A DNA stretch of 64,000 nt. It comes from Lysobacter sp. Root76. Lineage in GTDB: Bacteria > Pseudomonadota > Gammaproteobacteria > Xanthomonadales > Xanthomonadaceae. Position 1 is the stretch's first letter. Every line of letters begins with the position of its first letter. The DNA is taken from positions 128,233 through 192,232 of the forward strand of contig NZ_LMIK01000004.1 of the NCBI RefSeq assembly GCF_001428685.1, written 5' to 3'. Position numbers and translations under genes: made by a program. Below, one piece after another: positions 1 through 64,000 of this stretch. The notes beneath the pieces are model-generated. The model did no database searches. It saw only the letters and a list, made by a program, of their open reading frames with translations, and was not told where the DNA came from.

Positions 1-105
1 CGGGTCGGGTCGGGTCGGGTCGGGTCGGGTCGGGTCGGGTCGGGTCGGGTCGGGTCGGGTCGGGTCGGGTCGGGTCGGATCGGGTCGGATCGGGTCGGAT
101 CGGGT
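1..105. repeat. GGGTC pentanucleotide array (G-quadruplex-capable)
   Basis: Twenty-one contiguous pentamers: fifteen perfect CGGGT units, then three alternating CGGAT/CGGGT pairs. The array starts at the window edge, so its true length is unknown. On the top strand it gives many GGG runs separated by only TC, which fits the four-tract rule for an intramolecular G-quadruplex. The unit length is not a multiple of three and no reading frame with a ribosome binding site covers it. The degenerate right end suggests older units on that side. Direct reading; the G4 property is inferred. Confidence 0.95.
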
Positions 106-218
106 TCCGGTCCGAGGGAGGGGGCAAGCCAGGCCGGCCCGGGACCGAACCGCGAGTCGCATGTGGCGATCGCGCGCGGTCGGACCGGACACTCCGCGCC
201 GGCTCCGATCTGGCCCCT

Positions 219-368
219 GTGGGAGCGGCGTAAGCCGCGATCGCGCCGCCCCATGAAGCAGCGCGCTCGCGGCTCAGCTCGCTCTACCCCAAAGCCGGCG
301 CCGAATGCAGCGGCCAGGGCGGGTTGCTTCATATCTGGAACTCGATCGCGGCTTACGCCGCTCCCACA
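219..368. repeat. Pair of dispersed palindromic repeats in opposite orientation
   Basis: The core GTGGGAGCGGCGTAAGCCGC is at 219-239 and its reverse complement, read as GCGGCTTACGCCGCTCCCAC, is at 348-367. Each core contains the self-complementary GCGGCnTAnGCCGC. Related copies recur throughout the window, always outside genes, which is how REP-like elements behave. Confidence 0.85.
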
Positions 369-843
369 CGGAGCCGGTCCCCTTGCGGGCGCGCTCTATG
401 CGCTTACTCCGTCGGCCGATGGCCCACCCATTGCGGGCGCGGCACGATCCGCGAGGGCTTCATATATAAAAGAAGCGACGCCATCGCGGCTCACGCCGCC
501 ACATAAGGCATGCGCAAATCGGCGCTACGGCCCGCGCGACATGCGACGGTTGCGTCGCGAGCGATGCAGGCGTTGCGTTTGCATCGCCCAAAAAGAAAGA
601 GCGCGTCCCGTGGAACGCGCTCTTTGGTGCGGAGACGGCCGTCCTCAGCATGGCGCGATCCTGCGCCCCTTCCCCCGAACCGACCTCGTGTCGTGTGCCC
701 ACATCCGTGTTGGCGTGGATGGATCTTGTGCACTCCCCGCGTCATTTTCTAGGTGTCCGGTCGCAAAATCTGCCGACTCCTGGTGGCACCGTAAAAGGGC
801 GAATGCCGTCACCATTGACTTCCAACCACCTATCAGGCTCAAC

Positions 844-904
844 TTGCTACCGAAAGCGTACAAGGTCTCCTCTCTATTGGTCGCCTAGTGACTTTTGGTA
901 GCAA
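844..904. promoter_or_regulatory. Spaced inverted repeat, candidate operator of the XRE gene
   Basis: TTGCTACCGAAAG at 844-856 is matched by CTTTTGGTAGCAA at 892-904, which is complementary at 12 of 13 positions across a 35-base spacer. A smaller palindrome, TTTTG-N4-CAAAA, lies at 914-927, just before the ribosome binding site at 933-940. The placement directly upstream of a helix-turn-helix gene suggests autoregulation. That role is inferred. Confidence 0.45.
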
Positions 905-948
905 ATGGCTATTTTGTAGGCAAAAACCCTCGAAAAGGAGCTTCACAC

Positions 949-1365
949 ATGACGCCACAGCAAAGGATACGACTGGCGCGACGCCATGCCGGCATGTCGC
1001 AGGCGGCACTGGGTTCGGCGGTCGGCGTGCAACGCAGCGCGGTCGGCCACTGGGAAAGTGCGCAGGGCAAGTTTCCCAGCGTCGCGCATTTGCGCGAGGT
1101 CGCGCTGATCACCGGCGTGCAGTTCGAATGGCTGGCGACCGGGCGCGGCAAAATGAATTTGTCGGCCGATACCGAGATGGATTCGGTGGCCGCGGCCGAG
1201 GCCCTGCTGATCGAAGACCCGTTGGAACTGCGCCTGATCGTGGCCTTCCGCGACACTCCGACCAAGTCCAAGGCGCCGCTGGTGGAAATCGCCGAACAGC
1301 TGGCGGAACTGCGCACGGGGCGGCCACGCGCCAGCCTGACCAAGGGCACCCGCGTGGTGCTATGA
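949..1365 (+). CDS. XRE-family helix-turn-helix regulator
   Basis: 138-residue cytoplasmic DNA-binding protein, probably a transcriptional repressor. Residues 3-62 form a lambda-repressor-like domain: a QRIRLARRHAGMSQAALG start, a recognition region around residues 26-38 (GVQRSAVGHWES) and an ITGVQFEWLATG end typical of Cro/CI-type folds. The rest (70-138) is acidic then basic and matches no domain I recognise; it may mediate dimerisation. The start at 949 is chosen because AAAAGGAG lies eight bases upstream; an in-frame GTG-like start at 895 would precede the likely promoter. It stands alone, and the inverted repeat at 844-904 may be its own operator. Targets are unknown. Confidence 0.85.
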   Translation: MTPQQRIRLARRHAGMSQAALGSAVGVQRSAVGHWESAQGKFPSVAHLREVALITGVQFEWLATGRGKMNLSADTEMDSVAAAEALLIEDPLELRLIVAFRDTPTKSKAPLVEIAEQLAELRTGRPRASLTKGTRVVL

Positions 1366-1450
1366 ATCCGGTCGCCTGCTGCGCTGCGGCAGGCGATGTC
1401 ATAAAGGCCGACTAGACTGCGGCGACCACCTGGGGAAAGGGAGTCGCCCG

Positions 1451-3223
<1,773 letters not shown>

Positions 3224-3246
3224 TCGGCGACACCGCCGCGGCTACG

Positions 3247-3278
3247 ACGAACGCCCGCGCAATGCGGGCGTTCGTTTG
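3247..3278 (+). terminator. Rho-independent terminator of the nuclease gene
   Basis: A perfect 12-base-pair stem, ACGAACGCCCGC at 3247-3258 with its complement at 3264-3275, closes a five-base loop and is followed by a short T-rich stretch, 24 bases after the stop codon. Confidence 0.8.
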
Positions 3279-3720
3279 TCGGGACCTCGCAGAGAGCCGC
3301 GCCGATCCGATAGGGCCGCCGATCCGATTCCGGCGACGACGCGCCATGGCGGCGCGCTTCCTAGGGCGATGCGCTTCCTGCGGCGGCGCGCTTCCTGTAG
3401 CGACGCGCTTCCTGTGGGAGCGGCGTAAGCCGCGATCGCGCCATTCCGGCTGCGACGCAGATCGGGGCCTGCACCGCTCACACGCGTGGCCCGGCTGGAT
3501 AGCACGGCCCCGACCCCGTCCCAGCCTCGTCTCGTCCTTGCGCACACTCAACGCAGCGCCGGCTTTGGGGTAGGAGCGACGTGAGTCGCGACCACAACAC
3601 TTCGGATACGGCGCGATCGCGGCTTACGCCGCTCCCACAGGGAAGGAACCATCGCGTCGTCGCATCGTGCGTAGTCCCTCGTCTTACACAGAAATCCAGG
3701 AAACAGCGCCACCGCACTGC
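3279..3720. repeat. Repeat-rich intergenic region
   Basis: No gene seen. Palindromic repeat cores lie at 3413-3443 (forward), 3567-3593 (a variant with GACGTGAGTC in the middle) and 3611-3640 (inverted). Between 3354 and 3420 a degenerate tandem repeat of about 17 bases is built on GCGCTTCCT, in four copies, the last running into the first palindromic core. This zone separates the nuclease gene from two convergent minus-strand genes. Confidence 0.8.
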
Positions 3721-5838
3721 CTACGGCAGCGTCGCATCCGCCGCCGGATCGGTCCGCACCCAGCGCGCCGGCAAACCCTTGGCCGCGCAGTTTCCGCAAT
3801 CCCAAGCCTGGTCCGGGCCCGCGCTCGCGCTCGCACTCGCGCGAAACTCGAGCTTCGGCGCGCCCGGATCCGCACAGGCCTCTTCCGACAACGCCGACTG
3901 CGGCAGCAGCAGATCGAAGCCGTCGTCGCGCGGGCAGTAGTATTCGAGGAAATCGAAGTCCGGCCGCTTCTTGTCCACAATCATGTCGAGGTCGATGATC
4001 GCCGTATCCTCGTCGAGCAACAGCATCGGCGCGAACCCGCGCGACAAGCGGCCCGACGCCAGCGCCGCTCGCACCTGCCCGGCACTGCGGTAATCGACGG
4101 GCAGGTAGCGGCCGGCATACGGCATCGCCGGACTGGCATGCGGCGCCGGCTCCTCGCGCAGGCGGCGCGACAAGGTTTCGTGCAGACGCGCGCTGCGCTG
4201 CGGCCCGAGCCCGGACACCAGGGGCAGATCGCGCTCCTTACGGGTCGGACGCAGGCGTCCCCAGGTGTCCATGCCCTGCAGGTTGTCGTATTCGAACGGC
4301 ACGACCACGCGCCCCTGCAGATCGAGCGCCCCGTACTTGTCGCCGCGCTTGGCGACGACCACCGCGAACTCTTCCCAGGGCAGGCCGAGTTTTCCCCAGC
4401 GGAAGTCGTACTCGACGCCCAGGTATTCGTAGTCGCCGGCGAACATCGGCTTGCCGGTGCGCAGGTCGATGATCGCGTAGCGATCGCGTTGCGGGCCGTC
4501 GCCGTCGTCGTCGCGCTCGCTCAGCATCAGGTACGGCATCGGCAGGCTGGCGTTCGGCGCAGTCTCGCTGTACGTCGGCTCCAGGCGCCAAACGCCCTGT
4601 CGATCGACCAGGCCGATCTTCTCGCCCTGCCGCACCAGGTACAGGCCGAATTCGGGATAGCGGTAGTAAATCTGCGCGTAGCGCGGCGGCAGGATTTCGC
4701 TGCCGTCCGCGGCGAGCACGCCGAAACGGCGCTCGCGGTCTTCGCCGTCGATGCCGACCGCATACTCGTCCGCCTTCGCCGCCGGAATGTCCGCGTTCAC
4801 GCCCCAGGCGTTGCCGATCGCCTCGATCGAGTCGTAGCGCGCCGGCACGCGCCATTTGCCGTCGCGATCGACCAGGCCCCAGACGCAGTCGCCGCCCTCG
4901 TCTTTCGCGCGCGCGGCGCGGAACAGGCCACCGATGCGATACAGATAGTCGCAGTCGAAACTCGCGAGCGTGCGGCCGCGCTCGTCGGCCAGGATCCAGC
5001 GCTGCGACGCCGGAATGCCGATCGCCACCGTACCGTCGTCCTGGACCGCCGGCGCCGCCTCGGGGGCTTCGGCGATCACCCAGCGCGCCAGATCGGCGTG
5101 GAACATCGCGGAGGAGAAGCTGCGTCCGCCGAGTATCGGCCGGCCCGCGCCGTCGACGCCATGGCACACCGATCCCTCGCTGTCGCACACGGCGAAATAA
5201 CCCGTGGCCTTGCTGGCGCCGTCGTTGATGGAGGAAACGGGACGTTCGCTCAGCGGCACCACATAGCGGCCCGCACGATCCATCAGGCCCTGCTGACCGG
5301 CATCGCCGACCAACACCGCGCCCGGCGCGTCGGCCACGCCGTCCAGAGTCGGCTTGACCAGCACCTGGCCGCGCGCGTCGGCCAGGCCCCAGCGCCGCGC
5401 CTGCTCGAACGAGAACAGGCCGGTGCCCGGCAGGTAACCGAAACCCTTGTAGATCGGCGCCATCAGTTCGCGGCCGCGGCCGTCGATCAGGCCGCCGTCG
5501 CCGCCCAGCACCGGGCTGCCGCCGACGCCGACGATCAAGGCATCCAGGGCCGGATCGACCGCTTCGAGATCGTCGTAGGGGCCGGCGATGCGCGCGCCGC
5601 GCGCGTCGTACAGCCAGTAGGCGCCATCGCGCCGGGCCAGGAAGCCGCCGTTGCCGAGCGCGGTGAGCAGGCCCGCCGGCGCCAGCACCGTCCCGCCCTC
5701 GGCATCGCGCAAACCGTCGCCGCGCCAGTTCACCAATTCGTTCTTGACCGTGTAGATCTGCAGCGGCGGCTCCTGCGCCGAAGCGGCGAAGGCCGCCGAC
5801 GCCAGCGCGACGGCCAGCAGCATGGGACGGATAGGCAT
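3721..5838 (-). CDS. Secreted WG-repeat protein
   Basis: 705-residue exported protein. MPIRPMLLAVALASAAFAASAQ is a signal peptide. The mature part carries repeated WG-type beta segments, for example WGLADARGQVLVKP, GLMDRAGRYVVPL, WGLVDRDGKWRVPARYD, IGLVDRQGVWRLEPTY and YGALDLQGRVVVPFEYD. WG repeats are widespread solenoid or propeller-like modules without enzymatic motifs, usually binding or scaffolding elements. The C-terminal 130 residues lack the repeat. The start is set by the TGATG junction with the upstream gene (shared base 5838), which shows translational coupling. No catalytic function can be assigned. Confidence 0.8.
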   Translation of the reverse strand: MPIRPMLLAVALASAAFAASAQEPPLQIYTVKNELVNWRGDGLRDAEGGTVLAPAGLLTALGNGGFLARRDGAYWLYDARGARIAGPYDDLEAVDPALDALIVGVGGSPVLGGDGGLIDGRGRELMAPIYKGFGYLPGTGLFSFEQARRWGLADARGQVLVKPTLDGVADAPGAVLVGDAGQQGLMDRAGRYVVPLSERPVSSINDGASKATGYFAVCDSEGSVCHGVDGAGRPILGGRSFSSAMFHADLARWVIAEAPEAAPAVQDDGTVAIGIPASQRWILADERGRTLASFDCDYLYRIGGLFRAARAKDEGGDCVWGLVDRDGKWRVPARYDSIEAIGNAWGVNADIPAAKADEYAVGIDGEDRERRFGVLAADGSEILPPRYAQIYYRYPEFGLYLVRQGEKIGLVDRQGVWRLEPTYSETAPNASLPMPYLMLSERDDDGDGPQRDRYAIIDLRTGKPMFAGDYEYLGVEYDFRWGKLGLPWEEFAVVVAKRGDKYGALDLQGRVVVPFEYDNLQGMDTWGRLRPTRKERDLPLVSGLGPQRSARLHETLSRRLREEPAPHASPAMPYAGRYLPVDYRSAGQVRAALASGRLSRGFAPMLLLDEDTAIIDLDMIVDKKRPDFDFLEYYCPRDDGFDLLLPQSALSEEACADPGAPKLEFRASASASAGPDQAWDCGNCAAKGLPARWVRTDPAADATLP

Positions 5839-7013
5839 CACAGGACTCCGATGGGGCAGGCAGGCACGAAACCGTCGCGATGCGCCAGCCAACGCGCACG
5901 CGCGGCCAGCAACAAAGGCGCTCCGCCGACGGGCGGCAAGGCTTCCGGGTCGATCTCGAACAAGGCCGCGGGCGCCTGCGGCTTTCCGCCGTTGCAGCGC
6001 GCGGCCGCGGCGGTGCACAGCATCGCCGCAGGGCCCGGCCGCTGCGGCCCGAGCCAGGACGTCCAGGCGTCGCCCCACTGCGACTGCCGCGACAGCGAGT
6101 CCAGGGTGTCGAACACCGGCGTGGAGATGCGCTGCAGCAGGCGCTCGCTGCCGGGCGCGTAGTAGGCCTTGGTCACCGGCACGATCAGGCCGTTGCGGCA
6201 ATCGATCTTGTAGTCGATGCGCACGTCGGCGTCCTCGGGCACGTCCGGCGGACGCCGCGGGTCGTAAGCCACCCGCTGCGAGGCCTCGACGATGCCGGCG
6301 CCGCGGTGGCGCAGGCCGGCCAGGTCCCAGGCTTCGGTTTCGTCGCTGGCCGTGGCCCAGCGTTCGCCCTTGAACGCCGCCGCGGGCTCGCCGGCGGGCG
6401 CCTGCGACGGCACCGAGTAGCGCGCCAGCTCGGCGTCGTACTGCGCGCGCAGGCGCGCGAACAGGCCGTCGCCATCGGGCGGCGGCGCATCGCCGATCGC
6501 GCGGTAATCGTAGCCGTAGCGGCCTTCGTCCTCGATCATCATCGGCCGCGCGTCGTTGCCGATCGCGGGATTCCGGGCGGCCGCGCAGGCGATCCAGATT
6601 TCGCTGTTGCCGGGCCAGCGGTGCGAGCGCACGTCCTGCTGGGTCAGCGCGATCTGCTGCAACTGGTCGTCGCGGCTGGTGTCGCGGCGCGCGACCGGGT
6701 GGTGGTCGCGATCGAGCAGGGACAGCGCCGTGTCGACGTACAGCCCGGTCTCGCAATCGATCAGACGTTCGAGGTATTCGTACCAGCCGCGCTCGCTCTG
6801 CTCGACGCTCCAGCCGGCCCCGGAGGTGCGTGGGTAACGGCTGGCCGATTCCAGCAATCCGTCAGGGCGCTGCTTCAGCACGGCCAGATGGATCGCATGC
6901 GCCTGGCTTTCCTCGTCGCCCATGAAGGGCAACCACTGCGGCCGCTCCGCCGCGGATGCGGCACCGGCGAACAGACAAAGCGAAAGCCACCATCGTCCCT
7001 GAAGCAATGCCAT
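5838..7013 (-). CDS. Secreted protein of unknown function, coupled to the WG-repeat gene
   Basis: 391-residue protein with a signal peptide (WWLSLCLFAGAASA cleaved before AERPQW). The mature part is hydrophilic with tryptophan-rich segments and several cysteines (around DCETGLY, WIACAAARN, IDCRNGLI, AMLCTAAAARC, VPACPI), which suggests disulfides after export. I do not recognise the family. ATG at 7013 is chosen because the hydrophobic segment follows it directly; an upstream start at 7049 would add twelve charged residues before the signal peptide. Its stop overlaps the start of the downstream WG-repeat gene, so the two are probably made together and may interact. Confidence 0.7.
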   Translation of the reverse strand: MALLQGRWWLSLCLFAGAASAAERPQWLPFMGDEESQAHAIHLAVLKQRPDGLLESASRYPRTSGAGWSVEQSERGWYEYLERLIDCETGLYVDTALSLLDRDHHPVARRDTSRDDQLQQIALTQQDVRSHRWPGNSEIWIACAAARNPAIGNDARPMMIEDEGRYGYDYRAIGDAPPPDGDGLFARLRAQYDAELARYSVPSQAPAGEPAAAFKGERWATASDETEAWDLAGLRHRGAGIVEASQRVAYDPRRPPDVPEDADVRIDYKIDCRNGLIVPVTKAYYAPGSERLLQRISTPVFDTLDSLSRQSQWGDAWTSWLGPQRPGPAAMLCTAAAARCNGGKPQAPAALFEIDPEALPPVGGAPLLLAARARWLAHRDGFVPACPIGVL

Positions 7014-7375
7014 GCGGAATCCTGTGCTGCGGCGAACATCCGGGCGCAAGGATAACGCGGCGACCGGTCGCTCTCGTGTGCAGCTTTGGGGTAGGAGCGA
7101 CGTGAGTCGCGACCGCGCCGCTTCGGAGACGACGCAATCGCGGCTTACGCCGCTCCTACAGGGGAGGGTTCGTTGGCTGAGCTGAACATCGACTCCATTG
7201 CATTACCGGTTCTTTGTAGGGGCGATGCGAGTCGCGGCCGCGATACTTCGGCTGCGGCGCGATCGCGGCTCACGCCGCTCCTACAGGGGAGGGTCCGCCG
7301 CGCGGTTGCGGGGCGCGCGGGCCTTTGGCGTTTAACCGTCTTCTGGCGTTTAACCGTCTTCGGCCCAATCGTCGC
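7014..7375. repeat. Intergenic repeat cluster and an 18-bp tandem duplication
   Basis: Four palindromic repeat cores lie at about 7087-7116, 7134-7163, 7213-7243 and 7258-7287, in alternating orientation. The unit TGGCGTTTAACCGTCTTC then occurs twice in perfect tandem (7326-7343 and 7344-7361), just before the end of the oxidoreductase gene. No coding sequence seen. Confidence 0.85.
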
Positions 7376-8386
7376 TCAATCGAACACGATCACCGGTTTG
7401 CCCAACGCGCGCTGCTGGGCGACCGAGGCGATCGCCGCCGCCGCGTCGTCGAAGCCGAACAGCTCGCCGACCACCGGTTCGATGCGGTGGCGTTCCAGCG
7501 CGGCCAGGAATTCGGCGAAGTCGCGTGCGCTGCCGACGCTGACGCCGTGGATGTTGAGCTGGCGCGACATGATCGGGCCGATCAGGTTGCCGGCGACCTC
7601 GAAGCCGCCGAGGAAACCGACGATCGCGATATGCGCGTTGTCCGCCGCCGCACCGAGCAGTTCGATCAGCGCCGGTCCGCCGACCACGTCGACGATGCCG
7701 TCGACGCCGCGGCCATCGCTGAGCTCGCGCACCGCCGCGGCCAGATCGGGACGCTGGCGATAGTCGATCACCGCGCTCGCACCCAGCGTGCGCAGGCGCC
7801 CGGCCTTGGCCGGGTCGCCGCTGGTCGCGATCACCTGCACGCCCTCGGCCACCGCCAGCTGCAAGGCCATCAGCGAAACGCTGCCGCTGCCCTGCACCAG
7901 CAGGCGCGCGCCGGGCGCCAGCCCGAGCTTGCGCAGCGCCGCCCATGCGGTCAGGCCCGACACCGGCAGGGTCGCGGCCTGGGCCGCGCTCAGGTAGGCC
8001 GGCGCCGGCAGCACCGCCGTGGCCGGCAGCAGGATCGAACGCGCCAGCCAGCCGTCGCGCGGGCCGCCGAGCTTGCTGGCGTGGTTGGCGGAACGGAAGC
8101 CGCCGTCCAGCCAGGCGGTGGTGTAGTGACCGAGCACGCGCTGACCGATGCTGAGGCCGCTCACGCCCTCGCCCAGGGCCTCGATCCGGCCGACCCCGTC
8201 GGACAGCGGCACGAACGGGCGCGGCAGGTCGGCCTGGTAGCGCCCGGTGGCCAGGGCGTAGTCGCGGTAGTTGATCGAGGCGGCTTCGGTGCGGATCCGC
8301 ACCTCGCCGGGGCCGGGCATCGGCTCGGGCAGGCGCACGCGGCGCAGGCTGTCGAGGCTGTGGCCTTGCAGTTGGTAGGCGTCCAT
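7376..8386 (-). CDS. MDR-superfamily NAD(P)-dependent oxidoreductase
   Basis: 336-residue cytoplasmic medium-chain dehydrogenase/reductase. The N-terminal GroES-like domain (PGPGEVRIRTEAASINYRD) has Asn-Tyr-Arg-Asp where zinc enzymes place the catalytic cysteine, so a quinone-oxidoreductase or enoyl-reductase type of chemistry without catalytic zinc is likely. The nucleotide-binding fold contains LLVQGSGSVSLMALQLA, then TSGDPAKAGRLRTLGA, where the Ser/Asp region may favour one cofactor. PVSGLTAWAAL is typical of the family. It is transcribed divergently from a LysR gene 93 bases away, a common regulator-target arrangement. The substrate is unknown. Confidence 0.85.
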   Translation of the reverse strand: MDAYQLQGHSLDSLRRVRLPEPMPGPGEVRIRTEAASINYRDYALATGRYQADLPRPFVPLSDGVGRIEALGEGVSGLSIGQRVLGHYTTAWLDGGFRSANHASKLGGPRDGWLARSILLPATAVLPAPAYLSAAQAATLPVSGLTAWAALRKLGLAPGARLLVQGSGSVSLMALQLAVAEGVQVIATSGDPAKAGRLRTLGASAVIDYRQRPDLAAAVRELSDGRGVDGIVDVVGGPALIELLGAAADNAHIAIVGFLGGFEVAGNLIGPIMSRQLNIHGVSVGSARDFAEFLAALERHRIEPVVGELFGFDDAAAAIASVAQQRALGKPVIVFD

Positions 8387-8420
8387 GGGGTGTCTCCTAG
8401 GCGGGAGACACAGGCTATTG

Positions 8421-8456
8421 TTGAATCGGCATTGGATATAGGATCAGCCGATCAAG
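8421..8456. promoter_or_regulatory. Divergent promoter region with imperfect palindrome, likely LysR site
   Basis: The 93-base gap between the divergent genes contains ATCGGC (8425-8430) and GCCGAT (8447-8452) as inverted arms around a 16-base AT-richer centre. LysR proteins commonly bind such partly palindromic sites between their own gene and the divergent target. The site is a proposal from position and symmetry only. Confidence 0.4.
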
Positions 8457-8479
8457 TCTTTATTGAGAAAGGCGCAACA

Positions 8480-9412
8480 ATGCTCGGCGGCCTGCACTCC
8501 GAACTGGAAGCCTTCGAAGCCATCCTCCAACAGGGCAGCTTCACCGCCGCCGCGCGCCAGCTGGGCGTGACCACCGGCGCGATCACCCGCCGCCTGCATG
8601 CGCTGGAGACCCGGCTCGGCGCCAAGCTGCTGAACCGTTCGACCCGCCGCCTCAGCCTGACCGAGTCCGGCCGCCACTACTACGCTGCGATCGCGCCGGC
8701 GCTGGAACAGATCGCCGCCGCGGCCGAGCGCGTGCACGACCTCGCCGGCGAGCCGCGCGGCGAGCTGCGGGTGTCGCTGCCGATGAACTTCGGCCGGCTC
8801 TACGTGATGCCGCAGTTGCCCGCGTTCCTGCAGCGCTGGCCCGGGATCGCCCTGGACGCGCAGTTCGACGACCGCTACGTCGACCTGATCGGCGAGGGCT
8901 ACGACCTGGCGATCCGGATCGGCGCGCTCGACGATTCGCGCCTGGTCGCGCGCCGGCTCGCCGACACCCGCCGGATCCTGGTCGCGTCGCCGGATTACCT
9001 GCAGCGCCGCGGCGCACCGCGCGCACCCGCCGACCTGGTCGGCCACGACTGTCTGCACTACACCCTGTTTCGCGACGTCGCGACCTGGGAGTTCCACCGC
9101 GGCCGCGAAACCCTGCGGGTGCCGGTGCGCGGCCGCCTGCGTTCTAACTACGGCGTGCCCCTGGTCGACGCCGCGCTGGCCGGCGGCGGCATCCTGCAGA
9201 CGGCGACCTTCGCCGTCGCCGAGGAACTCGCCGACGGCCGCCTGTGCGAGGTGCTGCCGGACTGGAGCCTGGTCCCGATCGGCATCTACGCGGTCTACCC
9301 GGGCCGCGAGTACCGGCCGCGCAAGGTCGAGGTCTTCATCGACTTCCTGGAGGAGGCGATCGGCCGGCCCGCGCATTGGCAACGCCTGCTCGCCCGCGCC
9401 CCAGGCGGTTGA
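8480..9412 (+). CDS. LysR-family transcriptional regulator
   Basis: 310-residue regulator. The N-terminal winged helix-turn-helix spans about residues 5-62 (LEAFEAILQQGSFTAAARQL, then GAITRRLHALETRLGAKLLNR) with the usual STRRLSLTESG end. Residues 90-300 form the periplasmic-binding-protein-like effector domain (GELRVSLPMNFG, LDAQFDDRYVDLIGEGYDLAIRIG). ATG 8480 is chosen because the DNA-binding domain begins at once and AGAAAGG lies ten bases upstream. It diverges from the oxidoreductase at 7376-8386, its most likely target. The effector is unknown. Confidence 0.92.
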   Translation: MLGGLHSELEAFEAILQQGSFTAAARQLGVTTGAITRRLHALETRLGAKLLNRSTRRLSLTESGRHYYAAIAPALEQIAAAAERVHDLAGEPRGELRVSLPMNFGRLYVMPQLPAFLQRWPGIALDAQFDDRYVDLIGEGYDLAIRIGALDDSRLVARRLADTRRILVASPDYLQRRGAPRAPADLVGHDCLHYTLFRDVATWEFHRGRETLRVPVRGRLRSNYGVPLVDAALAGGGILQTATFAVAEELADGRLCEVLPDWSLVPIGIYAVYPGREYRPRKVEVFIDFLEEAIGRPAHWQRLLARAPGG

Positions 9413-9465
9413 GTACGGAACACTGCGTGGCCAGGTCCACGGTCGCCGCGCCCAGGGACGGGCAT

Positions 9466-9471
9466 TACACT
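9466..9471 (+). promoter_or_regulatory. Candidate -10 box of cutA
   Basis: TACACT ends only nine bases before the cutA ATG, and no Shine-Dalgarno sequence lies between them. If used, transcription would start at or next to the first codon and give a leaderless mRNA. Inferred from spacing alone. Confidence 0.4.
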
Positions 9472-9480
9472 GCGCCCCTC

Positions 9481-9816
9481 ATGGCCGAACCCTCACCCGT
9501 GCGCCTGGTCTTCAGCAGCTGCCCCGATGCGGTCAGCGCCGACGCGATCGCGCAGGCGCTGGTCGGCGAGCGCCTGGCCGCCTGCGTGAGCCGGCTGCCC
9601 GGGATGCGCTCGACCTACCGCTGGCAAGGCGCGGTCGAAAGTGCGGACGAGGTCCAGCTGCTGATCAAGACCAGCGCCGACCGCCTCGACGCCCTGATCG
9701 CGCGGCTGCGGGCCCTGCATCCCTATGAACTGCCGGAGGCTGTCGCGGTCGAAGCCTGCGGCGGCCTGCCCCAGTACCTGCACTGGGTGGCCGAACAGAC
9801 CCGTGACGATGACTGA
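9481..9816 (+). CDS. cutA: Divalent cation tolerance protein CutA
   Basis: 111 residues, the normal CutA size (about 110). It shows the family landmarks VFSSCPDAVSADAIAQALV, ERLAACVS, STYRWQGAVESADEVQLLIKT and HPYELPEAVAV. CutA is a trimeric cytosolic protein linked to copper tolerance, though its molecular activity remains uncertain. The start at 9481 gives the expected N-terminus; a longer in-frame extension upstream has no support. The stop overlaps the start of dsbD by eight bases (ATGACTGA). CutA next to DsbD is common and ties it to metal and redox homeostasis of the envelope. Confidence 0.92.
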   Translation: MAEPSPVRLVFSSCPDAVSADAIAQALVGERLAACVSRLPGMRSTYRWQGAVESADEVQLLIKTSADRLDALIARLRALHPYELPEAVAVEACGGLPQYLHWVAEQTRDDD

Positions 9817-12286
9817 ACTCCGAGTTTTCCGCCGGCGCGCGCGCGCCGGTTACGCCGCCGCCTTGCTTGCGCTCGGGCTGTCGCTGTCCGGCCCCGCGCC
9901 GGCGATCGACGAGTCCGATCTGCTGCCGGTCGACCAGGCCTTCGTGCTCAGCGCCGACGCGGCCGCGCCCGACCGCATCGGCCTGCGCTGGAAGATCGCC
10001 GACGGCTACTACCTTTATAAGCACCGCATTTCGGTCAAGGCCGACCCGGCGTTCGCGGCGCAGGCCTTGCAGTTGCCCAAGGGCGACAAGCACAAGGACG
10101 AGTTCTTCGGCGAGGTCGAGACCTACCGCAGCGCCCTGAGCGCGACCCTGCCCGGCCGGGCCGGCGCCGGCCGCGTGAGTCTGCAGGTGAAATACCAGGG
10201 CTGCGCCGATGCCGGCATCTGCTACCCGCCGCAGACCCGCAACCTGGTCGTGAACCTGCCCGCGGCCGCCGCCGCGAGTTCGGACGAACCACTGGTCGCT
10301 TTCGGCAATGCCGCCAATCGCAGCGCTCCGCCGCTGAGCGGGGGCCTGCTCGGTGGCGCGCCCGCCGCCGCGGCCGGCGCCGACGCGCTGCCGCTGCCGC
10401 CGGAACAGGCCTTCGGCTTCGAAGCCATCCCCGGCGACGGCAACACCCTGCTGCTGCGCTTCACTCCGGCGCGCGGTTATTACCTGTACCGCGACAAGAC
10501 CTCGTTCAAGCTCGACGCGGCCGCGACCAAGGCCGGCATCGCCCTGGGCGCGCCGCAATGGCCGCGCGGCAGCGCGCACCGCGACGAGCACTTCGGCCAG
10601 GTCACGGTGTTCTTCGACCAGATCGACGTGCCGCTGCCGCTGCGGCGCACGCGCGAAGACGCGGCCAAGCTGGTGCTGACCGCGAACTTCATGGGCTGCC
10701 AGACCGACGGCATCTGCTATCCGCCGATGACCCGCAAGATCGCGATCGATCTGCCGCGCGGCAAGCTGACGCCGGCGACCGACGCCGCCGCGTCCGCCGA
10801 CGCGAACGCGGGCACCGATGCCGGCACGGCCCGACCGCAAACCGGCGATGCAGCCGCGCCGGACGTGGAGGCTGCGACCACGGCCAGCGCGAACCCCGTA
10901 CCCGATGCGGACGCCCCGGCGACCGCCGCAACGGCCGCCGCCAATGCGAACGCCAACCAGAGCGCCAGTCAGAGCGCCGCCGCCTCCGGCGAAGCCGACG
11001 ACAGCCGCCTCGCCGCCGCCCTGTCCGGCCCGAACCGCTATGTCGCGCTGCTGAGCTTCCTCGGCTTCGGCCTGCTGCTGTCGTTCACGCCCTGCGTGCT
11101 GCCGATGATCCCGATCCTGTCGGGCCTGATCGCCGGACACGGCCCCGGCATCGGCGCGCGCCGCGCGTTCGCCTTGTCGCTGGTGTACGTGCTGGCCAAC
11201 GCGCTGGTGTTCACCGTGGCCGGCGTGATCGTGGCCAGCGTCGGCGCCAATCTGCAGATCCTGTTCCAGACCCCGTGGGTGATCGTCGCCTTCGCCCTGC
11301 TGTTCGTGCTGCTGTCGCTGTCCAGCTTCGGCCTGTACGAACTGCAGCTGCCGAACTCCCTGCGCAGCCTGCTGGGCACGATCAGCGACCGCCAGCGCGG
11401 CGGCTCCTGGGTCGGCGTGGCGGTGATGGGCGCCTTGTCGGCGCTGATCGTCGGCCCCTGCGTGGCGCCGCCGCTGGCCGCGGCGGTGCTCTACATCGGC
11501 CAGACCGGCGACAAGCTGTTCGGCGGCGCCGCCTTGTTCCTGCTGGCGATGGGCATGGGCGTGCCGCTGCTCGCCTTCGGCGTCGCCGCCGGCAAGGGCC
11601 TGCCGACCAGCGGACCGTGGATGGTCGCGGTGCAGCGCGCGTTCGGCTTCGTGTTCCTGGGCTTGGCGGTGTGGATGCTGTCGCGGATCCTGCCCGGCCC
11701 GGCGGTGTTGGCGTTGTGGGGCGTGCTGCTGTTCGGCGCCGCGGCCGCGATCGGCCTGGCCGCGAGCAAACCCGGCGCGCGCGACGGCGTGCGCACGCTG
11801 GCCTGGACCGCAGCCCTGCTGCTGGGCGTGACCGGCGTGGTCCAGGCGGTCGGCGCCTTGGCCGGCAGCCAGGACCCGCTGCAGCCGCTGGCCGGCCTGC
11901 GCGGCGGCCAGGCCGCGGCGCACGCCGAACTGCCGTTCCGCACCATCAAGTCGGTCGCCGACCTGGAGCGCGAAGTCGCCGCAGCCAAGGCCGCCGGCCA
12001 GCCGCTGATGCTGGACTTCTACGCCGACTGGTGCGTGTCCTGCAAAGAGATGGAGAAGTACACCTTCACCCAGCCCGAAGTGCAGGCCGCGCTCAAGGGC
12101 TTCGTCCTGCTCAAGGCCGACGTGACCGCCAACGACGACGTCGACGCGGCGCTGATGAAGCAGCTCGGCATCGTCGGCCCGCCGGCCACGCTGTACTACC
12201 GCGGCGGCGTCGAGCGTCGCGAGCTGCGTTTGTTCGGCTTCGAGGAAGCGCCCAAGTTCGTCGCGCGTGTGCAGCGGGCGCGCTGA
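9809..12286 (+). CDS. dsbD: Thiol:disulfide interchange protein DsbD with duplicated N-terminal domain
   Basis: 825-residue inner-membrane protein that moves electrons from cytoplasmic thioredoxin to periplasmic DsbC, DsbG and CcmG-type partners. After a signal peptide (ALLALGLSLSGPAPA) there are two nDsbD-type immunoglobulin-like domains, each with GCxxxGICYPP: Cys132/Cys138 and Cys297/Cys303. An Ala/Asp-rich linker (about 320-395) leads to the eight-helix transmembrane domain with Cys429 (FTPCVLP) and Cys551 (VGPCVAPP), then a thioredoxin-like gamma domain with WCVSC (Cys742/Cys745). E. coli DsbD is about 565 residues with one alpha domain, so the extra domain is the notable difference. It starts inside the cutA stop region and its stop is shared with the next start. 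Confidence 0.93.
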   Translation: MTELRVFRRRARAGYAAALLALGLSLSGPAPAIDESDLLPVDQAFVLSADAAAPDRIGLRWKIADGYYLYKHRISVKADPAFAAQALQLPKGDKHKDEFFGEVETYRSALSATLPGRAGAGRVSLQVKYQGCADAGICYPPQTRNLVVNLPAAAAASSDEPLVAFGNAANRSAPPLSGGLLGGAPAAAAGADALPLPPEQAFGFEAIPGDGNTLLLRFTPARGYYLYRDKTSFKLDAAATKAGIALGAPQWPRGSAHRDEHFGQVTVFFDQIDVPLPLRRTREDAAKLVLTANFMGCQTDGICYPPMTRKIAIDLPRGKLTPATDAAASADANAGTDAGTARPQTGDAAAPDVEAATTASANPVPDADAPATAATAAANANANQSASQSAAASGEADDSRLAAALSGPNRYVALLSFLGFGLLLSFTPCVLPMIPILSGLIAGHGPGIGARRAFALSLVYVLANALVFTVAGVIVASVGANLQILFQTPWVIVAFALLFVLLSLSSFGLYELQLPNSLRSLLGTISDRQRGGSWVGVAVMGALSALIVGPCVAPPLAAAVLYIGQTGDKLFGGAALFLLAMGMGVPLLAFGVAAGKGLPTSGPWMVAVQRAFGFVFLGLAVWMLSRILPGPAVLALWGVLLFGAAAAIGLAASKPGARDGVRTLAWTAALLLGVTGVVQAVGALAGSQDPLQPLAGLRGGQAAAHAELPFRTIKSVADLEREVAAAKAAGQPLMLDFYADWCVSCKEMEKYTFTQPEVQAALKGFVLLKADVTANDDVDAALMKQLGIVGPPATLYYRGGVERRELRLFGFEEAPKFVARVQRAR

Positions 12287-12888
12287 TGGGCGCGAACGCG
12301 AAGATCCTGCTGGTCGCAGGCATCGCCGGCGTGCTCGGCGCCGGGCTCGGCATCTGGCTCAACGGCCCCGGCCCGCTGCTGCGCACCGAAGCCGGCCAGC
12401 GCGTGCTGCAGGGCGTGATCGCCTCGACCGCGCCCAAGCCGCCGGCCGACCTGCCCGTGGCCTCGCGCGGCGCGCCGGTGCCGGTGATCGAACTGGCGGC
12501 CCTGAACGGTCCGCCGGTGCGCCTGCCCTCGGCCTATCCGGGCCGGCCGCTGCTGATCAACCTCTGGGCCAGCTGGTGCGGGCCCTGCATCAAGGAAATG
12601 CCGGAACTGGACCGCTACGCCGCCAGCCAGGGCGCCCACGGCACCCAGGTGGTCGGCATCGCCCTGGACGACGCCGACGCGGTGCGCGACTTCCTGCAGC
12701 AGGTGCCGGTGCGCTACCCGATCCTGCTCGACCAGGCCGGTCCGCGCGATGCCGGCGTGCAGTTGGGCAATCCCAAGGGCGTGCTGCCCTACACCGCCCT
12801 GGTCTCGGCCGAGGGTCGGCTGCTCAAGCAGAAGATCGGGCCGTTCGAGCCCGGCGAACTCGAAGCCTGGGTCGGCCAGCCGCACTGA
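12286..12888 (+). CDS. TlpA/ResA-like membrane-anchored thiol-disulfide oxidoreductase
   Basis: 200 residues. An N-terminal uncleaved hydrophobic helix (KILLVAGIAGVLGAGLGIWL) anchors a periplasmic thioredoxin fold with WASWCGPC (Cys98 and Cys101) and a cis-proline region (GVLPYTALVS). AhpC/TSA-type thioredoxins of this size reduce disulfides in apocytochromes or other exported proteins. The start ATG shares its A with the dsbD stop (TGATG), so the gene is translationally coupled to the electron donor gene and is probably a client of DsbD. The specific substrate is not evident. Confidence 0.88.
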   Translation: MGANAKILLVAGIAGVLGAGLGIWLNGPGPLLRTEAGQRVLQGVIASTAPKPPADLPVASRGAPVPVIELAALNGPPVRLPSAYPGRPLLINLWASWCGPCIKEMPELDRYAASQGAHGTQVVGIALDDADAVRDFLQQVPVRYPILLDQAGPRDAGVQLGNPKGVLPYTALVSAEGRLLKQKIGPFEPGELEAWVGQPH

Positions 12889-13197
12889 GCGCCGCCAGGC
12901 CCGATGTCCGCTAACACGAACGTCCGCCAACATGATCATCCGCCAACACGCCGGCAAGCAGCGGCGTTTGACATCGGCGGCGCCCAGCCGCAACTTGCCG
13001 GAAGCGGATCGGCCGCCAGTCCGCGGCAACATCGGCCATCGCGCCGGCAACGTTCCGCCAGCGCCTCAAAATTTAGAGCCGCCACTCAAACAACTGCTTA
13101 AATTGTAACAACTTCGCCGATTTGGCTGCGAACTTCTGGACATGGCACCGGCCTTCACGCACACTGCCGCCCTTTGAAGGCCACCGTCCCGGTTCCG
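12889..13197. other. Intergenic region before aroQ, with a low-GC promoter zone
   Basis: About 310 bases without a gene. From about 13066 to 13125 the sequence is clearly AT-richer (AAAATTTAGAG, then TTAAATTGTAACAAC), unlike the surroundings, and probably carries the promoter for aroQ-accB-accC. I cannot place -35 and -10 boxes with confidence. Confidence 0.5.
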
Positions 13198-13644
13198 ATG
13201 GCGAAGCTCCTGGTCCTGCACGGCCCCAACCTCAACCTGCTCGGCACACGCGAGCCGGAGGTCTACGGCCGCGCCACGCTGGCGCAGATCGACGCCGACC
13301 TGCGCGGCCGCGCCGAGGCCGCCGGGCACACGTTCGACAGCCTGCAGTCCAACGCCGAGCACGTCCTGGTCGAGCGCATCCAGGCCGCGCGCGAGGACGG
13401 CACCGCCCTGATCCTGATCAACCCGGCCGCGTTCACCCACACCAGCGTGGCGATCCGCGACGCCCTGGCCGCGGTGGCGATCCCCTTCATCGAGATCCAC
13501 CTGTCCAACCCGCACCGCCGCGAAGACTTCCGCCGCACCAGCTACTTCAGCGACCTGGCGCTGGGCGTGATCTGCGGCTTCGGCGCCGACAGCTACCGCT
13601 ACGCGCTGGATGCCGCGCTGCAGCGGCTCGATCCCCAATCCTGA
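13198..13644 (+). CDS. aroQ: Type II 3-dehydroquinate dehydratase
   Basis: 148 residues, as usual for the dodecameric type II enzyme. It dehydrates 3-dehydroquinate to 3-dehydroshikimate, the third step of the shikimate pathway, in the cytoplasm. Visible landmarks are [17 protein letters not shown] (flexible lid with the catalytic arginine and tyrosine), [32 protein letters not shown] (active-site histidine) and [19 protein letters not shown] 13198 is preferred over a TTG at 13174 because the family begins with this short lead to the first strand. It precedes accB by 42 bases; aroQ-accB-accC is a conserved order in gammaproteobacteria. Confidence 0.95.
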
Positions 13645-13686
13645 AACCACCGCCCCGCGACCCGGGGCACTACCTGAGGCCCGTCC

Positions 13687-14163
13687 ATGGACCTGCGCAA
13701 AATCAAGAAACTCATCGACCTGCTCGAGGAATCCAACCTCGCCGAGATCGAGATCAAGGAGGGCGAGGAGTCGGTGCGCCTGGCGCGCACGCCCAAGGGC
13801 GGCTACGCCGTGGCCGCACCGATGATGCAGGCCGCGCCGATGGCCGAGCGCCCGCAGCAGGCGATGCCGATGCACTCGCCGACCGAAGCCGCCACCGGCG
13901 GCAGCGCCAAGCCCAACGACCTGCCCGACGGCCACGTCGTGCGCGCGCCGATGGTCGGCACCTTCTACACCTCGCCCTCGCCGGACAAACCCGCCTTCGT
14001 CAGCGTCGGCCAGTCGGTCAAGGCCGGCGACACCCTGGGCATCATCGAGGCGATGAAGATGTTCAACCCGATCGAAGCCGACGTGTCCGGCACCGTGCTC
14101 AAGGTGATGGCCGAGAGCGGCCAGCCGATCGAGTTCGATCAGCCGCTGTTCGTGATCGGCTGA
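13687..14163 (+). CDS. accB: Biotin carboxyl carrier protein of acetyl-CoA carboxylase
   Basis: 158 residues. The N-terminal part ([20 protein letters not shown]) is the AccC-interaction region. A Pro/Ala-rich linker spans about residues 45-80. The C-terminal biotinyl domain has EAMKM with Lys124 as the biotin attachment site, flanked by the thumb-type insertion [13 protein letters not shown] seen in E. coli BCCP. It carries the carboxybiotin from AccC to the carboxyltransferase AccAD, making malonyl-CoA for fatty acid synthesis. accC starts eight bases after its stop, so the two subunits are co-translated. Confidence 0.97.
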
Positions 14164-14171
14164 GGCGCCCC

Positions 14172-15539
14172 ATGCTGGATAAGGTCGTCATCGCCAATCG
14201 CGGCGAAATCGCATTGCGGATCCTGCGCGCCTGCCACGCGCTGGGCATCCGCACGGTCGCGGTGCATTCCACCGTCGACCGCAACCTCAAGCACGTCGCC
14301 ATGGCCGACGAGTCGGTCTGCATCGGCCCGGCGCCGTCGACCGAGAGCTACCTCAACATGGCCTCGATCATCGCCGCGGCCGAAGTCACCGACGCCCAGG
14401 CGATCCATCCCGGCTACGGCTTCCTCAGCGAGAACGCCGACTTCGCCGAGCGCGTCGAGCAGTCCGGCTTCATCTTCATCGGGCCCAAGGCCGACACCAT
14501 CCGCCTGATGGGCGACAAGGTCGAGGCGATCCGCGCGATGAAGGAGGCCGGCGTGCCCTGCGTGCCCGGCAGCGGCGGCCCGCTCGGCGACGACAACGCC
14601 GCCAACATCAAGATCGCCCGCGAGATCGGCTACCCGATCATCGTCAAGGCCGCCGGCGGCGGCGGCGGTCGCGGCATGCGCGTGGTCCACACCGAGGCGC
14701 ACCTCAACGCCGCGATCCAGACCACCAAGTCCGAGGCCAAGGCCGCGTTCGGCAACGACATGGTCTACATGGAGAAGTTCCTCGAGAACCCGCGCCATGT
14801 CGAGATCCAGGTCCTCGCCGACGGCCAGGGCAATGCGATCCACCTGGGCGAGCGCGACTGCTCGATGCAGCGCCGCCACCAGAAGGTAGTCGAGGAAGCG
14901 CCGGCGCCGGGCATCAGCCTCGAACAGCGCGCCGAGATCGGCAAGGTCTGCGTCGAGGCCTGCATCCGCATCGGCTACCGCGGCGCGGGCACGTTCGAAT
15001 TCCTGTACGAGAACGGCCGCTTCTACTTCATCGAGATGAACACCCGCATCCAGGTTGAGCATCCGGTCACCGAACTGGTCACCGGCATCGACCTGGTGCG
15101 CGAGCAGCTGATGATCGCCGCCGGCCACAAGCTGTCGATCCAGCAGAGCGACGTGGTCCTGTCCGGCCACGCGATCGAATGCCGCATCAACGCCGAGGAC
15201 CCGGACAGCTTCCTGCCCAGCCCCGGCCTGATCCAGCACTTCCATGCCCCGGGCGGCCCGGGCGTGCGCGTGGACAGCCACATCTACGAGGGTTACCGCG
15301 TCCCGGCCAACTACGACTCGATGATCGGCAAGCTGATCGTGCACGGCCCCGACCGCGAGACCGCGATCGCGCGCATGCGCGTGGCCCTGAGCGAGATGGT
15401 CGTGGACGGCATCAAGACCAATATTCCGCTGCAGCAGCGGATCCTGTCCGACGCCGGCTTCCAGCAAGGTGGGATGAACATCCACTACCTGGAAAAGCGG
15501 CTCAAGGAACAGAAGGAAAAGTCGATCTCGATCGTCTGA
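14172..15539 (+). CDS. accC: Biotin carboxylase subunit of acetyl-CoA carboxylase
   Basis: 455 residues, close to the E. coli length of 449. It has a biotin carboxylase N-domain ([38 protein letters not shown]), an ATP-grasp with the glycine loop [34 protein letters not shown] and the catalytic [14 protein letters not shown] segment, then a C-domain ending in a lysine-rich tail. It carboxylates biotin on AccB with ATP and bicarbonate. It shares a transcript with accB and ends at a clear terminator. Confidence 0.97.
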
Positions 15540-15562
15540 TCGCGGCGGCGGAAAACCATGAG

Positions 15563-15593
15563 GGCGGCGTCGGGCGACCGGCGCCGCCTTTTT
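15563..15593 (+). terminator. Rho-independent terminator after accC
   Basis: An 11-base-pair GC stem (15563-15573 with 15578-15588, one G-T wobble), a GCGA tetraloop and a run of five T at 15589-15593, 24 bases past the accC stop. Confidence 0.88.
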
Positions 15594-15767
15594 CGTGGGC
15601 GCGCGAGGCGCGCGGCGCCGGCGGGGCGCCGCCTGATCGGTCCGGCGTCGCGCCCGTCGCAGGGTGTGCCCCCGGCATCAAGTTTTTGCGTACTCTTTGC
15701 GCGCCCAGCCGCACGGCCCCCGCCCGTATCCGGCGGCGATCCCCAACCCAATCAGGTAATCCCCCGT

Positions 15768-16475
15768 ATGAAACACGGAATTTTCGTACTGACCGCCGCT
15801 GCGATCCTGTCGCTGAGCGCCTGCAAGAAAGCCGAACAGGCCGCCCCCGCGGCCGAGCCCGAGGCAGCAGCGGCCACCAGCGCCGCCGCCACGCCCGCCC
15901 CCGAAGCGGCGCCCGCTCCTGCCGCCGCCCCGGCCGAGCCCAGCGCCGAAGATGAGGAGCGCGCCAAGGCCCAGGCCAAGCTCGACTTCGCGACCATGGA
16001 AGACGGCTACCTCAACGACCCCAAGGGCCAATGGGCGACCGCGGCCAAGGCCAGCTCGTCCTACGGCTCGGCCGACGGCAAGGACTCGACCGTGAAGGAG
16101 TCCTACACCCCCTACCAGGCCATCGGCCCGGCCAACGACGAATCCTGGAGCAACAAGAACCAGAGCGTCGGCTTCGACTGGATCGAGCTGAGCTACGACA
16201 AGCCGGTCAGCGCCAGCGAAGTGCGTGTCGCGCTGGAAGGCGGCAACGGCGCCAAGGGCATCACCAAGATCGAACTGATCGACACCGCCGGCCAGGCGCA
16301 TACGGTCTGGAGCGGCCTGAGCGACAGCAAGCGCGACGAGCGCGGCGGCCGCACCTGGATCGTGCGCAAGTTCGAGCCGACGGCCTACCAGGCCAAGAGC
16401 GTCAAAGTGACCTTCGCCAACAACGTCGAGAACGGCTACAGCTACGTCGACGCGGTACAGCTGGTCGGCGGCTGA
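15768..16475 (+). CDS. Putative lipoprotein with discoidin-like C-terminal domain
   Basis: 235 residues. The signal sequence ends in a lipobox, LSLSAC, so Cys19 or its neighbour would be lipidated. A long Ala/Pro/Glu-rich linker (about 22-65) would span the periplasm or peptidoglycan. The C-terminal domain, about 75-235 (YTPYQAIGPANDESWSNKN, VGFDWIELSYDKPVSASEVR, NGYSYVDAVQL), has the look of a jelly-roll carbohydrate-binding (F5/8C-like) fold; that assignment is a guess from the spacing of aromatic strands. ATG 15768 starts the signal peptide; ATCAGGTAA sits upstream. It follows the accC terminator and appears monocistronic. Confidence 0.75.
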   Translation: MKHGIFVLTAAAILSLSACKKAEQAAPAAEPEAAAATSAAATPAPEAAPAPAAAPAEPSAEDEERAKAQAKLDFATMEDGYLNDPKGQWATAAKASSSYGSADGKDSTVKESYTPYQAIGPANDESWSNKNQSVGFDWIELSYDKPVSASEVRVALEGGNGAKGITKIELIDTAGQAHTVWSGLSDSKRDERGGRTWIVRKFEPTAYQAKSVKVTFANNVENGYSYVDAVQLVGG

Positions 16476-16690
16476 CAGGTGCGGCGCGCGCCCGTTCCCG
16501 AGTGCGGGAGCGGGCGAGATCGCGGCACAGGCTGCGTTGCGCCGGAGGCGAAGCGCACCATCGCGTCACATCGGATGCCCGCGCCGGTGCGGGTGTCGCC
16601 GCAGGCTACGGCTGCCGGCGAAACCGGGCGACACCCAGGGCAGAGGGGTGCGTCGCGGCGCTCGTAGCGAATCCTTCGATCCCTACGCGC

Positions 16691-17122
16691 TCAATCCAGG
16701 TTGCGCTGTACCGACACGTCGACCTCGACGCCGTCCAGATCCGGCGTGGGCAGCCTCGTGCCGATCGGCAGGCGCGACTGCTGCGTGCCCGGGATCGGTT
16801 GCGCGCCGGTGCTGGACGCCGGGCTCACGATCATCACGTACTCGCTGGAGCCGTCGGGCCAGACCACCTTGAAGGTGCTGCCGGGCGGCAACGACGAGAA
16901 CGGTGCGCCGCTCTGCGCCCGGTACATCGCCGCGACCTGGGCCGAGCTGGCGCGCCGGCTCTGTTCGGGCGAGTGCACCGTGGTCACCGCGACCTGCGAC
17001 AGCTCGCTGTAGTCGTCGGCGAGCACGTCGATCACGACCCCGGCCGCGCCCACCGAATAAGCGGCGAACAGCAGGATCCAGAAACCGAGTTTGGCCTTGT
17101 TTACAAAGCGCTTGTCTTTCAT
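16691..17122 (-). CDS. Small single-pass membrane protein of unknown function
   Basis: 143 residues. A basic N-terminus (MKDKRFVNKAKLG) precedes one transmembrane helix (FWILLFAAYSVGAAGVVIDVL). The rest is probably periplasmic: AQVAAMYRAQSGAPFSSLPPGSTFKVVWPDGSSEYVMI, with a proline-rich C-terminus. I do not recognise the family. Its start overlaps the stop of the upstream gene by four bases (ATGA), so it is translated with the protein at 17119-18129, and the two may form an envelope pair. Confidence 0.7.
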   Translation of the reverse strand: MKDKRFVNKAKLGFWILLFAAYSVGAAGVVIDVLADDYSELSQVAVTTVHSPEQSRRASSAQVAAMYRAQSGAPFSSLPPGSTFKVVWPDGSSEYVMIVSPASSTGAQPIPGTQQSRLPIGTRLPTPDLDGVEVDVSVQRNLD

Positions 17123-18129
17123 TTGGTTGTCCTCGCTCCGCCGACAAGACCGTCGACCAGGTCGTTCATCACTTCCGTTCCCTGACGCGGCACCGCCGCA
17201 TCGAAAACGAAACCGCTGAAGTCCTGGCTCGGGTCCTGCGAGCAGATGCCTCCGTTGGCGCAATACGTCGTCATCAGCACGCTGTCGGGGCTGCAATCCA
17301 GCCCCAATCTGCAAGCGGCCAGCTGCCAGGCCAGTTCCGAGAACTGGGTACCGGCGACCGGTCCGTAAAAGTTGCGGCGACCGCTGGAAGCGATGCCCAT
17401 CTTCGGCGAGATCGCGAAGAAGGCTTCCGGGTCCAGCGAATTGCGTACCCGATCGACCAGATCGCGCACGTAGTCCTCGTCGTCGTTCAGCGGCTCGTCC
17501 ATTCCCAGCAGCGCCGCTTCCGCGGGCAGGCTGCCGGCCTTGGCCGCGCGCACGCGGTTGGCCAGGATGGTCGCGTACGACAGATCGTCGTCGGGGGTGA
17601 AACGCGCGCAGCGCTGGCCGACGCGGTTGCGCGCCGCGACCATCGCGGCCGAGGTGCGCAGGTTCATGCCGGCGATCGCCTGGGTGTCGCGGCCGTAGTC
17701 GGCGGGCGATGCGGCGTAGCCCGAGCAGTAGTCGAGCACGCGACTGTACATCCAGGTTTCCGCGGGCTGGCCGGCACGCACCGCCGGGCCCAGCTCCTGG
17801 GCGTAGCCGTACAGGTCGTCGCTGTGTTCGAAACGCTCGCGCAGCCGCGCCGCGGGCGACAAGGCGCGGCTGAGCGCGGGTGCGCCGCCGCGGGCGTCGG
17901 CCACGCCGACGGTCGCGCTCGCGACCGCGCCGGTGCCGGCCGCAGCCGGAACCGCGATCGGCTTGGACGCGTCCTGGGTCTCGACCGGGCTGCGGCGCGC
18001 GTACAGCACGCCACCGGCGAGCAGGGCCAAGGCGGCGACCAGCAACACCGGACGGCCCGACGCGAACACGCCGGCCCGAGCCGCGGGCGGCGCCTGCTTG
18101 TCGAGTTCGGATGTCAGCAAGTCGGACAT
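17119..18129 (-). CDS. Membrane-anchored protein of unknown function
   Basis: 336 residues. A short cytoplasmic segment (MSDLLTSELDKQAPPAARAG) leads to a transmembrane helix (VLLVAALALLAGGVLYA), then an Ala-rich linker and a mostly helical exported domain with cysteines at YCSGYAA, QRCARF, AACRLGLDCSPDS and TTYCANGGIC. The last group resembles helical domains of secreted Xanthomonas proteins with no assigned activity. The start at 18129 fits the short N-tail before the helix. It is the first gene of a two-gene unit. Confidence 0.72.
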   Translation of the reverse strand: MSDLLTSELDKQAPPAARAGVFASGRPVLLVAALALLAGGVLYARRSPVETQDASKPIAVPAAAGTGAVASATVGVADARGGAPALSRALSPAARLRERFEHSDDLYGYAQELGPAVRAGQPAETWMYSRVLDYCSGYAASPADYGRDTQAIAGMNLRTSAAMVAARNRVGQRCARFTPDDDLSYATILANRVRAAKAGSLPAEAALLGMDEPLNDDEDYVRDLVDRVRNSLDPEAFFAISPKMGIASSGRRNFYGPVAGTQFSELAWQLAACRLGLDCSPDSVLMTTYCANGGICSQDPSQDFSGFVFDAAVPRQGTEVMNDLVDGLVGGARTTK

Positions 18130-18318
18130 TCGGTCCTGGTCTGGGCCGGGTGCAGAAGAGTGGGCCGGACCCGCCCGCCGCGTAAGCGCACGCGGAGCCG
18201 GGGCCACACTGATGGCACAAATAGTAAAGCAAGCCGCCAGCCGCCGCCGAAACGCCCGGCCAATGGCCGCGCGGGCCGTACCGGCGGGGGTCCAGGCCAG
18301 AATCCCCGCCGAGGGTGG

Positions 18319-18324
18319 GATAAT
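18319..18324 (+). promoter_or_regulatory. Candidate -10 box of prmA
   Basis: GATAAT lies 27 bases before the prmA start in otherwise GC-rich DNA. No convincing -35 box was found, so this rests on the hexamer and its position. Confidence 0.35.
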
Positions 18325-18351
18325 GCCGGCCCGTAATCCGCCGCGACCGCG

Positions 18352-19272
18352 ATGCCCTTCCTCGAACTGACCCTGCGTTGCCGCGAATCCGAGCAGCCCC
18401 GCTACGAGACCGCGCTGGACGACGTCGGCGCGCTGGCCGTGACCATGCTCGACGCCGACGCCGATACCGACGACGAGCACGCCATCCTCGAGCCCGGCGT
18501 CGGCGAAACCCCGTTGTGGGAGGAGATCGTGCTCAGCGCCCTGTTCCCGCACGACACCGACGCGTTGGTGCTGCTGGCCGCGCTGGAGTCCTTCGACGCC
18601 GGCCTGGACTGGAGCCAGGCGCGTTTCCGCGCGGTCGAGGACCAGGACTGGGAACGCGCCTGGATGGACCAGTACGTGCCGCTGCATTTCGGCGCGCGGA
18701 CCTGGATCGTGCCCTGGAACCACGACCTGCCCGAAGGCGCCGACGCGGCCGACGCCGCGGTGATCCGGCTGGACCCGGGCCTGGCCTTCGGCTCGGGCAC
18801 CCACCCGACCACCGCGCTGTGCCTGCAGTGGCTGGACGGCCTGGCCGCCGACGGCGCCCTGGACGGCGCGCGCGTGCTCGATTTCGGCTGCGGCTCGGGC
18901 ATCCTCGCCCTGGCGGCGCTCAAGCTCGGCGCCGCCCACGCGGTCGGCGTCGACAACGACCCGCAGGCCCTGCTCGCCAGCGCCGACAATGCCGAACGCA
19001 ACGGCGTCGCCGCGCGCCTGTACGTGCATCTGCCGCAGGACGAACCGCCCGCAACCTACCCGGTCGTGGTCGCCAACATTCTGGCTTCTGCCCTGATCGC
19101 GCTGGCCGATACCCTGGCCGCACGCGTCGCGCCGGGCGGCCGCATCGCGCTGTCGGGCATCCTCCACGGCCAGGAAGAAGACGTGCTGGCGCGCTACGCC
19201 GACGCCTTCGAAGACCTGCGTGCCGATCGCCTCGAAGACTGGATGCGCGTCACGGGCACGCGTCGCCGTTGA
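18352..19272 (+). CDS. prmA: Ribosomal protein L11 methyltransferase
   Basis: 306 residues. PrmA trimethylates lysines and the N-terminus of ribosomal protein L11 with S-adenosylmethionine. The N-terminal substrate-recognition domain covers about residues 1-95. The methyltransferase domain has [14 protein letters not shown] (148-154 is the PrmA-specific SGTHPTT), [19 protein letters not shown] (motif I) and VVANILAS, the catalytic-site NIL motif. Length matches E. coli PrmA (293) with a slightly longer end. It heads a co-directional group with a zinc-ribbon gene and fis, replacing the dusB-fis order of enterobacteria. Confidence 0.95.
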
Positions 19273-19318
19273 GCCCGGGGGGCGGACAGCGGCGAAGCCG
19301 GCGTGCTTGAATACGCCG

Positions 19319-20239
19319 ATGTTCGTCGCCTGCCCTCATTGCGGATTCCTGGTCGCGCTGATCCTGCCGCCGGCCGGCACCGGCGCGCGCGTAGCGCCGC
19401 AACGCTGCCCGCGTTGCGAGCGGCCGTTGCAAGCCGATGCCGCGGCCGATACGGCCGATGCCACCACCGAGCCCGACGTCGTCCAGTCCGAGCGGGACGA
19501 AGCCGAGCGACTCAACGCGGACGCCGACAGCCCTGCCGAACTCGCCGCTGACGATGCCGGCGAGGTAGCGGCCGTGGTCGAAGCCACCGCCGAAGCCGAC
19601 ACCGGCGCCGAGCCGATGGCCGACGCGACCGCCGCCGTGCCGTCGCTGGAGGAATCGATCGCCGCGTCCTCCCTGCCCAATGCACGCACGCGGCCGGCCC
19701 GCCCCGCGCGCGCCGGCCGCGCCAAGCGCGACGCGCCCAGTTTCGTACGCGGCACCGCCGCCGCGCCCGCACCCCGTCGCGACTGGCGCGCATTCGCCGC
19801 CATCGGCGCACTGCTGCTCGCCTTGGCGCTGCAGTTGGTTCTGGCCCAACGCCAGGAACTCGCCGCCGACGCGCGCTGGCGACCGCTGGTCGGCGCGCTG
19901 TGCGGCGTGCTGCGCTGCAGCCTGCCGCCCTGGCACGAGCCCGCCGCCTACACCATGCTCGGCCGCAACGTACGGCCCAGCCCCGGCGCGACCGGTGTAC
20001 TGCGCGTCAACGCCAGCTTCCGCAACGACGCACGCTGGCCGCAACGCTGGCCGACGCTGCTGCTGACCTTGTCCGACGTCGACGGTCGGGAAGTCGGGCA
20101 GCGCGCGTTCGCCCCGTCCGACTACCGGCGCGACCACAAGCCCACCGACGAACTCGCTCCCGGGCAGAGCGCTTCGGTGCAACTGGACGTGGTCGAACCG
20201 GCGCCCCACATCGTCGCATTCACCTTCGATTTCCAATAA
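19319..20239 (+). CDS. Zinc-ribbon DUF3426 membrane protein
   Basis: 306 residues. The N-terminal MJ0042-type zinc ribbon has Cys5, Cys8, Cys30 and Cys33 (CPHC and CPRC). An acidic Ala/Glu-rich linker (about 40-125) is followed by a basic stretch (RPARPARAGRAKRD). One transmembrane helix lies near residues 160-177 (AAIGALLLALALQLVLAQ). The C-terminal DUF3426 domain (about 200-306, NVRPSPGATGVLRVNASFRN, VDGREVGQRAFAPSDY) is probably periplasmic. Function is unknown; the prmA-DUF3426-fis order is conserved in xanthomonads and pseudomonads as far as I recall. Confidence 0.85.
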   Translation: MFVACPHCGFLVALILPPAGTGARVAPQRCPRCERPLQADAAADTADATTEPDVVQSERDEAERLNADADSPAELAADDAGEVAAVVEATAEADTGAEPMADATAAVPSLEESIAASSLPNARTRPARPARAGRAKRDAPSFVRGTAAAPAPRRDWRAFAAIGALLLALALQLVLAQRQELAADARWRPLVGALCGVLRCSLPPWHEPAAYTMLGRNVRPSPGATGVLRVNASFRNDARWPQRWPTLLLTLSDVDGREVGQRAFAPSDYRRDHKPTDELAPGQSASVQLDVVEPAPHIVAFTFDFQ

Positions 20240-20279
20240 AACTGCGACGGTCGCGTTGTCCGCCGCGACCGCTGCGCGC

Positions 20280-20285
20280 TAGACT
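20280..20285 (+). promoter_or_regulatory. Candidate -10 box of fis
   Basis: TAGACT, the hexamer seen before several other genes here (for example near 1412 and 54534), lies about 75 bases upstream of the fis start. The leader between them is C-rich and has no obvious structure. Confidence 0.35.
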
Positions 20286-20359
20286 CCCCCTCCCGCCCGT
20301 CCGCCGCGCCCTGCGCCAGGCACCCGCCCGGCGGAACGACACTGCACCAGGGGATACGC

Positions 20360-20632
20360 TTGAACGCCGCAACCGATCGCAACGAAGCTACCCGCAGCGG
20401 ACCGCGCGTCCCGCTGCGCGACCACGTGGCCACCTCGATCCGGCGCTACCTGGGCGACCTCAACGGCAGCGGTACCGAGAACCTCTACGAGATCGCCCTG
20501 CGCGAACTCGAAATCCCGCTGTTCGCCGAAGTCCTGCAGCACTGCGACGGCAACCAGAGCCGCGCCGCCTCCATGCTCGGCATCCACCGCGCCACCCTGC
20601 GCAAGAAGCTGCGCGAGTACGGGCTGGAGTAA
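20360..20632 (+). CDS. fis: DNA-binding protein Fis
   Basis: 90 residues (E. coli Fis has 98). The C-terminal helix-turn-helix ([20 protein letters not shown], then REYGLE) is the Fis/NtrC-type recognition unit, and the middle helices ([20 protein letters not shown]) form the dimer core. Fis is a nucleoid protein that bends DNA and activates rRNA and other growth-linked promoters. The most likely start is TTG at 20360, with AGGGGA eight bases upstream; no in-frame ATG fits. It is followed by a repeat region and then a minus-strand cassette. Confidence 0.9.
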
Positions 20633-21192
<560 letters not shown>

Positions 21193-21475
21193 ACAACTGG
21201 AATTCGAAATCGCGGCTTACGCCGCTCCCACAGAAAGCAGACTCGGAGCGAAACCCCGCCAGCAGACGGAGTTCGTGGTCGCGGCTCACGCCGCTCCTAC
21301 CCCAAGGCGAGTGACAAGAGAAAGTGACCCGCGCGCGCAGCGGGCGGAAGCTGTTGCTTAAGAACGAAACCAACGAAGTAACTGGGATTCGCGATCGCGG
21401 CTCACGCCGCTCCCACAGAAGGCAGAGGCGGGCCTAAAAAACGGAACCCACCCAGACGCGCCGCGCGCAAGTCGC
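21193..21475. repeat. Palindromic repeat cluster next to the lipid cassette
   Basis: Three palindromic repeat cores (about 21207-21233, 21272-21300 and 21391-21418), all in the GCGGCTTACGCCGCTCC orientation, alternate with fragments of the compound repeat core. They occupy the 3' flank of the minus-strand cassette that ends at 21476. Confidence 0.8.
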
Positions 21476-22435
21476 CTACACCCACCAGTACCGGATCAAG
21501 TGAAAGAACACCGGCGCCGCAAAACACACCGAATCCAGACGATCCAGCATGCCCCCATGCCCCTCGATCATCTGCCCCCAGTCCTTGATCCCGCGATCGC
21601 GCTTGATCGCCGACATCACCAGGCCGCCGTAGAACCCCATCAGATTGATGACCAGGGCCAGCGCCGCCGCCTGCAACGGCGAGAACGGCGTGATCCACCA
21701 CAGCGCCGCACCCAGCGCGGTCGCCGACGCGACTCCGCCGACGAAGCCTTCCAGGGTCTTGGACGGCGATAGCTTGGGCGCGATCAGGCGCCGCCCGCAC
21801 AGCTTGCCCCACACGTACTGCAGCACGTCCGAGGACTGCACCACGATCACCAGGAACGCGATCAGCAGCAGGTTGCGCCCCTCGTAGCCGGGGATATCCA
21901 GATTCAGCAAGGCCGGCACGTGCGAGATGCAGAACACGCAGATCATCAAGCCCCACTGCACCTTGGCTGCGCGCTCCAGATAGCGCGTGGTGTCGCCGCC
22001 CATCGTCGACACGATCGGTAGCAGCAGGAAGGCGTAGACCGGGATCAGCAGCGTGTACAGCCCGTACCAGTCGGTGTAGACCAGCCAGTACTGCAGCGGC
22101 AGCACCACGTAGAACGCCAGCGCCAGCGCGTAGTAATCGCTGCGCCGGGTCGGAGTCAGGGTGATGAACTCGCGCAGCGCGAACAGCGACACCAGCGCGA
22201 ACAGCACGATCACGCCGACGCGCCCGAGCAGGAAGGCCGCTCCCACCACCGCCGCCATCACCCACCAGGCGCGGATGCGCGCGGTCAGGTTGGCGATCAC
22301 CGGGCTGGGTCGGCCGCGCGTGCGCCAGCGCAGGAATTCGGATATCGCCGTGGCCAGCAACAGCACCGCGGCCACGCCCAGGAACAACAGCACAGGATGC
22401 GGCAACGCCTTGATCCGCTCGATCCACACCGTCAT
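21476..22435 (-). CDS. CdsA/YnbB-family phosphatidate cytidylyltransferase
   Basis: 319-residue inner-membrane enzyme with about eight hydrophobic helices. It makes CDP-diacylglycerol from phosphatidate and CTP. The signature near the C-terminus, SAIKRDRGIKDWG (from Ser275) and GHGGMLDRLD (ending Asp301), matches the CDP-diglyceride synthetase pattern, except that Glu291 sits where classical CdsA has the proline of PGHGG. From memory this Glu is typical of the second CdsA group that includes E. coli YnbB. Last gene of the six-gene cassette; ATGA overlap with the acyltransferase. A separate housekeeping cdsA would be expected elsewhere. Confidence 0.88.
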   Translation of the reverse strand: MTVWIERIKALPHPVLLFLGVAAVLLLATAISEFLRWRTRGRPSPVIANLTARIRAWWVMAAVVGAAFLLGRVGVIVLFALVSLFALREFITLTPTRRSDYYALALAFYVVLPLQYWLVYTDWYGLYTLLIPVYAFLLLPIVSTMGGDTTRYLERAAKVQWGLMICVFCISHVPALLNLDIPGYEGRNLLLIAFLVIVVQSSDVLQYVWGKLCGRRLIAPKLSPSKTLEGFVGGVASATALGAALWWITPFSPLQAAALALVINLMGFYGGLVMSAIKRDRGIKDWGQMIEGHGGMLDRLDSVCFAAPVFFHLIRYWWV

Positions 22436-23157
22436 GCCGCGCCTCCCGTTGCCGCCGCGGCCTGTTCCTCGGACAGGGCCAGCAGCGCATCGCGCGCGCG
22501 GTCCAGGAAGGCCTGCTTGCCTTCGTCGCTATGCAACCGCAACGGCTCGCCGAAGGTCGCCGTGCACAGTAGCGGCAAGGGCAGTAGCTTGCCCTTGGGC
22601 ATCACCCGCGCCAGGTTGTCGATCCACACCGGTACGAACTCCAGCTCCGGCCGCAGCCGGGCGAGGTGGTAGAGGCCGCTCTTGAACGGCAACAGCCCCT
22701 CACCCTGATTGCGCGTGCCCTCGGGGAACAGGATCAGCGAGGCGCCGCCGTCGACGGCATCGCACAGCGTCTGCAGCGCCTCGTGCTTGCGCCGGTCGGG
22801 ATCGCAGTGCGGGGCCGGGTTCGGATCGGTCGGGTTCGGATCGTTCGGACCGGCATCGTTCTGGCCCGCGGCGGGCTGCGCGGCATCGCGCTCGATCAAC
22901 ACGCCGTTGAATACCTCGCGGATCAGATAACGGCGCAAGGCATCGCGCTGCCAGTAGTCCGCGCCCGCGACCGGCCGGGTTTCCCCGCGCAGCGCCGGCG
23001 GCAATGCCGACCAGATCATCACGAAGTCGCCGTGGCTGACATGGTTGCCGTAATAGACGCGGCGGTCGCCCATGGGTGGGCAGCGCCACAAGGCGCGCGC
23101 GCCGGTCAGGGCGCGGATGGCGAAACTGAAACCGTCGGCGATCAAACCGCTGAGCAT
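22432..23157 (-). CDS. PlsC-like lysophospholipid acyltransferase
   Basis: 241 residues. The acyltransferase block I NHVSHGDF gives His39-x4-Asp44 and block III is FPEGTRN (144-150); GLLPFKSGLYHLA and VPVWIDNL follow as in the PlsC family. It is predicted to transfer an acyl group to a lysophosphatidate-type acceptor at the membrane face, supplying the CdsA substrate. Between the two blocks is an unusual insertion rich in Asn, Asp and Pro, encoded by a 15-base tandem repeat (22816-22845). It overlaps the next gene by four bases and the previous one by sixteen, so it is co-translated. Confidence 0.86.
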   Translation of the reverse strand: MLSGLIADGFSFAIRALTGARALWRCPPMGDRRVYYGNHVSHGDFVMIWSALPPALRGETRPVAGADYWQRDALRRYLIREVFNGVLIERDAAQPAAGQNDAGPNDPNPTDPNPAPHCDPDRRKHEALQTLCDAVDGGASLILFPEGTRNQGEGLLPFKSGLYHLARLRPELEFVPVWIDNLARVMPKGKLLPLPLLCTATFGEPLRLHSDEGKQAFLDRARDALLALSEEQAAAATGGAA

Positions 23158-23705
23158 GGGCAACGACTCCGGACCGGATCGGCAGCGACGCGGTCGTAAC
23201 AGGGGTAATGCGAGTTCATCGCGACTCGGCCGTCGAACGCCGCCGGCTCGTCGTCGGCATCCAGCGGCAGCGGCGCCAGCCACCATGCCGTCGCCAGCAA
23301 CAGCGCCTGCGCGACCAGGCAGATCGCCTGTCGCCGCAGCAGCTTGCGCGCGCCGCGCCAGCGCGCGGACCAGTCGCGGCCGGCGCGCTCGGCCGCCAGC
23401 AGGCCCAAGCGCTGCAGACTCGCATCCAGGCTGGCGGCAGCCTGCGCCGGATCGCGCTCGCACGCCGCGGCCAGCAGCAGGCCGGCGTCGAAATCCACCC
23501 GCGCCGCGTAATAGATCTGCAGCAAGCCGGCGATCACGCTCATGGCCAGGCCGTAGGCGGTCCAGCCTTCCAGCACGCCGAAGCCGAAGCCGGCGAATAG
23601 CAGCCACACGCCGGTCAGGGCCAGCAGCCCCAGCGACAGCGCATTCAAGCGCCGGCCCTGGCGCAGCAGCAGACCCATCGTGTGCAGGTCGAAGGACGAG
23701 GTCAT
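23142..23705 (-). CDS. Small integral membrane protein of the lipid cassette
   Basis: 187 residues with three probable transmembrane segments: LGLLALTGVWLLFAGFGF, GLAMSVIAGLLQIYYAA and AICLVAQALLLATAWWLA. A cytoplasmic or periplasmic loop (about 75-130) is charged and helical (DPAQAAASLDASLQRLGLLA). I recognise no family or catalytic motif. Start at 23705 gives a four-base overlap with the phosphatase gene, and its end overlaps the acyltransferase start by sixteen bases. Position between two lipid enzymes suggests an accessory or scaffolding role. Confidence 0.75.
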   Translation of the reverse strand: MTSSFDLHTMGLLLRQGRRLNALSLGLLALTGVWLLFAGFGFGVLEGWTAYGLAMSVIAGLLQIYYAARVDFDAGLLLAAACERDPAQAAASLDASLQRLGLLAAERAGRDWSARWRGARKLLRRQAICLVAQALLLATAWWLAPLPLDADDEPAAFDGRVAMNSHYPCYDRVAADPVRSRCPCSAV

Positions 23706-25045
23706 GTCGCGGGCGCTCCTGCCGGCAATGGTGTCGCGGCCGGCCCGGCGACGGCGCGCTCCAGCGCGCGCCGATGCGCATCGCCGAGTACGACCGCCGG
23801 CCGCGCGGCGCGCACCCGTTCGACTGCGGCCTCGACGGTATCGGCCCGGCCGCTGAGCAGCAACCAGGCCGCGACCGCCGCCGCGCTGCGCGAATAGCCC
23901 AAGGCGCAGCACACCAGCACGCGGCCCCGAGCACGCGCGGCCTCGATCGCCTGCGCCGCTTCGCGCAATGCCTGCGGTTCCGGCGCGACCAGGTCCAACA
24001 TCGGCCGTACCGCCGCCAACGGCAGCGTCGACGGCGCCGACAGTTCGGCGCAGACATCGACCGCGGCGTCGAACCCAGCGGTTTCGCTACGGCCGGGCAT
24101 GCGCCCCAACCAGACCCCGTCGGCGACTTCGACCGGCTGCGGCGCGCGCCGCGTCCACAGCCGCGAATTGATCCACGCGCCCCACAAGTAAGGCGCGTAC
24201 AGCCAACGCGCGGCCGGACTGAGGCGACCGTCGGCGCGCTTCTGGAAACCGTCCGCACCCAGCACGGCATAGTTCAGCGCCACCAGCAGCAGCGACAGCG
24301 CCGGCCATAGCAGCCACCAGCCAGCGCCGCGCACCATGTAGGCGAGCGCGGCGCAGGCGGCCGCGCCAAGCAGATACAGCGACGTCAGCCGCCAACGCTT
24401 CGGATCGCGCGTCCAGGCCGCCGCGCGCAAGGGCGAACGCGCATGCTCCGGCCATAGCCACACGCACAGCCAGCCCGCGAGCAGGCCGGTCGGCAGATCG
24501 ATGAAGTGGTGCTGATACGTGGTCAGCACCGACACCCCGATCAGGCCGAACCACAGGTGCAACAACCAGCGCCAGGCACCGCCCAGGTGCTGCGCAAACC
24601 GCACCCACAGCACGATCAGCAGCACGATGTGCAACGACGGCGCCTGGTTGAACGGCTTGTCGAAGCCCAGCAGCACGTCGAACATCCAGCCGAACGCGCC
24701 GTCGGTCTGCGGCCGCACGAAGGTGAACGTGAGCGGGAACGCCAGGAAGCAGGCGATCGCGATCAACTGCGCGGTCAGCAGGCGCAGAGCCTGATTGTCC
24801 AGCTCACGGCGGTCGCAGCAGACGAACAGCGAGATCCCGTAGAACAGGTCGATCGACCAGTACGGCACGATGGTCCAGGCCCAGAACGGAATCGCCCGCT
24901 CCCAACCGAACACGATGCTGGGCACGCCGACGCGCTGTGCCGCGACCGCGTTCGCATAGCCGTAGCTGAGGAAGAAGAACGGCCCCAGCAGCGCCAGCCA
25001 CAACAGCGCGCGCGCCCACGGCCGCCGGCCGCCGACCTCGCTCAT
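23702..25045 (-). CDS. YnbD-like PAP2 / dual-specificity phosphatase fusion
   Basis: 447-residue membrane enzyme with two phosphatase-type domains. The N-terminal multi-helix PAP2-type domain has PSLH at 136-139 and QHHFID at 178-183, the arrangement of inositol-phosphorylceramide-synthase-like proteins rather than the PSGH of classical lipid phosphatases. After further helices (about 220-265) a cytoplasmic domain ends with the C-X5-R loop CALGYSR (Cys380 to Arg386) of dual-specificity phosphatases. E. coli YnbD has the same fusion and similar length, from memory. It could dephosphorylate a phosphatidylglycerol-phosphate-like intermediate or transfer a head group. It overlaps both neighbours by four bases. 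Confidence 0.85.
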   Translation of the reverse strand: MSEVGGRRPWARALLWLALLGPFFFLSYGYANAVAAQRVGVPSIVFGWERAIPFWAWTIVPYWSIDLFYGISLFVCCDRRELDNQALRLLTAQLIAIACFLAFPLTFTFVRPQTDGAFGWMFDVLLGFDKPFNQAPSLHIVLLIVLWVRFAQHLGGAWRWLLHLWFGLIGVSVLTTYQHHFIDLPTGLLAGWLCVWLWPEHARSPLRAAAWTRDPKRWRLTSLYLLGAAACAALAYMVRGAGWWLLWPALSLLLVALNYAVLGADGFQKRADGRLSPAARWLYAPYLWGAWINSRLWTRRAPQPVEVADGVWLGRMPGRSETAGFDAAVDVCAELSAPSTLPLAAVRPMLDLVAPEPQALREAAQAIEAARARGRVLVCCALGYSRSAAAVAAWLLLSGRADTVEAAVERVRAARPAVVLGDAHRRALERAVAGPAATPLPAGAPAT

Positions 25046-26784
25046 TCGGCGACCCGCTGGGCCAGCGACACGCTGAAGATGCCCCAGCGGTCGATGCGTT
25101 GATCGAGCTTGCGGAAGCCGGCCGCGCGCACCAGCTCGTCCATCTCCGCCTGCGAGCGCCGCCGCATCACCCAGGCCTCGCCGCCGCGGTGGCTGGTCAG
25201 GGCACGGGCGATGAATTCCAGCTGCGGATGCCAGGGCTGGCCGGTGTAGACCAGATAGCCGCCCGGCGCGACCGCATCGCCGAGGCCGGCCAACGAACGC
25301 CGCACCAGGGCGTTGTCCGGGAACAACTCGTACAGGCCGGACACGATCGCCAGGGTCGGACGCGGCCTCAGCCCCGCCAGCGCGGCGCGGTCGAAGGCGT
25401 CGCCCTGCTCGAACTCGGCGACGCCGCCGGCGCCGAGTTCGGCGATCAGCGCGCGCCCCTGGCGCACGTTGAGATCGCTGTAATCGCGCAGGCGGATCGA
25501 ATCGGCGCCGCCGGCCAGCGCTTCCAGTACGTAGCGGCCGTGACCGGCCGCGATGTCGACCACGTCCACCGGCGCACCGGCCGCGCGCAGCCGCCGCATC
25601 GCCTCGCCCAGCAGTTCGTGCAGATGGGTGCGGCGCACGCGGATGCCGCGCCAACCGATCGCGTCGAGGTAGTTGCGGTCGACCATGCGCCCCAGCGGCC
25701 CGGCGCCGAGCGCCTTGTCGCGGTACACGTAGTCCAGGCTGCTGCCGGAATCGAAACCGGTTTCGAGCCCGGTGCGGATGCCCTCCGACAGCGAACCGCC
25801 GAAGCGCAGTCCCGCGCGCACGAAACGCCAGCGCAGGTCCTGCAGCGAATTCCGTTCCGGCGGCCAGGCCAGGCGCTCGGCTTCCTCGAAGCTGTGGCCG
25901 TGGCGATGCGCGTCCAGCAGCGAAGCCTGCTGCAACGGCTCTTCGAAACGCGCGCGCAGGAAACCGCGGATCTTGCTCAGCGCCTGGGCGCGGTCCTTTT
26001 CGCCCAGGGTGTCGTGGTAGAAGCCGGGCAGGAAGTGGCGCTCCTTGATCGTCGAACCCAGCCCCTCATAGAAGCGGTCCTGCGGTGCGCGATGGACGAC
26101 GAAATCCGAACCCGATACCAGCAACTGGGTCGGCACCCGGATCGCCTGGGCGTCGGCGACGATGCGGTCGGCGGTCTCGTACAGGCCCAGCAGCACGCGC
26201 ACCGAGATCGGCCGCGCGATCAGCGGGTCGCTGCGGTAGCTGGCGATGCGTTCGGGATCGTGCGTCAGCCACTGCGGCTGCACATAGCTGTTGACGAAGA
26301 AGTTGCCGCGCAGCTTCTGCATCAGGCCCAAGCCCGCGCGTGCGAACGGCACGTACAGCTTGACCTTGAACGCCGGCGAGGCCAGCACCAGCGCGCGCAG
26401 CTGCGGCGCGTAGTCGTGCGCCCAAGTCGCGGCCACCACCGCGCCCACGCTCTGCGCGATCAGCGCGGTGTCCTCCACCGCGATGCCGTGGGCCTCGCCG
26501 ATATGGGCGACGAAGCGGTCCAGGTCGCGCACCAGCGCCTCGAAGCCCGGCGCATCGCCGCGCGCGCCCGGCGAGCGGCCGTTGCCGCGCGCGTCCCAGG
26601 CGAAGAAATCGCAATCGTCCAGGCCCAGCTCGTCGACCAGGTGCGTGACCCGGCCGGAATGCTCGTGACCGCGATGCAGCAGCACCACCGCGCGCCGTGG
26701 GCCCTCGCCGCGCGCCGGCCAATGACGGTAGAACAGCTGGGTACCGTCGAAACTGGCGTAGTGGCGTTCCTGGTGTTCCCTCAT
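25042..26784 (-). CDS. YnbC-like alpha/beta-hydrolase fused to a SAM methyltransferase
   Basis: 580 residues, matching the recalled length of E. coli YnbC (about 585). Residues 1-285 are an alpha/beta hydrolase of monoacylglycerol-lipase or lysophospholipase type: VVLLHRGHEHSGR (oxyanion region), nucleophile Ser112 in AQSVG (first Gly of the elbow replaced by Ala), Asp227 (SGSD) and His257 (FYHDTLGE). Residues about 370-580 are a class I methyltransferase with motif I VVDIAAGHGRYVLEAL (408-423) and an SGLYELFPD segment. No signal peptide, so it acts in the cytoplasm or on the inner face. It may deacylate and methylate a lipid or soluble head group. Four-base overlaps on both sides. Confidence 0.85.
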   Translation of the reverse strand: MREHQERHYASFDGTQLFYRHWPARGEGPRRAVVLLHRGHEHSGRVTHLVDELGLDDCDFFAWDARGNGRSPGARGDAPGFEALVRDLDRFVAHIGEAHGIAVEDTALIAQSVGAVVAATWAHDYAPQLRALVLASPAFKVKLYVPFARAGLGLMQKLRGNFFVNSYVQPQWLTHDPERIASYRSDPLIARPISVRVLLGLYETADRIVADAQAIRVPTQLLVSGSDFVVHRAPQDRFYEGLGSTIKERHFLPGFYHDTLGEKDRAQALSKIRGFLRARFEEPLQQASLLDAHRHGHSFEEAERLAWPPERNSLQDLRWRFVRAGLRFGGSLSEGIRTGLETGFDSGSSLDYVYRDKALGAGPLGRMVDRNYLDAIGWRGIRVRRTHLHELLGEAMRRLRAAGAPVDVVDIAAGHGRYVLEALAGGADSIRLRDYSDLNVRQGRALIAELGAGGVAEFEQGDAFDRAALAGLRPRPTLAIVSGLYELFPDNALVRRSLAGLGDAVAPGGYLVYTGQPWHPQLEFIARALTSHRGGEAWVMRRRSQAEMDELVRAAGFRKLDQRIDRWGIFSVSLAQRVAE

Positions 26785-27425
26785 TCGCGACTCCCTGGAT
26801 TTGCGGCGTTCGCGGTCGCCGAACCGTGGGCCACGCCGGCGGACACCCGCCGCAGCACCGTCCATATGCACAACAGTCCGGCCAGGATCGCGACCAGTTC
26901 GGTCGCGCGGGCCCCGGCCCAGCCCAAGGCCAGCGCCAGGCCGAGCGCGCCGACCACGAAGGCGCGGTCGCTCTTGCCCATCGGCCCGTCGTAGCGGCGC
27001 GGTGCGCCGACGCTGGGGCCGAGCACGCCGGCGAATTCGGTCAGCGCCGCCAGCCCCGCGAACAGCAGCAGGGTCCAGGGCGCGACCCCGGGCACCGCCA
27101 GCAGCGCCAGGTACAGGGCGCTGTCGGAAACCACGTCGCACAATTCGTTGAGGTAGGCGCCCAGCCGCGATTGCTGGCCGTGTTCGCGCGCCAGCATGCC
27201 GTCGATCGCGTTCAAGGCCATGCGCAGGAACATCCACAGCGGCAGCGCCGCGAATACCCAGGGCTGTGCGCCGCCGCGCAGCGCGACCCAGGCCGCGACC
27301 GCCAGCGAACCCAGCCCCGCGACCAGGGTGATCTGGTTGGCGGTGACCCCCGCCGCGAACAGCCCGCGCACCAGCGGCCGCAGCAGCGCCTGGAAACGTC
27401 CCTTCAACGCATAGATCGATGCCAT
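26781..27425 (-). CDS. YnbA-like CDP-alcohol phosphatidyltransferase
   Basis: 214-residue polytopic membrane enzyme, first gene of the cassette. The CDP-alcohol motif is present in variant form: N72-x2-D75-G-x2-A79-R80-x8-G89-x3-N93-x3-D97-x3-D101. The usual first and third aspartates are Asn. From memory E. coli YnbA shows the same two changes, which points to a subfamily rather than decay. The enzyme should exchange CMP of CDP-diacylglycerol for an alcohol acceptor; the acceptor is unknown. ATG 27425 aligns with the short family N-terminus (CAGGGA lies just upstream); an upstream GTG at 27449 is possible. Its end overlaps the hydrolase start (ATGA). Confidence 0.85.
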   Translation of the reverse strand: MASIYALKGRFQALLRPLVRGLFAAGVTANQITLVAGLGSLAVAAWVALRGGAQPWVFAALPLWMFLRMALNAIDGMLAREHGQQSRLGAYLNELCDVVSDSALYLALLAVPGVAPWTLLLFAGLAALTEFAGVLGPSVGAPRRYDGPMGKSDRAFVVGALGLALALGWAGARATELVAILAGLLCIWTVLRRVSAGVAHGSATANAANPGSRE

Positions 27426-27663
27426 TCCCTGAGCGTTCCCCTCGCCCACTCGGGCGGTCGCGGACCAGCTTAGCGGTTGCGGACGCAGATGGCGGCGGAT
27501 CGATGCATCGACAGATCGGGTAGCGCAATGCTGACCGGCGGGACTAACGGCGCGCTCCTTTGGCCGCGACCGGGAGGCGTCAGTCGCCGGGCCAGCCGGG
27601 TTTCCGAGGCCGGAAAGCCGGGCCGTACGGGTCTGAACGGCCGGGCCGTCGGCGTCGCGCGGC

Positions 27664-27669
27664 TATAAT
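27664..27669 (+). promoter_or_regulatory. -10 box of purH
   Basis: A perfect TATAAT stands out in very GC-rich sequence 31 bases before the purH start. No good -35 box is visible at 17 bases. The gap 27426-27700 therefore holds promoters in both directions, one for the lipid cassette and one for purH. Confidence 0.6.
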
Positions 27670-27700
27670 TCCCGCGCCCTTCCGCTGCCCTCCTCCCCGA

Positions 27701-29290
27701 ATGACCTCCGATCGCTCGACCGGCACGCCGGTTCACATCCGCCGCGCCCTGCTGTCCGTGTCCGACAAGACCGGCCTTATCGAACTCGCCCAGGCCCTGT
27801 CCGCGCACGGCGTCGAACTGCTGTCCACCGGCGGCACCGCCAAGGCGATCCGCGACGCCGGCCTGCCGGTGCGCGACGTCTCCGAGGTCACCGGCTTCCC
27901 GGAAATGATGGACGGCCGGGTCAAGACCCTGCACCCGATCGTGCACGGCGGCCTGCTCGGCCGCGCCGGCATCGACGACGCGGTGATGGCGCAGCACGGC
28001 ATCGGCGCGATCGACCTGCTGGTGCTGAACCTGTATCCGTTCGAGCAGGTCTCGGCCCGCGCCGACAGCTCGTTCGAGGACATCGTCGAGAACATCGACA
28101 TCGGCGGCCCGGCGATGCTGCGCTCGGCGGCCAAGAACTTCGCCCGCGTCGCGGTCGCCACCGATCCGGCCCAGTACGCCGGCCTGGTCGAGGAACTCGC
28201 CGGCAACGGCGGCGCGCTGTCGGCGCAGACCCGCTTCGCCCTGTCGGTGGCCGCGTTCAACCGCGTCGCCCAGTACGACGCCTGCATCGCCAACTACCTG
28301 TCCTCGCTGGACGCCGACGGCGCCCGCAGCCAGCAGTTCCCAGCCCAGCAGCACAGCAACTTCGTCAAGGTCATGGATCTGCGCTACGGCGAGAACCCGC
28401 ATCAGCAGGGCGCGTTCTACCGCGACCTGTACCCGGTGCCGGGCACCCTGGCCACCTTCAGCCAGCTGCAGGGCAAGGAACTGAGCTACAACAACCTCGC
28501 CGACGCCGACGCGGCCTGGGAATGCGTGCGCCAGTTCGAGCGCCCGGCCTGCGTGATCGTCAAGCACGCCAACCCCTGCGGCGTGGCCGAGGGCGTGGCC
28601 TGCGGCGACGCCTACGAACTGGCCTACGCCACCGACCCGACCTCGGCCTTCGGCGGCATCATCGCCTTCAACACCCGCCTCGACGCGGCCACCGCCAAGG
28701 CCATCCTCGACCGCCAGTTCGTCGAGGTGCTGATCGCGCCGGACTACGACGAGGCCGCGCTGGCCTACTGCGCCAAGAAGGCCAACGTGCGCGTGCTGCG
28801 CATCCCGCACGGCGACGGCAGGAACAACTTCGACGTCAAGCGCGTCGGCTCGGGCCTGCTGATGCAGACCAGCGACATCCGCGAAGTCGGCCGCGACGAG
28901 CTCAAGGTGGTGACCCGGCGCGCCCCCGACCAGGCCGAACTCGCCGACCTGCTGTTCGCCTGGCGCGTGGCCAAGTACGTCAAGTCCAACGCCATCGTCT
29001 ACGCCAGGGATCACCGCAGCATCGGCATCGGCGCCGGCCAGATGAGCCGCGTGGTCTCGGCCAAGATCGCCGCGCTCAAGGCCGAGGAAGCCGGCCTGGT
29101 GGTGCCCGGTTCGGTGATGGCCTCCGACGCCTTCTTCCCGTTCCGCGACGGCATCGACGCCGCCGCCGCGGCCGGTGTGCGCGCGGTGATCCAGCCGGGC
29201 GGCTCGATGCGCGACGGCGAGGTGATCGCCGCCGCCGACGAACACGGCCTGGCGATGGTGTTCACCGGCGTGCGCCACTTCCGCCATTGA
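27701..29290 (+). CDS. purH: Bifunctional AICAR formyltransferase / IMP cyclohydrolase
   Basis: 529 residues, as in E. coli PurH. It catalyses the last two steps of IMP synthesis in the cytoplasm. The N-terminal methylglyoxal-synthase-like cyclohydrolase domain ([54 protein letters not shown]) is followed by the transformylase domain with [15 protein letters not shown], the catalytic Lys-His. The C-terminus ends FTGVRHFRH as in the family. ATG 27701 is chosen for the position of the first domain and the -10 box at 27664. The next gene follows two bases after the stop. Confidence 0.97.
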
Positions 29291-29292
29291 GC

Positions 29293-29805
29293 ATGGACGT
29301 CGGCGCAGTGCATATCCGCGACGAGTGCGCCGACGACATCGGCGCGATCCGCTGCGTCGTCGTCGATGCGTTTGCCGATCATCCGCACAGCCGGCAGACC
29401 GAACACCGCATCGTCGACGCGCTGCGCGCAGCCGGCGTGCTGAGCCTGTCGCTGGTGGCCGAAAGCGACGGCGCCGTGCTCGGCCACGTCGCATTCTCGC
29501 CGGTCAGCATCGGCGACGGCAGCCCGGGCTGGTACGGCCTGGGTCCGGTCGCGGTGACGCCGGCGCAGCAGCGCCGCGGCATCGGCCGGGCCCTGATCGA
29601 AGCCGGGCTGGCGCGCCTGCGCGGCCTCGGCGCCGCCGGCTGCGTGGTCGTGGGCGATCCGGGCTACTACGGCCGTTTCGGTTTCGTCGCCAGCGCGGAC
29701 CTGCGCTATCCGGGGCTGCCGCCGGAATACTTCATGGCCCTGTCCCTGACCGCAGCGCCGGCGCGGGGCGATGTGGCCTATCACGCCGCGTTCGACGTAG
29801 CCTGA
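29293..29805 (+). CDS. GNAT-family N-acetyltransferase
   Basis: 170 residues. Acetyl-CoA-binding motif A is [15 protein letters not shown], with LGPVAVTPA before it and [11 protein letters not shown] later, which is the YhbS-like subgroup. It acetylates an unknown amine in the cytoplasm. It starts two bases after the purH stop, so it is co-transcribed with purH and is probably translated by re-initiation. purD has its own -10 box downstream. The link to purine synthesis may be only positional. Confidence 0.88.
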
Positions 29806-29852
29806 GCACGGCCGCAACCGCCACCGTCATCGCCGGCCCCGGCCGGCTCGCG

Positions 29853-29858
29853 TAAAAT
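29853..29858 (+). promoter_or_regulatory. Candidate -10 box of purD
   Basis: TAAAAT lies 50 bases before the purD ATG, in the 103-base gap after the acetyltransferase gene. A -35 element is not obvious. Confidence 0.45.
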
Positions 29859-29908
29859 TCGCGCTCGCAGCGCTCGGCCGCACCTCTCAGCACCCGTCAG
29901 GAGTTCGC

Positions 29909-31207
29909 ATGAAAGTCCTCGTTATCGGTTCCGGCGGACGCGAGCATGCGCTGGCCTGGAAGCTGGCCCAGTCCCCGCGGGTGAGCGAAGTGCTGGTCGC
30001 CCCGGGCAATGCCGGCACCGCGACCGAGGAAGGCTGCCGCAACGTCGCGGTTTCCGCCACCGACATCGACGGCCTGCTGGCCCTGGTCGCGGCCGAGGGC
30101 GTGGCGGTAACCGTGGTCGGTCCCGAAGCGCCGCTGGTCGCGGGCGTGGTCGACCGCTTCCGCGCCGCCGGCCTGCGCATCTTCGGACCGACCGCCGCCG
30201 CGGCCCAGCTCGAAGGCAGCAAGGCCTACGCCAAGGATTTCCTGGCCCGCCACCAGATTCCGACCGCGCACTACGCCGTGCACACCCACGTCGAGGAAGC
30301 GCTCGAATACGTGCGCGACAAGGGCGCCCCCATCGTCATCAAGGCCGACGGCCTGGCCGCCGGCAAGGGCGTGATCGTCGCCATGAGCCTGGCCGAGGCC
30401 GAGGCCGCGATCACCGACATGCTCGCCGACTACGCCTTCGGCGCAGCCGGCGCGCGCGTGGTGATCGAGGAATTCCTCGACGGCGAGGAAGCCAGCTTCA
30501 TTTCCATGGTCGACGGCCGCACCGCGTTGCCGATGGCGACCTCGCAGGACCACAAGCGCGTCTTTGATGGCGACACCGGCCCCAACACCGGCGGCATGGG
30601 CGCCTACTCGCCGGCACCGGTGGTCACGCCTGAAGTCCACGCGCGGGTGATGCGCGAGGTGGTCGAACCGACCGTGCGCGGCATGATCGCCGACGGCATC
30701 CCCTTCACCGGTTTCCTCTACGCCGGGCTGATGATCGACAAGGCCGGCGCGCCCAAGGTGATCGAGTTCAACGTACGCTTCGGCGACCCCGAAACCCAGC
30801 CGGTGATGCTGCGCCTGCAGTCCGACCTGCTCGACCTGGTCGAAGCCGCGATCGATGCGCGCCTGCACGAAACCCAGGCCCAATGGGACCCGCGCCCCTC
30901 GCTGGGCGTGGTGATGGCCGCCGAGCGCTACCCCGAGACGCCGCGCACCGGCGACCCGATCAGCACCTGGGACGTGCCGATGCCCGAGGACAGCAAGGTC
31001 TTCCACGCCGGCACCAAGCTGGTCGACGGCCAGGTCGTCACCGCCGGCGGCCGCGTGCTGTGCGTATGCGCCCTGGGCGACAGCGTCGCCGACGCCCAGC
31101 ACCGCGCCTATGAAGCCGTCGCCGGCATCTCCTGGCACGGCGAGTTCCACCGCCACGATATCGGCTGGCGCGCGATCGAACGCGAGCGCGCCGCCGTGCA
31201 GCCGTAA
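29909..31207 (+). CDS. purD: Phosphoribosylamine-glycine ligase
   Basis: 432 residues, the E. coli size (429). It joins phosphoribosylamine and glycine with ATP, the second step of purine synthesis. It shows the N-domain start MKVLVIGSGGREHALAWKLA, VGPEAPLVAGVVDRF, the ATP-grasp segment IVIKADGLAAGKGVIVA, FDGDTGPNTGGMGAYSPAP and VIEFNVRFGDPETQ. TCAGGAG precedes the ATG. It ends the purH/purD region and is followed by a clear terminator. Confidence 0.97.
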   Translation: MKVLVIGSGGREHALAWKLAQSPRVSEVLVAPGNAGTATEEGCRNVAVSATDIDGLLALVAAEGVAVTVVGPEAPLVAGVVDRFRAAGLRIFGPTAAAAQLEGSKAYAKDFLARHQIPTAHYAVHTHVEEALEYVRDKGAPIVIKADGLAAGKGVIVAMSLAEAEAAITDMLADYAFGAAGARVVIEEFLDGEEASFISMVDGRTALPMATSQDHKRVFDGDTGPNTGGMGAYSPAPVVTPEVHARVMREVVEPTVRGMIADGIPFTGFLYAGLMIDKAGAPKVIEFNVRFGDPETQPVMLRLQSDLLDLVEAAIDARLHETQAQWDPRPSLGVVMAAERYPETPRTGDPISTWDVPMPEDSKVFHAGTKLVDGQVVTAGGRVLCVCALGDSVADAQHRAYEAVAGISWHGEFHRHDIGWRAIERERAAVQP

Positions 31208-31223
31208 CCCGGCGCGTCTAACG

Positions 31224-31259
31224 AAAACGGCCGGAAGCCACCCGCTCCCGGCCGTTTTT
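31224..31259 (+). terminator. Rho-independent terminator after purD
   Basis: ACGGCCGG at 31227-31234 pairs with CCGGCCGT at 31248-31255; the stem is flanked by AAA before and a TTTTT run after, starting 17 bases past the purD stop. Confidence 0.85.
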
Positions 31260-31291
31260 CTTCGTCAGTTTCGCAGCGGCGCACCCGCTCT

Positions 31292-31321
31292 CTGTAGGAG
31301 CGGCGTAAGCCGCGACCGCGC
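31292..31321. repeat. Dispersed palindromic repeat
   Basis: One forward copy of the TGTAGGAGCGGCGTAAGCC type followed by GCGACCGCG, placed between the convergent purD and the minus-strand coiled-coil gene. Confidence 0.8.
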
Positions 31322-31372
31322 CACCACAACCGTCGGCGCAAGCCACGTGCAGACACCGCGACCCGCGCGCCC

Positions 31373-31645
31373 TCAGCCGGACTCTTCCTCAGGCGCCGGC
31401 TGCAAGGACACCGCCACCTCCTCCAGCTCCGCGATTTCCTTCTCCAAGGCCTCGTACAACTCGCCCTGGCGCACCATCAGATCCTCGATGTGCGCTGCCA
31501 GCTTCAACTTCGACAACTCGCCGTCGAACAACAGCCATTGCGCCGTCAGCTGCTCCACATAGTTCTTGGAGTAATGGCGCATTTCCTTGAGCTGGTTCAG
31601 CGCCGAATTCACGTGATCCAGCGGGGTTTTGCTATCCGCGGACAT
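31373..31645 (-). CDS. Small coiled-coil protein of unknown function
   Basis: 90 residues, almost entirely helical with heptad-like spacing (VNSALNQLKEMRHYSKNYVE, LAAHIEDLMVRQGELYEALE) and an acidic tail. No signal peptide or membrane segment. A perfect AGGAGG lies eight bases before the ATG, which supports it as a real and well-translated gene. I recognise no family. It is convergent with purD and diverges from the LplT-PlsC gene. Confidence 0.78.
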   Translation of the reverse strand: MSADSKTPLDHVNSALNQLKEMRHYSKNYVEQLTAQWLLFDGELSKLKLAAHIEDLMVRQGELYEALEKEIAELEEVAVSLQPAPEEESG

Positions 31646-31885
31646 GGCGACCTCCTCGTTGCAAGGTAAGGCCAGGGTAGCGGCCCCAGGCTGGCTGCCA
31701 TGTGAAACGAGGGGCGGACCTCGGGGTGGGGCGCCGGGTCTAGGCCGACAGGGCCCAGGGGCTACTTTTCCGCTACCCCACCGGTATCGCTACACCCCGC
31801 CATGGGGGTTTTGCTAGGCTCGCCCGGCGAATCCTTCGCGCGAGCCGCACATCGACGTGCGGACCCAACGGAACAGCAGGGCCGC

Positions 31886-33760
31886 ATGGCGCACAACCAG
31901 TTCGAGCTGCTCAAGCAACGGCGGTTCCTGCCGTTCTTCCTGACCCAGGCGCTGGGTGCGTTCAACGACAATGTGTATCGGCAGGCGATCATCGGCCTGC
32001 TGTTCTACCTGGGCGTCAGCGACGAGCAGCGCACGCTGTACACCAATCTGGCGCCGGCGCTGTTCATCCTGCCCTACTTCCTGTTCTCGGCCACCGCCGG
32101 GCAGATCGCCGAGAAGCTGGAGAAGCACAAGCTGATCCGGATCACGACCGCGATGGAGATCGCGATCATGTCGCTGGCGGCGGTCGGCTTTCTGACCCAG
32201 AGCATGACCGTGCTGCTGGTGGCGCTGTTCGGCACCGGCCTGCAGTCCACGCTGTTCGGGCCGGTCAAGTATTCGATCCTGCCCTCGGTGCTCAAGCCCG
32301 AGGAGCTCACCGGCGGCAACGGCCTGGTCGAAATGGGCACGTCGATCTCGATCCTGGCCGGCATGATCTTCGGCGGCCTGATCTTCACCCTGGCCGGCAC
32401 CCACGGCCCGGTGGTGGCGGCCACCGCGATCGTGCTGCTGGCGATCACCGGCAACGTGGTCAGCCGGATGATCCCGCGCGCCGATGCCGGCGAACCGGAC
32501 CTCAAGATCAATTGGAACCCGATTCCCGAGTCGGTGAAGATCATGCGCATGACCCGGCGCCAGCCGGCGGTGCGCAACTCGGTGCTGGGCGTGTCGTGGT
32601 TCTGGTTCGTCGGCACGGTGCTGACGTCGCAGCTGCCGGGCTACGCGGACGACAACCTCGGCGGCGGACCGACGCTGTACATCTTCGCCCTGGCCCTGTT
32701 CTCGATCGGCACCGGCGTGGGCTCGATGATGTGCGAACGCCTGTCGGCGCGCACGGTCGAGATCGGCCTGGTGCCGCTGGGCGCGTTCGGTATGACCGCC
32801 TTCCTGCTGGATATCTACTTCGCCCGTCCCGGCGCGGCCACGGCCGCGGGCCTGGACGTGGCCGGCTTCGTCGCCCAGCCCGGCGCGTGGCGGATCATGC
32901 TGGACCTGGTCGGCATCGGCGTGTTCGCCGGCTTCTTCGTGGTGCCGCTGTTCGCGCTGATCCAGAGCCGCTCGCCGAAGAACGAGCTGTCGCGCGTGAT
33001 CGCCGGCATGAACATCCAGAACGCCGGCTTCATCGTGCTGGCCGCGGTGCTGGGCGTGGTGGTGCAGCGCTTCCTGGGCTGGACGATCCCGCAGGTATTC
33101 CTGGCGCTGGCGGTGGCCAACGCCCTGGTCGCGATCTGGATCTTCACCCTGGTGCCCGAGTTCCTGATGCGCTTCATGAGCTGGGTGCTGGTGCGCACGC
33201 TCTACCGCTTGCGCGTGGCGGGCATCGAGCACATCCCGGACGAGGGCCCGGCGCTGGTGGTGTGCAACCACGTCAGTTACATGGACGCCCTGATCCTGAG
33301 CGCCAGCATTCCGCGCCCGGTGCGCTTCGTCATGTACTACAAGATCTTCAACATCCCGGTGATGAGCTGGATCTTCCGCACCGCCAAGGCGATCCCGATC
33401 GCCGGCGCGCGCGAGAATCCCGAGCTCATGCAGCGCGCGTTCGACGAGATCGAGGCCGCGCTCGCCGACGGCCAGATCGTCGGCATCTTCCCCGAGGGCG
33501 CGCTGACCAAGGACGGCGAGATCGCCGCGTTCAAGTCCGGCGTCGAACGCATCCTGGCCAAGCAACCGGTGCCGGTGATCCCGATGGCGCTGCGCGGCAT
33601 GTGGACCAGCATGTGGAGCCATCGCGACTCGCGCATGCGCGTGCCGCGACGTTTCCGCGCCCAGGTCGACGTGATCGCCGGCGCGCCGGTGGACGGCGCC
33701 ACGGCCACTGCCGAGAGCCTGGAGGCGCTGGTGCGCGGCCTGCGGGGCGACGCCGCCTAG
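31886..33760 (+). CDS. LplT-type MFS transporter fused to a PlsC acyltransferase
   Basis: 624 residues. About 1-415 form a twelve-helix major facilitator domain (FLPFFLTQALGAFNDNVYRQ at the start, as in lysophospholipid transporter LplT). About 430-624 form a PlsC-type acyltransferase with NHVSYMD (His462-x4-Asp467) and FPEGALTKDG (535-538 FPEG). The combination suggests import or flipping of lysophospholipid coupled to its reacylation. The E. coli system spreads LplT and Aas over two proteins, and Aas also has an acyl-ACP synthetase domain that is missing here. ATG 31886 is preferred over 31802 because the first conserved segment follows directly. Confidence 0.88.
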   Translation: MAHNQFELLKQRRFLPFFLTQALGAFNDNVYRQAIIGLLFYLGVSDEQRTLYTNLAPALFILPYFLFSATAGQIAEKLEKHKLIRITTAMEIAIMSLAAVGFLTQSMTVLLVALFGTGLQSTLFGPVKYSILPSVLKPEELTGGNGLVEMGTSISILAGMIFGGLIFTLAGTHGPVVAATAIVLLAITGNVVSRMIPRADAGEPDLKINWNPIPESVKIMRMTRRQPAVRNSVLGVSWFWFVGTVLTSQLPGYADDNLGGGPTLYIFALALFSIGTGVGSMMCERLSARTVEIGLVPLGAFGMTAFLLDIYFARPGAATAAGLDVAGFVAQPGAWRIMLDLVGIGVFAGFFVVPLFALIQSRSPKNELSRVIAGMNIQNAGFIVLAAVLGVVVQRFLGWTIPQVFLALAVANALVAIWIFTLVPEFLMRFMSWVLVRTLYRLRVAGIEHIPDEGPALVVCNHVSYMDALILSASIPRPVRFVMYYKIFNIPVMSWIFRTAKAIPIAGARENPELMQRAFDEIEAALADGQIVGIFPEGALTKDGEIAAFKSGVERILAKQPVPVIPMALRGMWTSMWSHRDSRMRVPRRFRAQVDVIAGAPVDGATATAESLEALVRGLRGDAA

Positions 33761-33880
33761 GCCGCAGCCGCCCCGCCAGGACTGACAGCCGTCGCACGCC
33801 GCTGCTAGGATGGGCGAGGGGCGTCGGCTCGTGCCGGCGATCGCACAACAAAACAACGAAAACTACGGAAGGGGATACCC

Positions 33881-34210
33881 ATGTACGAGCCGCCTCAGGC
33901 CGCGCCCGCGCAGCCGATTCAAAACTACCTGGCCTGGTCGATCAGCATGACCGTGCTCGGCTTCTGCCTGTGCTGCATCATCGGCTCGGCGCCCGGCATC
34001 GTCGCCATCGTGTTCGGCTCGCAGGTCAACAGCAAGTCCAACATGGGCGATCTGGAAGGCGCGCGCAAGGCTTCCGAGAACGCAAAGATCTGGTGCTGGG
34101 TCGCGACCGCCGTGGTCGGACTGGGCGTGCTGCTGAACATCGGCAGCTTCATGATGGGCGGCACCGCCGAGTACCTGGAAATGATGCAGAAGATGCAAGG
34201 CGCGCGTTGA
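33881..34210 (+). CDS. Dispanin (CD225 family) membrane protein
   Basis: 109 residues. A proline-rich N-terminus (PPQAAPAQPIQNYL) is followed by two hydrophobic segments, AWSISMTVLGFCLCCIIGSAPG and WCWVATAVVGLGVLLNIGSF, joined by the conserved loop VAIVFGSQVNSKSNMGDLEGARKAS, typical of CD225/dispanin proteins. In animals relatives (IFITMs) stiffen membranes; bacterial roles are unknown. GGAAGGGG precedes the start. The DUF2752 gene starts one base after its stop. Confidence 0.85.
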   Translation: MYEPPQAAPAQPIQNYLAWSISMTVLGFCLCCIIGSAPGIVAIVFGSQVNSKSNMGDLEGARKASENAKIWCWVATAVVGLGVLLNIGSFMMGGTAEYLEMMQKMQGAR

Positions 34211-34211
34211 T

Positions 34212-34634
34212 ATGACCGCGTTGCGCCAGCCCCGACTGTGGCACGCGACGGCTGCGGCCGCCGCGCTCGCAGCGGCCGGGGCCGGCGTCTGGCTGTTGCG
34301 GCGCTTCGATCCGAACGCGCCCGACAGCCCGCTGCCCGGCTGTCTGTTCTATCACCTCACCGGGCTGTACTGCCCGGGCTGCGGCAGCACCCGCGCCTTG
34401 CACGGCCTGGTCCACGGCGACCTCGGCCAGATGCTGGCTATGAATCCGCTGCTGGTGGTGGTGATTCCGGCGCTGCCGCTGCTGGTCGCGCATGGCATGG
34501 GCTACCGCCTGCCGCTGCCCAAGCGCGCGATCGACGTCCTGCTCAGCGCCAAGTTCTGGCTGAGCCTGATCATGGGCTACTGGGTCGCGCGCAATCTGCC
34601 CTGGCCGCCGTTCAACTGGCTCGCGCCGGGCTGA
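34212..34634 (+). CDS. DUF2752 membrane protein
   Basis: 140 residues with three probable membrane helices. The family motif LYCPGCGSTRALHGLVHGD is clear, with a CPGC pair at the membrane edge. N-terminal helix AAAAALAAAGAGVWLL; later helices LLVVVIPALPLLVAHG and FWLSLIMGYWVA. DUF2752 proteins have no assigned function and often lie beside dispanin genes. It starts one base after the preceding dispanin stop and was probably co-translated with it. Confidence 0.85.
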   Translation: MTALRQPRLWHATAAAAALAAAGAGVWLLRRFDPNAPDSPLPGCLFYHLTGLYCPGCGSTRALHGLVHGDLGQMLAMNPLLVVVIPALPLLVAHGMGYRLPLPKRAIDVLLSAKFWLSLIMGYWVARNLPWPPFNWLAPG

Positions 34635-34717
34635 GCAGGTCCGCCGAACCGGTGGGCTGAACGCATCCGGCCGAGCCGGCCCAGCCGGCACTCTCCACTC
34701 TCACCACGAAGATCCGC

Positions 34718-34996
34718 ATGAACGCACCGCACGGCGAATACGTCCCCAATCACCTGGTCTGGGCGATCCTGTCCACGCTGTTCTGCTGCTTGCCGCTAGG
34801 CGTGGTATCGATCGTCTACGCCGCGCAGGTCGACGGCAAACGCGCCGCGGGCGATATCGCCGGCGCTCGCGCCGCCTCGCGCAGCGCGATCAATTGGGCG
34901 ATCGCTTCGGTGGTCGCGTTGCCGGTCGCGCTGGTGCTGTGGTTTTTGTTCTTCGGCGGACTGGCGATCCTGAGCGCGGCGGTGGGCGGGCACTGA
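34718..34996 (+). CDS. Second dispanin (CD225 family) membrane protein
   Basis: 92 residues. The same plan as the gene at 33881: a short tail (MNAPHGEYVPNHLV), a first helix AILSTLFCCLPLGVVSIVYA, the loop AAQVDGKRAAGDIAGARAAS and a second helix at the C-terminus. It is a diverged paralogue. It completes a dispanin-DUF2752-dispanin trio, with 83 bases before it that hold no terminator. Confidence 0.85.
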   Translation: MNAPHGEYVPNHLVWAILSTLFCCLPLGVVSIVYAAQVDGKRAAGDIAGARAASRSAINWAIASVVALPVALVLWFLFFGGLAILSAAVGGH

Positions 34997-35014
34997 TTCC
35001 CGCCGGGCGGCCGG

Positions 35015-35929
35015 TCAGCTGACGAAGCCGGCGATCACGAACAAGGCCAGCACCGCCAGCCACACCAGCAGGCTGCGCCAGACCAGGCTCATCGCATCGC
35101 GCAGTTCGGGCTGTTCCGAACTGGCGGCCAGGGCGGCAGCGCTCGCACCGGTGCCGTTGTCTTCGGCGTAATCGGCGGCTTCTTCGGCCAGCTCGGTCTT
35201 CACGCTGGCGCGTGCGACCGCGCCCAGGAAGCGATTGTCCAGGCTGAGCGCGGCGCCGCCGGATTCGCGCCAGGCGCCGAGCACGGTGTCGAAATTGCCG
35301 ACCAGGGCCAGCGCCAGGGTCAACAGCTGGGCCACCGGCCATTCCAGGATCGCCAGCAGCGTGCGCGCGCCCTCGATGGTCTCGCCGGGCAGTTCGCGCG
35401 CGGCCTCGCCTTCGGCCGACAGCGCCGTCAGGCGGTACAGCACCGCGCCGAACGGGCCCAGCAGCAGGAACCAGAACAGCACCCCGAACCAGCGCCGCAG
35501 GGCGTTGCGGAATACGGCTTCGACCAGCGAACCGCCGTCCAGCGACGGGGTCTCGCCGTCCGGCCACAGGCTGGCCGCGGCGGCGCGGCGCGAAATGGGA
35601 TCGTTCGCGGCTGCGATCGCCTCCACGTCCAGGTCGAGATCGCGGGGGCCCCAGACGTAGAACAACACGGCGATGCCGAACACCAGCCCGGCCAGGCCGT
35701 ACAGCGGCTCGTCCAGGGCGAGCTGGAACAGCCCGACGGCGAGCAGCGGCGGCACCAGGGCCAGGGCGATGCCCCAGCGGCCGCGCCAGATGCTGTCTTC
35801 GGGGAAACGCGCGCCCAGCCAGCGCAGCCAGTCCGCGTACCAGCCGTAATGCCGCACCGAGGCCGCCAGCGACTGCGCGAGGTGGCCGAGCACGAGCGCG
35901 ACGACGGCGGCGATCAGCGTTTCTGACAT
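35015..35929 (-). CDS. ampE: AmpE-like inner-membrane protein
   Basis: 304 residues (E. coli AmpE 284), with about four or five membrane helices and the AmpE start MSETLIAAVVALVLGHLAQS and segment RWFGVLFWFLLLGPFGAVLYRL. It belongs to the CobD/AmpE superfamily. AmpE is an inner-membrane sensor-like protein linked to beta-lactamase induction through AmpD in enterobacteria; in organisms without ampD beside it, as here, the role is unclear. Convergent with the dispanin gene at its 3' end. Confidence 0.85.
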   Translation of the reverse strand: MSETLIAAVVALVLGHLAQSLAASVRHYGWYADWLRWLGARFPEDSIWRGRWGIALALVPPLLAVGLFQLALDEPLYGLAGLVFGIAVLFYVWGPRDLDLDVEAIAAANDPISRRAAAASLWPDGETPSLDGGSLVEAVFRNALRRWFGVLFWFLLLGPFGAVLYRLTALSAEGEAARELPGETIEGARTLLAILEWPVAQLLTLALALVGNFDTVLGAWRESGGAALSLDNRFLGAVARASVKTELAEEAADYAEDNGTGASAAALAASSEQPELRDAMSLVWRSLLVWLAVLALFVIAGFVS

Positions 35930-36131
35930 TGCGGCCCGGCTCCCGGCGTGACGTATCCGATGAATGCGTCGGCGGGCGCGCCTGGCGCGTTCCGCCGCTG
36001 CTGGAACCGATGCTAGCCCGGCTCCGCTGAAGACGAACCGAGCGCGGTTGCGCCGTTCCGTCGCCATGGCCGTCGCCGGCCACCCGGCCGGACGTTCTGC
36101 AACGCCCAGCCTGCGCCGATTCTACCGTGGC

Positions 36132-37103
36132 TCAACGCGGCGTACGTGCCTCGACGGCCGCCAGCCACTGATCGATCAGCCAGCGCGAGATCGAAATGCT
36201 AGGCGAGAGCAGCGGACCCTCGTCGTCCTCGCGCGGCGGACGCTCGCCGCGGGCCTGGGCCTCGCGGACTTCCTGCGCGCTGAACCAGCGCGCCTCTTCC
36301 AGCTCGTCGCCGACCTGCGGCTCGTCCGGGCCGGCATCGGCGAAGAAGCCCAGCATCAGCGCGCCCGGGAACGGCCACGGCTGCGAGCCCAGGTAGCGGC
36401 AGCTCCGCACGCGCACGCCGGCCTCTTCCAGGACCTCGCGGGCGACGGTCTGCTCCAGCGTTTCGCCCGGTTCGACGAAACCGGCGAGCACCGAGTAACG
36501 CCGCGCCGGCCAACCGGTCTGGCGCCCCAGCAGCAGGCGTTCGCCGTCGCTGACCGCGACGATCACCGCCGGGTCGGTGCGCGGGTAGTGTTCGGCCTCG
36601 CATTGGCTGCAACGTCCCTGCCAGCCGCCGCGCGAAAACGCGACTTCGCCGCCGCAGACACCGCAGTGGCGATTGCGCGAGCGCCAATGCTGCAGCGCGC
36701 GCGCCTGCGCGAACACGCTGGCGTGCAAGGCCGGCCAATACGCGGCAGCGGCGCGCAGATCGACCCGGCGCGGCGCGTCGAACGCGGTCAGCGCGGCGTC
36801 CAGCGCGAACCAGCCGCCGCCGTCGGGCGCCAGGCCCAGGAATACGGCCGCGCCGACCCCGCCGGGACCGGCGCTGAGTTCGGCGCCGGTGGGCGCGCGC
36901 AGTTGTCCCTGGTCGTCGGCCAGAGCCTGGCCGGAATCGTCGAGCAGGATCACGCGCGCGCTCGGCCACAACGCGGTCAGCGCTTCGGGCTGGTCGCGCA
37001 GATGGTCGGCGCGGTCGAGCGCGGCGCGGACGGCGGCGTCGCTGCCGGCTTCGACGAAGGCGTAGGGCGCGCGCGCCGCCGGGTTGTCGCTGGCCTCGCT
37101 CAC
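36132..37103 (-). CDS. nudC: NAD(+)/NADH pyrophosphatase NudC
   Basis: 323 residues. It hydrolyses NAD(H) and can remove NAD caps from RNA. The N-terminal domain (1-130) is variable. A zinc ribbon ([10 protein letters not shown] and [11 protein letters not shown]) is followed by the SQPWPFP-type signature and the Nudix box [11 protein letters not shown]...REVLEEAG. The [13 protein letters not shown] element marks the NudC branch. The start is GTG at 37103, which overlaps the erpA stop (GTGA), so the gene is coupled to erpA. Confidence 0.9.
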
Positions 37104-37477
37104 ACCGCGAACGAGGAACCGCAGCCGCAGGTGGTCTTGGCGTTCGGATTGCGGATCACGAACTGCGCGCCGTGCAGGCTTTCGGTGTAATCGACCACGG
37201 CGCCCATCAGGTACTGCAGGCTCAGCGGATCGACCAGCAGGGTCACGCCGTCGGTCTGCACGGCCAGGTCGTCCTCGCCCTGCTGCTCGTCGAACTCGAA
37301 CCCGTACTGGAAGCCCGAGCAACCGCCGCCCTGGATGTAGACACGCAGCTTGAGCGCGGCGTTGCCCTCTTCGGCGATCAGTTCGCGGACCTTGGTCGCG
37401 GCCGAGGCGGTGAAATCCAGCGGACGCTCCAGCGAGTGGTAGTCGGGCGCCGAGGGCAGGGCAGTGATCGTTTCCAT
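37100..37477 (-). CDS. erpA: Iron-sulfur cluster insertion protein ErpA
   Basis: 125 residues, an A-type carrier. Conserved cysteines Cys53 ([11 protein letters not shown]), Cys117 and Cys119 (TCGCG) bind the cluster. ErpA delivers 4Fe-4S clusters to apoproteins such as isoprenoid-synthesis enzymes. Length fits the family (about 115) with a slightly longer N-terminus. AAGGG lies just upstream of the ATG. Last-codon overlap with nudC. Confidence 0.95.
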
Positions 37478-37636
37478 CCCTTCAGGATGGGGCGCGCAGG
37501 CGCCGCATTCAAGCTCGCCGATCGAACGCTGCGGTCGGCGGATGGGGATGCCGCAGCGGCGCCCTACGCGCCGCCGCTCCCGCGCAGGCGGGAATGACGG
37601 GCAAAAACGCCGTTTCTGCAGGACTGGCGCCGAAAC

Positions 37637-38362
37637 TCACTCCGCCGCCGTCGCCCCATTGCCCTCGCGGGTGGCCTCGGCCCAGGTGAAGGACTGTTCC
37701 ACGGCCGCGCCGGACTGCGGGGTCAGGCGTACGGTCACCCGCACCGGGGTCACGCCCGCGGGCAGGAACAGATCGCCTTCGATCTGCTGGAAGTACTTGA
37801 ACGAGTACGCCAGGCCCGGCGCATTGGGCTGCTGGCGCAGGTCGTCCCAGCTCAGCTTCTGCAGCTTGCCGCCGCGGCTGCCTTCCAGCGCCACGGTCAG
37901 GCGGCCGGCGCTGACCGCGCCGCGGTTGAGGTTCTGGGTCAGGGTGCTGGTGAAGTGCCAGGCGTTCTCGTTCTGCGGCTGCACCCGCAGCGCATGCACG
38001 GCCAGGCCGCGGCGCTGCGCGGTGGAGCCCACCAGACGTTCGTAGAAGGCGACATCGGCGCGCAAGCCGGCGATTTCCTCGTCGCGTTCGGACAAGGTGC
38101 CCTGCAGGTCGCGGTTGGCTTCGCGGCTGATCTGGTCGGAACGGCTGAGCGTGGTCACGCGCTGGCGCAGTTGCTCCAGCTCGGCGCGCTCGGCCTGGGC
38201 ATCGCGGGCGGCATCGGGGTTGGCGGCCGCTGGCGGGGCCGGCGAGATCGAGCGCCACAGGCCCCAGCCGCCGAACGCGAGCACCGCCGCCAGCGCGACG
38301 CCGGCGGCGTAGCGCCAGTGGCGGGGCGCGTTCTGGGGGCTGCGCGGGTCGGATTCGGCCAT
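37637..38362 (-). CDS. DUF6776-type coiled-coil membrane protein (paralogue 1)
   Basis: 241 residues. One N-terminal membrane helix (YAAGVALAAVLAFGGWGLW), a coiled coil (about 50-115: LEQLRQRVTTLSRSDQISRE, ERDEEIAGLRADVAFYERLV) and a C-terminal beta-rich domain (TLTQNLNRGAVSAGRLTVAL, YFQQIEGDLFLPAG). The protein at 38830-39564 shares this plan and the same motifs closely, so the two are paralogues. Topology suggests a periplasmic domain on a single anchor. Function is unknown. The bactofilin gene between the pair suggests a joint envelope-shaping role. Confidence 0.8.
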   Translation of the reverse strand: MAESDPRSPQNAPRHWRYAAGVALAAVLAFGGWGLWRSISPAPPAAANPDAARDAQAERAELEQLRQRVTTLSRSDQISREANRDLQGTLSERDEEIAGLRADVAFYERLVGSTAQRRGLAVHALRVQPQNENAWHFTSTLTQNLNRGAVSAGRLTVALEGSRGGKLQKLSWDDLRQQPNAPGLAYSFKYFQQIEGDLFLPAGVTPVRVTVRLTPQSGAAVEQSFTWAEATREGNGATAAE

Positions 38363-38404
38363 GCCCCATTAATAGGGCGCGGCGCGGGCTGGCGCAACGT
38401 CCTC

Positions 38405-38827
38405 TCAGTCGACCAGGGCGTGCGCGGTCACCGGGGCTTCAGCGCCCGCGCGCGGGGCGCCGGCGGTGTCGGAATGGATCAGACGGCCGGTCAGCATCGA
38501 GCCGGCGATCATCTCGACCACCTTGTAATGCACGTTGCCCAGCACGCGCGCCTTGGCCGCCAGCTCGACCCGCTCGGCGGCGTAGACGTCGCCGGTGAGC
38601 TCGCCGTTGATGACCACCACCGGCGCATGCACTTCGCCTTCGATGCTGCCGTTCTCGGCCAGGGTCAGCACCGCCAGCTGGCCCGGTTCGGCCACGATCT
38701 TGCCGACGATCCGGCCTTCGATGTACAGCCCGCCGCTGAACTGCAGGTCGCCGCGGATCACTACCTGCGGGCCGATCATGGTGTCGACCTGGCCGGCCGC
38801 GAGTTGGGTGGGTTTGCTCTTGAACAT
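38405..38827 (-). CDS. Bactofilin (polymer-forming cytoskeletal protein)
   Basis: 140 residues. The central bactofilin domain (about 20-115: IGPQVVIRGDLQFSGGLYIE, GRIVGKI, VVVINGELTGDVYAAERVEL) is a right-handed beta-helix that self-assembles into filaments without nucleotide. Short unstructured tails, the N-terminal one with Lys and Thr that may touch the membrane. Bactofilins localise peptidoglycan enzymes or pole structures. It starts two bases after the stop of the upstream paralogue, and the other paralogue follows 42 bases downstream. Confidence 0.92.
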   Translation of the reverse strand: MFKSKPTQLAAGQVDTMIGPQVVIRGDLQFSGGLYIEGRIVGKIVAEPGQLAVLTLAENGSIEGEVHAPVVVINGELTGDVYAAERVELAAKARVLGNVHYKVVEMIAGSMLTGRLIHSDTAGAPRAGAEAPVTAHALVD

Positions 38828-38829
38828 GC

Positions 38830-39564
38830 TTAGGTTTCCCCGGTGACGGTTGCGCCGCTGCGCCAGTTGAACGCCTGCTCCACCGATGCGTTCTCACCAC
38901 GCAACGAGATGCGGACACGCTGCGGGGTGAAGCCGGCCGGCAGCATCACGCTGCCGTCGAGCTGCTGGAAGTAGCGGAAAGAATAATCCTGCGCCGGCGC
39001 CGCCGACCGCTGGTGCAGCTCGTCCCAGCCGACCGTGGTCAGCTTGCCGTTGCGCACGCCCTCGACCGCGAACTGCAGCCGCCCGGCGCTGACCGCGCCG
39101 CGGTTGAGGTTCTGGGTCAGGACGATCATGTAGCGCCAGGTGCCGCCGGTTTCCGGCGCGAACTGGGTCGAATGCACGTTCAGGCCCTGCGGCTTGCCGG
39201 TCGAGCCGACCAGGCGCTCGTAGAAGGCGACGTCGGCGCGCAGGTCGGCGATCTCTTCCTCGCGGTCGGCCAGAGCGCCCTGGATCTGCTTGTTGGCGAC
39301 CCGGCTGATCTGGTCGGAGCGCTGCAGGGTGGCCTCGCGCTGCTCCAGCTGGTCCAGGCGGGCCTGGCGCTCGCGCAGGGTCGCGCGCACGGCGTCGAGT
39401 TCGGCGCTGACCTTGGGCAGCTGCGGCGCGGCGCGCCAGGTCGCCCAGGCCCAGGCGCCGGCCAGCGAACTCAGCCAGACCGCTGCCACCACGGCCGCGA
39501 TCAGCGGCCGTCGGTCGGCTTGCTGCTGGACGATGACGAAACGGGGCGGTGGTGCCTTGGCCAT
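38830..39564 (-). CDS. DUF6776-type coiled-coil membrane protein (paralogue 2)
   Basis: 244 residues. N-terminal helix (AAVVAAVWLSSLAGAWAWA), coiled coil (LDAVRATLRERQARLDQLEQ, DREEEIADLRADVAFYERLV) and a C-terminal domain with VLTQNLNRGAVSAGRLQFAV and YFQQLDGSVMLPAGF. Shared strings with the 37637-38362 protein, such as LRADVAFYERLVGST, show recent common origin. Bactofilin follows two bases after its stop. It diverges from the DUF4126 gene. Confidence 0.82.
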   Translation of the reverse strand: MAKAPPPRFVIVQQQADRRPLIAAVVAAVWLSSLAGAWAWATWRAAPQLPKVSAELDAVRATLRERQARLDQLEQREATLQRSDQISRVANKQIQGALADREEEIADLRADVAFYERLVGSTGKPQGLNVHSTQFAPETGGTWRYMIVLTQNLNRGAVSAGRLQFAVEGVRNGKLTTVGWDELHQRSAAPAQDYSFRYFQQLDGSVMLPAGFTPQRVRISLRGENASVEQAFNWRSGATVTGET

Positions 39565-39596
39565 TCGACTGGGGCGGCGGGGGCCGCAGGTGGTTC

Positions 39597-39602
39597 TATA
39601 CT
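39597..39602 (+). promoter_or_regulatory. Candidate -10 box of the DUF4126 gene
   Basis: TATACT lies 30 bases before the GTG at 39632, in the 67-base gap that separates divergent genes. It is the best -10 match there; no -35 box was assigned. Confidence 0.4.
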
Positions 39603-39631
39603 CGGCCGACAAGTCTAGCGGGGTTGCCGCC

Positions 39632-40219
39632 GTGTCCGATGCGCACCTGTTCGCAATTGGGGTAGTTCTCGCCTGGTTGGCGGGCATCCGGGTCTACCTG
39701 ACCGTGTTCGGGGTCGGCATCGCCGGCGCCCTGGGCTGGCTGGACCTGCCCCAGGCCCTGCAGGCGACCCAGTCGCCGTGGGTGATCGGCGTGTCCGGCG
39801 CGCTCGCCGCGACCGAGTTCTTCGCCGACAAGATCCCCGGCGTGGATTCGGGCTGGGACCTGCTGCACACCCTGCTGCGGGTGCCGGTCGGCGCCTTCCT
39901 GGCCGCCGCGACCTTGTCTCCGGACGGCCAGCTCGGCGCCGGCGCGCTCGCCACCGGCGCCGGCGTGGCCCTGGGCAGCCATCTGCTCAAGGCCGGCTCG
40001 CGCGTGCTGCTCAACACCTCGCCCGAACCGGTCAGCAACTGGACCGCGTCGGTCGGCGAAGACGTGGCCGTGATCGGCACCCTGGCCCTGGTGTTCGCGC
40101 ACCCCTGGATCGCGCTGTCGCTGGTCGCGCTGATCAGTCTGATCGTCGCGCTGCTGCTGTGGTGGGTGTGGCGGCTGATCTTCCGGCGCGCGCCCAAGAC
40201 CGATCCGGCACCGGGCTGA
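39632..40219 (+). CDS. DUF4126 membrane protein
   Basis: 195 residues with about five hydrophobic segments (LAWLAGIRVYLTVFGVGIAG, WVIGVSGALAATEFF, VAVIGTLALVFAHPWIALSL, LVALISLIVALLLWWVW). GIRVYLTVF and ADKIPGVDSGWDLLHT are typical of DUF4126 inner-membrane proteins; their function is unknown. Start is GTG at 39632; ribosome binding sequence is weak. It diverges from the bactofilin group. Confidence 0.83.
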   Translation: MSDAHLFAIGVVLAWLAGIRVYLTVFGVGIAGALGWLDLPQALQATQSPWVIGVSGALAATEFFADKIPGVDSGWDLLHTLLRVPVGAFLAAATLSPDGQLGAGALATGAGVALGSHLLKAGSRVLLNTSPEPVSNWTASVGEDVAVIGTLALVFAHPWIALSLVALISLIVALLLWWVWRLIFRRAPKTDPAPG

Positions 40220-40442
40220 GCCACGCCCGGGCTGCGTTCGAGCGCAGCATCGCGACGCTCCGGCTATCGGATACGGCCGACACACGACGGTGCGCTTGGC
40301 CTGTAGCGGCTCGCCTCAAGCGGCGCTCCGACGCGCCCGAGGCTCGTGCCGCCGTCGGATGCGGCGCCGCACGCAACCACTCGATAAGTTCGGGCTAGCC
40401 GGCCCCTGTGCGAAAGCGCGCGCGGCGCAGTAGCCTGTCGCG

Positions 40443-41663
40443 ATGGACTCCCTGATCGCCGCGGCCGGGCGCGCGCTGGCCGCCGGCGACGCGCTCGGCG
40501 CGCTCAAGCGCATCGCCCTGCGCGACGATCCGCCGGCGCTGGCCTTGCGCGGTATCGCGATGGCCCAGCTGGGCGAGTATCCACGCGCCCGCGAACTGCT
40601 GCGCCGCGCCGCGCGCGGCTTCGGTGCGCGCGAGGAATTGGCGCGGGCGCGTTGCGTCGTCGCGGAAGCCGAAGTCGCGCTGGCCATGCGCGACCTCGGC
40701 GGTTCGCCGCGCGCGCTCGCCGACGCCGCGCTCGTGCTCGAATCGCGCGCCGATCGCGCCAACGCGCTGCAGGCGCGCCTGATCGCGGTACGCCGGAGGC
40801 TCCTGATCGGCCGCCTCGATGAGGCCGCGTCTTCGCTCGCAGCGCTAGACGCATCCGGCCTGCCGCCGTCGCTCGCGGCGGTGGCCGAGCTGGCCGGCGC
40901 GGAAATCGCCTTGCGTTCCCTGCGCACGGCGCAGGCGCGGGCCGCGCTCGCTCGCGCCTTCGAGGCAGCCGAACGCGCAGGGGTACCCGCGCTCCTGGCC
41001 GAAGTGGCCGAAGCGCGCGCCGCGCTCGACCGTTGCGCCGCGCGCAGCATCCATGCCGGCCATGAGCAGCCCTTGCGGCTGGACCAGGTCGAGGCCTTGC
41101 TGCTCTCCGGCGCCCTGATGGTCGATGCCTGCCGTCGCGGGCTGCGCAGCGGCGAGCGTTGGACGCCGTTGGCGCGACGGCCGGTGTTGTTCGCCCTGCT
41201 GCGCGCGCTGGCCGAAGGCTGGCCCGGCGACGTCGAACGCAATGCGCTGATCGCGAACGTGTTCCGCACCCGCCGCCCCGACGAAACGCACCGCGCGCGT
41301 CTGCGCGTCGAGATCGGCCGCCTGCGCGCCCTGGTCGCGCCGCTGGCGGATATCGAAGCCACCACGAACGGTTTCGCCCTGGTGCCGCGCGACGGGCGCG
41401 GTGTGGTCGTGCTGATGCCGCCGATCGACGGCGATCAGGCCTCGCTGCTGGCCTTGCTCGCCGATGGCGCGGCCTGGTCCACCTCGGCGCTCGCGCTGGC
41501 CCTGGGCGACAGCCAGCGCACGGTCCAGCGCGCGCTGGTCGAACTGGAATCCGACGGCCAGGTGCGCGCGATCGGGCGCGCCCGCGCGCAGCGCTGGCTG
41601 GCGCCGCCGCTGATCGGATTCACGACGATCTTGTTACTCCCCGCTGCGCTGTCGTCTGAGTAG
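40443..41663 (+). CDS. Helical-repeat protein with two winged-helix DNA-binding segments
   Basis: 406 residues. Residues 1-200 are a run of Ala/Leu/Arg-rich helix pairs like tetratricopeptide repeats. About 235-305 resemble an OmpR-type winged helix (RPVLFALLRALAEGWPGD, RLRVEIGRLRALVAPL). About 340-395 hold a second winged helix (STSALALALGDSQRTVQRAL, VELESDGQVRAI) of the DeoR or MarR kind. This is probably a transcriptional regulator of the three genes that follow, which lie close and in the same orientation; that is inferred. No family name is certain. Start: ATG at 40443, preceded six bases upstream by TAGCCT and no ribosome binding site. Confidence 0.75.
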   Translation: MDSLIAAAGRALAAGDALGALKRIALRDDPPALALRGIAMAQLGEYPRARELLRRAARGFGAREELARARCVVAEAEVALAMRDLGGSPRALADAALVLESRADRANALQARLIAVRRRLLIGRLDEAASSLAALDASGLPPSLAAVAELAGAEIALRSLRTAQARAALARAFEAAERAGVPALLAEVAEARAALDRCAARSIHAGHEQPLRLDQVEALLLSGALMVDACRRGLRSGERWTPLARRPVLFALLRALAEGWPGDVERNALIANVFRTRRPDETHRARLRVEIGRLRALVAPLADIEATTNGFALVPRDGRGVVVLMPPIDGDQASLLALLADGAAWSTSALALALGDSQRTVQRALVELESDGQVRAIGRARAQRWLAPPLIGFTTILLLPAALSSE

Positions 41664-41708
41664 ATTGTTTCCACGGCGCCGCAACGAGCGCCACCAGGAG
41701 CCAAGATC

Positions 41709-42374
41709 ATGAACCGCACTACGACACAGCCCGTGCCGACGCGCGCCGCCGAAATCGTGCGCGAATACGCTTTCGACGGCGTCGAGCGCGTCGGCGGCGT
41801 CACCCACGACGGCCGCCGCGTGTGGGCCGCGACCGGACCGGCCTTGCTCGCCTTCGATCCCGCCAACGGCGACGTCGTCGGCACGCTCGACCGCCCGGCG
41901 GACGCCGGCACCGCCTTCGACGGCAAGTACCTGTATCAGATCGCCGAGTCGCGCATCGACAAGATCGACCCCGCCACCGGCAAGGTCCTGGCGTCGATTC
42001 CCGCGCCCGGCGCGGGCGGCGACTCCGGCCTCGCCTGGGCCGAGGGCAGCCTGTGGGTCGGGCAGTACCGCGACCGCAAGATCCATCAGATCGATCCCGA
42101 CACCGGCACCGTGCTGCGCTCGATCGAATCCAACCGTTTCGTTACCGGCGTGACCTGGGTCGAGGGCGAACTCTGGCACGCCACCTGGGAAGGCGACGAC
42201 AGCGAACTGCGCCACATCGACCCGGACAGCGGCGAAGTGCTCGAACGCCTGGAAATGCCGCAGGGCGTCGGCATCAGCGGGCTCGAGTCCGACGGCGCCG
42301 ACCTGTTCTATTGCGGCGGCGGCGGCAGCGGCAAGGTCCGCGCGGTGCGGCGGCCGAAGAAGGCCGCGGCGTAA
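41709..42374 (+). CDS. Beta-propeller protein, YncE/glutamine-cyclotransferase-like
   Basis: 221 residues without a signal peptide. Repeats of the form WAxxGPALLAFDPANGDVVG, KIDPATGKVLASI, LWVGQYRDRKIHQIDPDTG and HIDPDSGEVLERLE indicate a short propeller of about five blades. Such folds bind ligands or act as vanadium-type or lactonase-like enzymes, but I see no catalytic set. CAGGAG lies nine bases upstream. It follows the regulator by 45 bases and precedes the DUF899 gene. Confidence 0.78.
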   Translation: MNRTTTQPVPTRAAEIVREYAFDGVERVGGVTHDGRRVWAATGPALLAFDPANGDVVGTLDRPADAGTAFDGKYLYQIAESRIDKIDPATGKVLASIPAPGAGGDSGLAWAEGSLWVGQYRDRKIHQIDPDTGTVLRSIESNRFVTGVTWVEGELWHATWEGDDSELRHIDPDSGEVLERLEMPQGVGISGLESDGADLFYCGGGGSGKVRAVRRPKKAAA

Positions 42375-42551
42375 ACGTCGCCCCGACTCGGGCCGCACTT
42401 CTCCGCAACGCCTGATGCGCTGACGCGGCCAGCCCCGCGCACGGGCTCGAATCAAACCCTCGCCACTTCCCCCTTCCGGTCCCGCGACCGGAGACGGGCA
42501 AGCCTTGCCCGAACCACACCCAACACGGCCCACCGGGCCGAGGAGCACTCC

Positions 42552-43331
42552 ATGAATACCGCGATTGCCGAAACCAACGCCGTCGATCATCCCGTCGTCT
42601 CCAGGGAGCGCTGGCTCGCCGCGCGCAAGACGCTGCTGGCGCGCGAGAAGGAACTCACGCGCCTGCAGGATCAGATCGCGCGCGAGCGCCGCGCACTGCC
42701 GTGGGTGCGGGTCGAGAAGGATTACCTCTTCGATACGCAGGACGGCCCGCGCCGCCTCGCCGACCTGTTCGAAGGCCGCAGCCAGTTGATGGTGCAGCAC
42801 TTCATGTTCGCGCCCGGCTGGGAGCAGGGCTGCAAGAGCTGCTCCTACATGGCCGACCATAACGACGGCGCCAACCTCCACCTCGCCCAGCGGGATCTGA
42901 CCCTGATCGCCGTCTCGCGCGCACCGCTGGCCGATATCCAGCGCTTCCGCGAGCGCATGGGCTGGCAGTTCAACTGGGTGTCCTCGTACGGCAGCGACTT
43001 CAACCACGACTTCGGCGTCAACTTCGATCAGGACGAGATGTCCAGCGGCAAGGTCGACTACAACTACGTCCGCCAGCCGTTCCCGCACGAGGAAGCCCCC
43101 GGGATCAGCGTTTTCTATCGCGACGGCGACGGCGAAGTCTTCCACACCTACTCGCGCTACGGCCGCGGCGTGGAAGTGATGATGCACACCTACAACCTGC
43201 TCGAACTCACGCCCAAGGGCCGCGACGAGGACGGCATGGACTATCCGATGGCCTGGGTGCGCCACCACGATCGCTACGAGACAGCCGCGAAGGCGCCGGC
43301 CGCCGCCGCGTGCTGCGGCTCGAAGGCCTGA
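42552..43331 (+). CDS. DUF899 family thioredoxin-like protein
   Basis: 259 residues. DUF899 proteins adopt a thioredoxin-type fold. Here FMFAPGWEQGCKSCSYMADH carries a C-x2-C pair at the usual active-site position. EKDYLFDTQDGPRRLADLFE precedes it and VFYRDGDGEVFHTYSRYGRG follows. The C-terminus ends in a Cys-Cys pair (AACCGSKA). The activity is unknown; an oxidoreductase role is inferred from the fold and cysteines. A membrane protein gene follows 27 bases downstream. Confidence 0.85.
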   Translation: MNTAIAETNAVDHPVVSRERWLAARKTLLAREKELTRLQDQIARERRALPWVRVEKDYLFDTQDGPRRLADLFEGRSQLMVQHFMFAPGWEQGCKSCSYMADHNDGANLHLAQRDLTLIAVSRAPLADIQRFRERMGWQFNWVSSYGSDFNHDFGVNFDQDEMSSGKVDYNYVRQPFPHEEAPGISVFYRDGDGEVFHTYSRYGRGVEVMMHTYNLLELTPKGRDEDGMDYPMAWVRHHDRYETAAKAPAAAACCGSKA

Positions 43332-43358
43332 ACCCGCCACGGCCGCCGGGGACGCATC

Positions 43359-44012
43359 ATGGACATCGCGTGGCCGTTGCTGACCATCGCCGGGCTCGGC
43401 GCCCTGCACGGGGCGAGCCCGGCGAGCGGCTGGATGTTCGCCGCCGCCTGCGGCGTGCGTGCGCGCGACGGCGCCCAGGCACGTCGCGCGCTGCTGCCGA
43501 TCGCGGTGGGACACACCGCCTCGGTCGCGCTCGTGGTGTTCGCGGTTACCCAGGGCGTTCTGATGAACCGTTCGCGCGTCCAATGCCTGGCCGGCGCCCT
43601 GCTCGTCCTGGTGGCGGCGTACCGCTGGCTGCGCGGCACCAGGCGGCACGCCGCAGATCATCGCGTCGTCGGCGCTCGCATCCACGCGCGTAGCGACCAT
43701 GCCGGCATCGCCCTGTGGTCCTGCCTGATGGCCACCGCTCACGGCGCGGGACTGATGCTGATCCCCGCCCTGGTGCCGCTGTGCATGAGCGACACGCCGG
43801 CACGCGAGATCACCGCTTCCGGCTCCGTGGGATTGGCTTTGGCGGCCATCGCCGTCCATCTGGCCGCGATGCTGGTCACGACCGGCGCCATCGCCACCGG
43901 CGTATGTCGCGGTCTCGCGCTGCATCCCGGCCTGCTGAGTGGTGCCGCGCTGCGCCATGCCTGGACGGCGATGCAGGCCGTCACCGGCGTGTTGCTGATC
44001 GTGATTCGTTAG
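43359..44012 (+). CDS. Polytopic membrane protein, HupE/UreH-like
   Basis: 217 residues with about six membrane helices. It has repeated HG signatures at helix starts (LGALHGASPASGWMFAAA, TAHGAGLMLIPALVPLC) and IAVGHTASVALVVF, similar to the NiCoT/UreH-type superfamily of metal or thiol-linked transporters. A precise family cannot be given. It is the last gene of a four-gene co-directional group with a DUF899 protein; the association suggests a shared redox or metal function. Confidence 0.72.
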   Translation: MDIAWPLLTIAGLGALHGASPASGWMFAAACGVRARDGAQARRALLPIAVGHTASVALVVFAVTQGVLMNRSRVQCLAGALLVLVAAYRWLRGTRRHAADHRVVGARIHARSDHAGIALWSCLMATAHGAGLMLIPALVPLCMSDTPAREITASGSVGLALAAIAVHLAAMLVTTGAIATGVCRGLALHPGLLSGAALRHAWTAMQAVTGVLLIVIR

Positions 44013-44075
44013 CCGTGCAGTTTCCCGCCGCTCCCGCTTGCAACGACCCGGCCTGCGCACTCGCGCCTTCGCGCA

Positions 44076-44107
44076 AGAAAAAGGCCACCGGCGAAACCGG
44101 TGGCCTT
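44076..44107 (-). terminator. Rho-independent terminator for bfr
   Basis: An 11-base-pair stem (44081-44091 with 44097-44107) around a CGAAA loop. The run of five A at 44078-44082 becomes the T tract on the minus strand, so it terminates bfr, whose stop is about 80 bases away. Confidence 0.8.
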
Positions 44108-44188
44108 CATGTCTGGCTGGCGACGAATCGCGCGCTGCGCGCCCGATGGCTGGCTGGATCCGGTGGCCCGCCGTAGCGGGCCGGCGCC

Positions 44189-44659
44189 TTACTCTTCGAT
44201 CTTGGTCAGCAGGTAGTTCTGCTCGCCCAGGCGATCGATCAGCGCGAGCTGGGTTTCGATCCAGTCGATATGCTCTTCCTCGGAATCGAGGATGTCGGCG
44301 AACAGCTGGCGGCTGACGTAGTCGCCGACGGCTTCGGCGTGCTTGATGCCGTCGCGCAGCACCGGCAGCGCTTCCAGTTCCAGCGCCAGGTCGCAGTTCA
44401 GCAGTTCGCGCGGGTTCTCGCCGATGCGCAGCTTGCCCAGGGCCTGAAAGTTCGGCAGGCCGTCGAGGAACAAGATGCGCTCCGACAGCTTGTCGGCATG
44501 CTTCATCTCGTCGATCGACTCGTGGTACTCGTGCTCGGCGAGTTCCTTCAGGCCCCAGTTCTTCAGCATCTTGGCGTGCAGGAAGTACTGGTTGATCGCG
44601 GTCAGCTCGTTATAGAGCGCCTTGTTGAGGAATTCGATGACCTTGGCGTCGCCTTTCAT
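44189..44659 (-). CDS. bfr: Bacterioferritin
   Basis: 156 residues, four-helix iron-storage protein that forms a 24-mer with haem. All dinuclear-centre ligands are at the standard positions: Glu18, Glu51, His54, Glu94, Glu127 and His130, and the haem ligand Met52 is present. It oxidises and stores Fe(II). ATG 44659 is chosen since it begins [15 protein letters not shown] as in the family. It lies next to bfd on the same strand, 151 bases downstream. Confidence 0.97.
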
Positions 44660-44810
44660 GGCCGTGCTCCGGCAGTTGCAATGGCGGCACTCTAGACCTT
44701 TCGCGCACACGGTGACGGAACGCGAATCGAGTGCATTTCGCGCGGGCGAAGCCGAATCGGGAAGGACCGGGAAGGCGGGGCGGCGGGCGCTGGGACGCGC
44801 TCGCGCAGGC

Positions 44811-45014
44811 TCAGGCAGCCTGCTGCAATATCTGCAGTGGCAAGTCGCGATAGGAGCGCGCGCGATCGAGCAGTTCGGCGGCCATATCCAGGCAGCTGCC
44901 GCAATTGGCGCCGGCGCCGGTCCGCATGGTCAGTTCGGGCACGCTGCGGCAACCGGCCTCGGCGGCCTGGAGGATGTCGCGTTCGGTGACTCCGTTGCAG
45001 ATGCAGACGTACAC
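44811..45014 (-). CDS. bfd: Bacterioferritin-associated ferredoxin Bfd
   Basis: 67 residues. It has the four 2Fe-2S ligands Cys4, Cys6, Cys38 and Cys41 ([13 protein letters not shown] and GANCGSCLD), as in E. coli Bfd. It reduces ferric iron inside bacterioferritin so that iron can be released when scarce. The Fur-like site at 45068-45087 lies 54 bases before its start and fits induction under iron limitation. Same strand as bfr but probably with its own promoter. Confidence 0.95.
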
Positions 45015-45067
45015 GGTGGCTTTGGGCGGGCAAGCAGCCGGAGCGGCTGCGGGCCCATTTCGCCACC

Positions 45068-45087
45068 AATGCGAATGATTGTCAATT
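45068..45087 (-). promoter_or_regulatory. Fur-box-like operator upstream of bfd
   Basis: AATGCGAATGATTGTCAATT resembles the Fur consensus (repeats of GATAAT) and contains GAATGATTGTCAAT as the best-matching core. It overlaps the end of rppH (stop at 45082) and precedes bfd. Identified by eye, without a matrix score. Confidence 0.6.
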
Positions 45088-45696
45088 CGTGGACGGGTCC
45101 TGGCCGCCGCGGGCGTTCATCCCGGGTTGCCGGGCGCGCGGCCGCTGGCGGTTGCGGGTCAGGGCCGAGCGGTCCTGGACGCGGGGGTCCGGGCCGGGCG
45201 CCGGCACCGCCTGGACGCCGGCGATGCTGCGCGCGAACGGGGCCAGATGGCGCAGGGCGCTGGCATAGACGCCGCGTTTGAACACCACCACGTGCTCGAC
45301 CGGGTACCAGAAATCGACCCAGCGCCAGTGGTCGAACTCGGGCTTCTCGGTCAGGTCCAGGCGCAGGTCGGACTCCGCGCCGGTCAGGCGCAGCAGGAAC
45401 CAGACCTGCTTCTGGCCGATGCAGACCAGGCGGTCGTTGCGGCGGATCGCCCGCTGCGGCAGGCGATAGCGCAGCCAGCCCGGGGTCGCGCCCAGCACTT
45501 CGACGTGCTGCGGCAGCAGACCGGTCTCTTCGCGCAGCTCGCGGTACATCGCCTCGATCGGCGTCTCGTCGGTGTTCATCCCGCCCTGCGGGAACTGCCA
45601 ACCGTCGCGATGCACGCGTCGGGCCCAGAACAGGCGGCCGTCCGGGTGCATCAGCACGATGCCGACATTGGGCCTGTAACCGTCCGGATCGATCAC
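45082..45696 (-). CDS. rppH: RNA pyrophosphohydrolase RppH
   Basis: 204 residues. It removes pyrophosphate from 5'-triphosphate mRNA and so starts RNase E-dependent decay. N-terminus after the start is [14 protein letters not shown], then the Nudix box GGMNTDETP...RELREETGL. Start is GTG at 45696: GGAG lies eight bases upstream and the E. coli protein begins Met-Ile-Asp at the same place. An upstream ATG would add 19 residues not found in the family. The C-terminal 40 residues are basic and proline-rich, longer than in E. coli (176 residues). Confidence 0.93.
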
Positions 45697-45811
45697 GATG
45701 CGGACTCCAAATTCACTGCGACCGACTCTGCCACGGGCCTTGCCCGACGACAAGCCGGCCCGGGACGATTGACGGCACCCGTCCCGGCATGAATAATTCG
45801 CGGTTCCCCGT

Positions 45812-45888
45812 GGCTATGTAGCTCAGCCGGTTAGAGCACAGCACTCATAATGCTGGGGTCGGTGGTTCGAGTCCACCCATAGCCACCA
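45812..45888 (+). tRNA. tRNA-Met (elongator, anticodon CAT)
   Basis: A 77-base cloverleaf with an acceptor stem GGCTATG/CATAGCC, anticodon stem CAGCA/TGCTG, loop CTCATAA (CAT at 45846-45848), GGTTCGAGTCC in the T arm and an encoded CCA end. It resembles the E. coli elongator methionine tRNA rather than the initiator, whose acceptor stem starts CGCGG. Confidence 0.95.
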
Positions 45889-45917
45889 TCGTTCCGGACG
45901 CCTCGGGCGCCGCAGTC

Positions 45918-45942
45918 GAAGCCCGCAGCCAGCGGGCTTTTT
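45918..45942 (+). terminator. Terminator after tRNA-Met
   Basis: AAGCCCGC (45919-45926) pairs with GCGGGCTT (45932-45939), followed by a T run, 30 bases after the tRNA. Confidence 0.8.
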
Positions 45943-46006
45943 CGTATCCGCCGCCCCCGCCTCCGGCCGGATCGCCGCCCGCGGCGCCTTGCCCCACAAT
46001 GACGCC

Positions 46007-46360
46007 ATGAACATCTTCAAGGTCTTTACCCTGGAAGCCGCGCACCGGCTGCCGAACGTGCCGGAAGGCCACAAATGCGCGCGCCTGCACGGCCATTCGT
46101 TCCGGGTCGAGGTGCACCTGGACGGCGAGCCCGGCGAGCACAGCGGCTGGGTGATGGACTTCGCGGACGTCAAAAAGGCGTTCCAGCCGCTGTACGACCA
46201 GCTCGACCACCACTACCTCAACGACATCCCCGGCCTGGACAACCCGACCAGCGAGCGGCTGGCGATCTGGATCTGGGAACGGCTGAAGCCGGCGCTGCCG
46301 CTGCTCAGCGAGATCGTGGTCCACGAGACCTGCACCTCGGGCTGCCGCTACCGCGGCTGA
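46007..46360 (+). CDS. queD: 6-carboxytetrahydropterin synthase QueD
   Basis: 117 residues. It makes 6-carboxy-tetrahydropterin from dihydroneopterin triphosphate, an early step to queuosine. Zinc ligands His13, His28 and His30 (EAAHRL, LHGHSF), the catalytic Cys24 and the [15 protein letters not shown] segment are all present. ATG 46007 begins [13 protein letters not shown] as in the family. CACAAT ends six bases before it and there is no ribosome binding site, so the mRNA may be leaderless. Confidence 0.92.
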
Positions 46361-46504
46361 GCCCCAGCGGACGGCGCCAGCCTCCGTTTCGTCATCGCGC
46401 GGTCACTACGGCGGTCGATCCTGGGCCGCAGCGGATCTGCGGTTCTGATGCAAGCCATTGATTGCAAAGGCTGAATGAACGGCCGGCAACCGCTCGTCGG
46501 CTCG

Positions 46505-46535
46505 ATGTTGCAACGCAACAAAAGCCAGATTATGC
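46505..46535 (+). promoter_or_regulatory. Sigma-70 promoter and overlapping palindrome of the phasin gene
   Basis: TTGCAA (46507-46512) and TATGCT (46530-46535) are separated by exactly 17 bases, a good sigma-70 promoter. A perfect inverted repeat, TGTTGC-AAC-GCAACA (46505-46519), covers the -35 box and could block RNA polymerase when occupied. PhaR-type repressors bind TGC-rich palindromes at phasin promoters in other bacteria, which makes this a candidate site. Confidence 0.6.
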
Positions 46536-46593
46536 TGCACCGCACAATCCGGACATTCCCCCGTCCGGATCCCTACGAATCCAGGAGCACGCC

Positions 46594-46995
46594 ATGTACC
46601 AGCAGTTCAACGAGCAGTTCGCCGCCGCGACGCGTCAGTTCGCTGACACGGCCGCTCAGGTCAACCGTCTGACCCTCGACAACGCCGAGGCCGTGTTCGG
46701 CCTGCAGCTGGCCGCGATCGAAGACCGCGTCAACGCCACCTTCGCTTTCTTCGGCGAAGCCGCCGAGGCCCGCGATCTGGAAGGCCTCAAGACCCTGTGG
46801 CCGAAGGGCGTGCAGATCGCCCGCGAGAACGTCGAGCGCGCCGTCAGCACCGGCCAGGAAGTCTTCGGCCGCACCCTGAAGGCCAACGAAGCCATCAGCG
46901 AGCTGGCCAAGTCGCAGATCGAATCGGCCGCCAAGACCACCCAGGCCAACGTCGAAAAGGCCGCCAAGGCCGCGACCAAGGTCGCCGCCAAGTAA
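46594..46995 (+). CDS. Phasin family protein
   Basis: 133 residues, almost entirely amphipathic helix, with no cysteine and an Ala/Lys-rich tail (VEKAAKAATKVAAK). The pattern FNEQFAAATRQFADTAAQVN, LTLDNAEAVFGLQLAAIEDR and ENVERAVSTGQEVFGR is typical of Phasin_2. Phasins coat polyhydroxyalkanoate granules; some also act under stress without granules. CAGGAG lies seven bases upstream of the ATG. No pha synthesis genes occur in this window. A strong terminator follows. Confidence 0.9.
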   Translation: MYQQFNEQFAAATRQFADTAAQVNRLTLDNAEAVFGLQLAAIEDRVNATFAFFGEAAEARDLEGLKTLWPKGVQIARENVERAVSTGQEVFGRTLKANEAISELAKSQIESAAKTTQANVEKAAKAATKVAAK

Positions 46996-47037
46996 TTCGC
47001 AACGCCTCTCTCCTCGTCGTTTCCGCGACGGACACGA

Positions 47038-47067
47038 AACCCGGTAGCTCGCGCTACCGGGTTTTTT
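47038..47067 (+). terminator. Rho-independent terminator after the phasin gene
   Basis: A perfect 11-base-pair stem, 47038-47048 with 47053-47063, TCGC tetraloop, and a run of six T. Confidence 0.9.
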
Positions 47068-47234
47068 GTTGGGCGCGTTTCGATGGCGGGGTGAGGCGAG
47101 CCTCGGTCGGTGCGCTGCGCACCATTGAGAGACTTCCACACGCCGCTGCCGTTCGCAGTTAGGCAACTCGAGCCGGCGCGCGCACTCGGTGCCGCGCAAC
47201 GGCGCGCTTAGGTGCCCCTACCTCACGGCTCACA
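47068..47234. other. Non-coding spacer before the second compound repeat
   Basis: No gene supported. It holds no palindromic core and leads into the GTTGCT microsatellite. Confidence 0.5.
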
Positions 47235-47530
<296 letters not shown>

Positions 47531-47892
47531 ACCTTCGCCGAACCTAGAAGTTCGCGGTCGCGGCTTACGCTGCTCCTACCCCAAGGCGAGTGGCAAGAGA
47601 AAGTGCCCCGCATGCGCGGCATGCGGAAGCTGTTGCTTAAGAACGAAACCAGCAAAGCAGCCCGAATTCGCGATCGCGGCTCACGCCGCTCCTACCCCAA
47701 GGCTAGAGCGAAACAGGCGCGGCCGCCGGACTGGCGATCGCGGCTCACGCCGCTCCCACAGAAGGCAGAGGCAAGGGCGGATCGGAAGCGATACCGCCAT
47801 CGGCAGGCGAGGTTCGCGGTCGCGGCTTACGCCGCTCCTACCCCAAAGCACAGCGGAAGGCGGAGCAAGAACAAAGCCTCCCCAGCCCCAAA
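47531..47892. repeat. Palindromic repeat cluster upstream of the RND operon end
   Basis: Four palindromic cores (about 47555-47583, 47670-47699, 47735-47762 and 47816-47845), alternating with fragments of the compound repeat such as AAGAGAAAGTGCCCCGC at 47594. All have the GCGGCTTACGCCGCTCC-type orientation. No gene. Confidence 0.8.
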
Positions 47893-47919
47893 GAAAAAGC
47901 CCGCCATTCGGCGGGCCTT
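47893..47919 (-). terminator. Terminator of the RND efflux operon
   Basis: GCCCGCC (47899-47905) pairs with GGCGGGC (47910-47916), with a short loop; the A run at 47894-47898 becomes a T tract on the minus strand. It lies 22 bases beyond the pump stop. Confidence 0.8.
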
Positions 47920-47940
47920 TCCCAAACATCAAGACTAGCG

Positions 47941-50900
47941 TCAACCCACCGGCTTGGCCGCAACCACCGGCGGCTCATCGTCATGGCGCACGACCTTCGG
48001 CACCTCGTCGAGCTTGTCGCCCAGGATGCGCCGCACCACCACGTAGAACACCGGGATCAGCAGCACGCCCAGGAAGGTCGCGAACATCATGCCGCCGATC
48101 ACGCCGGTGCCGATCGCGTGACGCGAGTTGGCGCCGGCGCCGGACGAGATCGCCATCGGGACCACGCCCATGATGAAGGCGAACGAGGTCATCAGGATCG
48201 GGCGGAAACGCAGCTTGCAGGCTTCGATCGTCGCCTCGCGCAAAGTCTTGCCGGCTTGGCGCTGCTCGATCGCGAACTCCACGATCAGGATCGCGTTCTT
48301 CGCCGCCAGGCCGATCACCGTGATCAGGCCGATCTTGAAGTAGATGTCGTTGGGCAGGCCGCGCAGCAGCGAGAACACCACCGCGCCGAGCACGCCCAGC
48401 GGCACCACCAGCAGCACCGCCACCGGCACCGACCAGCTTTCGTACAAGGCGGCCAGGCACAGGAACACCACCAGGATCGACAGCACCATCAGCATCGGCG
48501 CCTGGTTGCCCGACAGGATTTCCTGATAGGACTGACCGGTCCAGTCGTAGCCGAAGCCTTCCGGCAGATCGTTGTCGACGATCGCCTGCATCGCGTTCAT
48601 CGCTTCGCCCGAGCTGTGTCCGGGCGCCTGCGAACCGACGATCTCGACCGCCGAGTAGCCGTTGTAGCGGGTCAGCGACGGCGAAGCCATGATCCACTTG
48701 CTGTGGACCACGTTGGTCAGCGGGATCATCGCGTTGGTGGTCGCGTCGGCCGAATCGCCCACGGTCGACGGATTGGGCGTGAAGAACCGGCTCAGCGCTT
48801 CCGGGCCGGTGCGGTACTGCGCATCGGCCTGCATGGTCACGCGCTTGATGCGGCCGTTGTCGACGAAGTCGTTGACGTACACCGGCGCCAGCATCAGCTG
48901 GATCGAGCTGTAGATGTCGTTCACCGACAAGCCCATCGCCTGGGCCTGGATGCGGTCGACGTCGAGCTTGAGCTGCGGCGAATCTTCCTGCGTGTTCGGA
49001 CGCACGCCGACCAGCGCCTTGTTCTCGCCGGCCTTGCCGAGCAGGATGTTGCGGGCCTCGGTCAGCGCCTCGCGACCCTTGCCGCCGCGGTCCTGCAGGT
49101 ACATGTCGAAGCCGCCGAACGAACCCAGGCCGCTCACGGTCGGCAGGTTGATCACGAAGATCTGCGCGTCGCGGATGCCGTACAGGGCGCCGTTGGCGTT
49201 CTGGATGAACGCGGCCGCGTCGATCTTGCGCTCGTCCCAGGGCTTCAGGCGGACGAAGGCCATGCCCATGTTCTCGCCCTGGCCGACGAAGCTGAAGCCG
49301 GCGACTTCCATCATGCCGTCGTAGCCTTCCTGCTTCTCCAGGGTCGAACGCATGGTGTCGAACACGGCCTGGGTGCGGCGCATGGTCGCGCCCGGCGGCA
49401 GCTGCACCAGCGCCAGCGCGTAGCCCTGGTCTTCTTCCGGCAGGAAGCTGCCCGGCAACTTGGTGAACAGGAAGCCGCACAACACCGCCAGCGCCAAGAA
49501 CACCGCCATCCAGCGCGGCGCGTGCTTGACCGCGCTGCCGATGTGGCCGACGTAGGTGCCGGCGACCTTGTTGTAGACCGTGTTGAAGCCGCGGAAGACG
49601 AAGTTCGACTTATGGTGCTCGGTCGGCTTGAGCATGCTCGCGCACAGCGCCGGGGTGAAGCCCAGGGCCAGGAACGCCGAGAAGCCCATCGCCATGGCGA
49701 TGGTGATCGCGAACTGCTTGTAGATCTCGCCCGCCGAACCGCCCTGGAAGGCGCTGGGGATGAACACCGCCGCCAGCACCACCGTGATCGCGACGACCGC
49801 GCCGCTGATCTGGCTCATCGCCTTGATCGTGGCCTGGCGCGCGTTGAGGCCTTCCTCGGTCATGATGCGTTCGACGTTCTCGATCACCACGATCGCGTCG
49901 TCGACCACGATGCCGATCGCCAGCACCATGCCGAACAGACTGAGCTGGTTGATGGTGAACCCGAGCAGGTACATGCCCAGGAACGTGCCCATCAGCGCGA
50001 TCGGAATGACCAGGGTCGGGATCAGCGTGGCGCGGAAGTTCTGCAGGAAGATCAGCATCACCAGGAACACCAGCGCGATCGCCTCGAGCAGGGTCTTGAC
50101 GACTTCCTCCACCGAGATCCGGACGAAGGTCGAGGTGTCGTAGGGCGAGAACCAGGTCACGCCCTGCGGAAAGCTGGACTGCAACTCGTCCATGCGCTTG
50201 CGCACCGCTTCGGCCACGCCCAGGGCGTTGGCGCCGGGAGTGAGCAGCACCGCGAACGCGCCGGTCGGGGCACCGTTCCAGCGCGCCTCGAAGCCGTAGG
50301 ACTGCGAACCGACCTTGATCCGGGCCACGTCCTTCAGGCGCACCGTGGTGCCGTCGGCGTTGGCGCGCAGGATGATGTTGCCGAACTCCTCCGGCGTGCT
50401 GAAACGGCCCTCGGCCGACACCGTGGCGGTGTAGGCCTGATCCTGCGGCGAGGGCTCGGCGCCGATCGAACCGGCGGCGAACTGCACGTTCTGGCCGCGC
50501 ACCGCGTTCAGCACCTGGGTGGCCGAGAGGCCGTAACCCTGCAGCTGTTCGGGGTTGAGCCAGATGTTCATGGCGTATTCGCTGCCGAACTGCTGGGTGC
50601 TGCCGACGCCGGGCACGCGCGCGATCTGGTCGAGCACGCGCGAACCGATCATGTCGCTGAGTGCGTTGGTGTCCACGCCCGGATTCTCCGAACGCAGCGC
50701 GATCACCATCAGGAAGTTCGAGTTCGACTTGGCCACCACCACGCCCTGCCGGGTCACTTCTTCCGGCAGTCGCGGCGTCGCCAGGGCGACCTTGTTCTGT
50801 ACCTGCACCTGGGCGATGTCCGGATCGGTGCCCGGCGCGAAGGTCAGGGTGATCGAGGAGCCGCCCGAGGCGCTGGACGAAGAGCTGAAGTAGTCGAGGT

Positions 50901-51120
50901 TGTCGATACCGGTCAGCTGCTGCTCGATCACCTGGGTGACCGCGCCTTCGGCGGTTTCGGCGCTGGCGCCGGGGTAGCTGGCCGAAATGCCCACCTGCGG
51001 CGGGGCGATGTTCGGGTACGACTCGACACCGAGGCTGAAGATCGCGAGCACACCGCCGAGCGTGATCAGGATCGCGATGACCCAGGCGAAGACCGGGTGA
51101 TTGATGAAGAATCTGGACAT
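47941..51120 (-). CDS. RND-family multidrug efflux transporter (HAE1)
   Basis: 1059 residues, the usual length of AcrB/MexB-type inner-membrane proton antiporters. It starts MSRFFINHPVFAWVIAI, and ESYPNIAPPQVGISASYPGA and VLAIGIVVDDAIVVIENVER (the paired Asp of the proton relay) are typical. The C-terminal half repeats the transmembrane/porter plan. It exports lipophilic drugs from membrane and periplasm through an adaptor and an outer-membrane channel. The adaptor gene lies ten bases upstream. No outer-membrane factor gene is adjacent, so a shared TolC-like channel is probable. Confidence 0.95.
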   Translation of the reverse strand: MSRFFINHPVFAWVIAILITLGGVLAIFSLGVESYPNIAPPQVGISASYPGASAETAEGAVTQVIEQQLTGIDNLDYFSSSSSASGGSSITLTFAPGTDPDIAQVQVQNKVALATPRLPEEVTRQGVVVAKSNSNFLMVIALRSENPGVDTNALSDMIGSRVLDQIARVPGVGSTQQFGSEYAMNIWLNPEQLQGYGLSATQVLNAVRGQNVQFAAGSIGAEPSPQDQAYTATVSAEGRFSTPEEFGNIILRANADGTTVRLKDVARIKVGSQSYGFEARWNGAPTGAFAVLLTPGANALGVAEAVRKRMDELQSSFPQGVTWFSPYDTSTFVRISVEEVVKTLLEAIALVFLVMLIFLQNFRATLIPTLVIPIALMGTFLGMYLLGFTINQLSLFGMVLAIGIVVDDAIVVIENVERIMTEEGLNARQATIKAMSQISGAVVAITVVLAAVFIPSAFQGGSAGEIYKQFAITIAMAMGFSAFLALGFTPALCASMLKPTEHHKSNFVFRGFNTVYNKVAGTYVGHIGSAVKHAPRWMAVFLALAVLCGFLFTKLPGSFLPEEDQGYALALVQLPPGATMRRTQAVFDTMRSTLEKQEGYDGMMEVAGFSFVGQGENMGMAFVRLKPWDERKIDAAAFIQNANGALYGIRDAQIFVINLPTVSGLGSFGGFDMYLQDRGGKGREALTEARNILLGKAGENKALVGVRPNTQEDSPQLKLDVDRIQAQAMGLSVNDIYSSIQLMLAPVYVNDFVDNGRIKRVTMQADAQYRTGPEALSRFFTPNPSTVGDSADATTNAMIPLTNVVHSKWIMASPSLTRYNGYSAVEIVGSQAPGHSSGEAMNAMQAIVDNDLPEGFGYDWTGQSYQEILSGNQAPMLMVLSILVVFLCLAALYESWSVPVAVLLVVPLGVLGAVVFSLLRGLPNDIYFKIGLITVIGLAAKNAILIVEFAIEQRQAGKTLREATIEACKLRFRPILMTSFAFIMGVVPMAISSGAGANSRHAIGTGVIGGMMFATFLGVLLIPVFYVVVRRILGDKLDEVPKVVRHDDEPPVVAAKPVG

Positions 51121-51129
51121 GGCGGTCGC

Positions 51130-52299
51130 TCAGTCCTTTGCCGCCGGCGCCGGGCCGGCGGCGGGCTTGCCCTTGGCGGCCTCGGGCTGCCACGGCGTGG
51201 CCTTGGCCGCTTCGCCGGGCACGGCGCGCTGGATGCCGGAGACCACCACCTGATCGCCCGCGGCCAGACCGTTGCTGATCACCCAGTTGCCGGCCTGGCT
51301 GCGGTCGGCGGTCACGCCCTTGCGGGCGACCTTGCCGTCGCCGCCGACCACCAGCACGTAGGAGCCGGCGGCGTCGCGTTGCAACGCGGCCTGCGGCACC
51401 AGGTAGGCGTTGGCCTGGTTGCCCAGGGTCGCCTTCAGGGTCACGTAGGTGCCGGGCAGCAGGGTCTTGTCCGGATTCGGGACGCGCGCGCGCAGCGCGA
51501 TCGCACCGGTGGCCGGATCGACCACGTCGCCGGAGAAGTCCAAGGTGCCCGGGCGCTGGTAGACGGTGCCGTCGGGCAGGATCACCTGCACCTGGGTCTC
51601 GCTCTGACTCTGGCCGCCCAGGGCACGGCGAATCTGTTCCAGCTCGGAGACGCCGAGCGAGAAGTTCACGTACAGCTGGTCGATCTGGTCGACCGTGGTC
51701 AACAGTGTTGCGGTGCCCTGCCCGACCAGCGCGCCCTCGGTGACCTGCTGCTTGCCGGCGCGGCCGTTGATCGGCGAGCGCACCGTCGCGTAACCCAGGT
51801 TGATGCGCGCATTGGCCAGCGCGGCCTCGGCCTGCTTCACCGCGGCCGAGCCGCTGCGTTCGGCGGCGAGCGCGTTGTCGAGGTCGGAGCGCGAGATGAA
51901 CTTCTCCGGCGCCAGGCGGCGCGCGCGATCGGCGGCGGCCTTGGCGTTGGCGTAGTTGGCCTGTGCCGACGCCAGCGAGGCCTGGGCCTGGCCGACTTCG
52001 GCCCGCATCTGCGCAGGATCGATTTCGAACAGCACCTGGCCTTCGCGCACGTCGCTGCCTTCCTCGTACACGCGACGCTGCAGCACACCCGGCACGCGGG
52101 CGCGCACGTCGGCGCTGCGGTAGGACGCCAGGCGGCCGACCAGGTCCTTCTGCAGCGGCACGCTCGCCGGCTGCACCTTGATCACGCCCAGCTCCGGCGG
52201 AGGCGGCGCGCCGCCGGCTTGTTCGTTGCCGCCGCCACAGGCGGAGAGAGCGAGTGCCAACGCAGCGGCCAGGGCCACGGAGCGCGGGTTCATGATCAT
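51130..52299 (-). CDS. Efflux RND transporter periplasmic adaptor (lipoprotein)
   Basis: 389 residues. The signal peptide ends with a lipobox LALSAC, so the protein is a lipoprotein anchored to the inner membrane. It has the barrel-sandwich start (VPLQKDLVGRLASYRSADVR, ARVPGVLQRRVYEEGSDVREGQVLFEID), a helical hairpin (AQASLASAQANYANAKAAAD) and a C-terminal region (GDQVVVSGIQ). It connects the pump to the outer channel. The start could be at 52299 or 52293. A low-GC stretch at 52338-52390 upstream probably holds the promoter. No regulator gene is adjacent. Confidence 0.93.
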   Translation of the reverse strand: MIMNPRSVALAAALALALSACGGGNEQAGGAPPPPELGVIKVQPASVPLQKDLVGRLASYRSADVRARVPGVLQRRVYEEGSDVREGQVLFEIDPAQMRAEVGQAQASLASAQANYANAKAAADRARRLAPEKFISRSDLDNALAAERSGSAAVKQAEAALANARINLGYATVRSPINGRAGKQQVTEGALVGQGTATLLTTVDQIDQLYVNFSLGVSELEQIRRALGGQSQSETQVQVILPDGTVYQRPGTLDFSGDVVDPATGAIALRARVPNPDKTLLPGTYVTLKATLGNQANAYLVPQAALQRDAAGSYVLVVGGDGKVARKGVTADRSQAGNWVISNGLAAGDQVVVSGIQRAVPGEAAKATPWQPEAAKGKPAAGPAPAAKD

Positions 52300-52420
52300 G
52301 GGTAGGACTCCGATTCCATCGTTCTAGAGCGTGCCCGCTCGGTAATTGTTCTAATTCCTATACTCGAAAGTCTAACATTCTGATATTCGCCCCCACCCCC
52401 CATAAGTCACGGGATAAGCG

Positions 52421-53095
52421 CTATTTCGACACGTTGAGAAGGTGCGAAAAGTGCCTTGGTTCGGGCTGGAATGTGTAGGGGAGCCGGCCCCAGCACGGCG
52501 CATCCAGGCGCTGCTGCAATAAGCGGAAATTGTCGTCGCGCCGATCCATGTGCGGGTCTATCTCGTTGCCGATCCAACCGATCAACTGCAGGCCGTCGGC
52601 TGCGATCGCGCGCGCCGTCAGGCGCGCGTGATTGATGCAGCCTAGCCGCATTCCGACCACCAGCACCACCGCCGCGCCCAATTCGCGCGCCAGGTCGGCC
52701 TGGTCCAAGCTCGCCGACAGCGGCGCGGCCCAGCCGCCCACGCCCTCGACCACCACCACATCGGCTTGCGCGGCCAGGCGCGCGTGCGCGGCCAGCAAGA
52801 TCGGCAGCGCGATCTCGACACCGTCCTGCGCGGCAGCCAGTTCCGGCGCCAACGGCGCATGCAGCGCATAGGGATTGACGTCGGCATAGGCCGGCGTCGG
52901 CGAACTGGCCGCCTGCAGCAGCAGCGCGTCTTCATTGCGCAGGCCCTCGGCGCTGACCTCGCAGCCGCTGGCGACCGGCTTCATGCCGACCGCGCGCAAC
53001 CCCTGGGCGCGCAGCGCATGCAGCAAGGTTGCGCTGGCATGCGATTTGCCGATGCCGGTGTCGGTGCCGGTGATGAAGTAACTGCGCGCGCTCAA
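52421..53095 (-). CDS. bioD: Dethiobiotin synthetase
   Basis: 224 residues (E. coli 225). It closes the ureido ring of dethiobiotin with ATP and CO2. The P-loop GTDTGIGKS spans residues 10-18, with VGMKPVASGCE, VVVEGVGGWAAPL and GWIGNEIDPH typical. The start is TTG at 53095: it overlaps the stop of the small upstream gene as TTGA and gives the family N-terminus (Met-Ser-x-Arg-x-Tyr-Phe). A GTG at 53125 is a less likely alternative. Other bio genes are not in this window. Confidence 0.9.
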   Translation of the reverse strand: MSARSYFITGTDTGIGKSHASATLLHALRAQGLRAVGMKPVASGCEVSAEGLRNEDALLLQAASSPTPAYADVNPYALHAPLAPELAAAQDGVEIALPILLAAHARLAAQADVVVVEGVGGWAAPLSASLDQADLARELGAAVVLVVGMRLGCINHARLTARAIAADGLQLIGWIGNEIDPHMDRRDDNFRLLQQRLDAPCWGRLPYTFQPEPRHFSHLLNVSK

Positions 53096-53382
53096 GCCGG
53101 AACTGCCATGGACGGTGCGATGCACAAGTCGCTCTTGACCCTGCCGGTGAACATCGCCATCGCACTGGAAACCATGCGCAGGGGATACACGAAGCAGAAT
53201 ACGAAGGCCGGCCACCGTCGCAGGGCTTCGCGCAATTCGGCCACGGTATCGGGCAGAGCGTCGAACAGGCTCGCCCGCTTCGTCAGCGAGAACGCGAGTG
53301 CGGCAGCGCCGAAGCTTTCCGGCCGCGTCGCCTGACGGCCGCGTTCGCGGAAAGCGGGCGGGGTCTGGGCGGGCTCGGTCAT
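53092..53382 (-). CDS. Small protein of unknown function coupled to bioD
   Basis: 96 residues. It has one hydrophobic segment (WPAFVFCFVYPLRMVSSAMAMF) preceded by a basic and hydrophilic half (ERGRQATRPESFGAAALAFS). No recognised domain. The stop codon shares bases with the bioD TTG start (TTGA), the four-base overlap that usually marks translational coupling. This supports both genes. Its role in biotin synthesis is speculative. Confidence 0.62.
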   Translation of the reverse strand: MTEPAQTPPAFRERGRQATRPESFGAAALAFSLTKRASLFDALPDTVAELREALRRWPAFVFCFVYPLRMVSSAMAMFTGRVKSDLCIAPSMAVPA

Positions 53383-53435
53383 CGGCGTTCCCAGGGGCGG
53401 AGTCCGGCCATGGTAATACCCCGGCGTGCCGCTGC

Positions 53436-53441
53436 TACACT
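53436..53441 (+). promoter_or_regulatory. Candidate -10 box of the free-methionine sulfoxide reductase gene
   Basis: TACACT ends six bases before the ATG at 53448 and no ribosome binding site intervenes. As for cutA, this geometry would yield a leaderless transcript. Inferred. Confidence 0.42.
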
Positions 53442-53447
53442 CGCGAT

Positions 53448-53930
53448 ATGTTCGCCGCCAACCCCCTGTCCGGCAGCAAGCCGGAACAATACGAGCTGCT
53501 CCTGGCCCAGGCGCGCGCCCTGATCGAGGGCGAAAGCGACCGCGTCGCCAACGCCGCCAACCTGTCGGCGCTGGTCTACCACGCCTTGCCGGACCTCAAC
53601 TGGGTCGGGTTCTACTTCTACGACGGCCGCGAGCTGGTGGTCGGCCCGTTCCAGGGCCTGCCGGCCTGCATCCGCATCCCGCTCGACAAGGGCGTGTGCG
53701 GCGCCGCGGCCTCCAGCGGCCAGACCCAGCGCATCGCCGACGTGCACCGCTTCCCGGGCCATATCGCCTGCGATTCGGCGTCCAACTCCGAGCTGGTGGT
53801 GCCGCTGTCCCTGGACGGCCGGTTGATCGGCGTGTTCGACCTGGACAGCCCCAAGCTCGACCGCTTCGACGCCGACGACCAGCGCGGCCTGGAAGCGATC
53901 GCGCAGGCTTTCGTGGAGTCGCTGCGATGA
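53448..53930 (+). CDS. msrC: Free methionine-(R)-sulfoxide reductase (GAF domain)
   Basis: 160 residues, a single GAF domain. It reduces free methionine-R-sulfoxide with thioredoxin. Cys74, Cys84 and Cys108 have the same spacing (10 and 24 residues) as the catalytic and resolving cysteines 84, 94 and 118 of the E. coli enzyme. DLNWVGFYFYDG, ACIRIPLDKGVCG and HIACDSASNSELVVPL are diagnostic. Its stop overlaps the start of the TfoX_C gene (ATGA). Confidence 0.92.
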   Translation: MFAANPLSGSKPEQYELLLAQARALIEGESDRVANAANLSALVYHALPDLNWVGFYFYDGRELVVGPFQGLPACIRIPLDKGVCGAAASSGQTQRIADVHRFPGHIACDSASNSELVVPLSLDGRLIGVFDLDSPKLDRFDADDQRGLEAIAQAFVESLR

Positions 53931-54331
53931 CCGCGGCCAAGCTACGCAACATCGGTCCCAAGAGCGCGGCCTGGCTGCGCCAGGTCGGCCTGCGCTCCTA
54001 CGAGGACATCGCCGCGGTCGGCACCGTCGAAGCCTTCATGCGCGTCAAGCGCGCCGGCTTCAAGCCGACCCTGAACCTGCTGTACGCGATCGAAGGCGCG
54101 CTGCTGAACTGCCACTGGCAGGAGGTCCCGGACACGCGCCGCAACGAACTGATCGCCGCCGCCGAAGCCGCCACCGCGCTGCTGCCCGCGCCGCGCAACC
54201 GCCCGGCCGCCGGCCCGGTGCGGACCACGGTGCTGACCGAAGACACGGTCGCGATGCCGCCCTCGTACGACGACGGCTATGACGACGAGCCCGCGGCCGA
54301 AGGGCGGGACGAGGCCGAAGAGCGCGAGTAA
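53927..54331 (+). CDS. TfoX C-terminal domain protein
   Basis: 134 residues. Residues 5-85 (LRNIGPKSAAWLRQVGLRSY, EDIAAVGTVEAFMRVKRAG) match the TfoX/Sxy C-terminal domain, a helix-hairpin-helix-like unit. Full TfoX proteins have another N-terminal domain that is absent here. The C-terminal tail is acidic and disordered. Sxy/TfoX proteins regulate competence with CRP, but single TfoX_C proteins have no known role. It starts within the msrC stop and is co-translated with it. Confidence 0.85.
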   Translation: MTAAKLRNIGPKSAAWLRQVGLRSYEDIAAVGTVEAFMRVKRAGFKPTLNLLYAIEGALLNCHWQEVPDTRRNELIAAAEAATALLPAPRNRPAAGPVRTTVLTEDTVAMPPSYDDGYDDEPAAEGRDEAEERE

Positions 54332-54356
54332 CGCACTCGCGCCGCCCCGCGCCGAA

Positions 54357-54480
54357 CCCTTCTCCCGCTCGCGGGAGAAGGTGCCCGAAGGGCGGATGAG
54401 GGCACGCTGCGGGTTTGAACACCGCACTCGCGCTGCCCTCACCCCAACCCCTCTCCCGCAAGCGGGAGAGGGGCTGACAG
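54357..54480. repeat. Palindromic REP-like pair
   Basis: TTCTCCCGCTCGCGGGAGAA (54360-54379) and CTCTCCCGCAAGCGGGAGAG (54453-54472) are strong hairpins of a second repeat type, with CTCACCCCAACCCC before the second. The 125-base zone separates the TfoX_C gene from the riboswitch region. Confidence 0.8.
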
Positions 54481-54533
54481 CACCGCCTCCCCTTCAAACC
54501 CCAGCCCTTTTGGCCCCACCGCCCCCGATCGCG

Positions 54534-54539
54534 TAGACT
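54534..54539 (+). promoter_or_regulatory. Candidate -10 box of btuB
   Basis: TAGACT lies just upstream of the cobalamin riboswitch, so transcription would start near 54546 and include the whole aptamer in the leader. Confidence 0.45.
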
Positions 54540-54544
54540 GCGCG

Positions 54545-54752
54545 CGCTTCGAGGTGACCCACGGCATCCGCCGCACGGGTTGAAACGGGAAGCCGGTGAC
54601 GCCCCAGCGCTCCTTGAGCGCGACCGGGCCAGCCCGGCACTGCCCCCGCAACGGTAAGCGAGTCGACCGCGGCAACCGCCACTGTGCATAGGCACGGGAA
54701 GGCGCCGCGGGCGGGGCCACGGCCCCGGCTCGCGAGTCCGGAGACCGGCCAC
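54545..54752 (+). promoter_or_regulatory. Cobalamin (B12) riboswitch
   Basis: Conserved blocks in order: AAACGGGAAGCCGGTG (54583-54598), the B12 box CACTGCCCCCGCAACGG (54638-54654) with GTAA following, and GAGTCCGGAGACCGGCC (54734-54750), the usual closing block. The leader ends about 140 bases before btuB. In this class adenosylcobalamin binding reduces expression of the downstream gene. Exact ends are estimated. Confidence 0.92.
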
Positions 54753-54893
54753 GACGCGCGACTGGTTGCGATGCGGAGGGCGTCGCGGCGGCGACCGTCG
54801 GCGCGTCCAGCGCCCGCATTCGCGGCCTCTCTCTCCTCGCGACTCCCCTGATCGACGGCGCGGCACGAACGCCGCGCCTCTGGAGTAGTGCTC

Positions 54894-56738
54894 ATGCGTG
54901 TTCCGAACCTGTCCCTGGCCATCGCCATGGCTCTCGCCCTGCCCGCTCTCGCCCAGGCGCAGACCCACGACGAGGCCACCGACCTCGACAATGTCGTCGT
55001 CACCGCGACCCGCACCGCGATCAGCGCCAACGACGCGCTGTCGCCGGTCGAAGTGATTACCCGCGACGACATCGCCCGCAGCCAGGCGCGCTCGCTGCCC
55101 GACCTGCTGCGCGGCCGCGCCGGCATCTCCATCGGCAACCAGGGCGGCCTGGGCAAGCTGACCACGCTGTCGCTGCGCGGCAGCGAGACCGATCACGTGC
55201 TGGTCCTGGTCGATGGCATCCGCATCGGCTCGCCGACCTCCGGCCTGGCCTCGTTCCAGGATCTGCCGGTGGCGCTGATCGACCGCGTCGAGATCGTGCG
55301 CGGCCCGCGCTCCAGCCTGTACGGCGCCGACGCCATCGGCGGCGTGATCCAGATCTTCACCCGCCGCGATCGCGGCGCGGTCGCACCGCGCGCCAGCGTC
55401 ACCGTCGGCAGCCACGGCGACCGCGAAGCCAGCGCCGGCGTCGGCGGCCGCATCGGCCGCGGCTGGTTCGGCGCCGACGCCGCCTACCAGCGCACCGACG
55501 GCATCAACGCCTGCAACGGCTCCAGCACCCTGTTCGCCGGCTGCTTTACCGAAGAGCCCGACCGCGACGGCTACCGCAGCCGCTCGCTGTCGCTGCGCGG
55601 CGGCTTCGACGCCACCGACGCGCTCAGCTTCGAAGGCCATGCCCTGCGCGCCGAAGGCGAGAACGAGTACGACGGCAGCTTCGTCAACTACTCCGAAGTC
55701 GTGCAGCAGGTGATCGGGGGCAAGGCCACCTGGCGTCCGTCCGAAGCCGTGCGCCTGCAGTTCAGCGCCGGCCGCAACCGCGATTCGTCGGACAACTTCC
55801 TCGGCAGCACGCCCAACGGTTTCTTCTCCACCGACCGCGACAGCGTCGCCCTGCAAGGCGATTTCGGCGTCGGCGAAGGCCAACTGATCAGCGTGGGCTT
55901 CGACTGGCTGCGCGACCGCGTCGACAGCGATACCGCCTACGACGAGAGCGAGCGCGACAACCACGCCGGCTTCGTCCAATACCAGGGCCGCTTCGGCGCC
56001 CAGTCGCTCGAAGCCAGCCTGCGCCGCGACGACAACGAGCAGTTCGGCGGCCACACCACCGGCAGCATCGCCTGGGGCCTGGGCTTCGCCGAAAACTGGC
56101 GCCTGACCGCGGGCTACGGCACCGCGTTCAAGGCCCCGACCTTCAACGAACTCTACTACCCGTTCTTCGGCAACGCGGCGCTGCGCCCGGAAGAGTCCAA
56201 GACCTGGGAACTCGGCCTGGCCTACCGCGGCGAAGGCTTCAACGCGCGCATCGACGGCTTCAGCACCCAGGTCGACGACCTGATCGCCTACGACGCCTCG
56301 ATTTTCCTGCCCAACAACATCGAGCGCGCACGCCTGCGCGGCGCCGAGATCGGCGTCGACACCACCGTCGCCGACTGGACCATCGCCGCCAGCGCCAGCT
56401 TCCTCGACAGCGAAAACCGGGTCGGCTTCTTCGCCGGCAACGACCTGCCGCGCCGGGCCAAGCGCAGCGCGCGCGTCGACATCGACCGCGCCTTCGGCGA
56501 CTTCCGTTTCGGCGTGACCGCGGTCGCCTCGGGCGCCCGCTACGACGACGTCGCCAACACCCGCCTCGTCGCCGGCTACGGCACCCTCGACCTGCGCGCC
56601 GAATACGCGTTCACCCCGTCGTGGTCGCTGCAGGCGCGCGTGGCCAATGTGTTCGATCGCGACTACGAAACCGTCTCGTTCTACAACCAGCCCGGCCGCG
56701 AGTGGTTCCTGACCTTGCGCTACACGCCGGCCAACTGA
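54894..56738 (+). CDS. btuB: TonB-dependent vitamin B12 receptor
   Basis: 614 residues, the same length as E. coli BtuB. Signal peptide (LSLAIAMALALPALAQA), TonB box-like LDNVVVTATR, plug domain (LPDLLRGRAGISIGNQGG, LTTLSLRGSETDHVLVLVDG, IDRVEIVRGPRSSLYGADAI) and a 22-strand barrel to the end. It imports cobalamins across the outer membrane with energy from TonB. ATG 54894 is used because TGGAG lies eight bases upstream; a GTG at 54888 is too close. The riboswitch confirms the substrate. No BtuCDF genes are in this window. Confidence 0.95.
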   Translation: MRVPNLSLAIAMALALPALAQAQTHDEATDLDNVVVTATRTAISANDALSPVEVITRDDIARSQARSLPDLLRGRAGISIGNQGGLGKLTTLSLRGSETDHVLVLVDGIRIGSPTSGLASFQDLPVALIDRVEIVRGPRSSLYGADAIGGVIQIFTRRDRGAVAPRASVTVGSHGDREASAGVGGRIGRGWFGADAAYQRTDGINACNGSSTLFAGCFTEEPDRDGYRSRSLSLRGGFDATDALSFEGHALRAEGENEYDGSFVNYSEVVQQVIGGKATWRPSEAVRLQFSAGRNRDSSDNFLGSTPNGFFSTDRDSVALQGDFGVGEGQLISVGFDWLRDRVDSDTAYDESERDNHAGFVQYQGRFGAQSLEASLRRDDNEQFGGHTTGSIAWGLGFAENWRLTAGYGTAFKAPTFNELYYPFFGNAALRPEESKTWELGLAYRGEGFNARIDGFSTQVDDLIAYDASIFLPNNIERARLRGAEIGVDTTVADWTIAASASFLDSENRVGFFAGNDLPRRAKRSARVDIDRAFGDFRFGVTAVASGARYDDVANTRLVAGYGTLDLRAEYAFTPSWSLQARVANVFDRDYETVSFYNQPGREWFLTLRYTPAN

Positions 56739-56759
56739 GCCGGCGCCTGGCAGCATCCG

Positions 56760-56786
56760 AAAGCCCGGCCCCGCGCCGGGCTTTTC
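56760..56786 (+). terminator. Terminator of btuB
   Basis: AAAGCCCGGC (56760-56769) pairs with GCCGGGCTTT (56775-56784), with T-rich sequence after, 21 bases past the btuB stop. Confidence 0.85.
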
Positions 56787-56903
56787 TTTGCCCGACGATG
56801 CGACACGGCGGCTCCGTCGCGCTCGCGGTCCACGACGCGGCCGCTGGATTGACAGGCATTGCCGTGGTCGCGAGCATCCACGCACTTCTTACGCAGAGCC
56901 CGC

Positions 56904-56999
56904 ATGAGCAAGATCGGATCGGTCCGGGTCATCGTCTATCTCGCCGCCATCGCGACTCCCCTGTGCTTCGCATCCTGCCCGGGAGTCGGCCGTGCTTGA
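56904..56999 (+). CDS. Possible 31-residue leader or small exported peptide
   Basis: An ATG-initiated frame of 31 codons encodes a peptide with a short basic start (MSKIGSVRV), a hydrophobic core (IVYLAAIATPLCFA) and two cysteines. It ends inside the start of the next gene, overlapping it in another frame. The ribosome binding site is weak. It might be a coupled leader or just a chance frame; kept at low confidence. Confidence 0.25.
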   Translation: MSKIGSVRVIVYLAAIATPLCFASCPGVGRA

Positions 57000-57372
57000 A
57001 TTCCTGTTCGAACTGATCGTCGAGCTGATCCTGCAGATCGTCGGCGAGGTTCTGATCGAAATGGGCCTGCATTCGATGGCCAAGCCCTTGCGCAAGCGCC
57101 CTGACCCGTGGCTCGCGGCGCTGGGCTATGCCTTGCTGGGTGCGCTTGTGGGCTGGCTGAGCCTGCTGGTGTTCCCCGATCATCTGATGCGCGAGGAACA
57201 CTGGCGCATCGCCAACCTGATCCTGACGCCGCTGCTGGCCGGCGCGGCGTTGGCCTGGCTCGGCGCGTGGCGAGCTAAGCGCGGGCAGATGCAGTTGCGC
57301 ATCGACCGCTTCTCGTACGCCTACCTGTTCGCGCTGTGCATGGCGCTCGTGCGGTTTTCCTTCGCAGGCTGA
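56992..57372 (+). CDS. Small inner-membrane protein of unknown function
   Basis: 126 residues with four probable membrane segments (LFELIVELILQIVGEVLIEM, LAALGYALLGALVGWLSLLV, LILTPLLAGAALAWLGAW and YLFALCMALVRFSFAG). No family recognised. Start is GTG at 56992 with GGGAG seven bases upstream; the frame has no ATG near. It lies between btuB and a convergent LysR gene. Confidence 0.72.
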   Translation: MLEFLFELIVELILQIVGEVLIEMGLHSMAKPLRKRPDPWLAALGYALLGALVGWLSLLVFPDHLMREEHWRIANLILTPLLAGAALAWLGAWRAKRGQMQLRIDRFSYAYLFALCMALVRFSFAG

Positions 57373-57393
57373 CGGACCACCGCACCGACAGCG

Positions 57394-58332
57394 TCAAGGC
57401 CCGGCCACCACCGCCCTGCGGATATAGGCCTGCGCCGCCTCGCGATCGCGCGCGGCTTCTTCGCCCAGCCAGGCGCGGAACTTGGCGATCTTGCCGCTGT
57501 GCTGGCGCGCGACCGGATAGGTCAGCCAGAACGCGCGGCCGTCGCCGGCGACGAAATCGTGCGCGGGCACCAGGCGACCGGCCGCGATCTCGCTGAAGAA
57601 CACGATCGGCGAACCGATCGCGACGCCGTGCCCGGCCACCGCCGCGGCGATGTCGAGGTGCTCGGCGGAGAAATTGCTGCCGAAGCCGCCCGAGGGCACG
57701 ACCGCGCCGTGGCCCTGGGCGCGGTACCACAGCGCCCACCAGTCCGGCCGCCCCAGTCGCGGCACCGCCGGCGCGCGTTGCGGATCGGCGATGCCGGCCG
57801 CGGCTTCCTTCAACGCCGGCGCGCACAGCGGCATGAAGATCGCGGGCAATAGTTCGATCGCCTGCAATCCCGGCCAGACGCCATGACCGTTGCGGATCGC
57901 CGCGTCGTAATGGCCCGCGCCCAGATCCTGCGCCGGCACCGACAGGTCCAGGTCGAACGCGATCTGCGGGTACAGCGCGCGGAAGCGACCCAGCTTCGGC
58001 GTCAGCCAACTGGTGCCCAGGGTCGGCAGCGTGGTCAGCGACAGCCGCGTCTCGTCCAGGTCCACGGCCTGCACGAAACTCGCACGCAATGCGGCGAAGG
58101 CGTTGATCGCCTCGCGCGCGACCAGCTCGCCGGATTCGGTCAGCTCGACCCGGTGCGGGTAGCGCCGGAACAGCGCCACGCCGATCTGCTCCTCCAGCCG
58201 CCGCACGTGGTAGCTCACCGAGGCCGAGGAGGTGTCGAGCTCCTGCGCGGCCTTGGCGAAACTGCCCAGCCGGGCCGCCGATTCGAAGGCCCGGATCGAG
58301 GACAAGGAGGGGAATCGGCGGCTGGCGACCAT
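57394..58332 (-). CDS. LysR-family regulator, GcvA-like
   Basis: 312 residues. N-terminal winged helix (LSSIRAFESAARLGSFAKAA, SASVSYHVRRLEEQIGVALF, RRYPHRVELTESGE) and effector domain (LSLTTLPTLGTSWLTPKLGR, YDAAIRNGHGVWPGL, FSAEHLDIAAAVAGHGVAIG). It is of the GcvA/AmpR subgroup by its DNA-binding domain. It diverges from the exported protein gene at 58428 across a 95-base gap, so that gene and its downstream partners are likely targets. Effector unknown. Confidence 0.9.
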   Translation of the reverse strand: MVASRRFPSLSSIRAFESAARLGSFAKAAQELDTSSASVSYHVRRLEEQIGVALFRRYPHRVELTESGELVAREAINAFAALRASFVQAVDLDETRLSLTTLPTLGTSWLTPKLGRFRALYPQIAFDLDLSVPAQDLGAGHYDAAIRNGHGVWPGLQAIELLPAIFMPLCAPALKEAAAGIADPQRAPAVPRLGRPDWWALWYRAQGHGAVVPSGGFGSNFSAEHLDIAAAVAGHGVAIGSPIVFFSEIAAGRLVPAHDFVAGDGRAFWLTYPVARQHSGKIAKFRAWLGEEAARDREAAQAYIRRAVVAGP

Positions 58333-58427
58333 AAGTCTGACTTAGCCTGCAGGCCGATATTCGCGTCGTCAACCGCCATTCGGGCTGGCCATCATCCGCC
58401 TCACCGCACTCCCTCACGAGGCAAGCC

Positions 58428-59582
58428 ATGGCCCGATCTCCCTCCTCCCTGGGCCCTCGTGCCGTCGCGACGGAGGCGCCGCGTATGCAGGAGCCGCCGG
58501 TTTCGCGCAGCCGCCGCGACCTCCTCGCCGGCCTCGCCCTGGCCGGCGGCGCCGCGGCGTTCGGCCTGCCCGCCTGGAGCCTGGCGTCCGCCGCGCCGGC
58601 CGGCGCCGGCCTGGGCCCGCACACCGACGACTGGACCTGGTTGCTCGGCAGTTGGGACGTGCGCCATCGGCGCCTGAAGGAACGCCTGGTCGGCAGCACC
58701 GACTGGGAAGACTTCGCCGGCAAGAGCACGCTGTGGATGAGCCTGGGCGGCCTGGGCACCATCGACGACAACATCGTCGACCTGCCCGGCGGCAGCTATC
58801 GCGGACTGACTTTGCGCGCGTTCGACCGCGCCAGCGGCCAGTGGTCGATCTGGTGGCTGGACGGACGCAAGCCGACGCACATCGACCCGCCCGTACGCGG
58901 CGGCTTCGACGGAGACAGCGGTCGCTTCATCGGCCGCGACACCCTGCGCGGCCGCCCGATCCTGATGCGTTTCCGCTGGCTCGACATCCACAGCGAACTG
59001 CCCTGGTGGGAACAGGCGTTCTCCGCCGACGACGGCGCGACCTGGGAAGTGAACTGGCGCAACTACTTCACCCGCACCGCGGCGACCCCCAGCCCGCTGC
59101 CGAAACTCGCCGACGCGCCGCGCGACTTCGACTTCCTGGTCGGCGACTGGCAGGTCAGTCACCGGCGTTTGCGCAAGCGATTGGCGGGCAGCAAGGATTG
59201 GGACGAGTTCGGCGGCACGTTCAGCAACTGGCCGGTGCTCGGCGGGCACGGCAACGTCGGCGACAACCTCATGGAATTCCCCAGCGGCACCGTGCGCGGC
59301 ATCGGCTTGCGCTCCTACGATCCGGACACGCGGCAGTGGCTGAGCTGGTGGCTGGACGGGCGCACGCCCACCTCGATCGCACCGCCCGTGCGCGGCGGTT
59401 TCGACGGCCACGGCGTCGGCACCTTCATCGGCGACGACATGCTCGACGGCAAACCGATCCGCACCCGCGTGCTGTGGTCGCGCATCACCCCGCGCTCGGC
59501 GCGTTGGGAACAGGCCTGCTCCGGCGACGGCGGCAAGACCTGGGAAACCAATTGGATCAGCGATTTCGTACGCAAGGGCTGA
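58428..59582 (+). CDS. Tat-exported protein with two tandem copies of one domain
   Basis: 384 residues. SRRDLLAGLALAGGAA with a following hydrophobic run is a twin-arginine signal. Two repeats of about 150 residues follow: 66-215 (LLGSWDVRHRRLKERLVGST, WSIWWLDGRKPTHIDPPVRG) and 232-382 (LVGDWQVSHRRLRKRLAGSK, WLSWWLDGRTPTSIAPPVRG). They share most conserved positions, so they arose by internal duplication. The fold looks like a calycin-type lipid or ligand binder (DUF1579-like), but this is a guess. It follows a divergent LysR gene and is followed four bases later by the PD40 gene. Confidence 0.75.
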   Translation: MARSPSSLGPRAVATEAPRMQEPPVSRSRRDLLAGLALAGGAAAFGLPAWSLASAAPAGAGLGPHTDDWTWLLGSWDVRHRRLKERLVGSTDWEDFAGKSTLWMSLGGLGTIDDNIVDLPGGSYRGLTLRAFDRASGQWSIWWLDGRKPTHIDPPVRGGFDGDSGRFIGRDTLRGRPILMRFRWLDIHSELPWWEQAFSADDGATWEVNWRNYFTRTAATPSPLPKLADAPRDFDFLVGDWQVSHRRLRKRLAGSKDWDEFGGTFSNWPVLGGHGNVGDNLMEFPSGTVRGIGLRSYDPDTRQWLSWWLDGRTPTSIAPPVRGGFDGHGVGTFIGDDMLDGKPIRTRVLWSRITPRSARWEQACSGDGGKTWETNWISDFVRKG

Positions 59583-59586
59583 GCGC

Positions 59587-60591
59587 ATGAGGACGATATC
59601 GGGATCGCGGCGTCGCGGTGGCTTCGTGCGTGCGTCCGCTTGCGCCACAGCGATGGCGGGCGCGTGCCTCGCGCTGAACGATGCCGCGATCGCAGGCGCT
59701 TCGGACGCTGCCGAGCCTTCGTCCTCGGCCATCGAAATCATCGGCACGCCCGAAGTATTCGCCCCGGGCATCGCCTCGACCGGCTACGCGGAGATCCGTC
59801 TCACCCTCAGCCCGGACGGCCGCACCGCACTGTGGTTCAGCCGCAACCGCCCCGGCGGCGCGGGCGGCTACGACATCTGGATCTCGCGCCGCGGCATCCG
59901 AGGCTGGAACGCAGCCACGCCGGCACCCTTCAACTCGCCGACCCGCGACTTCGATCCCGCGTTCTCCTCCGACGGTCGTTACGTCTACTTCTGCTCGGAC
60001 CGCCCCGGCGGCCTCGGCGGCGACGATCTCTGGCGAGTCGCCGTCGATGCAGACGGTTTCGGCACGCCCGAACCCCTGGGCCCGGCCGTGAACAGCGCCG
60101 GCAACGAGTTCGCGCCCATGCTCTCGGCCGACCGAGCGCGTCTGCTGTTCTCCAGCGACCGCCCCGGCGGCGCCGGCGGCCACGACCTCTACGTCGCCCG
60201 ACAAATAGCCGGCCACTTCGAAGCCGCGCAACGACTGGCTGGCGCCATCAACACCAGCGCCCATGACTTCGACGCCAGCTATCTCTCCGACGACGCCAGC
60301 ATCGTCTTCTCGCGCACCCCGGACTTCAGCGACGGCCGCGTCGACCTCTACCTGGCAGCGCCGCAAGGCGAGCGCTACGATGCCGGCGACCTGCTGCCGC
60401 TGACCGTCAACAGCCGCGACACCAACAGCTACGGACCGATGCGCGACTGGTCCCAGCCGGATCGCTTCACCTACTCGGCCCAACGCGACGGCGCGCAGAG
60501 CATGGACTTGTACCTGGTTCGCTATCGCCTGCCGTCACGGATCGCCGACAGCGTGCGCGAGGACTCGGCGGACAACGCCCCAAGACGGTAG
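59587..60591 (+). CDS. PD40 / TolB-like beta-propeller protein, exported
   Basis: 334 residues with an N-terminal signal segment (ASACATAMAGACLALNDAA). WD40-like PD40 repeats: TLSPDGRTALWFSRNRPGG, FSSDGRYVYFCSDRPGGLGG, LSADRARLLFSSDRPGGAGG and LSDDASIVFSRTPDF. Such propellers bind proteins or ligands in the periplasm. It starts four bases after the duplicated-domain gene, so the pair is a transcription unit. Confidence 0.8.
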   Translation: MRTISGSRRRGGFVRASACATAMAGACLALNDAAIAGASDAAEPSSSAIEIIGTPEVFAPGIASTGYAEIRLTLSPDGRTALWFSRNRPGGAGGYDIWISRRGIRGWNAATPAPFNSPTRDFDPAFSSDGRYVYFCSDRPGGLGGDDLWRVAVDADGFGTPEPLGPAVNSAGNEFAPMLSADRARLLFSSDRPGGAGGHDLYVARQIAGHFEAAQRLAGAINTSAHDFDASYLSDDASIVFSRTPDFSDGRVDLYLAAPQGERYDAGDLLPLTVNSRDTNSYGPMRDWSQPDRFTYSAQRDGAQSMDLYLVRYRLPSRIADSVREDSADNAPRR

Positions 60592-60655
60592 GCTCGCACG
60601 CACAACGGACCGGTCGACAGCCACCGTACGCCTGCTAAGCGAGGAGCCCGCCGCG

Positions 60656-61153
60656 ATGATGGACACCCTCATAACCGCCCTGCTCTGGCTCGGCGCGATC
60701 GGCTGCGGCCTGCTCGCCGGCGTGTTCTTCGCCTTCTCGGTCTTCGTCATGACCGCCCTGGGCAGCATCGTCCCCGCCTACGGCATCGCCGCGATGAACG
60801 CGATCAACCGCGTGATCCTGCGCTCGCTGTTCATGCCGGTGTTCTGGCTCACGACACTGACGAGCCTGATGCTGGCCGGCGTCGGAATCGTGCACAGCAG
60901 CGAACCCGGCGCCCTGGCCATGCTCATCGGCGGCGCCGCGCATTTCCTGGGCATGTTCGTCTGCACGGTGGCGCTCAACGTGCCGCTCAACAATGCCCTG
61001 GCCGCGGTGGATCCTGCCGGCGAAGCGGCGCTGCCGGTCTGGCAGCGCTACCTGCGCGATTGGACGCGTTGGAATCATGTGCGCACGGTGGCGTGCACGC
61101 TCGCGAGCGCGATGTTCGTGCTGGCCATGGTGGAGCGCGCCGCGCCGGTCTAA
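60656..61153 (+). CDS. DUF1772 membrane protein
   Basis: 165 residues, four membrane helices. The DUF1772 pattern (GVFFAFSVFVMTALG, AAMNAINRVILRSLFMPVFW, VPLNNALAAVDPAG, DWTRWNHVRTVACTLASAMF) is clear. These proteins are related by name to anthrone oxygenase-type proteins but have no proven activity in bacteria. GAGGAG lies eleven bases before the ATG. It may belong to the preceding unit. Confidence 0.85.
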   Translation: MMDTLITALLWLGAIGCGLLAGVFFAFSVFVMTALGSIVPAYGIAAMNAINRVILRSLFMPVFWLTTLTSLMLAGVGIVHSSEPGALAMLIGGAAHFLGMFVCTVALNVPLNNALAAVDPAGEAALPVWQRYLRDWTRWNHVRTVACTLASAMFVLAMVERAAPV

Positions 61154-61207
61154 CGCAGCGCTCGGCTTGAAGCCAGCGAGCGAAAACCGCTACGGCGACG
61201 CCTCAGC

Positions 61208-61415
61208 TCAAAGCCTGCCCGTCTGCTTCTGCTCGGCGACATACCAGTCGTCGACGATCTTGCCGCCGCGCACCTTGTAGATCGAAAGTCCCTCCGAGAC
61301 AGTGCCGTCCTTCTGGGTCGCGTGATCGTGGCTGACCACCCACTCGCCCACCGCCATGCCCTCGAGCGTCTCGATCCGCGCCGGCCGCTCGGCGAACATC
61401 TGGCGGAGCGCGCGT
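61208..61415 (-). pseudogene. SnoaL-like (NTF2 fold) gene remnant
   Basis: The minus strand at 61208-61415 encodes RQMFAERPARIETLEGMAVG, then VSHDHATQKDGTVSEGLSIY and VRGGKIVDDWYVAEQKQTG: the C-terminal half of a SnoaL-like/ketosteroid-isomerase-type protein. The N-terminal half, with the start, is missing, replaced by the tail of an unrelated gene in another frame. It is a truncated relic, not a functional gene. Confidence 0.75.
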
Positions 61416-62009
61416 TGGGGTCTGGCCGCTGACCCAGTAGTACGGGCCGCCCGTGGTGGGCTTGGGCGTAGACGCGTTGGCCAGCAGCATCTCACCGCCG
61501 CCGCTCGGAATTTCCAGCTGAACGCCGTGCCAGAACTCCACGGCTTCGAAATATGTCACCCCGATTTTGATGCTCGCCGGCCTGGCTTCATGCGGCGCAG
61601 TGGCGGAACACTTCGCGGGACGCCCCACCATGCGAGGTACGTCCAGATCCCAATCCGCCATCAGCAAATCGTTTCGCGAGTAGCCCTTGCGATTGCCCAC
61701 GCTAAAGCTTCGACCCAGCGACACCGGTAGCGAAGAATTGCCGGGCACCGAGATATCCAAGTTCGAGAACGAAAGGCCACCGGTGTAGAAGTTGACTTGA
61801 TCGCCCAGCAAATCGGAGCCCATGACGCCCACATTTCCGCGGTCCTTAGTCAGTTTTTCGTACTCCTCCCAGGGCTTATTCGCCTCCTGAGCGCGGAGCG
61901 GCGCAGCGAAGGCGCCGAAAGCAAGCACCATGACCAGGGCTTTCAGGCCCATCCCGCCGCTGAGCCCCTGCAAAGCCTTCTTCAAGACCACGCAGCAGGG
62001 CGAGATCAT
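61416..62009 (-). pseudogene. N-terminal fragment of an Rhs-repeat protein
   Basis: The minus strand encodes a signal-type segment (ALVMVLAFGAFAAPLRAQ) and EANKPWEEYEKLTKDRGNVG, then LLGDQVNFYTGGLSFSNLDI, SVPGNSSLPVSLGRSFSVGN and GPYYWVSG: the beginning of large Rhs/YD-repeat proteins. The repeat body and toxin end are absent. After about 61416 the frame runs into the SnoaL relic out of phase and stays open until 61203. The start codon is uncertain (62009, 62033 or 61952). It is likely a leftover of a deletion. Confidence 0.75.
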
Positions 62010-62732
62010 GATGACAGCGTGTTCGCCGTCCATAGTGGACTGCCGCACATCGACACCGGACGCCGGAGCGGCCGGTACGGAAACGAAATGGAATTGCATG
62101 CGATGGATGCTCTCGCCGGGCCGAACGGCTCGGACTGCGATGGTGAACTCGAAACCGGCGTCGCCGGCTCCGCTTATCTTCGCTGCGCAGTTTATCGATA
62201 AGCGTCGAAAGTGTTTCGATCAAGAAGTCGCTGAAGCTGGCACACACTCAAAGCATTCGTGCTCTTAGGCTTCGCTCTCTCGACTCTCAGCTGGAGACAC
62301 ACATACGCCATCTGTTTCCACGCGAACAATCACCTCGCGCACGCCCAAATCTTTCCGAACCCTGAATGCATGCACGCGCACCACGACGGTGGCCGGCTGG
62401 ATGCTTGTTCGCATCGCTCGCATGGGCGCTCAGCGGATTCTTGTCGTCTGATTACTTGAGACCGCGCCCGCGGCCACCCTACCCGTCACTACGTTGTCGC
62501 TGCCGATGGCGCAAACCGCCATCGGCAGCGAACCGGCACCACGGCTCGCCGCGGAGAGCGACAATGAGCCGCCGCCACTTCGGCGATCGCGGGATTTGGC
62601 CGCCTGGGTAGCGGCCTTATCGACCGGACAGATATCAACTCGCAGGACCGAAGCCCGCAGCGATTGCATTTCGGCCGATCCTGCCGGGAAATAGGGCCAG
62701 GCGCAGCGGGCCGCTGGCCGAAGGAGAGCCGC
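62010..62732. other. Non-coding stretch of lower GC with a strong hairpin
   Basis: No gene supported. Around 62150-62360 the sequence is AT-richer than any neighbour, which suggests foreign or degraded DNA near the Rhs relic. A perfect 14-base-pair inverted repeat lies at 62498-62530 with a five-base loop and no T run. The last 70 bases lead to the antiporter gene, with AAGGAGAG before its start. Confidence 0.6.
62498..62530. repeat. Perfect 14-bp inverted repeat
   Basis: CGCTGCCGATGGCG (62498-62511) and its exact complement (62517-62530) around CAAAC. No T tract on either strand, so it is not a simple terminator. Confidence 0.85.
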
Positions 62733-64000
62733 ATGGATTCAACCCATTTGTTCGAGCTGGTGATTGTGATGTTTCTGGCGATCATCGCGCTGCACTATGT
62801 GGCCGATAAGCTCGGCCTGCCGCCCTCCGTGGGCCTGCTCGCCGGCGGCGCGGCGCTGGCCTTCCTGCCCGGTCTGCCGACCATCACGGTCGATCCTGAG
62901 CTGGTGCTGGTCATCTTCCTGCCGCCGCTGCTGCTGGACGGCGCCTGGTCCATTGCCGTGAGCCGGTTGCGCCGCCATCTCATCGGCATAGGCTCGATGG
63001 CGGTGGGCGCGGTGCTGTTCACCTGCCTCGTCGTGGCCGTGGTGACCCATTGGCTGATTCCGTCGCTGCCGTGGGCCGCCTGCGCGGCGCTCGGAGCGAT
63101 CGTCTCGCCGCCCGATGCCGTTTCCGCGCGCTCGGTGCTGCAACGGGTGAAGCTGCCCCGGCGCCTGCAGATCCTGCTGGAGGGCGAAAGCCTGCTCAAC
63201 GACGCGAGCGGCCTGGTGCTGTTCCGCTTCGCGATCGCCGCGGGCGTCACCGGCGCCTTCAGCGCGAGCGAAGCGGTCGGAAGTTTCTTCCTGTTGGCGC
63301 TGGGCGGCGTGGCGGTCGGCGCCGTGGTCGGCATGCTGTGGGTGAAGCTGGTACGCCGCCTCGGCGACGAATACCTGATCATCGCGGCCACCACGCTACT
63401 GGCATGGAGCTCCTACCTGCTCGGTGAAATGCTGCACGTCTCCGGCGTCATCGCCACCGTGACCACGGGCCTGATCGCGAGTTGGAACTCGAGCATCATT
63501 CTCTCGGCCTCGACCCGCATGCGCGGCACGTCGTTCTGGACCGTCCTGGTGTTTCTGATGGAAGCCTCGGTCTTCATCCTGATCGGGCTGTCGCTGCGCG
63601 GCGTGGTCGAACGCGGCGGCGGCTTCGGCGTCGTGGCTGCGACGATGGGATGGCACATCCTGGCGATTCTTGCCGCGCTCACCGTCGCACGTTTCGTCTG
63701 GGTGTTCGGTTCCGATCTGATCATCAAGCTTTGCAATGCGCTGGGACTCAAGCGCTACCAGCCCATCGGCGCACGCGGCTCGACGGTGCTGAGCTGGGCC
63801 GGCGTTCGCGGCGTGGTCACCCTGGCCCTGGCGCTGAGCGTGCCGGAAGGCTTCCCCGGCCGGGATTTCATTCTGGTGACCTCGTTCGCCGTCATTCTCG
63901 GGACCGTACTGCTGCAGGGCATGACCCTGGGGCGCGTGATCGCATGGGCAAGGCTGGCCGAGCCGGAAGCGGAAAAGCCGCGCATGACCATGAGCCAGGC
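62733..64000 (+). CDS. CPA1-family cation/proton antiporter (partial, runs off the window)
   Basis: Open from ATG 62733 to the window end (422 full codons), with no stop. AAGGAGAG lies five bases upstream. It is a polytopic Na+/H+ or K+/H+ antiporter of the CPA1 type: LGAIVSPPDAVSA (with the Asp of the core motif), LEGESLLNDASGLVLF and GVRGVVTLALALSVP are hallmark segments of NhaP-like proteins. It exchanges Na+ or K+ for protons at the inner membrane. The C-terminal part lies beyond the window. Confidence 0.9.
   Translation, partial: MDSTHLFELVIVMFLAIIALHYVADKLGLPPSVGLLAGGAALAFLPGLPTITVDPELVLVIFLPPLLLDGAWSIAVSRLRRHLIGIGSMAVGAVLFTCLVVAVVTHWLIPSLPWAACAALGAIVSPPDAVSARSVLQRVKLPRRLQILLEGESLLNDASGLVLFRFAIAAGVTGAFSASEAVGSFFLLALGGVAVGAVVGMLWVKLVRRLGDEYLIIAATTLLAWSSYLLGEMLHVSGVIATVTTGLIASWNSSIILSASTRMRGTSFWTVLVFLMEASVFILIGLSLRGVVERGGGFGVVAATMGWHILAILAALTVARFVWVFGSDLIIKLCNALGLKRYQPIGARGSTVLSWAGVRGVVTLALALSVPEGFPGRDFILVTSFAVILGTVLLQGMTLGRVIAWARLAEPEAEKPRMTMSQ

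Follow-up and report, generated by a model that had tools for sequence, protein, structure and literature searches.

A Ynb-type gene cassette of Lysobacter and its CDP-alcohol phosphotransferase with an altered, invariant active site

Genes and conserved residues of the cassette

Six genes, all on the minus strand, occupy positions 21476-27425 of the window, by which we mean the whole 64,000-nucleotide stretch of Lysobacter sp. Root76 DNA analysed here (Table 1). The gene boundaries A/C, C/D, D/m, m/t and t/B overlap by 4, 4, 4, 16 and 4 bases, the four short overlaps being ATGA, and the coordinates and overlaps of the original prediction were thus confirmed. Pfam also agreed with the families it had named, save for m, which matched no Pfam or NCBIfam family, and for the PAP2 half of D, where the match was weak. 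When compared by blastp with E. coli K-12, A aligned with YnbA (45% identity), C with YnbC (56%), D with YnbD (43%) and B with YnbB (41%), over most of the length in each case; with homologues of YnbA, B, C and D in one cluster, and both fusions among them, the locus is a Ynb cassette. The closest named relative of C among the matches listed, from which records very near the window are possibly absent, belonged to Lysobacter sp. cf310 (95%).

Table 1. Positions of the cassette genes, their main motifs and the flanking genes in the window
Feature	Position	Strand	Basis
A (YnbA-type CDP-alcohol phosphotransferase, 214 aa; w1)	26781..27425	-	Pfam CDP-OH_P_transf
A, altered signature N72-x2-D75-G-x2-A-R-x8-G89-x3-N93-E94-x2-D97	27135..27212	-	residue counts over 130 loci
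C (YnbC-type alpha/beta hydrolase + methyltransferase fusion, 580 aa; w2)	25042..26784	-	Pfam Hydrolase_4 + Methyltransf_20
D (YnbD-type PAP2 + dual-specificity phosphatase fusion, 447 aa; w3)	23702..25045	-	DSPc + PAP2_3
D, PAP2 active-site stretch H139...H179-x3-D183, usual Arg absent (V173)	24497..24631	-	residue counts
D, phosphatase loop C380-x5-R386	23888..23908	-	residue counts
m (small membrane protein, 187 aa; w4)	23142..23705	-	same position in relatives
t (PlsC-type acyltransferase, 241 aa; w5)	22432..23157	-	Pfam Acyltransferase, PF01553
B (YnbB-type CDP-diacylglycerol synthase, 319 aa; w6)	21476..22435	-	Pfam CTP_transf_1, PF01148
fis, cassette flank	20360-20632	+	
purH, cassette flank	27701-29290	+	

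Residues were counted over 132 distinct loci after dropping rows shorter than 70% of the window protein, which left 130 sequences of A, 132 of C, 126 of D, 122 of t and 127 of B. C comprises PF12146 (E=3.6e-69, residues 29-264) and PF12147 (E=1.2e-148, residues 272-577), and its hydrolase half is closest to monoacylglycerol lipases. S112, D227 and H257, which we take to be a Ser-Asp-His triad, were kept in all 132 sequences, as were D410, A412 and G414, presumably a glycine motif of the SAM type. D matched PF00782 (DSPc) above the cut-off (E=6.8e-10) and PF14378 (PAP2_3) just below it, and its predicted structure had a model pLDDT of 91.0. The Cys and Arg of the Cx5R loop were found in 123 of 126 sequences, the remaining three having gaps, and this loop together with the fold identifies D as a dual-specificity phosphatase; the fold matches were dual-specificity phosphatases throughout, a list that is silent on the PAP2 half. 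That half was matched about equally by PAP2 and PAP2_3 (16 and 15 of 21). Its triad H139, H179 and D183 was kept in 126/126, and the position of the phospholipid phosphatase 1 arginine was occupied by valine in 124 and threonine in 2. A His/His/Asp triad lacking the phosphatase arginine is characteristic of AUR1-type phospho-head-group transferases. As for t (PF01553, E=1.8e-13), the His and Asp of HX4D were present in 121/122, one being unreadable, and the Glu and Gly of FPEGTR in 122/122, while B (PF01148, E=3.1e-69) kept S275, K278, R279, K284, D285, H293, D298 and D301 in 127/127; the meanings attached to the motifs of C, D, t and B are in part our assumption.

A scan for a promoter or terminator upstream of A found none, a result that carries no weight either way. 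A dispersed repeat around GTCGCGGCTCACGCCGCTCC occurs 16 times in the window, where 0.01 occurrences would be expected (sites 21209-21413, 222-364, 3417-3635, 7094-7281, 31297-31316 and 47557-47838), three of them in the interval that separates fis from the cassette, where a 124-base direct repeat was also found, and the 6-base unit GCCGTT forms a run downstream of fis (20869-20952).

Gene order, modules and genomic site

We fetched 140 C-containing regions (58 from sampled genomes, 80 from named genome records, plus E. coli and the window), 132 of them distinct by C protein; the 80 named records were the best 80 of the matches listed, with near relatives and Pseudomonas heavily weighted. The order A C D m t B was found plain in 73 of the 132 loci, with an extra upstream acyltransferase-like match in 14 (12 on the same strand, 2 on the other) and with a second B match in one, which makes 88 loci with the six genes in a row, or 91 counting three with a doubled D match. 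A longer form, A C D m g a2 t B, accounted for 28 loci, one of them with an upstream match, and the remaining 13, in 12 different arrangements of which A B C D alone occurred twice, were incomplete, had another gene order or ran into the end of a contig. By raw count, 77 of the 132 loci have a four-base start/stop overlap (ATGA, GTGA or TTGA) between C and D, 70 between D and m, 49 between t and B, 22 between A and C and 4 between m and t. The same order recurred beyond its own family and class within Pseudomonadota, indicating that the cassette is more than a chance assembly; instead of lying scattered in relatives, the genes kept their order, as the original prediction of one conserved unit had anticipated. 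The cassette is a genuine biosynthetic unit with wide conservation, of a kind already catalogued as ynbABCD. Conserved gene order is evidence for shared function, not for chemistry.

PF12147 exceeded its cut-off in 19/20 genomes of the genus, 28/149 of the family (one weak), 13/369 of the class (10 strong) and 17/299 of the phylum, each sample including the window's own genome. In the phylum sample, 25 genomes had a strong A (E below 1e-45), and all 17 genomes with C were among them, taking the two scans to cover the same 299 genomes. Where A occurred without C, it lay beside B in 7 of 8 genomes and beside t as well in 6 (L218, L220, L221, L222, L223 and L224); of the other two, L225 combined B with a broken A, and L226 had just a distant A that showed no readable motif and no cassette neighbours. 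A Caballeronia plasmid likewise carries A, t and B without adjacent C and D. We conclude that A, B and t form the core of the cassette and, from the clusters that do without C and D, that C-D-m can be removed as a module and, in cassettes of six genes, sits between A and t. This alters two earlier views. The description of the locus as ynbABCD with an acyltransferase and a membrane protein added stands as regards homology, but t belongs to the core and it is the E. coli cluster that lacks it; and a methylated head group is a possibility rather than a result, and C can be missing from genomes that have A. One product for all cassettes is not certain either, as some genomes manage without C and D.

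Five of the six named Xanthomonas records, and many Lysobacter, carry a second module, g-a2, between m and t. Its g is a TIGR04222 membrane protein (118.5 bits, cut-off 43) with a Gly/Cys-rich tail, as at 6322-7758 (-) of L013, and a2 is a further CDP-alcohol transferase (27.9 bits against a cut-off of 22) whose motif in the longer cassettes is mostly S-D, N-D or N-E. The comparison thus yields a minimal unit (A, B, t) and two removable modules (C-D-m and g-a2). Among ten proteins beyond the cassette at five other loci, no shared partner was found. On a 19-kb plasmid of Burkholderia ambifaria (L228), the six-gene set lies near the cellulose genes bcsB and bcsZ and a diguanylate cyclase.

The unit also decays, since in G803, G310 and G622, three of the 25 phylum-sample genomes with a strong A, a stop interrupts the reading of A. 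In E. coli ET12567 (L231, 301-2244) an IS4-like element interrupts ynbA, and the other four E. coli records among the matches listed also had an IS element under the cluster match.

The cassette occupies the fis-purH site in several genera: purH was found in 33 of the 38 cassette regions from genus and family, and fis as well in 30 of those 33. In 13 of 14 cassette-less relatives fis lay 56 to 741 bases from purH, and in the remaining one (G035) it was not found within 1.5 kb of purH. The adjacency of fis and purH that the original prediction gave for other xanthomonads was borne out. The cassette may have been inserted at this site, as deduced there, or lost from it in relatives: the site is common to several genera, and the divergence of the cassette tracks that of purH (Spearman 0.50-0.74, 43 loci). 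This correlation fits old residence with repeated loss; recombination at the site could be an alternative source of it. The C proteins of four family cassettes without a nearby purH (L040, L044, L047, L049) are clearly more divergent, scoring 757-821 bits where those of purH-linked cassettes from outside the genus reach about 967 bits or higher; the four are perhaps separate acquisitions.

Active site and probable acceptor of the YnbA-type transferase

A belongs to the PF01066 superfamily by fold and family model. The eight-residue signature of CDP-alcohol phosphotransferases, D1xxD2G1xxAR...G2xxxD3xxxD4 (PMC4634129, available text), is incomplete in it, as asparagine replaces the first and third aspartates and glutamate directly follows the third in all 130 distinct loci (N72, N93 and E94, invariant). 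D2 (D75), D4 (D97), both glycines and the alanine were kept in 130/130, the motif arginine was lysine in two, and the NxxT cytidine contact is retained. The original prediction had overlooked this altered site. As controls, 51 of the 92 listed PF01066 matches were read: 49 non-Ynb loci, the A of the window and L188, whose N/N motif turned out to belong to a Ynb A-B-t cluster. Aspartate stood at both changed positions in 49/49 non-Ynb members, of which 32 were higher-scoring or from the window's genome (largely PgsA-like) and 17 hand-picked (12 low-scoring, 5 middling); two of them (L153, L199), where the automatic reading had shifted within D-G-I-D-G, were scored as Asp by eye.

These residues suggest that A represents an unusual and strictly conserved kind of head-group transferase, and we expect it to be active, with E94 assuming the metal-ligand role of the lost aspartates. 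If it is active, the metal chemistry held essential in the superfamily has an alternative form. N72, N93 and E94 constitute a specific residue prediction for one enzyme. Two lost aspartates could also mean that A binds CDP-DAG without transfer. Dead enzymes usually drift, and in A the second and fourth aspartates, the glycines, the alanine and NxxT are kept and the residues that replace the other two aspartates do not vary, which leaves only a slim chance that A is a catalytically dead sensor or shuttle of CDP-DAG through which the unit regulates lipid flux, despite the replacement of two of its four motif aspartates at every locus. According to the available text of PMC4634129, PIP synthase is almost inactive once its fourth motif aspartate is changed to asparagine, but that aspartate is the one left intact in A.

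Regarding the acceptor, the phosphate-holding R155 and R195 of Mtb PgsA1 align with R154 and R193 of A, invariant in 130/130, and its R152 with the invariant K151, whereas no basic residue of the window's A corresponds to R94, K135 or R137, the mapping being tentative around residues 130-150, where the alignment with PIP synthase is weak. In all 130 sequences the position of R94, reported as conserved in users of inositol phosphate, carries V, I, L, A or M. The kept phosphate-binding arginines and the missing inositol-linked one lead us to read the acceptor as probably phosphorylated and other than inositol phosphate, and hosts ranging from E. coli to Shinella suggest that it should be a small molecule common to most cells.

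An inositol lipid was considered as the product on account of the fold and the NCBIfam matches, archaetidylinositol-phosphate and PIP synthase models matching 24/24 members scanned, and was dropped. Phosphatidylinositol synthesis as in Bacteroides BT_1522-1526, by a transferase, a phosphatase and an AUR1-like transferase, would also suit the adjacent phosphatase and the weak PAP2_3 match; we regard it as highly improbable, as A scores far under the cut-offs of the PIP synthase equivalogs NF045883 (55.3 of 170 bits) and NF040950 (71.4 of 180), the R94 position is replaced throughout, and inositol-phosphate synthase (PF01658) was found in 0/20 genus genomes (6/14 controls positive) and in 7/149 family genomes, just one of which (G061) is among the 27 with a strong C. 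It also seems improbable that the cassette is a second, conditional phosphatidylglycerol route in which A would use glycerol-3-phosphate, D dephosphorylate and C and m modify. With the PgsA model (PGP synthase, TIGR00560), the window's A scored 20.5 of 109.1 bits, below the cut-off.

Proposed pathway and comparison with known systems

The most economical reading, which sustains the dedicated lipid of the original prediction, is that this Ynb-type cassette makes a dedicated phospholipid, separately from bulk synthesis (probability about 0.6). In the order of steps we propose, t would convert lysophosphatidic acid to phosphatidic acid, B would turn this into CDP-diacylglycerol, and A would place the phosphatidyl group onto the common, probably phosphorylated, small acceptor. 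The dual-specificity phosphatase domain of D may then strip the acceptor phosphate, its PAP2 domain perhaps acting again on the product, and C, as lipase and SAM methyltransferase, would trim and/or methylate it, with m as a putative accessory membrane protein. More tentatively, and with the odds rather against it, YnbA may represent a new CDP-alcohol phosphotransferase subclass (two Asp to Asn, the charge one residue on) that makes an undescribed class of phospholipid in many Pseudomonadota including E. coli, the role of YnbB in MPIase being a side effect of feeding CDP-DAG to YnbA. If A is active, E. coli makes a phospholipid missing from its inventory.

In 4242/5426 E. coli genomes a match spanned 80% or more of the ynb cluster. 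Most E. coli genomes carry the cassette, yet among the literature matches only YnbB has been worked on, and none of those listed gave a published function for YnbA, YnbC or YnbD. The earlier statement that ynbABCD has no settled product was in this respect incomplete. In the available text of the papers concerned, YnbB makes CDP-DAG, its overproduction raises MPIase and it is reported to form GlcNAc-PP-DAG in E. coli (PMC6362211); on CdsA depletion it restores MPIase and not phospholipid (PMC7018664; PMC10881803); and it is unable to replace CdsA for bulk lipid (PMC6362211; PMC7018664), a failure to be expected of a dedicated CDP-DAG synthase. Excerpts of a review describe the ynb genes as cold-induced (PMC10881803), and those of a 2021 transposon screen give ynbB as a candidate later found unnecessary for phosphoglyceride-linked ECA (PMC8609368). 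YnbA is not taken up in any of these texts. Table entries list ynbC among genes mutated in persister work (PMC13313352), and ynbB appears in a table on a LysR regulator (PMC9068703).

These data raise the alternative that the cassette serves an MPIase-like pyrophosphate glycolipid, B (perhaps A) joining CDP-DAG and a sugar-1-phosphate into sugar-PP-DAG that PAP2 cleaves or recycles. The MPIase effects of YnbB agree with it, as do the worsened build-up of membrane-protein precursors when YnbB is lost in cells expressing yeast Tam41p (PMC6362211, available text) and the phosphate-binding arginines kept in A without the inositol-linked one. Against this, deletion of ynbB alone left growth and MPIase unaltered and YnbA has 0 occurrences in the same text, though B clusters with A in most loci examined; we consider this alternative unlikely. 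The ECA fucosyltransferase WecF (PF07429) was found in 0/20 genus genomes (E. coli control positive), which, on the assumption that MPIase needs WecF, also makes it unlikely that the cassette as a whole has a conserved function in MPIase synthesis.

Set against known systems, the dedicated phospholipid unit proposed here shares with Bacteroides BT_1522-BT_1526 the clustering of a CDP-alcohol phosphotransferase and a phosphatase, together with an AUR1-like enzyme for which the PAP2 domain of D would be the candidate counterpart; the Bacteroides cluster owns an inositol-phosphate synthase and makes inositol sphingolipids, and the available text of PMC9246714 names no dedicated acyltransferase, CDP-DAG synthase or methyltransferase for it. 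The PIP synthases (Mtb PgsA1, RsPIPS) and A are alike in fold and phosphate-binding arginines and differ in the motif, aspartates 1 and 3 being asparagine in A with a glutamate after the third, and in the loss of R94 and K135. With the MPIase pathway (CdsA/YnbB) the cassette shares B, a YnbB homologue by similarity and context, but the genus has no ECA fucosyltransferase family and the cassette has a CDP-alcohol phosphotransferase that the available MPIase text does not mention. Finally, E. coli ynbA-ynbB-ynbC-ynbD (b1408-b1411) has the four homologous proteins and the same two fusions, arranged as A-B-C-D without the acyltransferase and m, whereas the order in the window is A-C-D-m-t-B.
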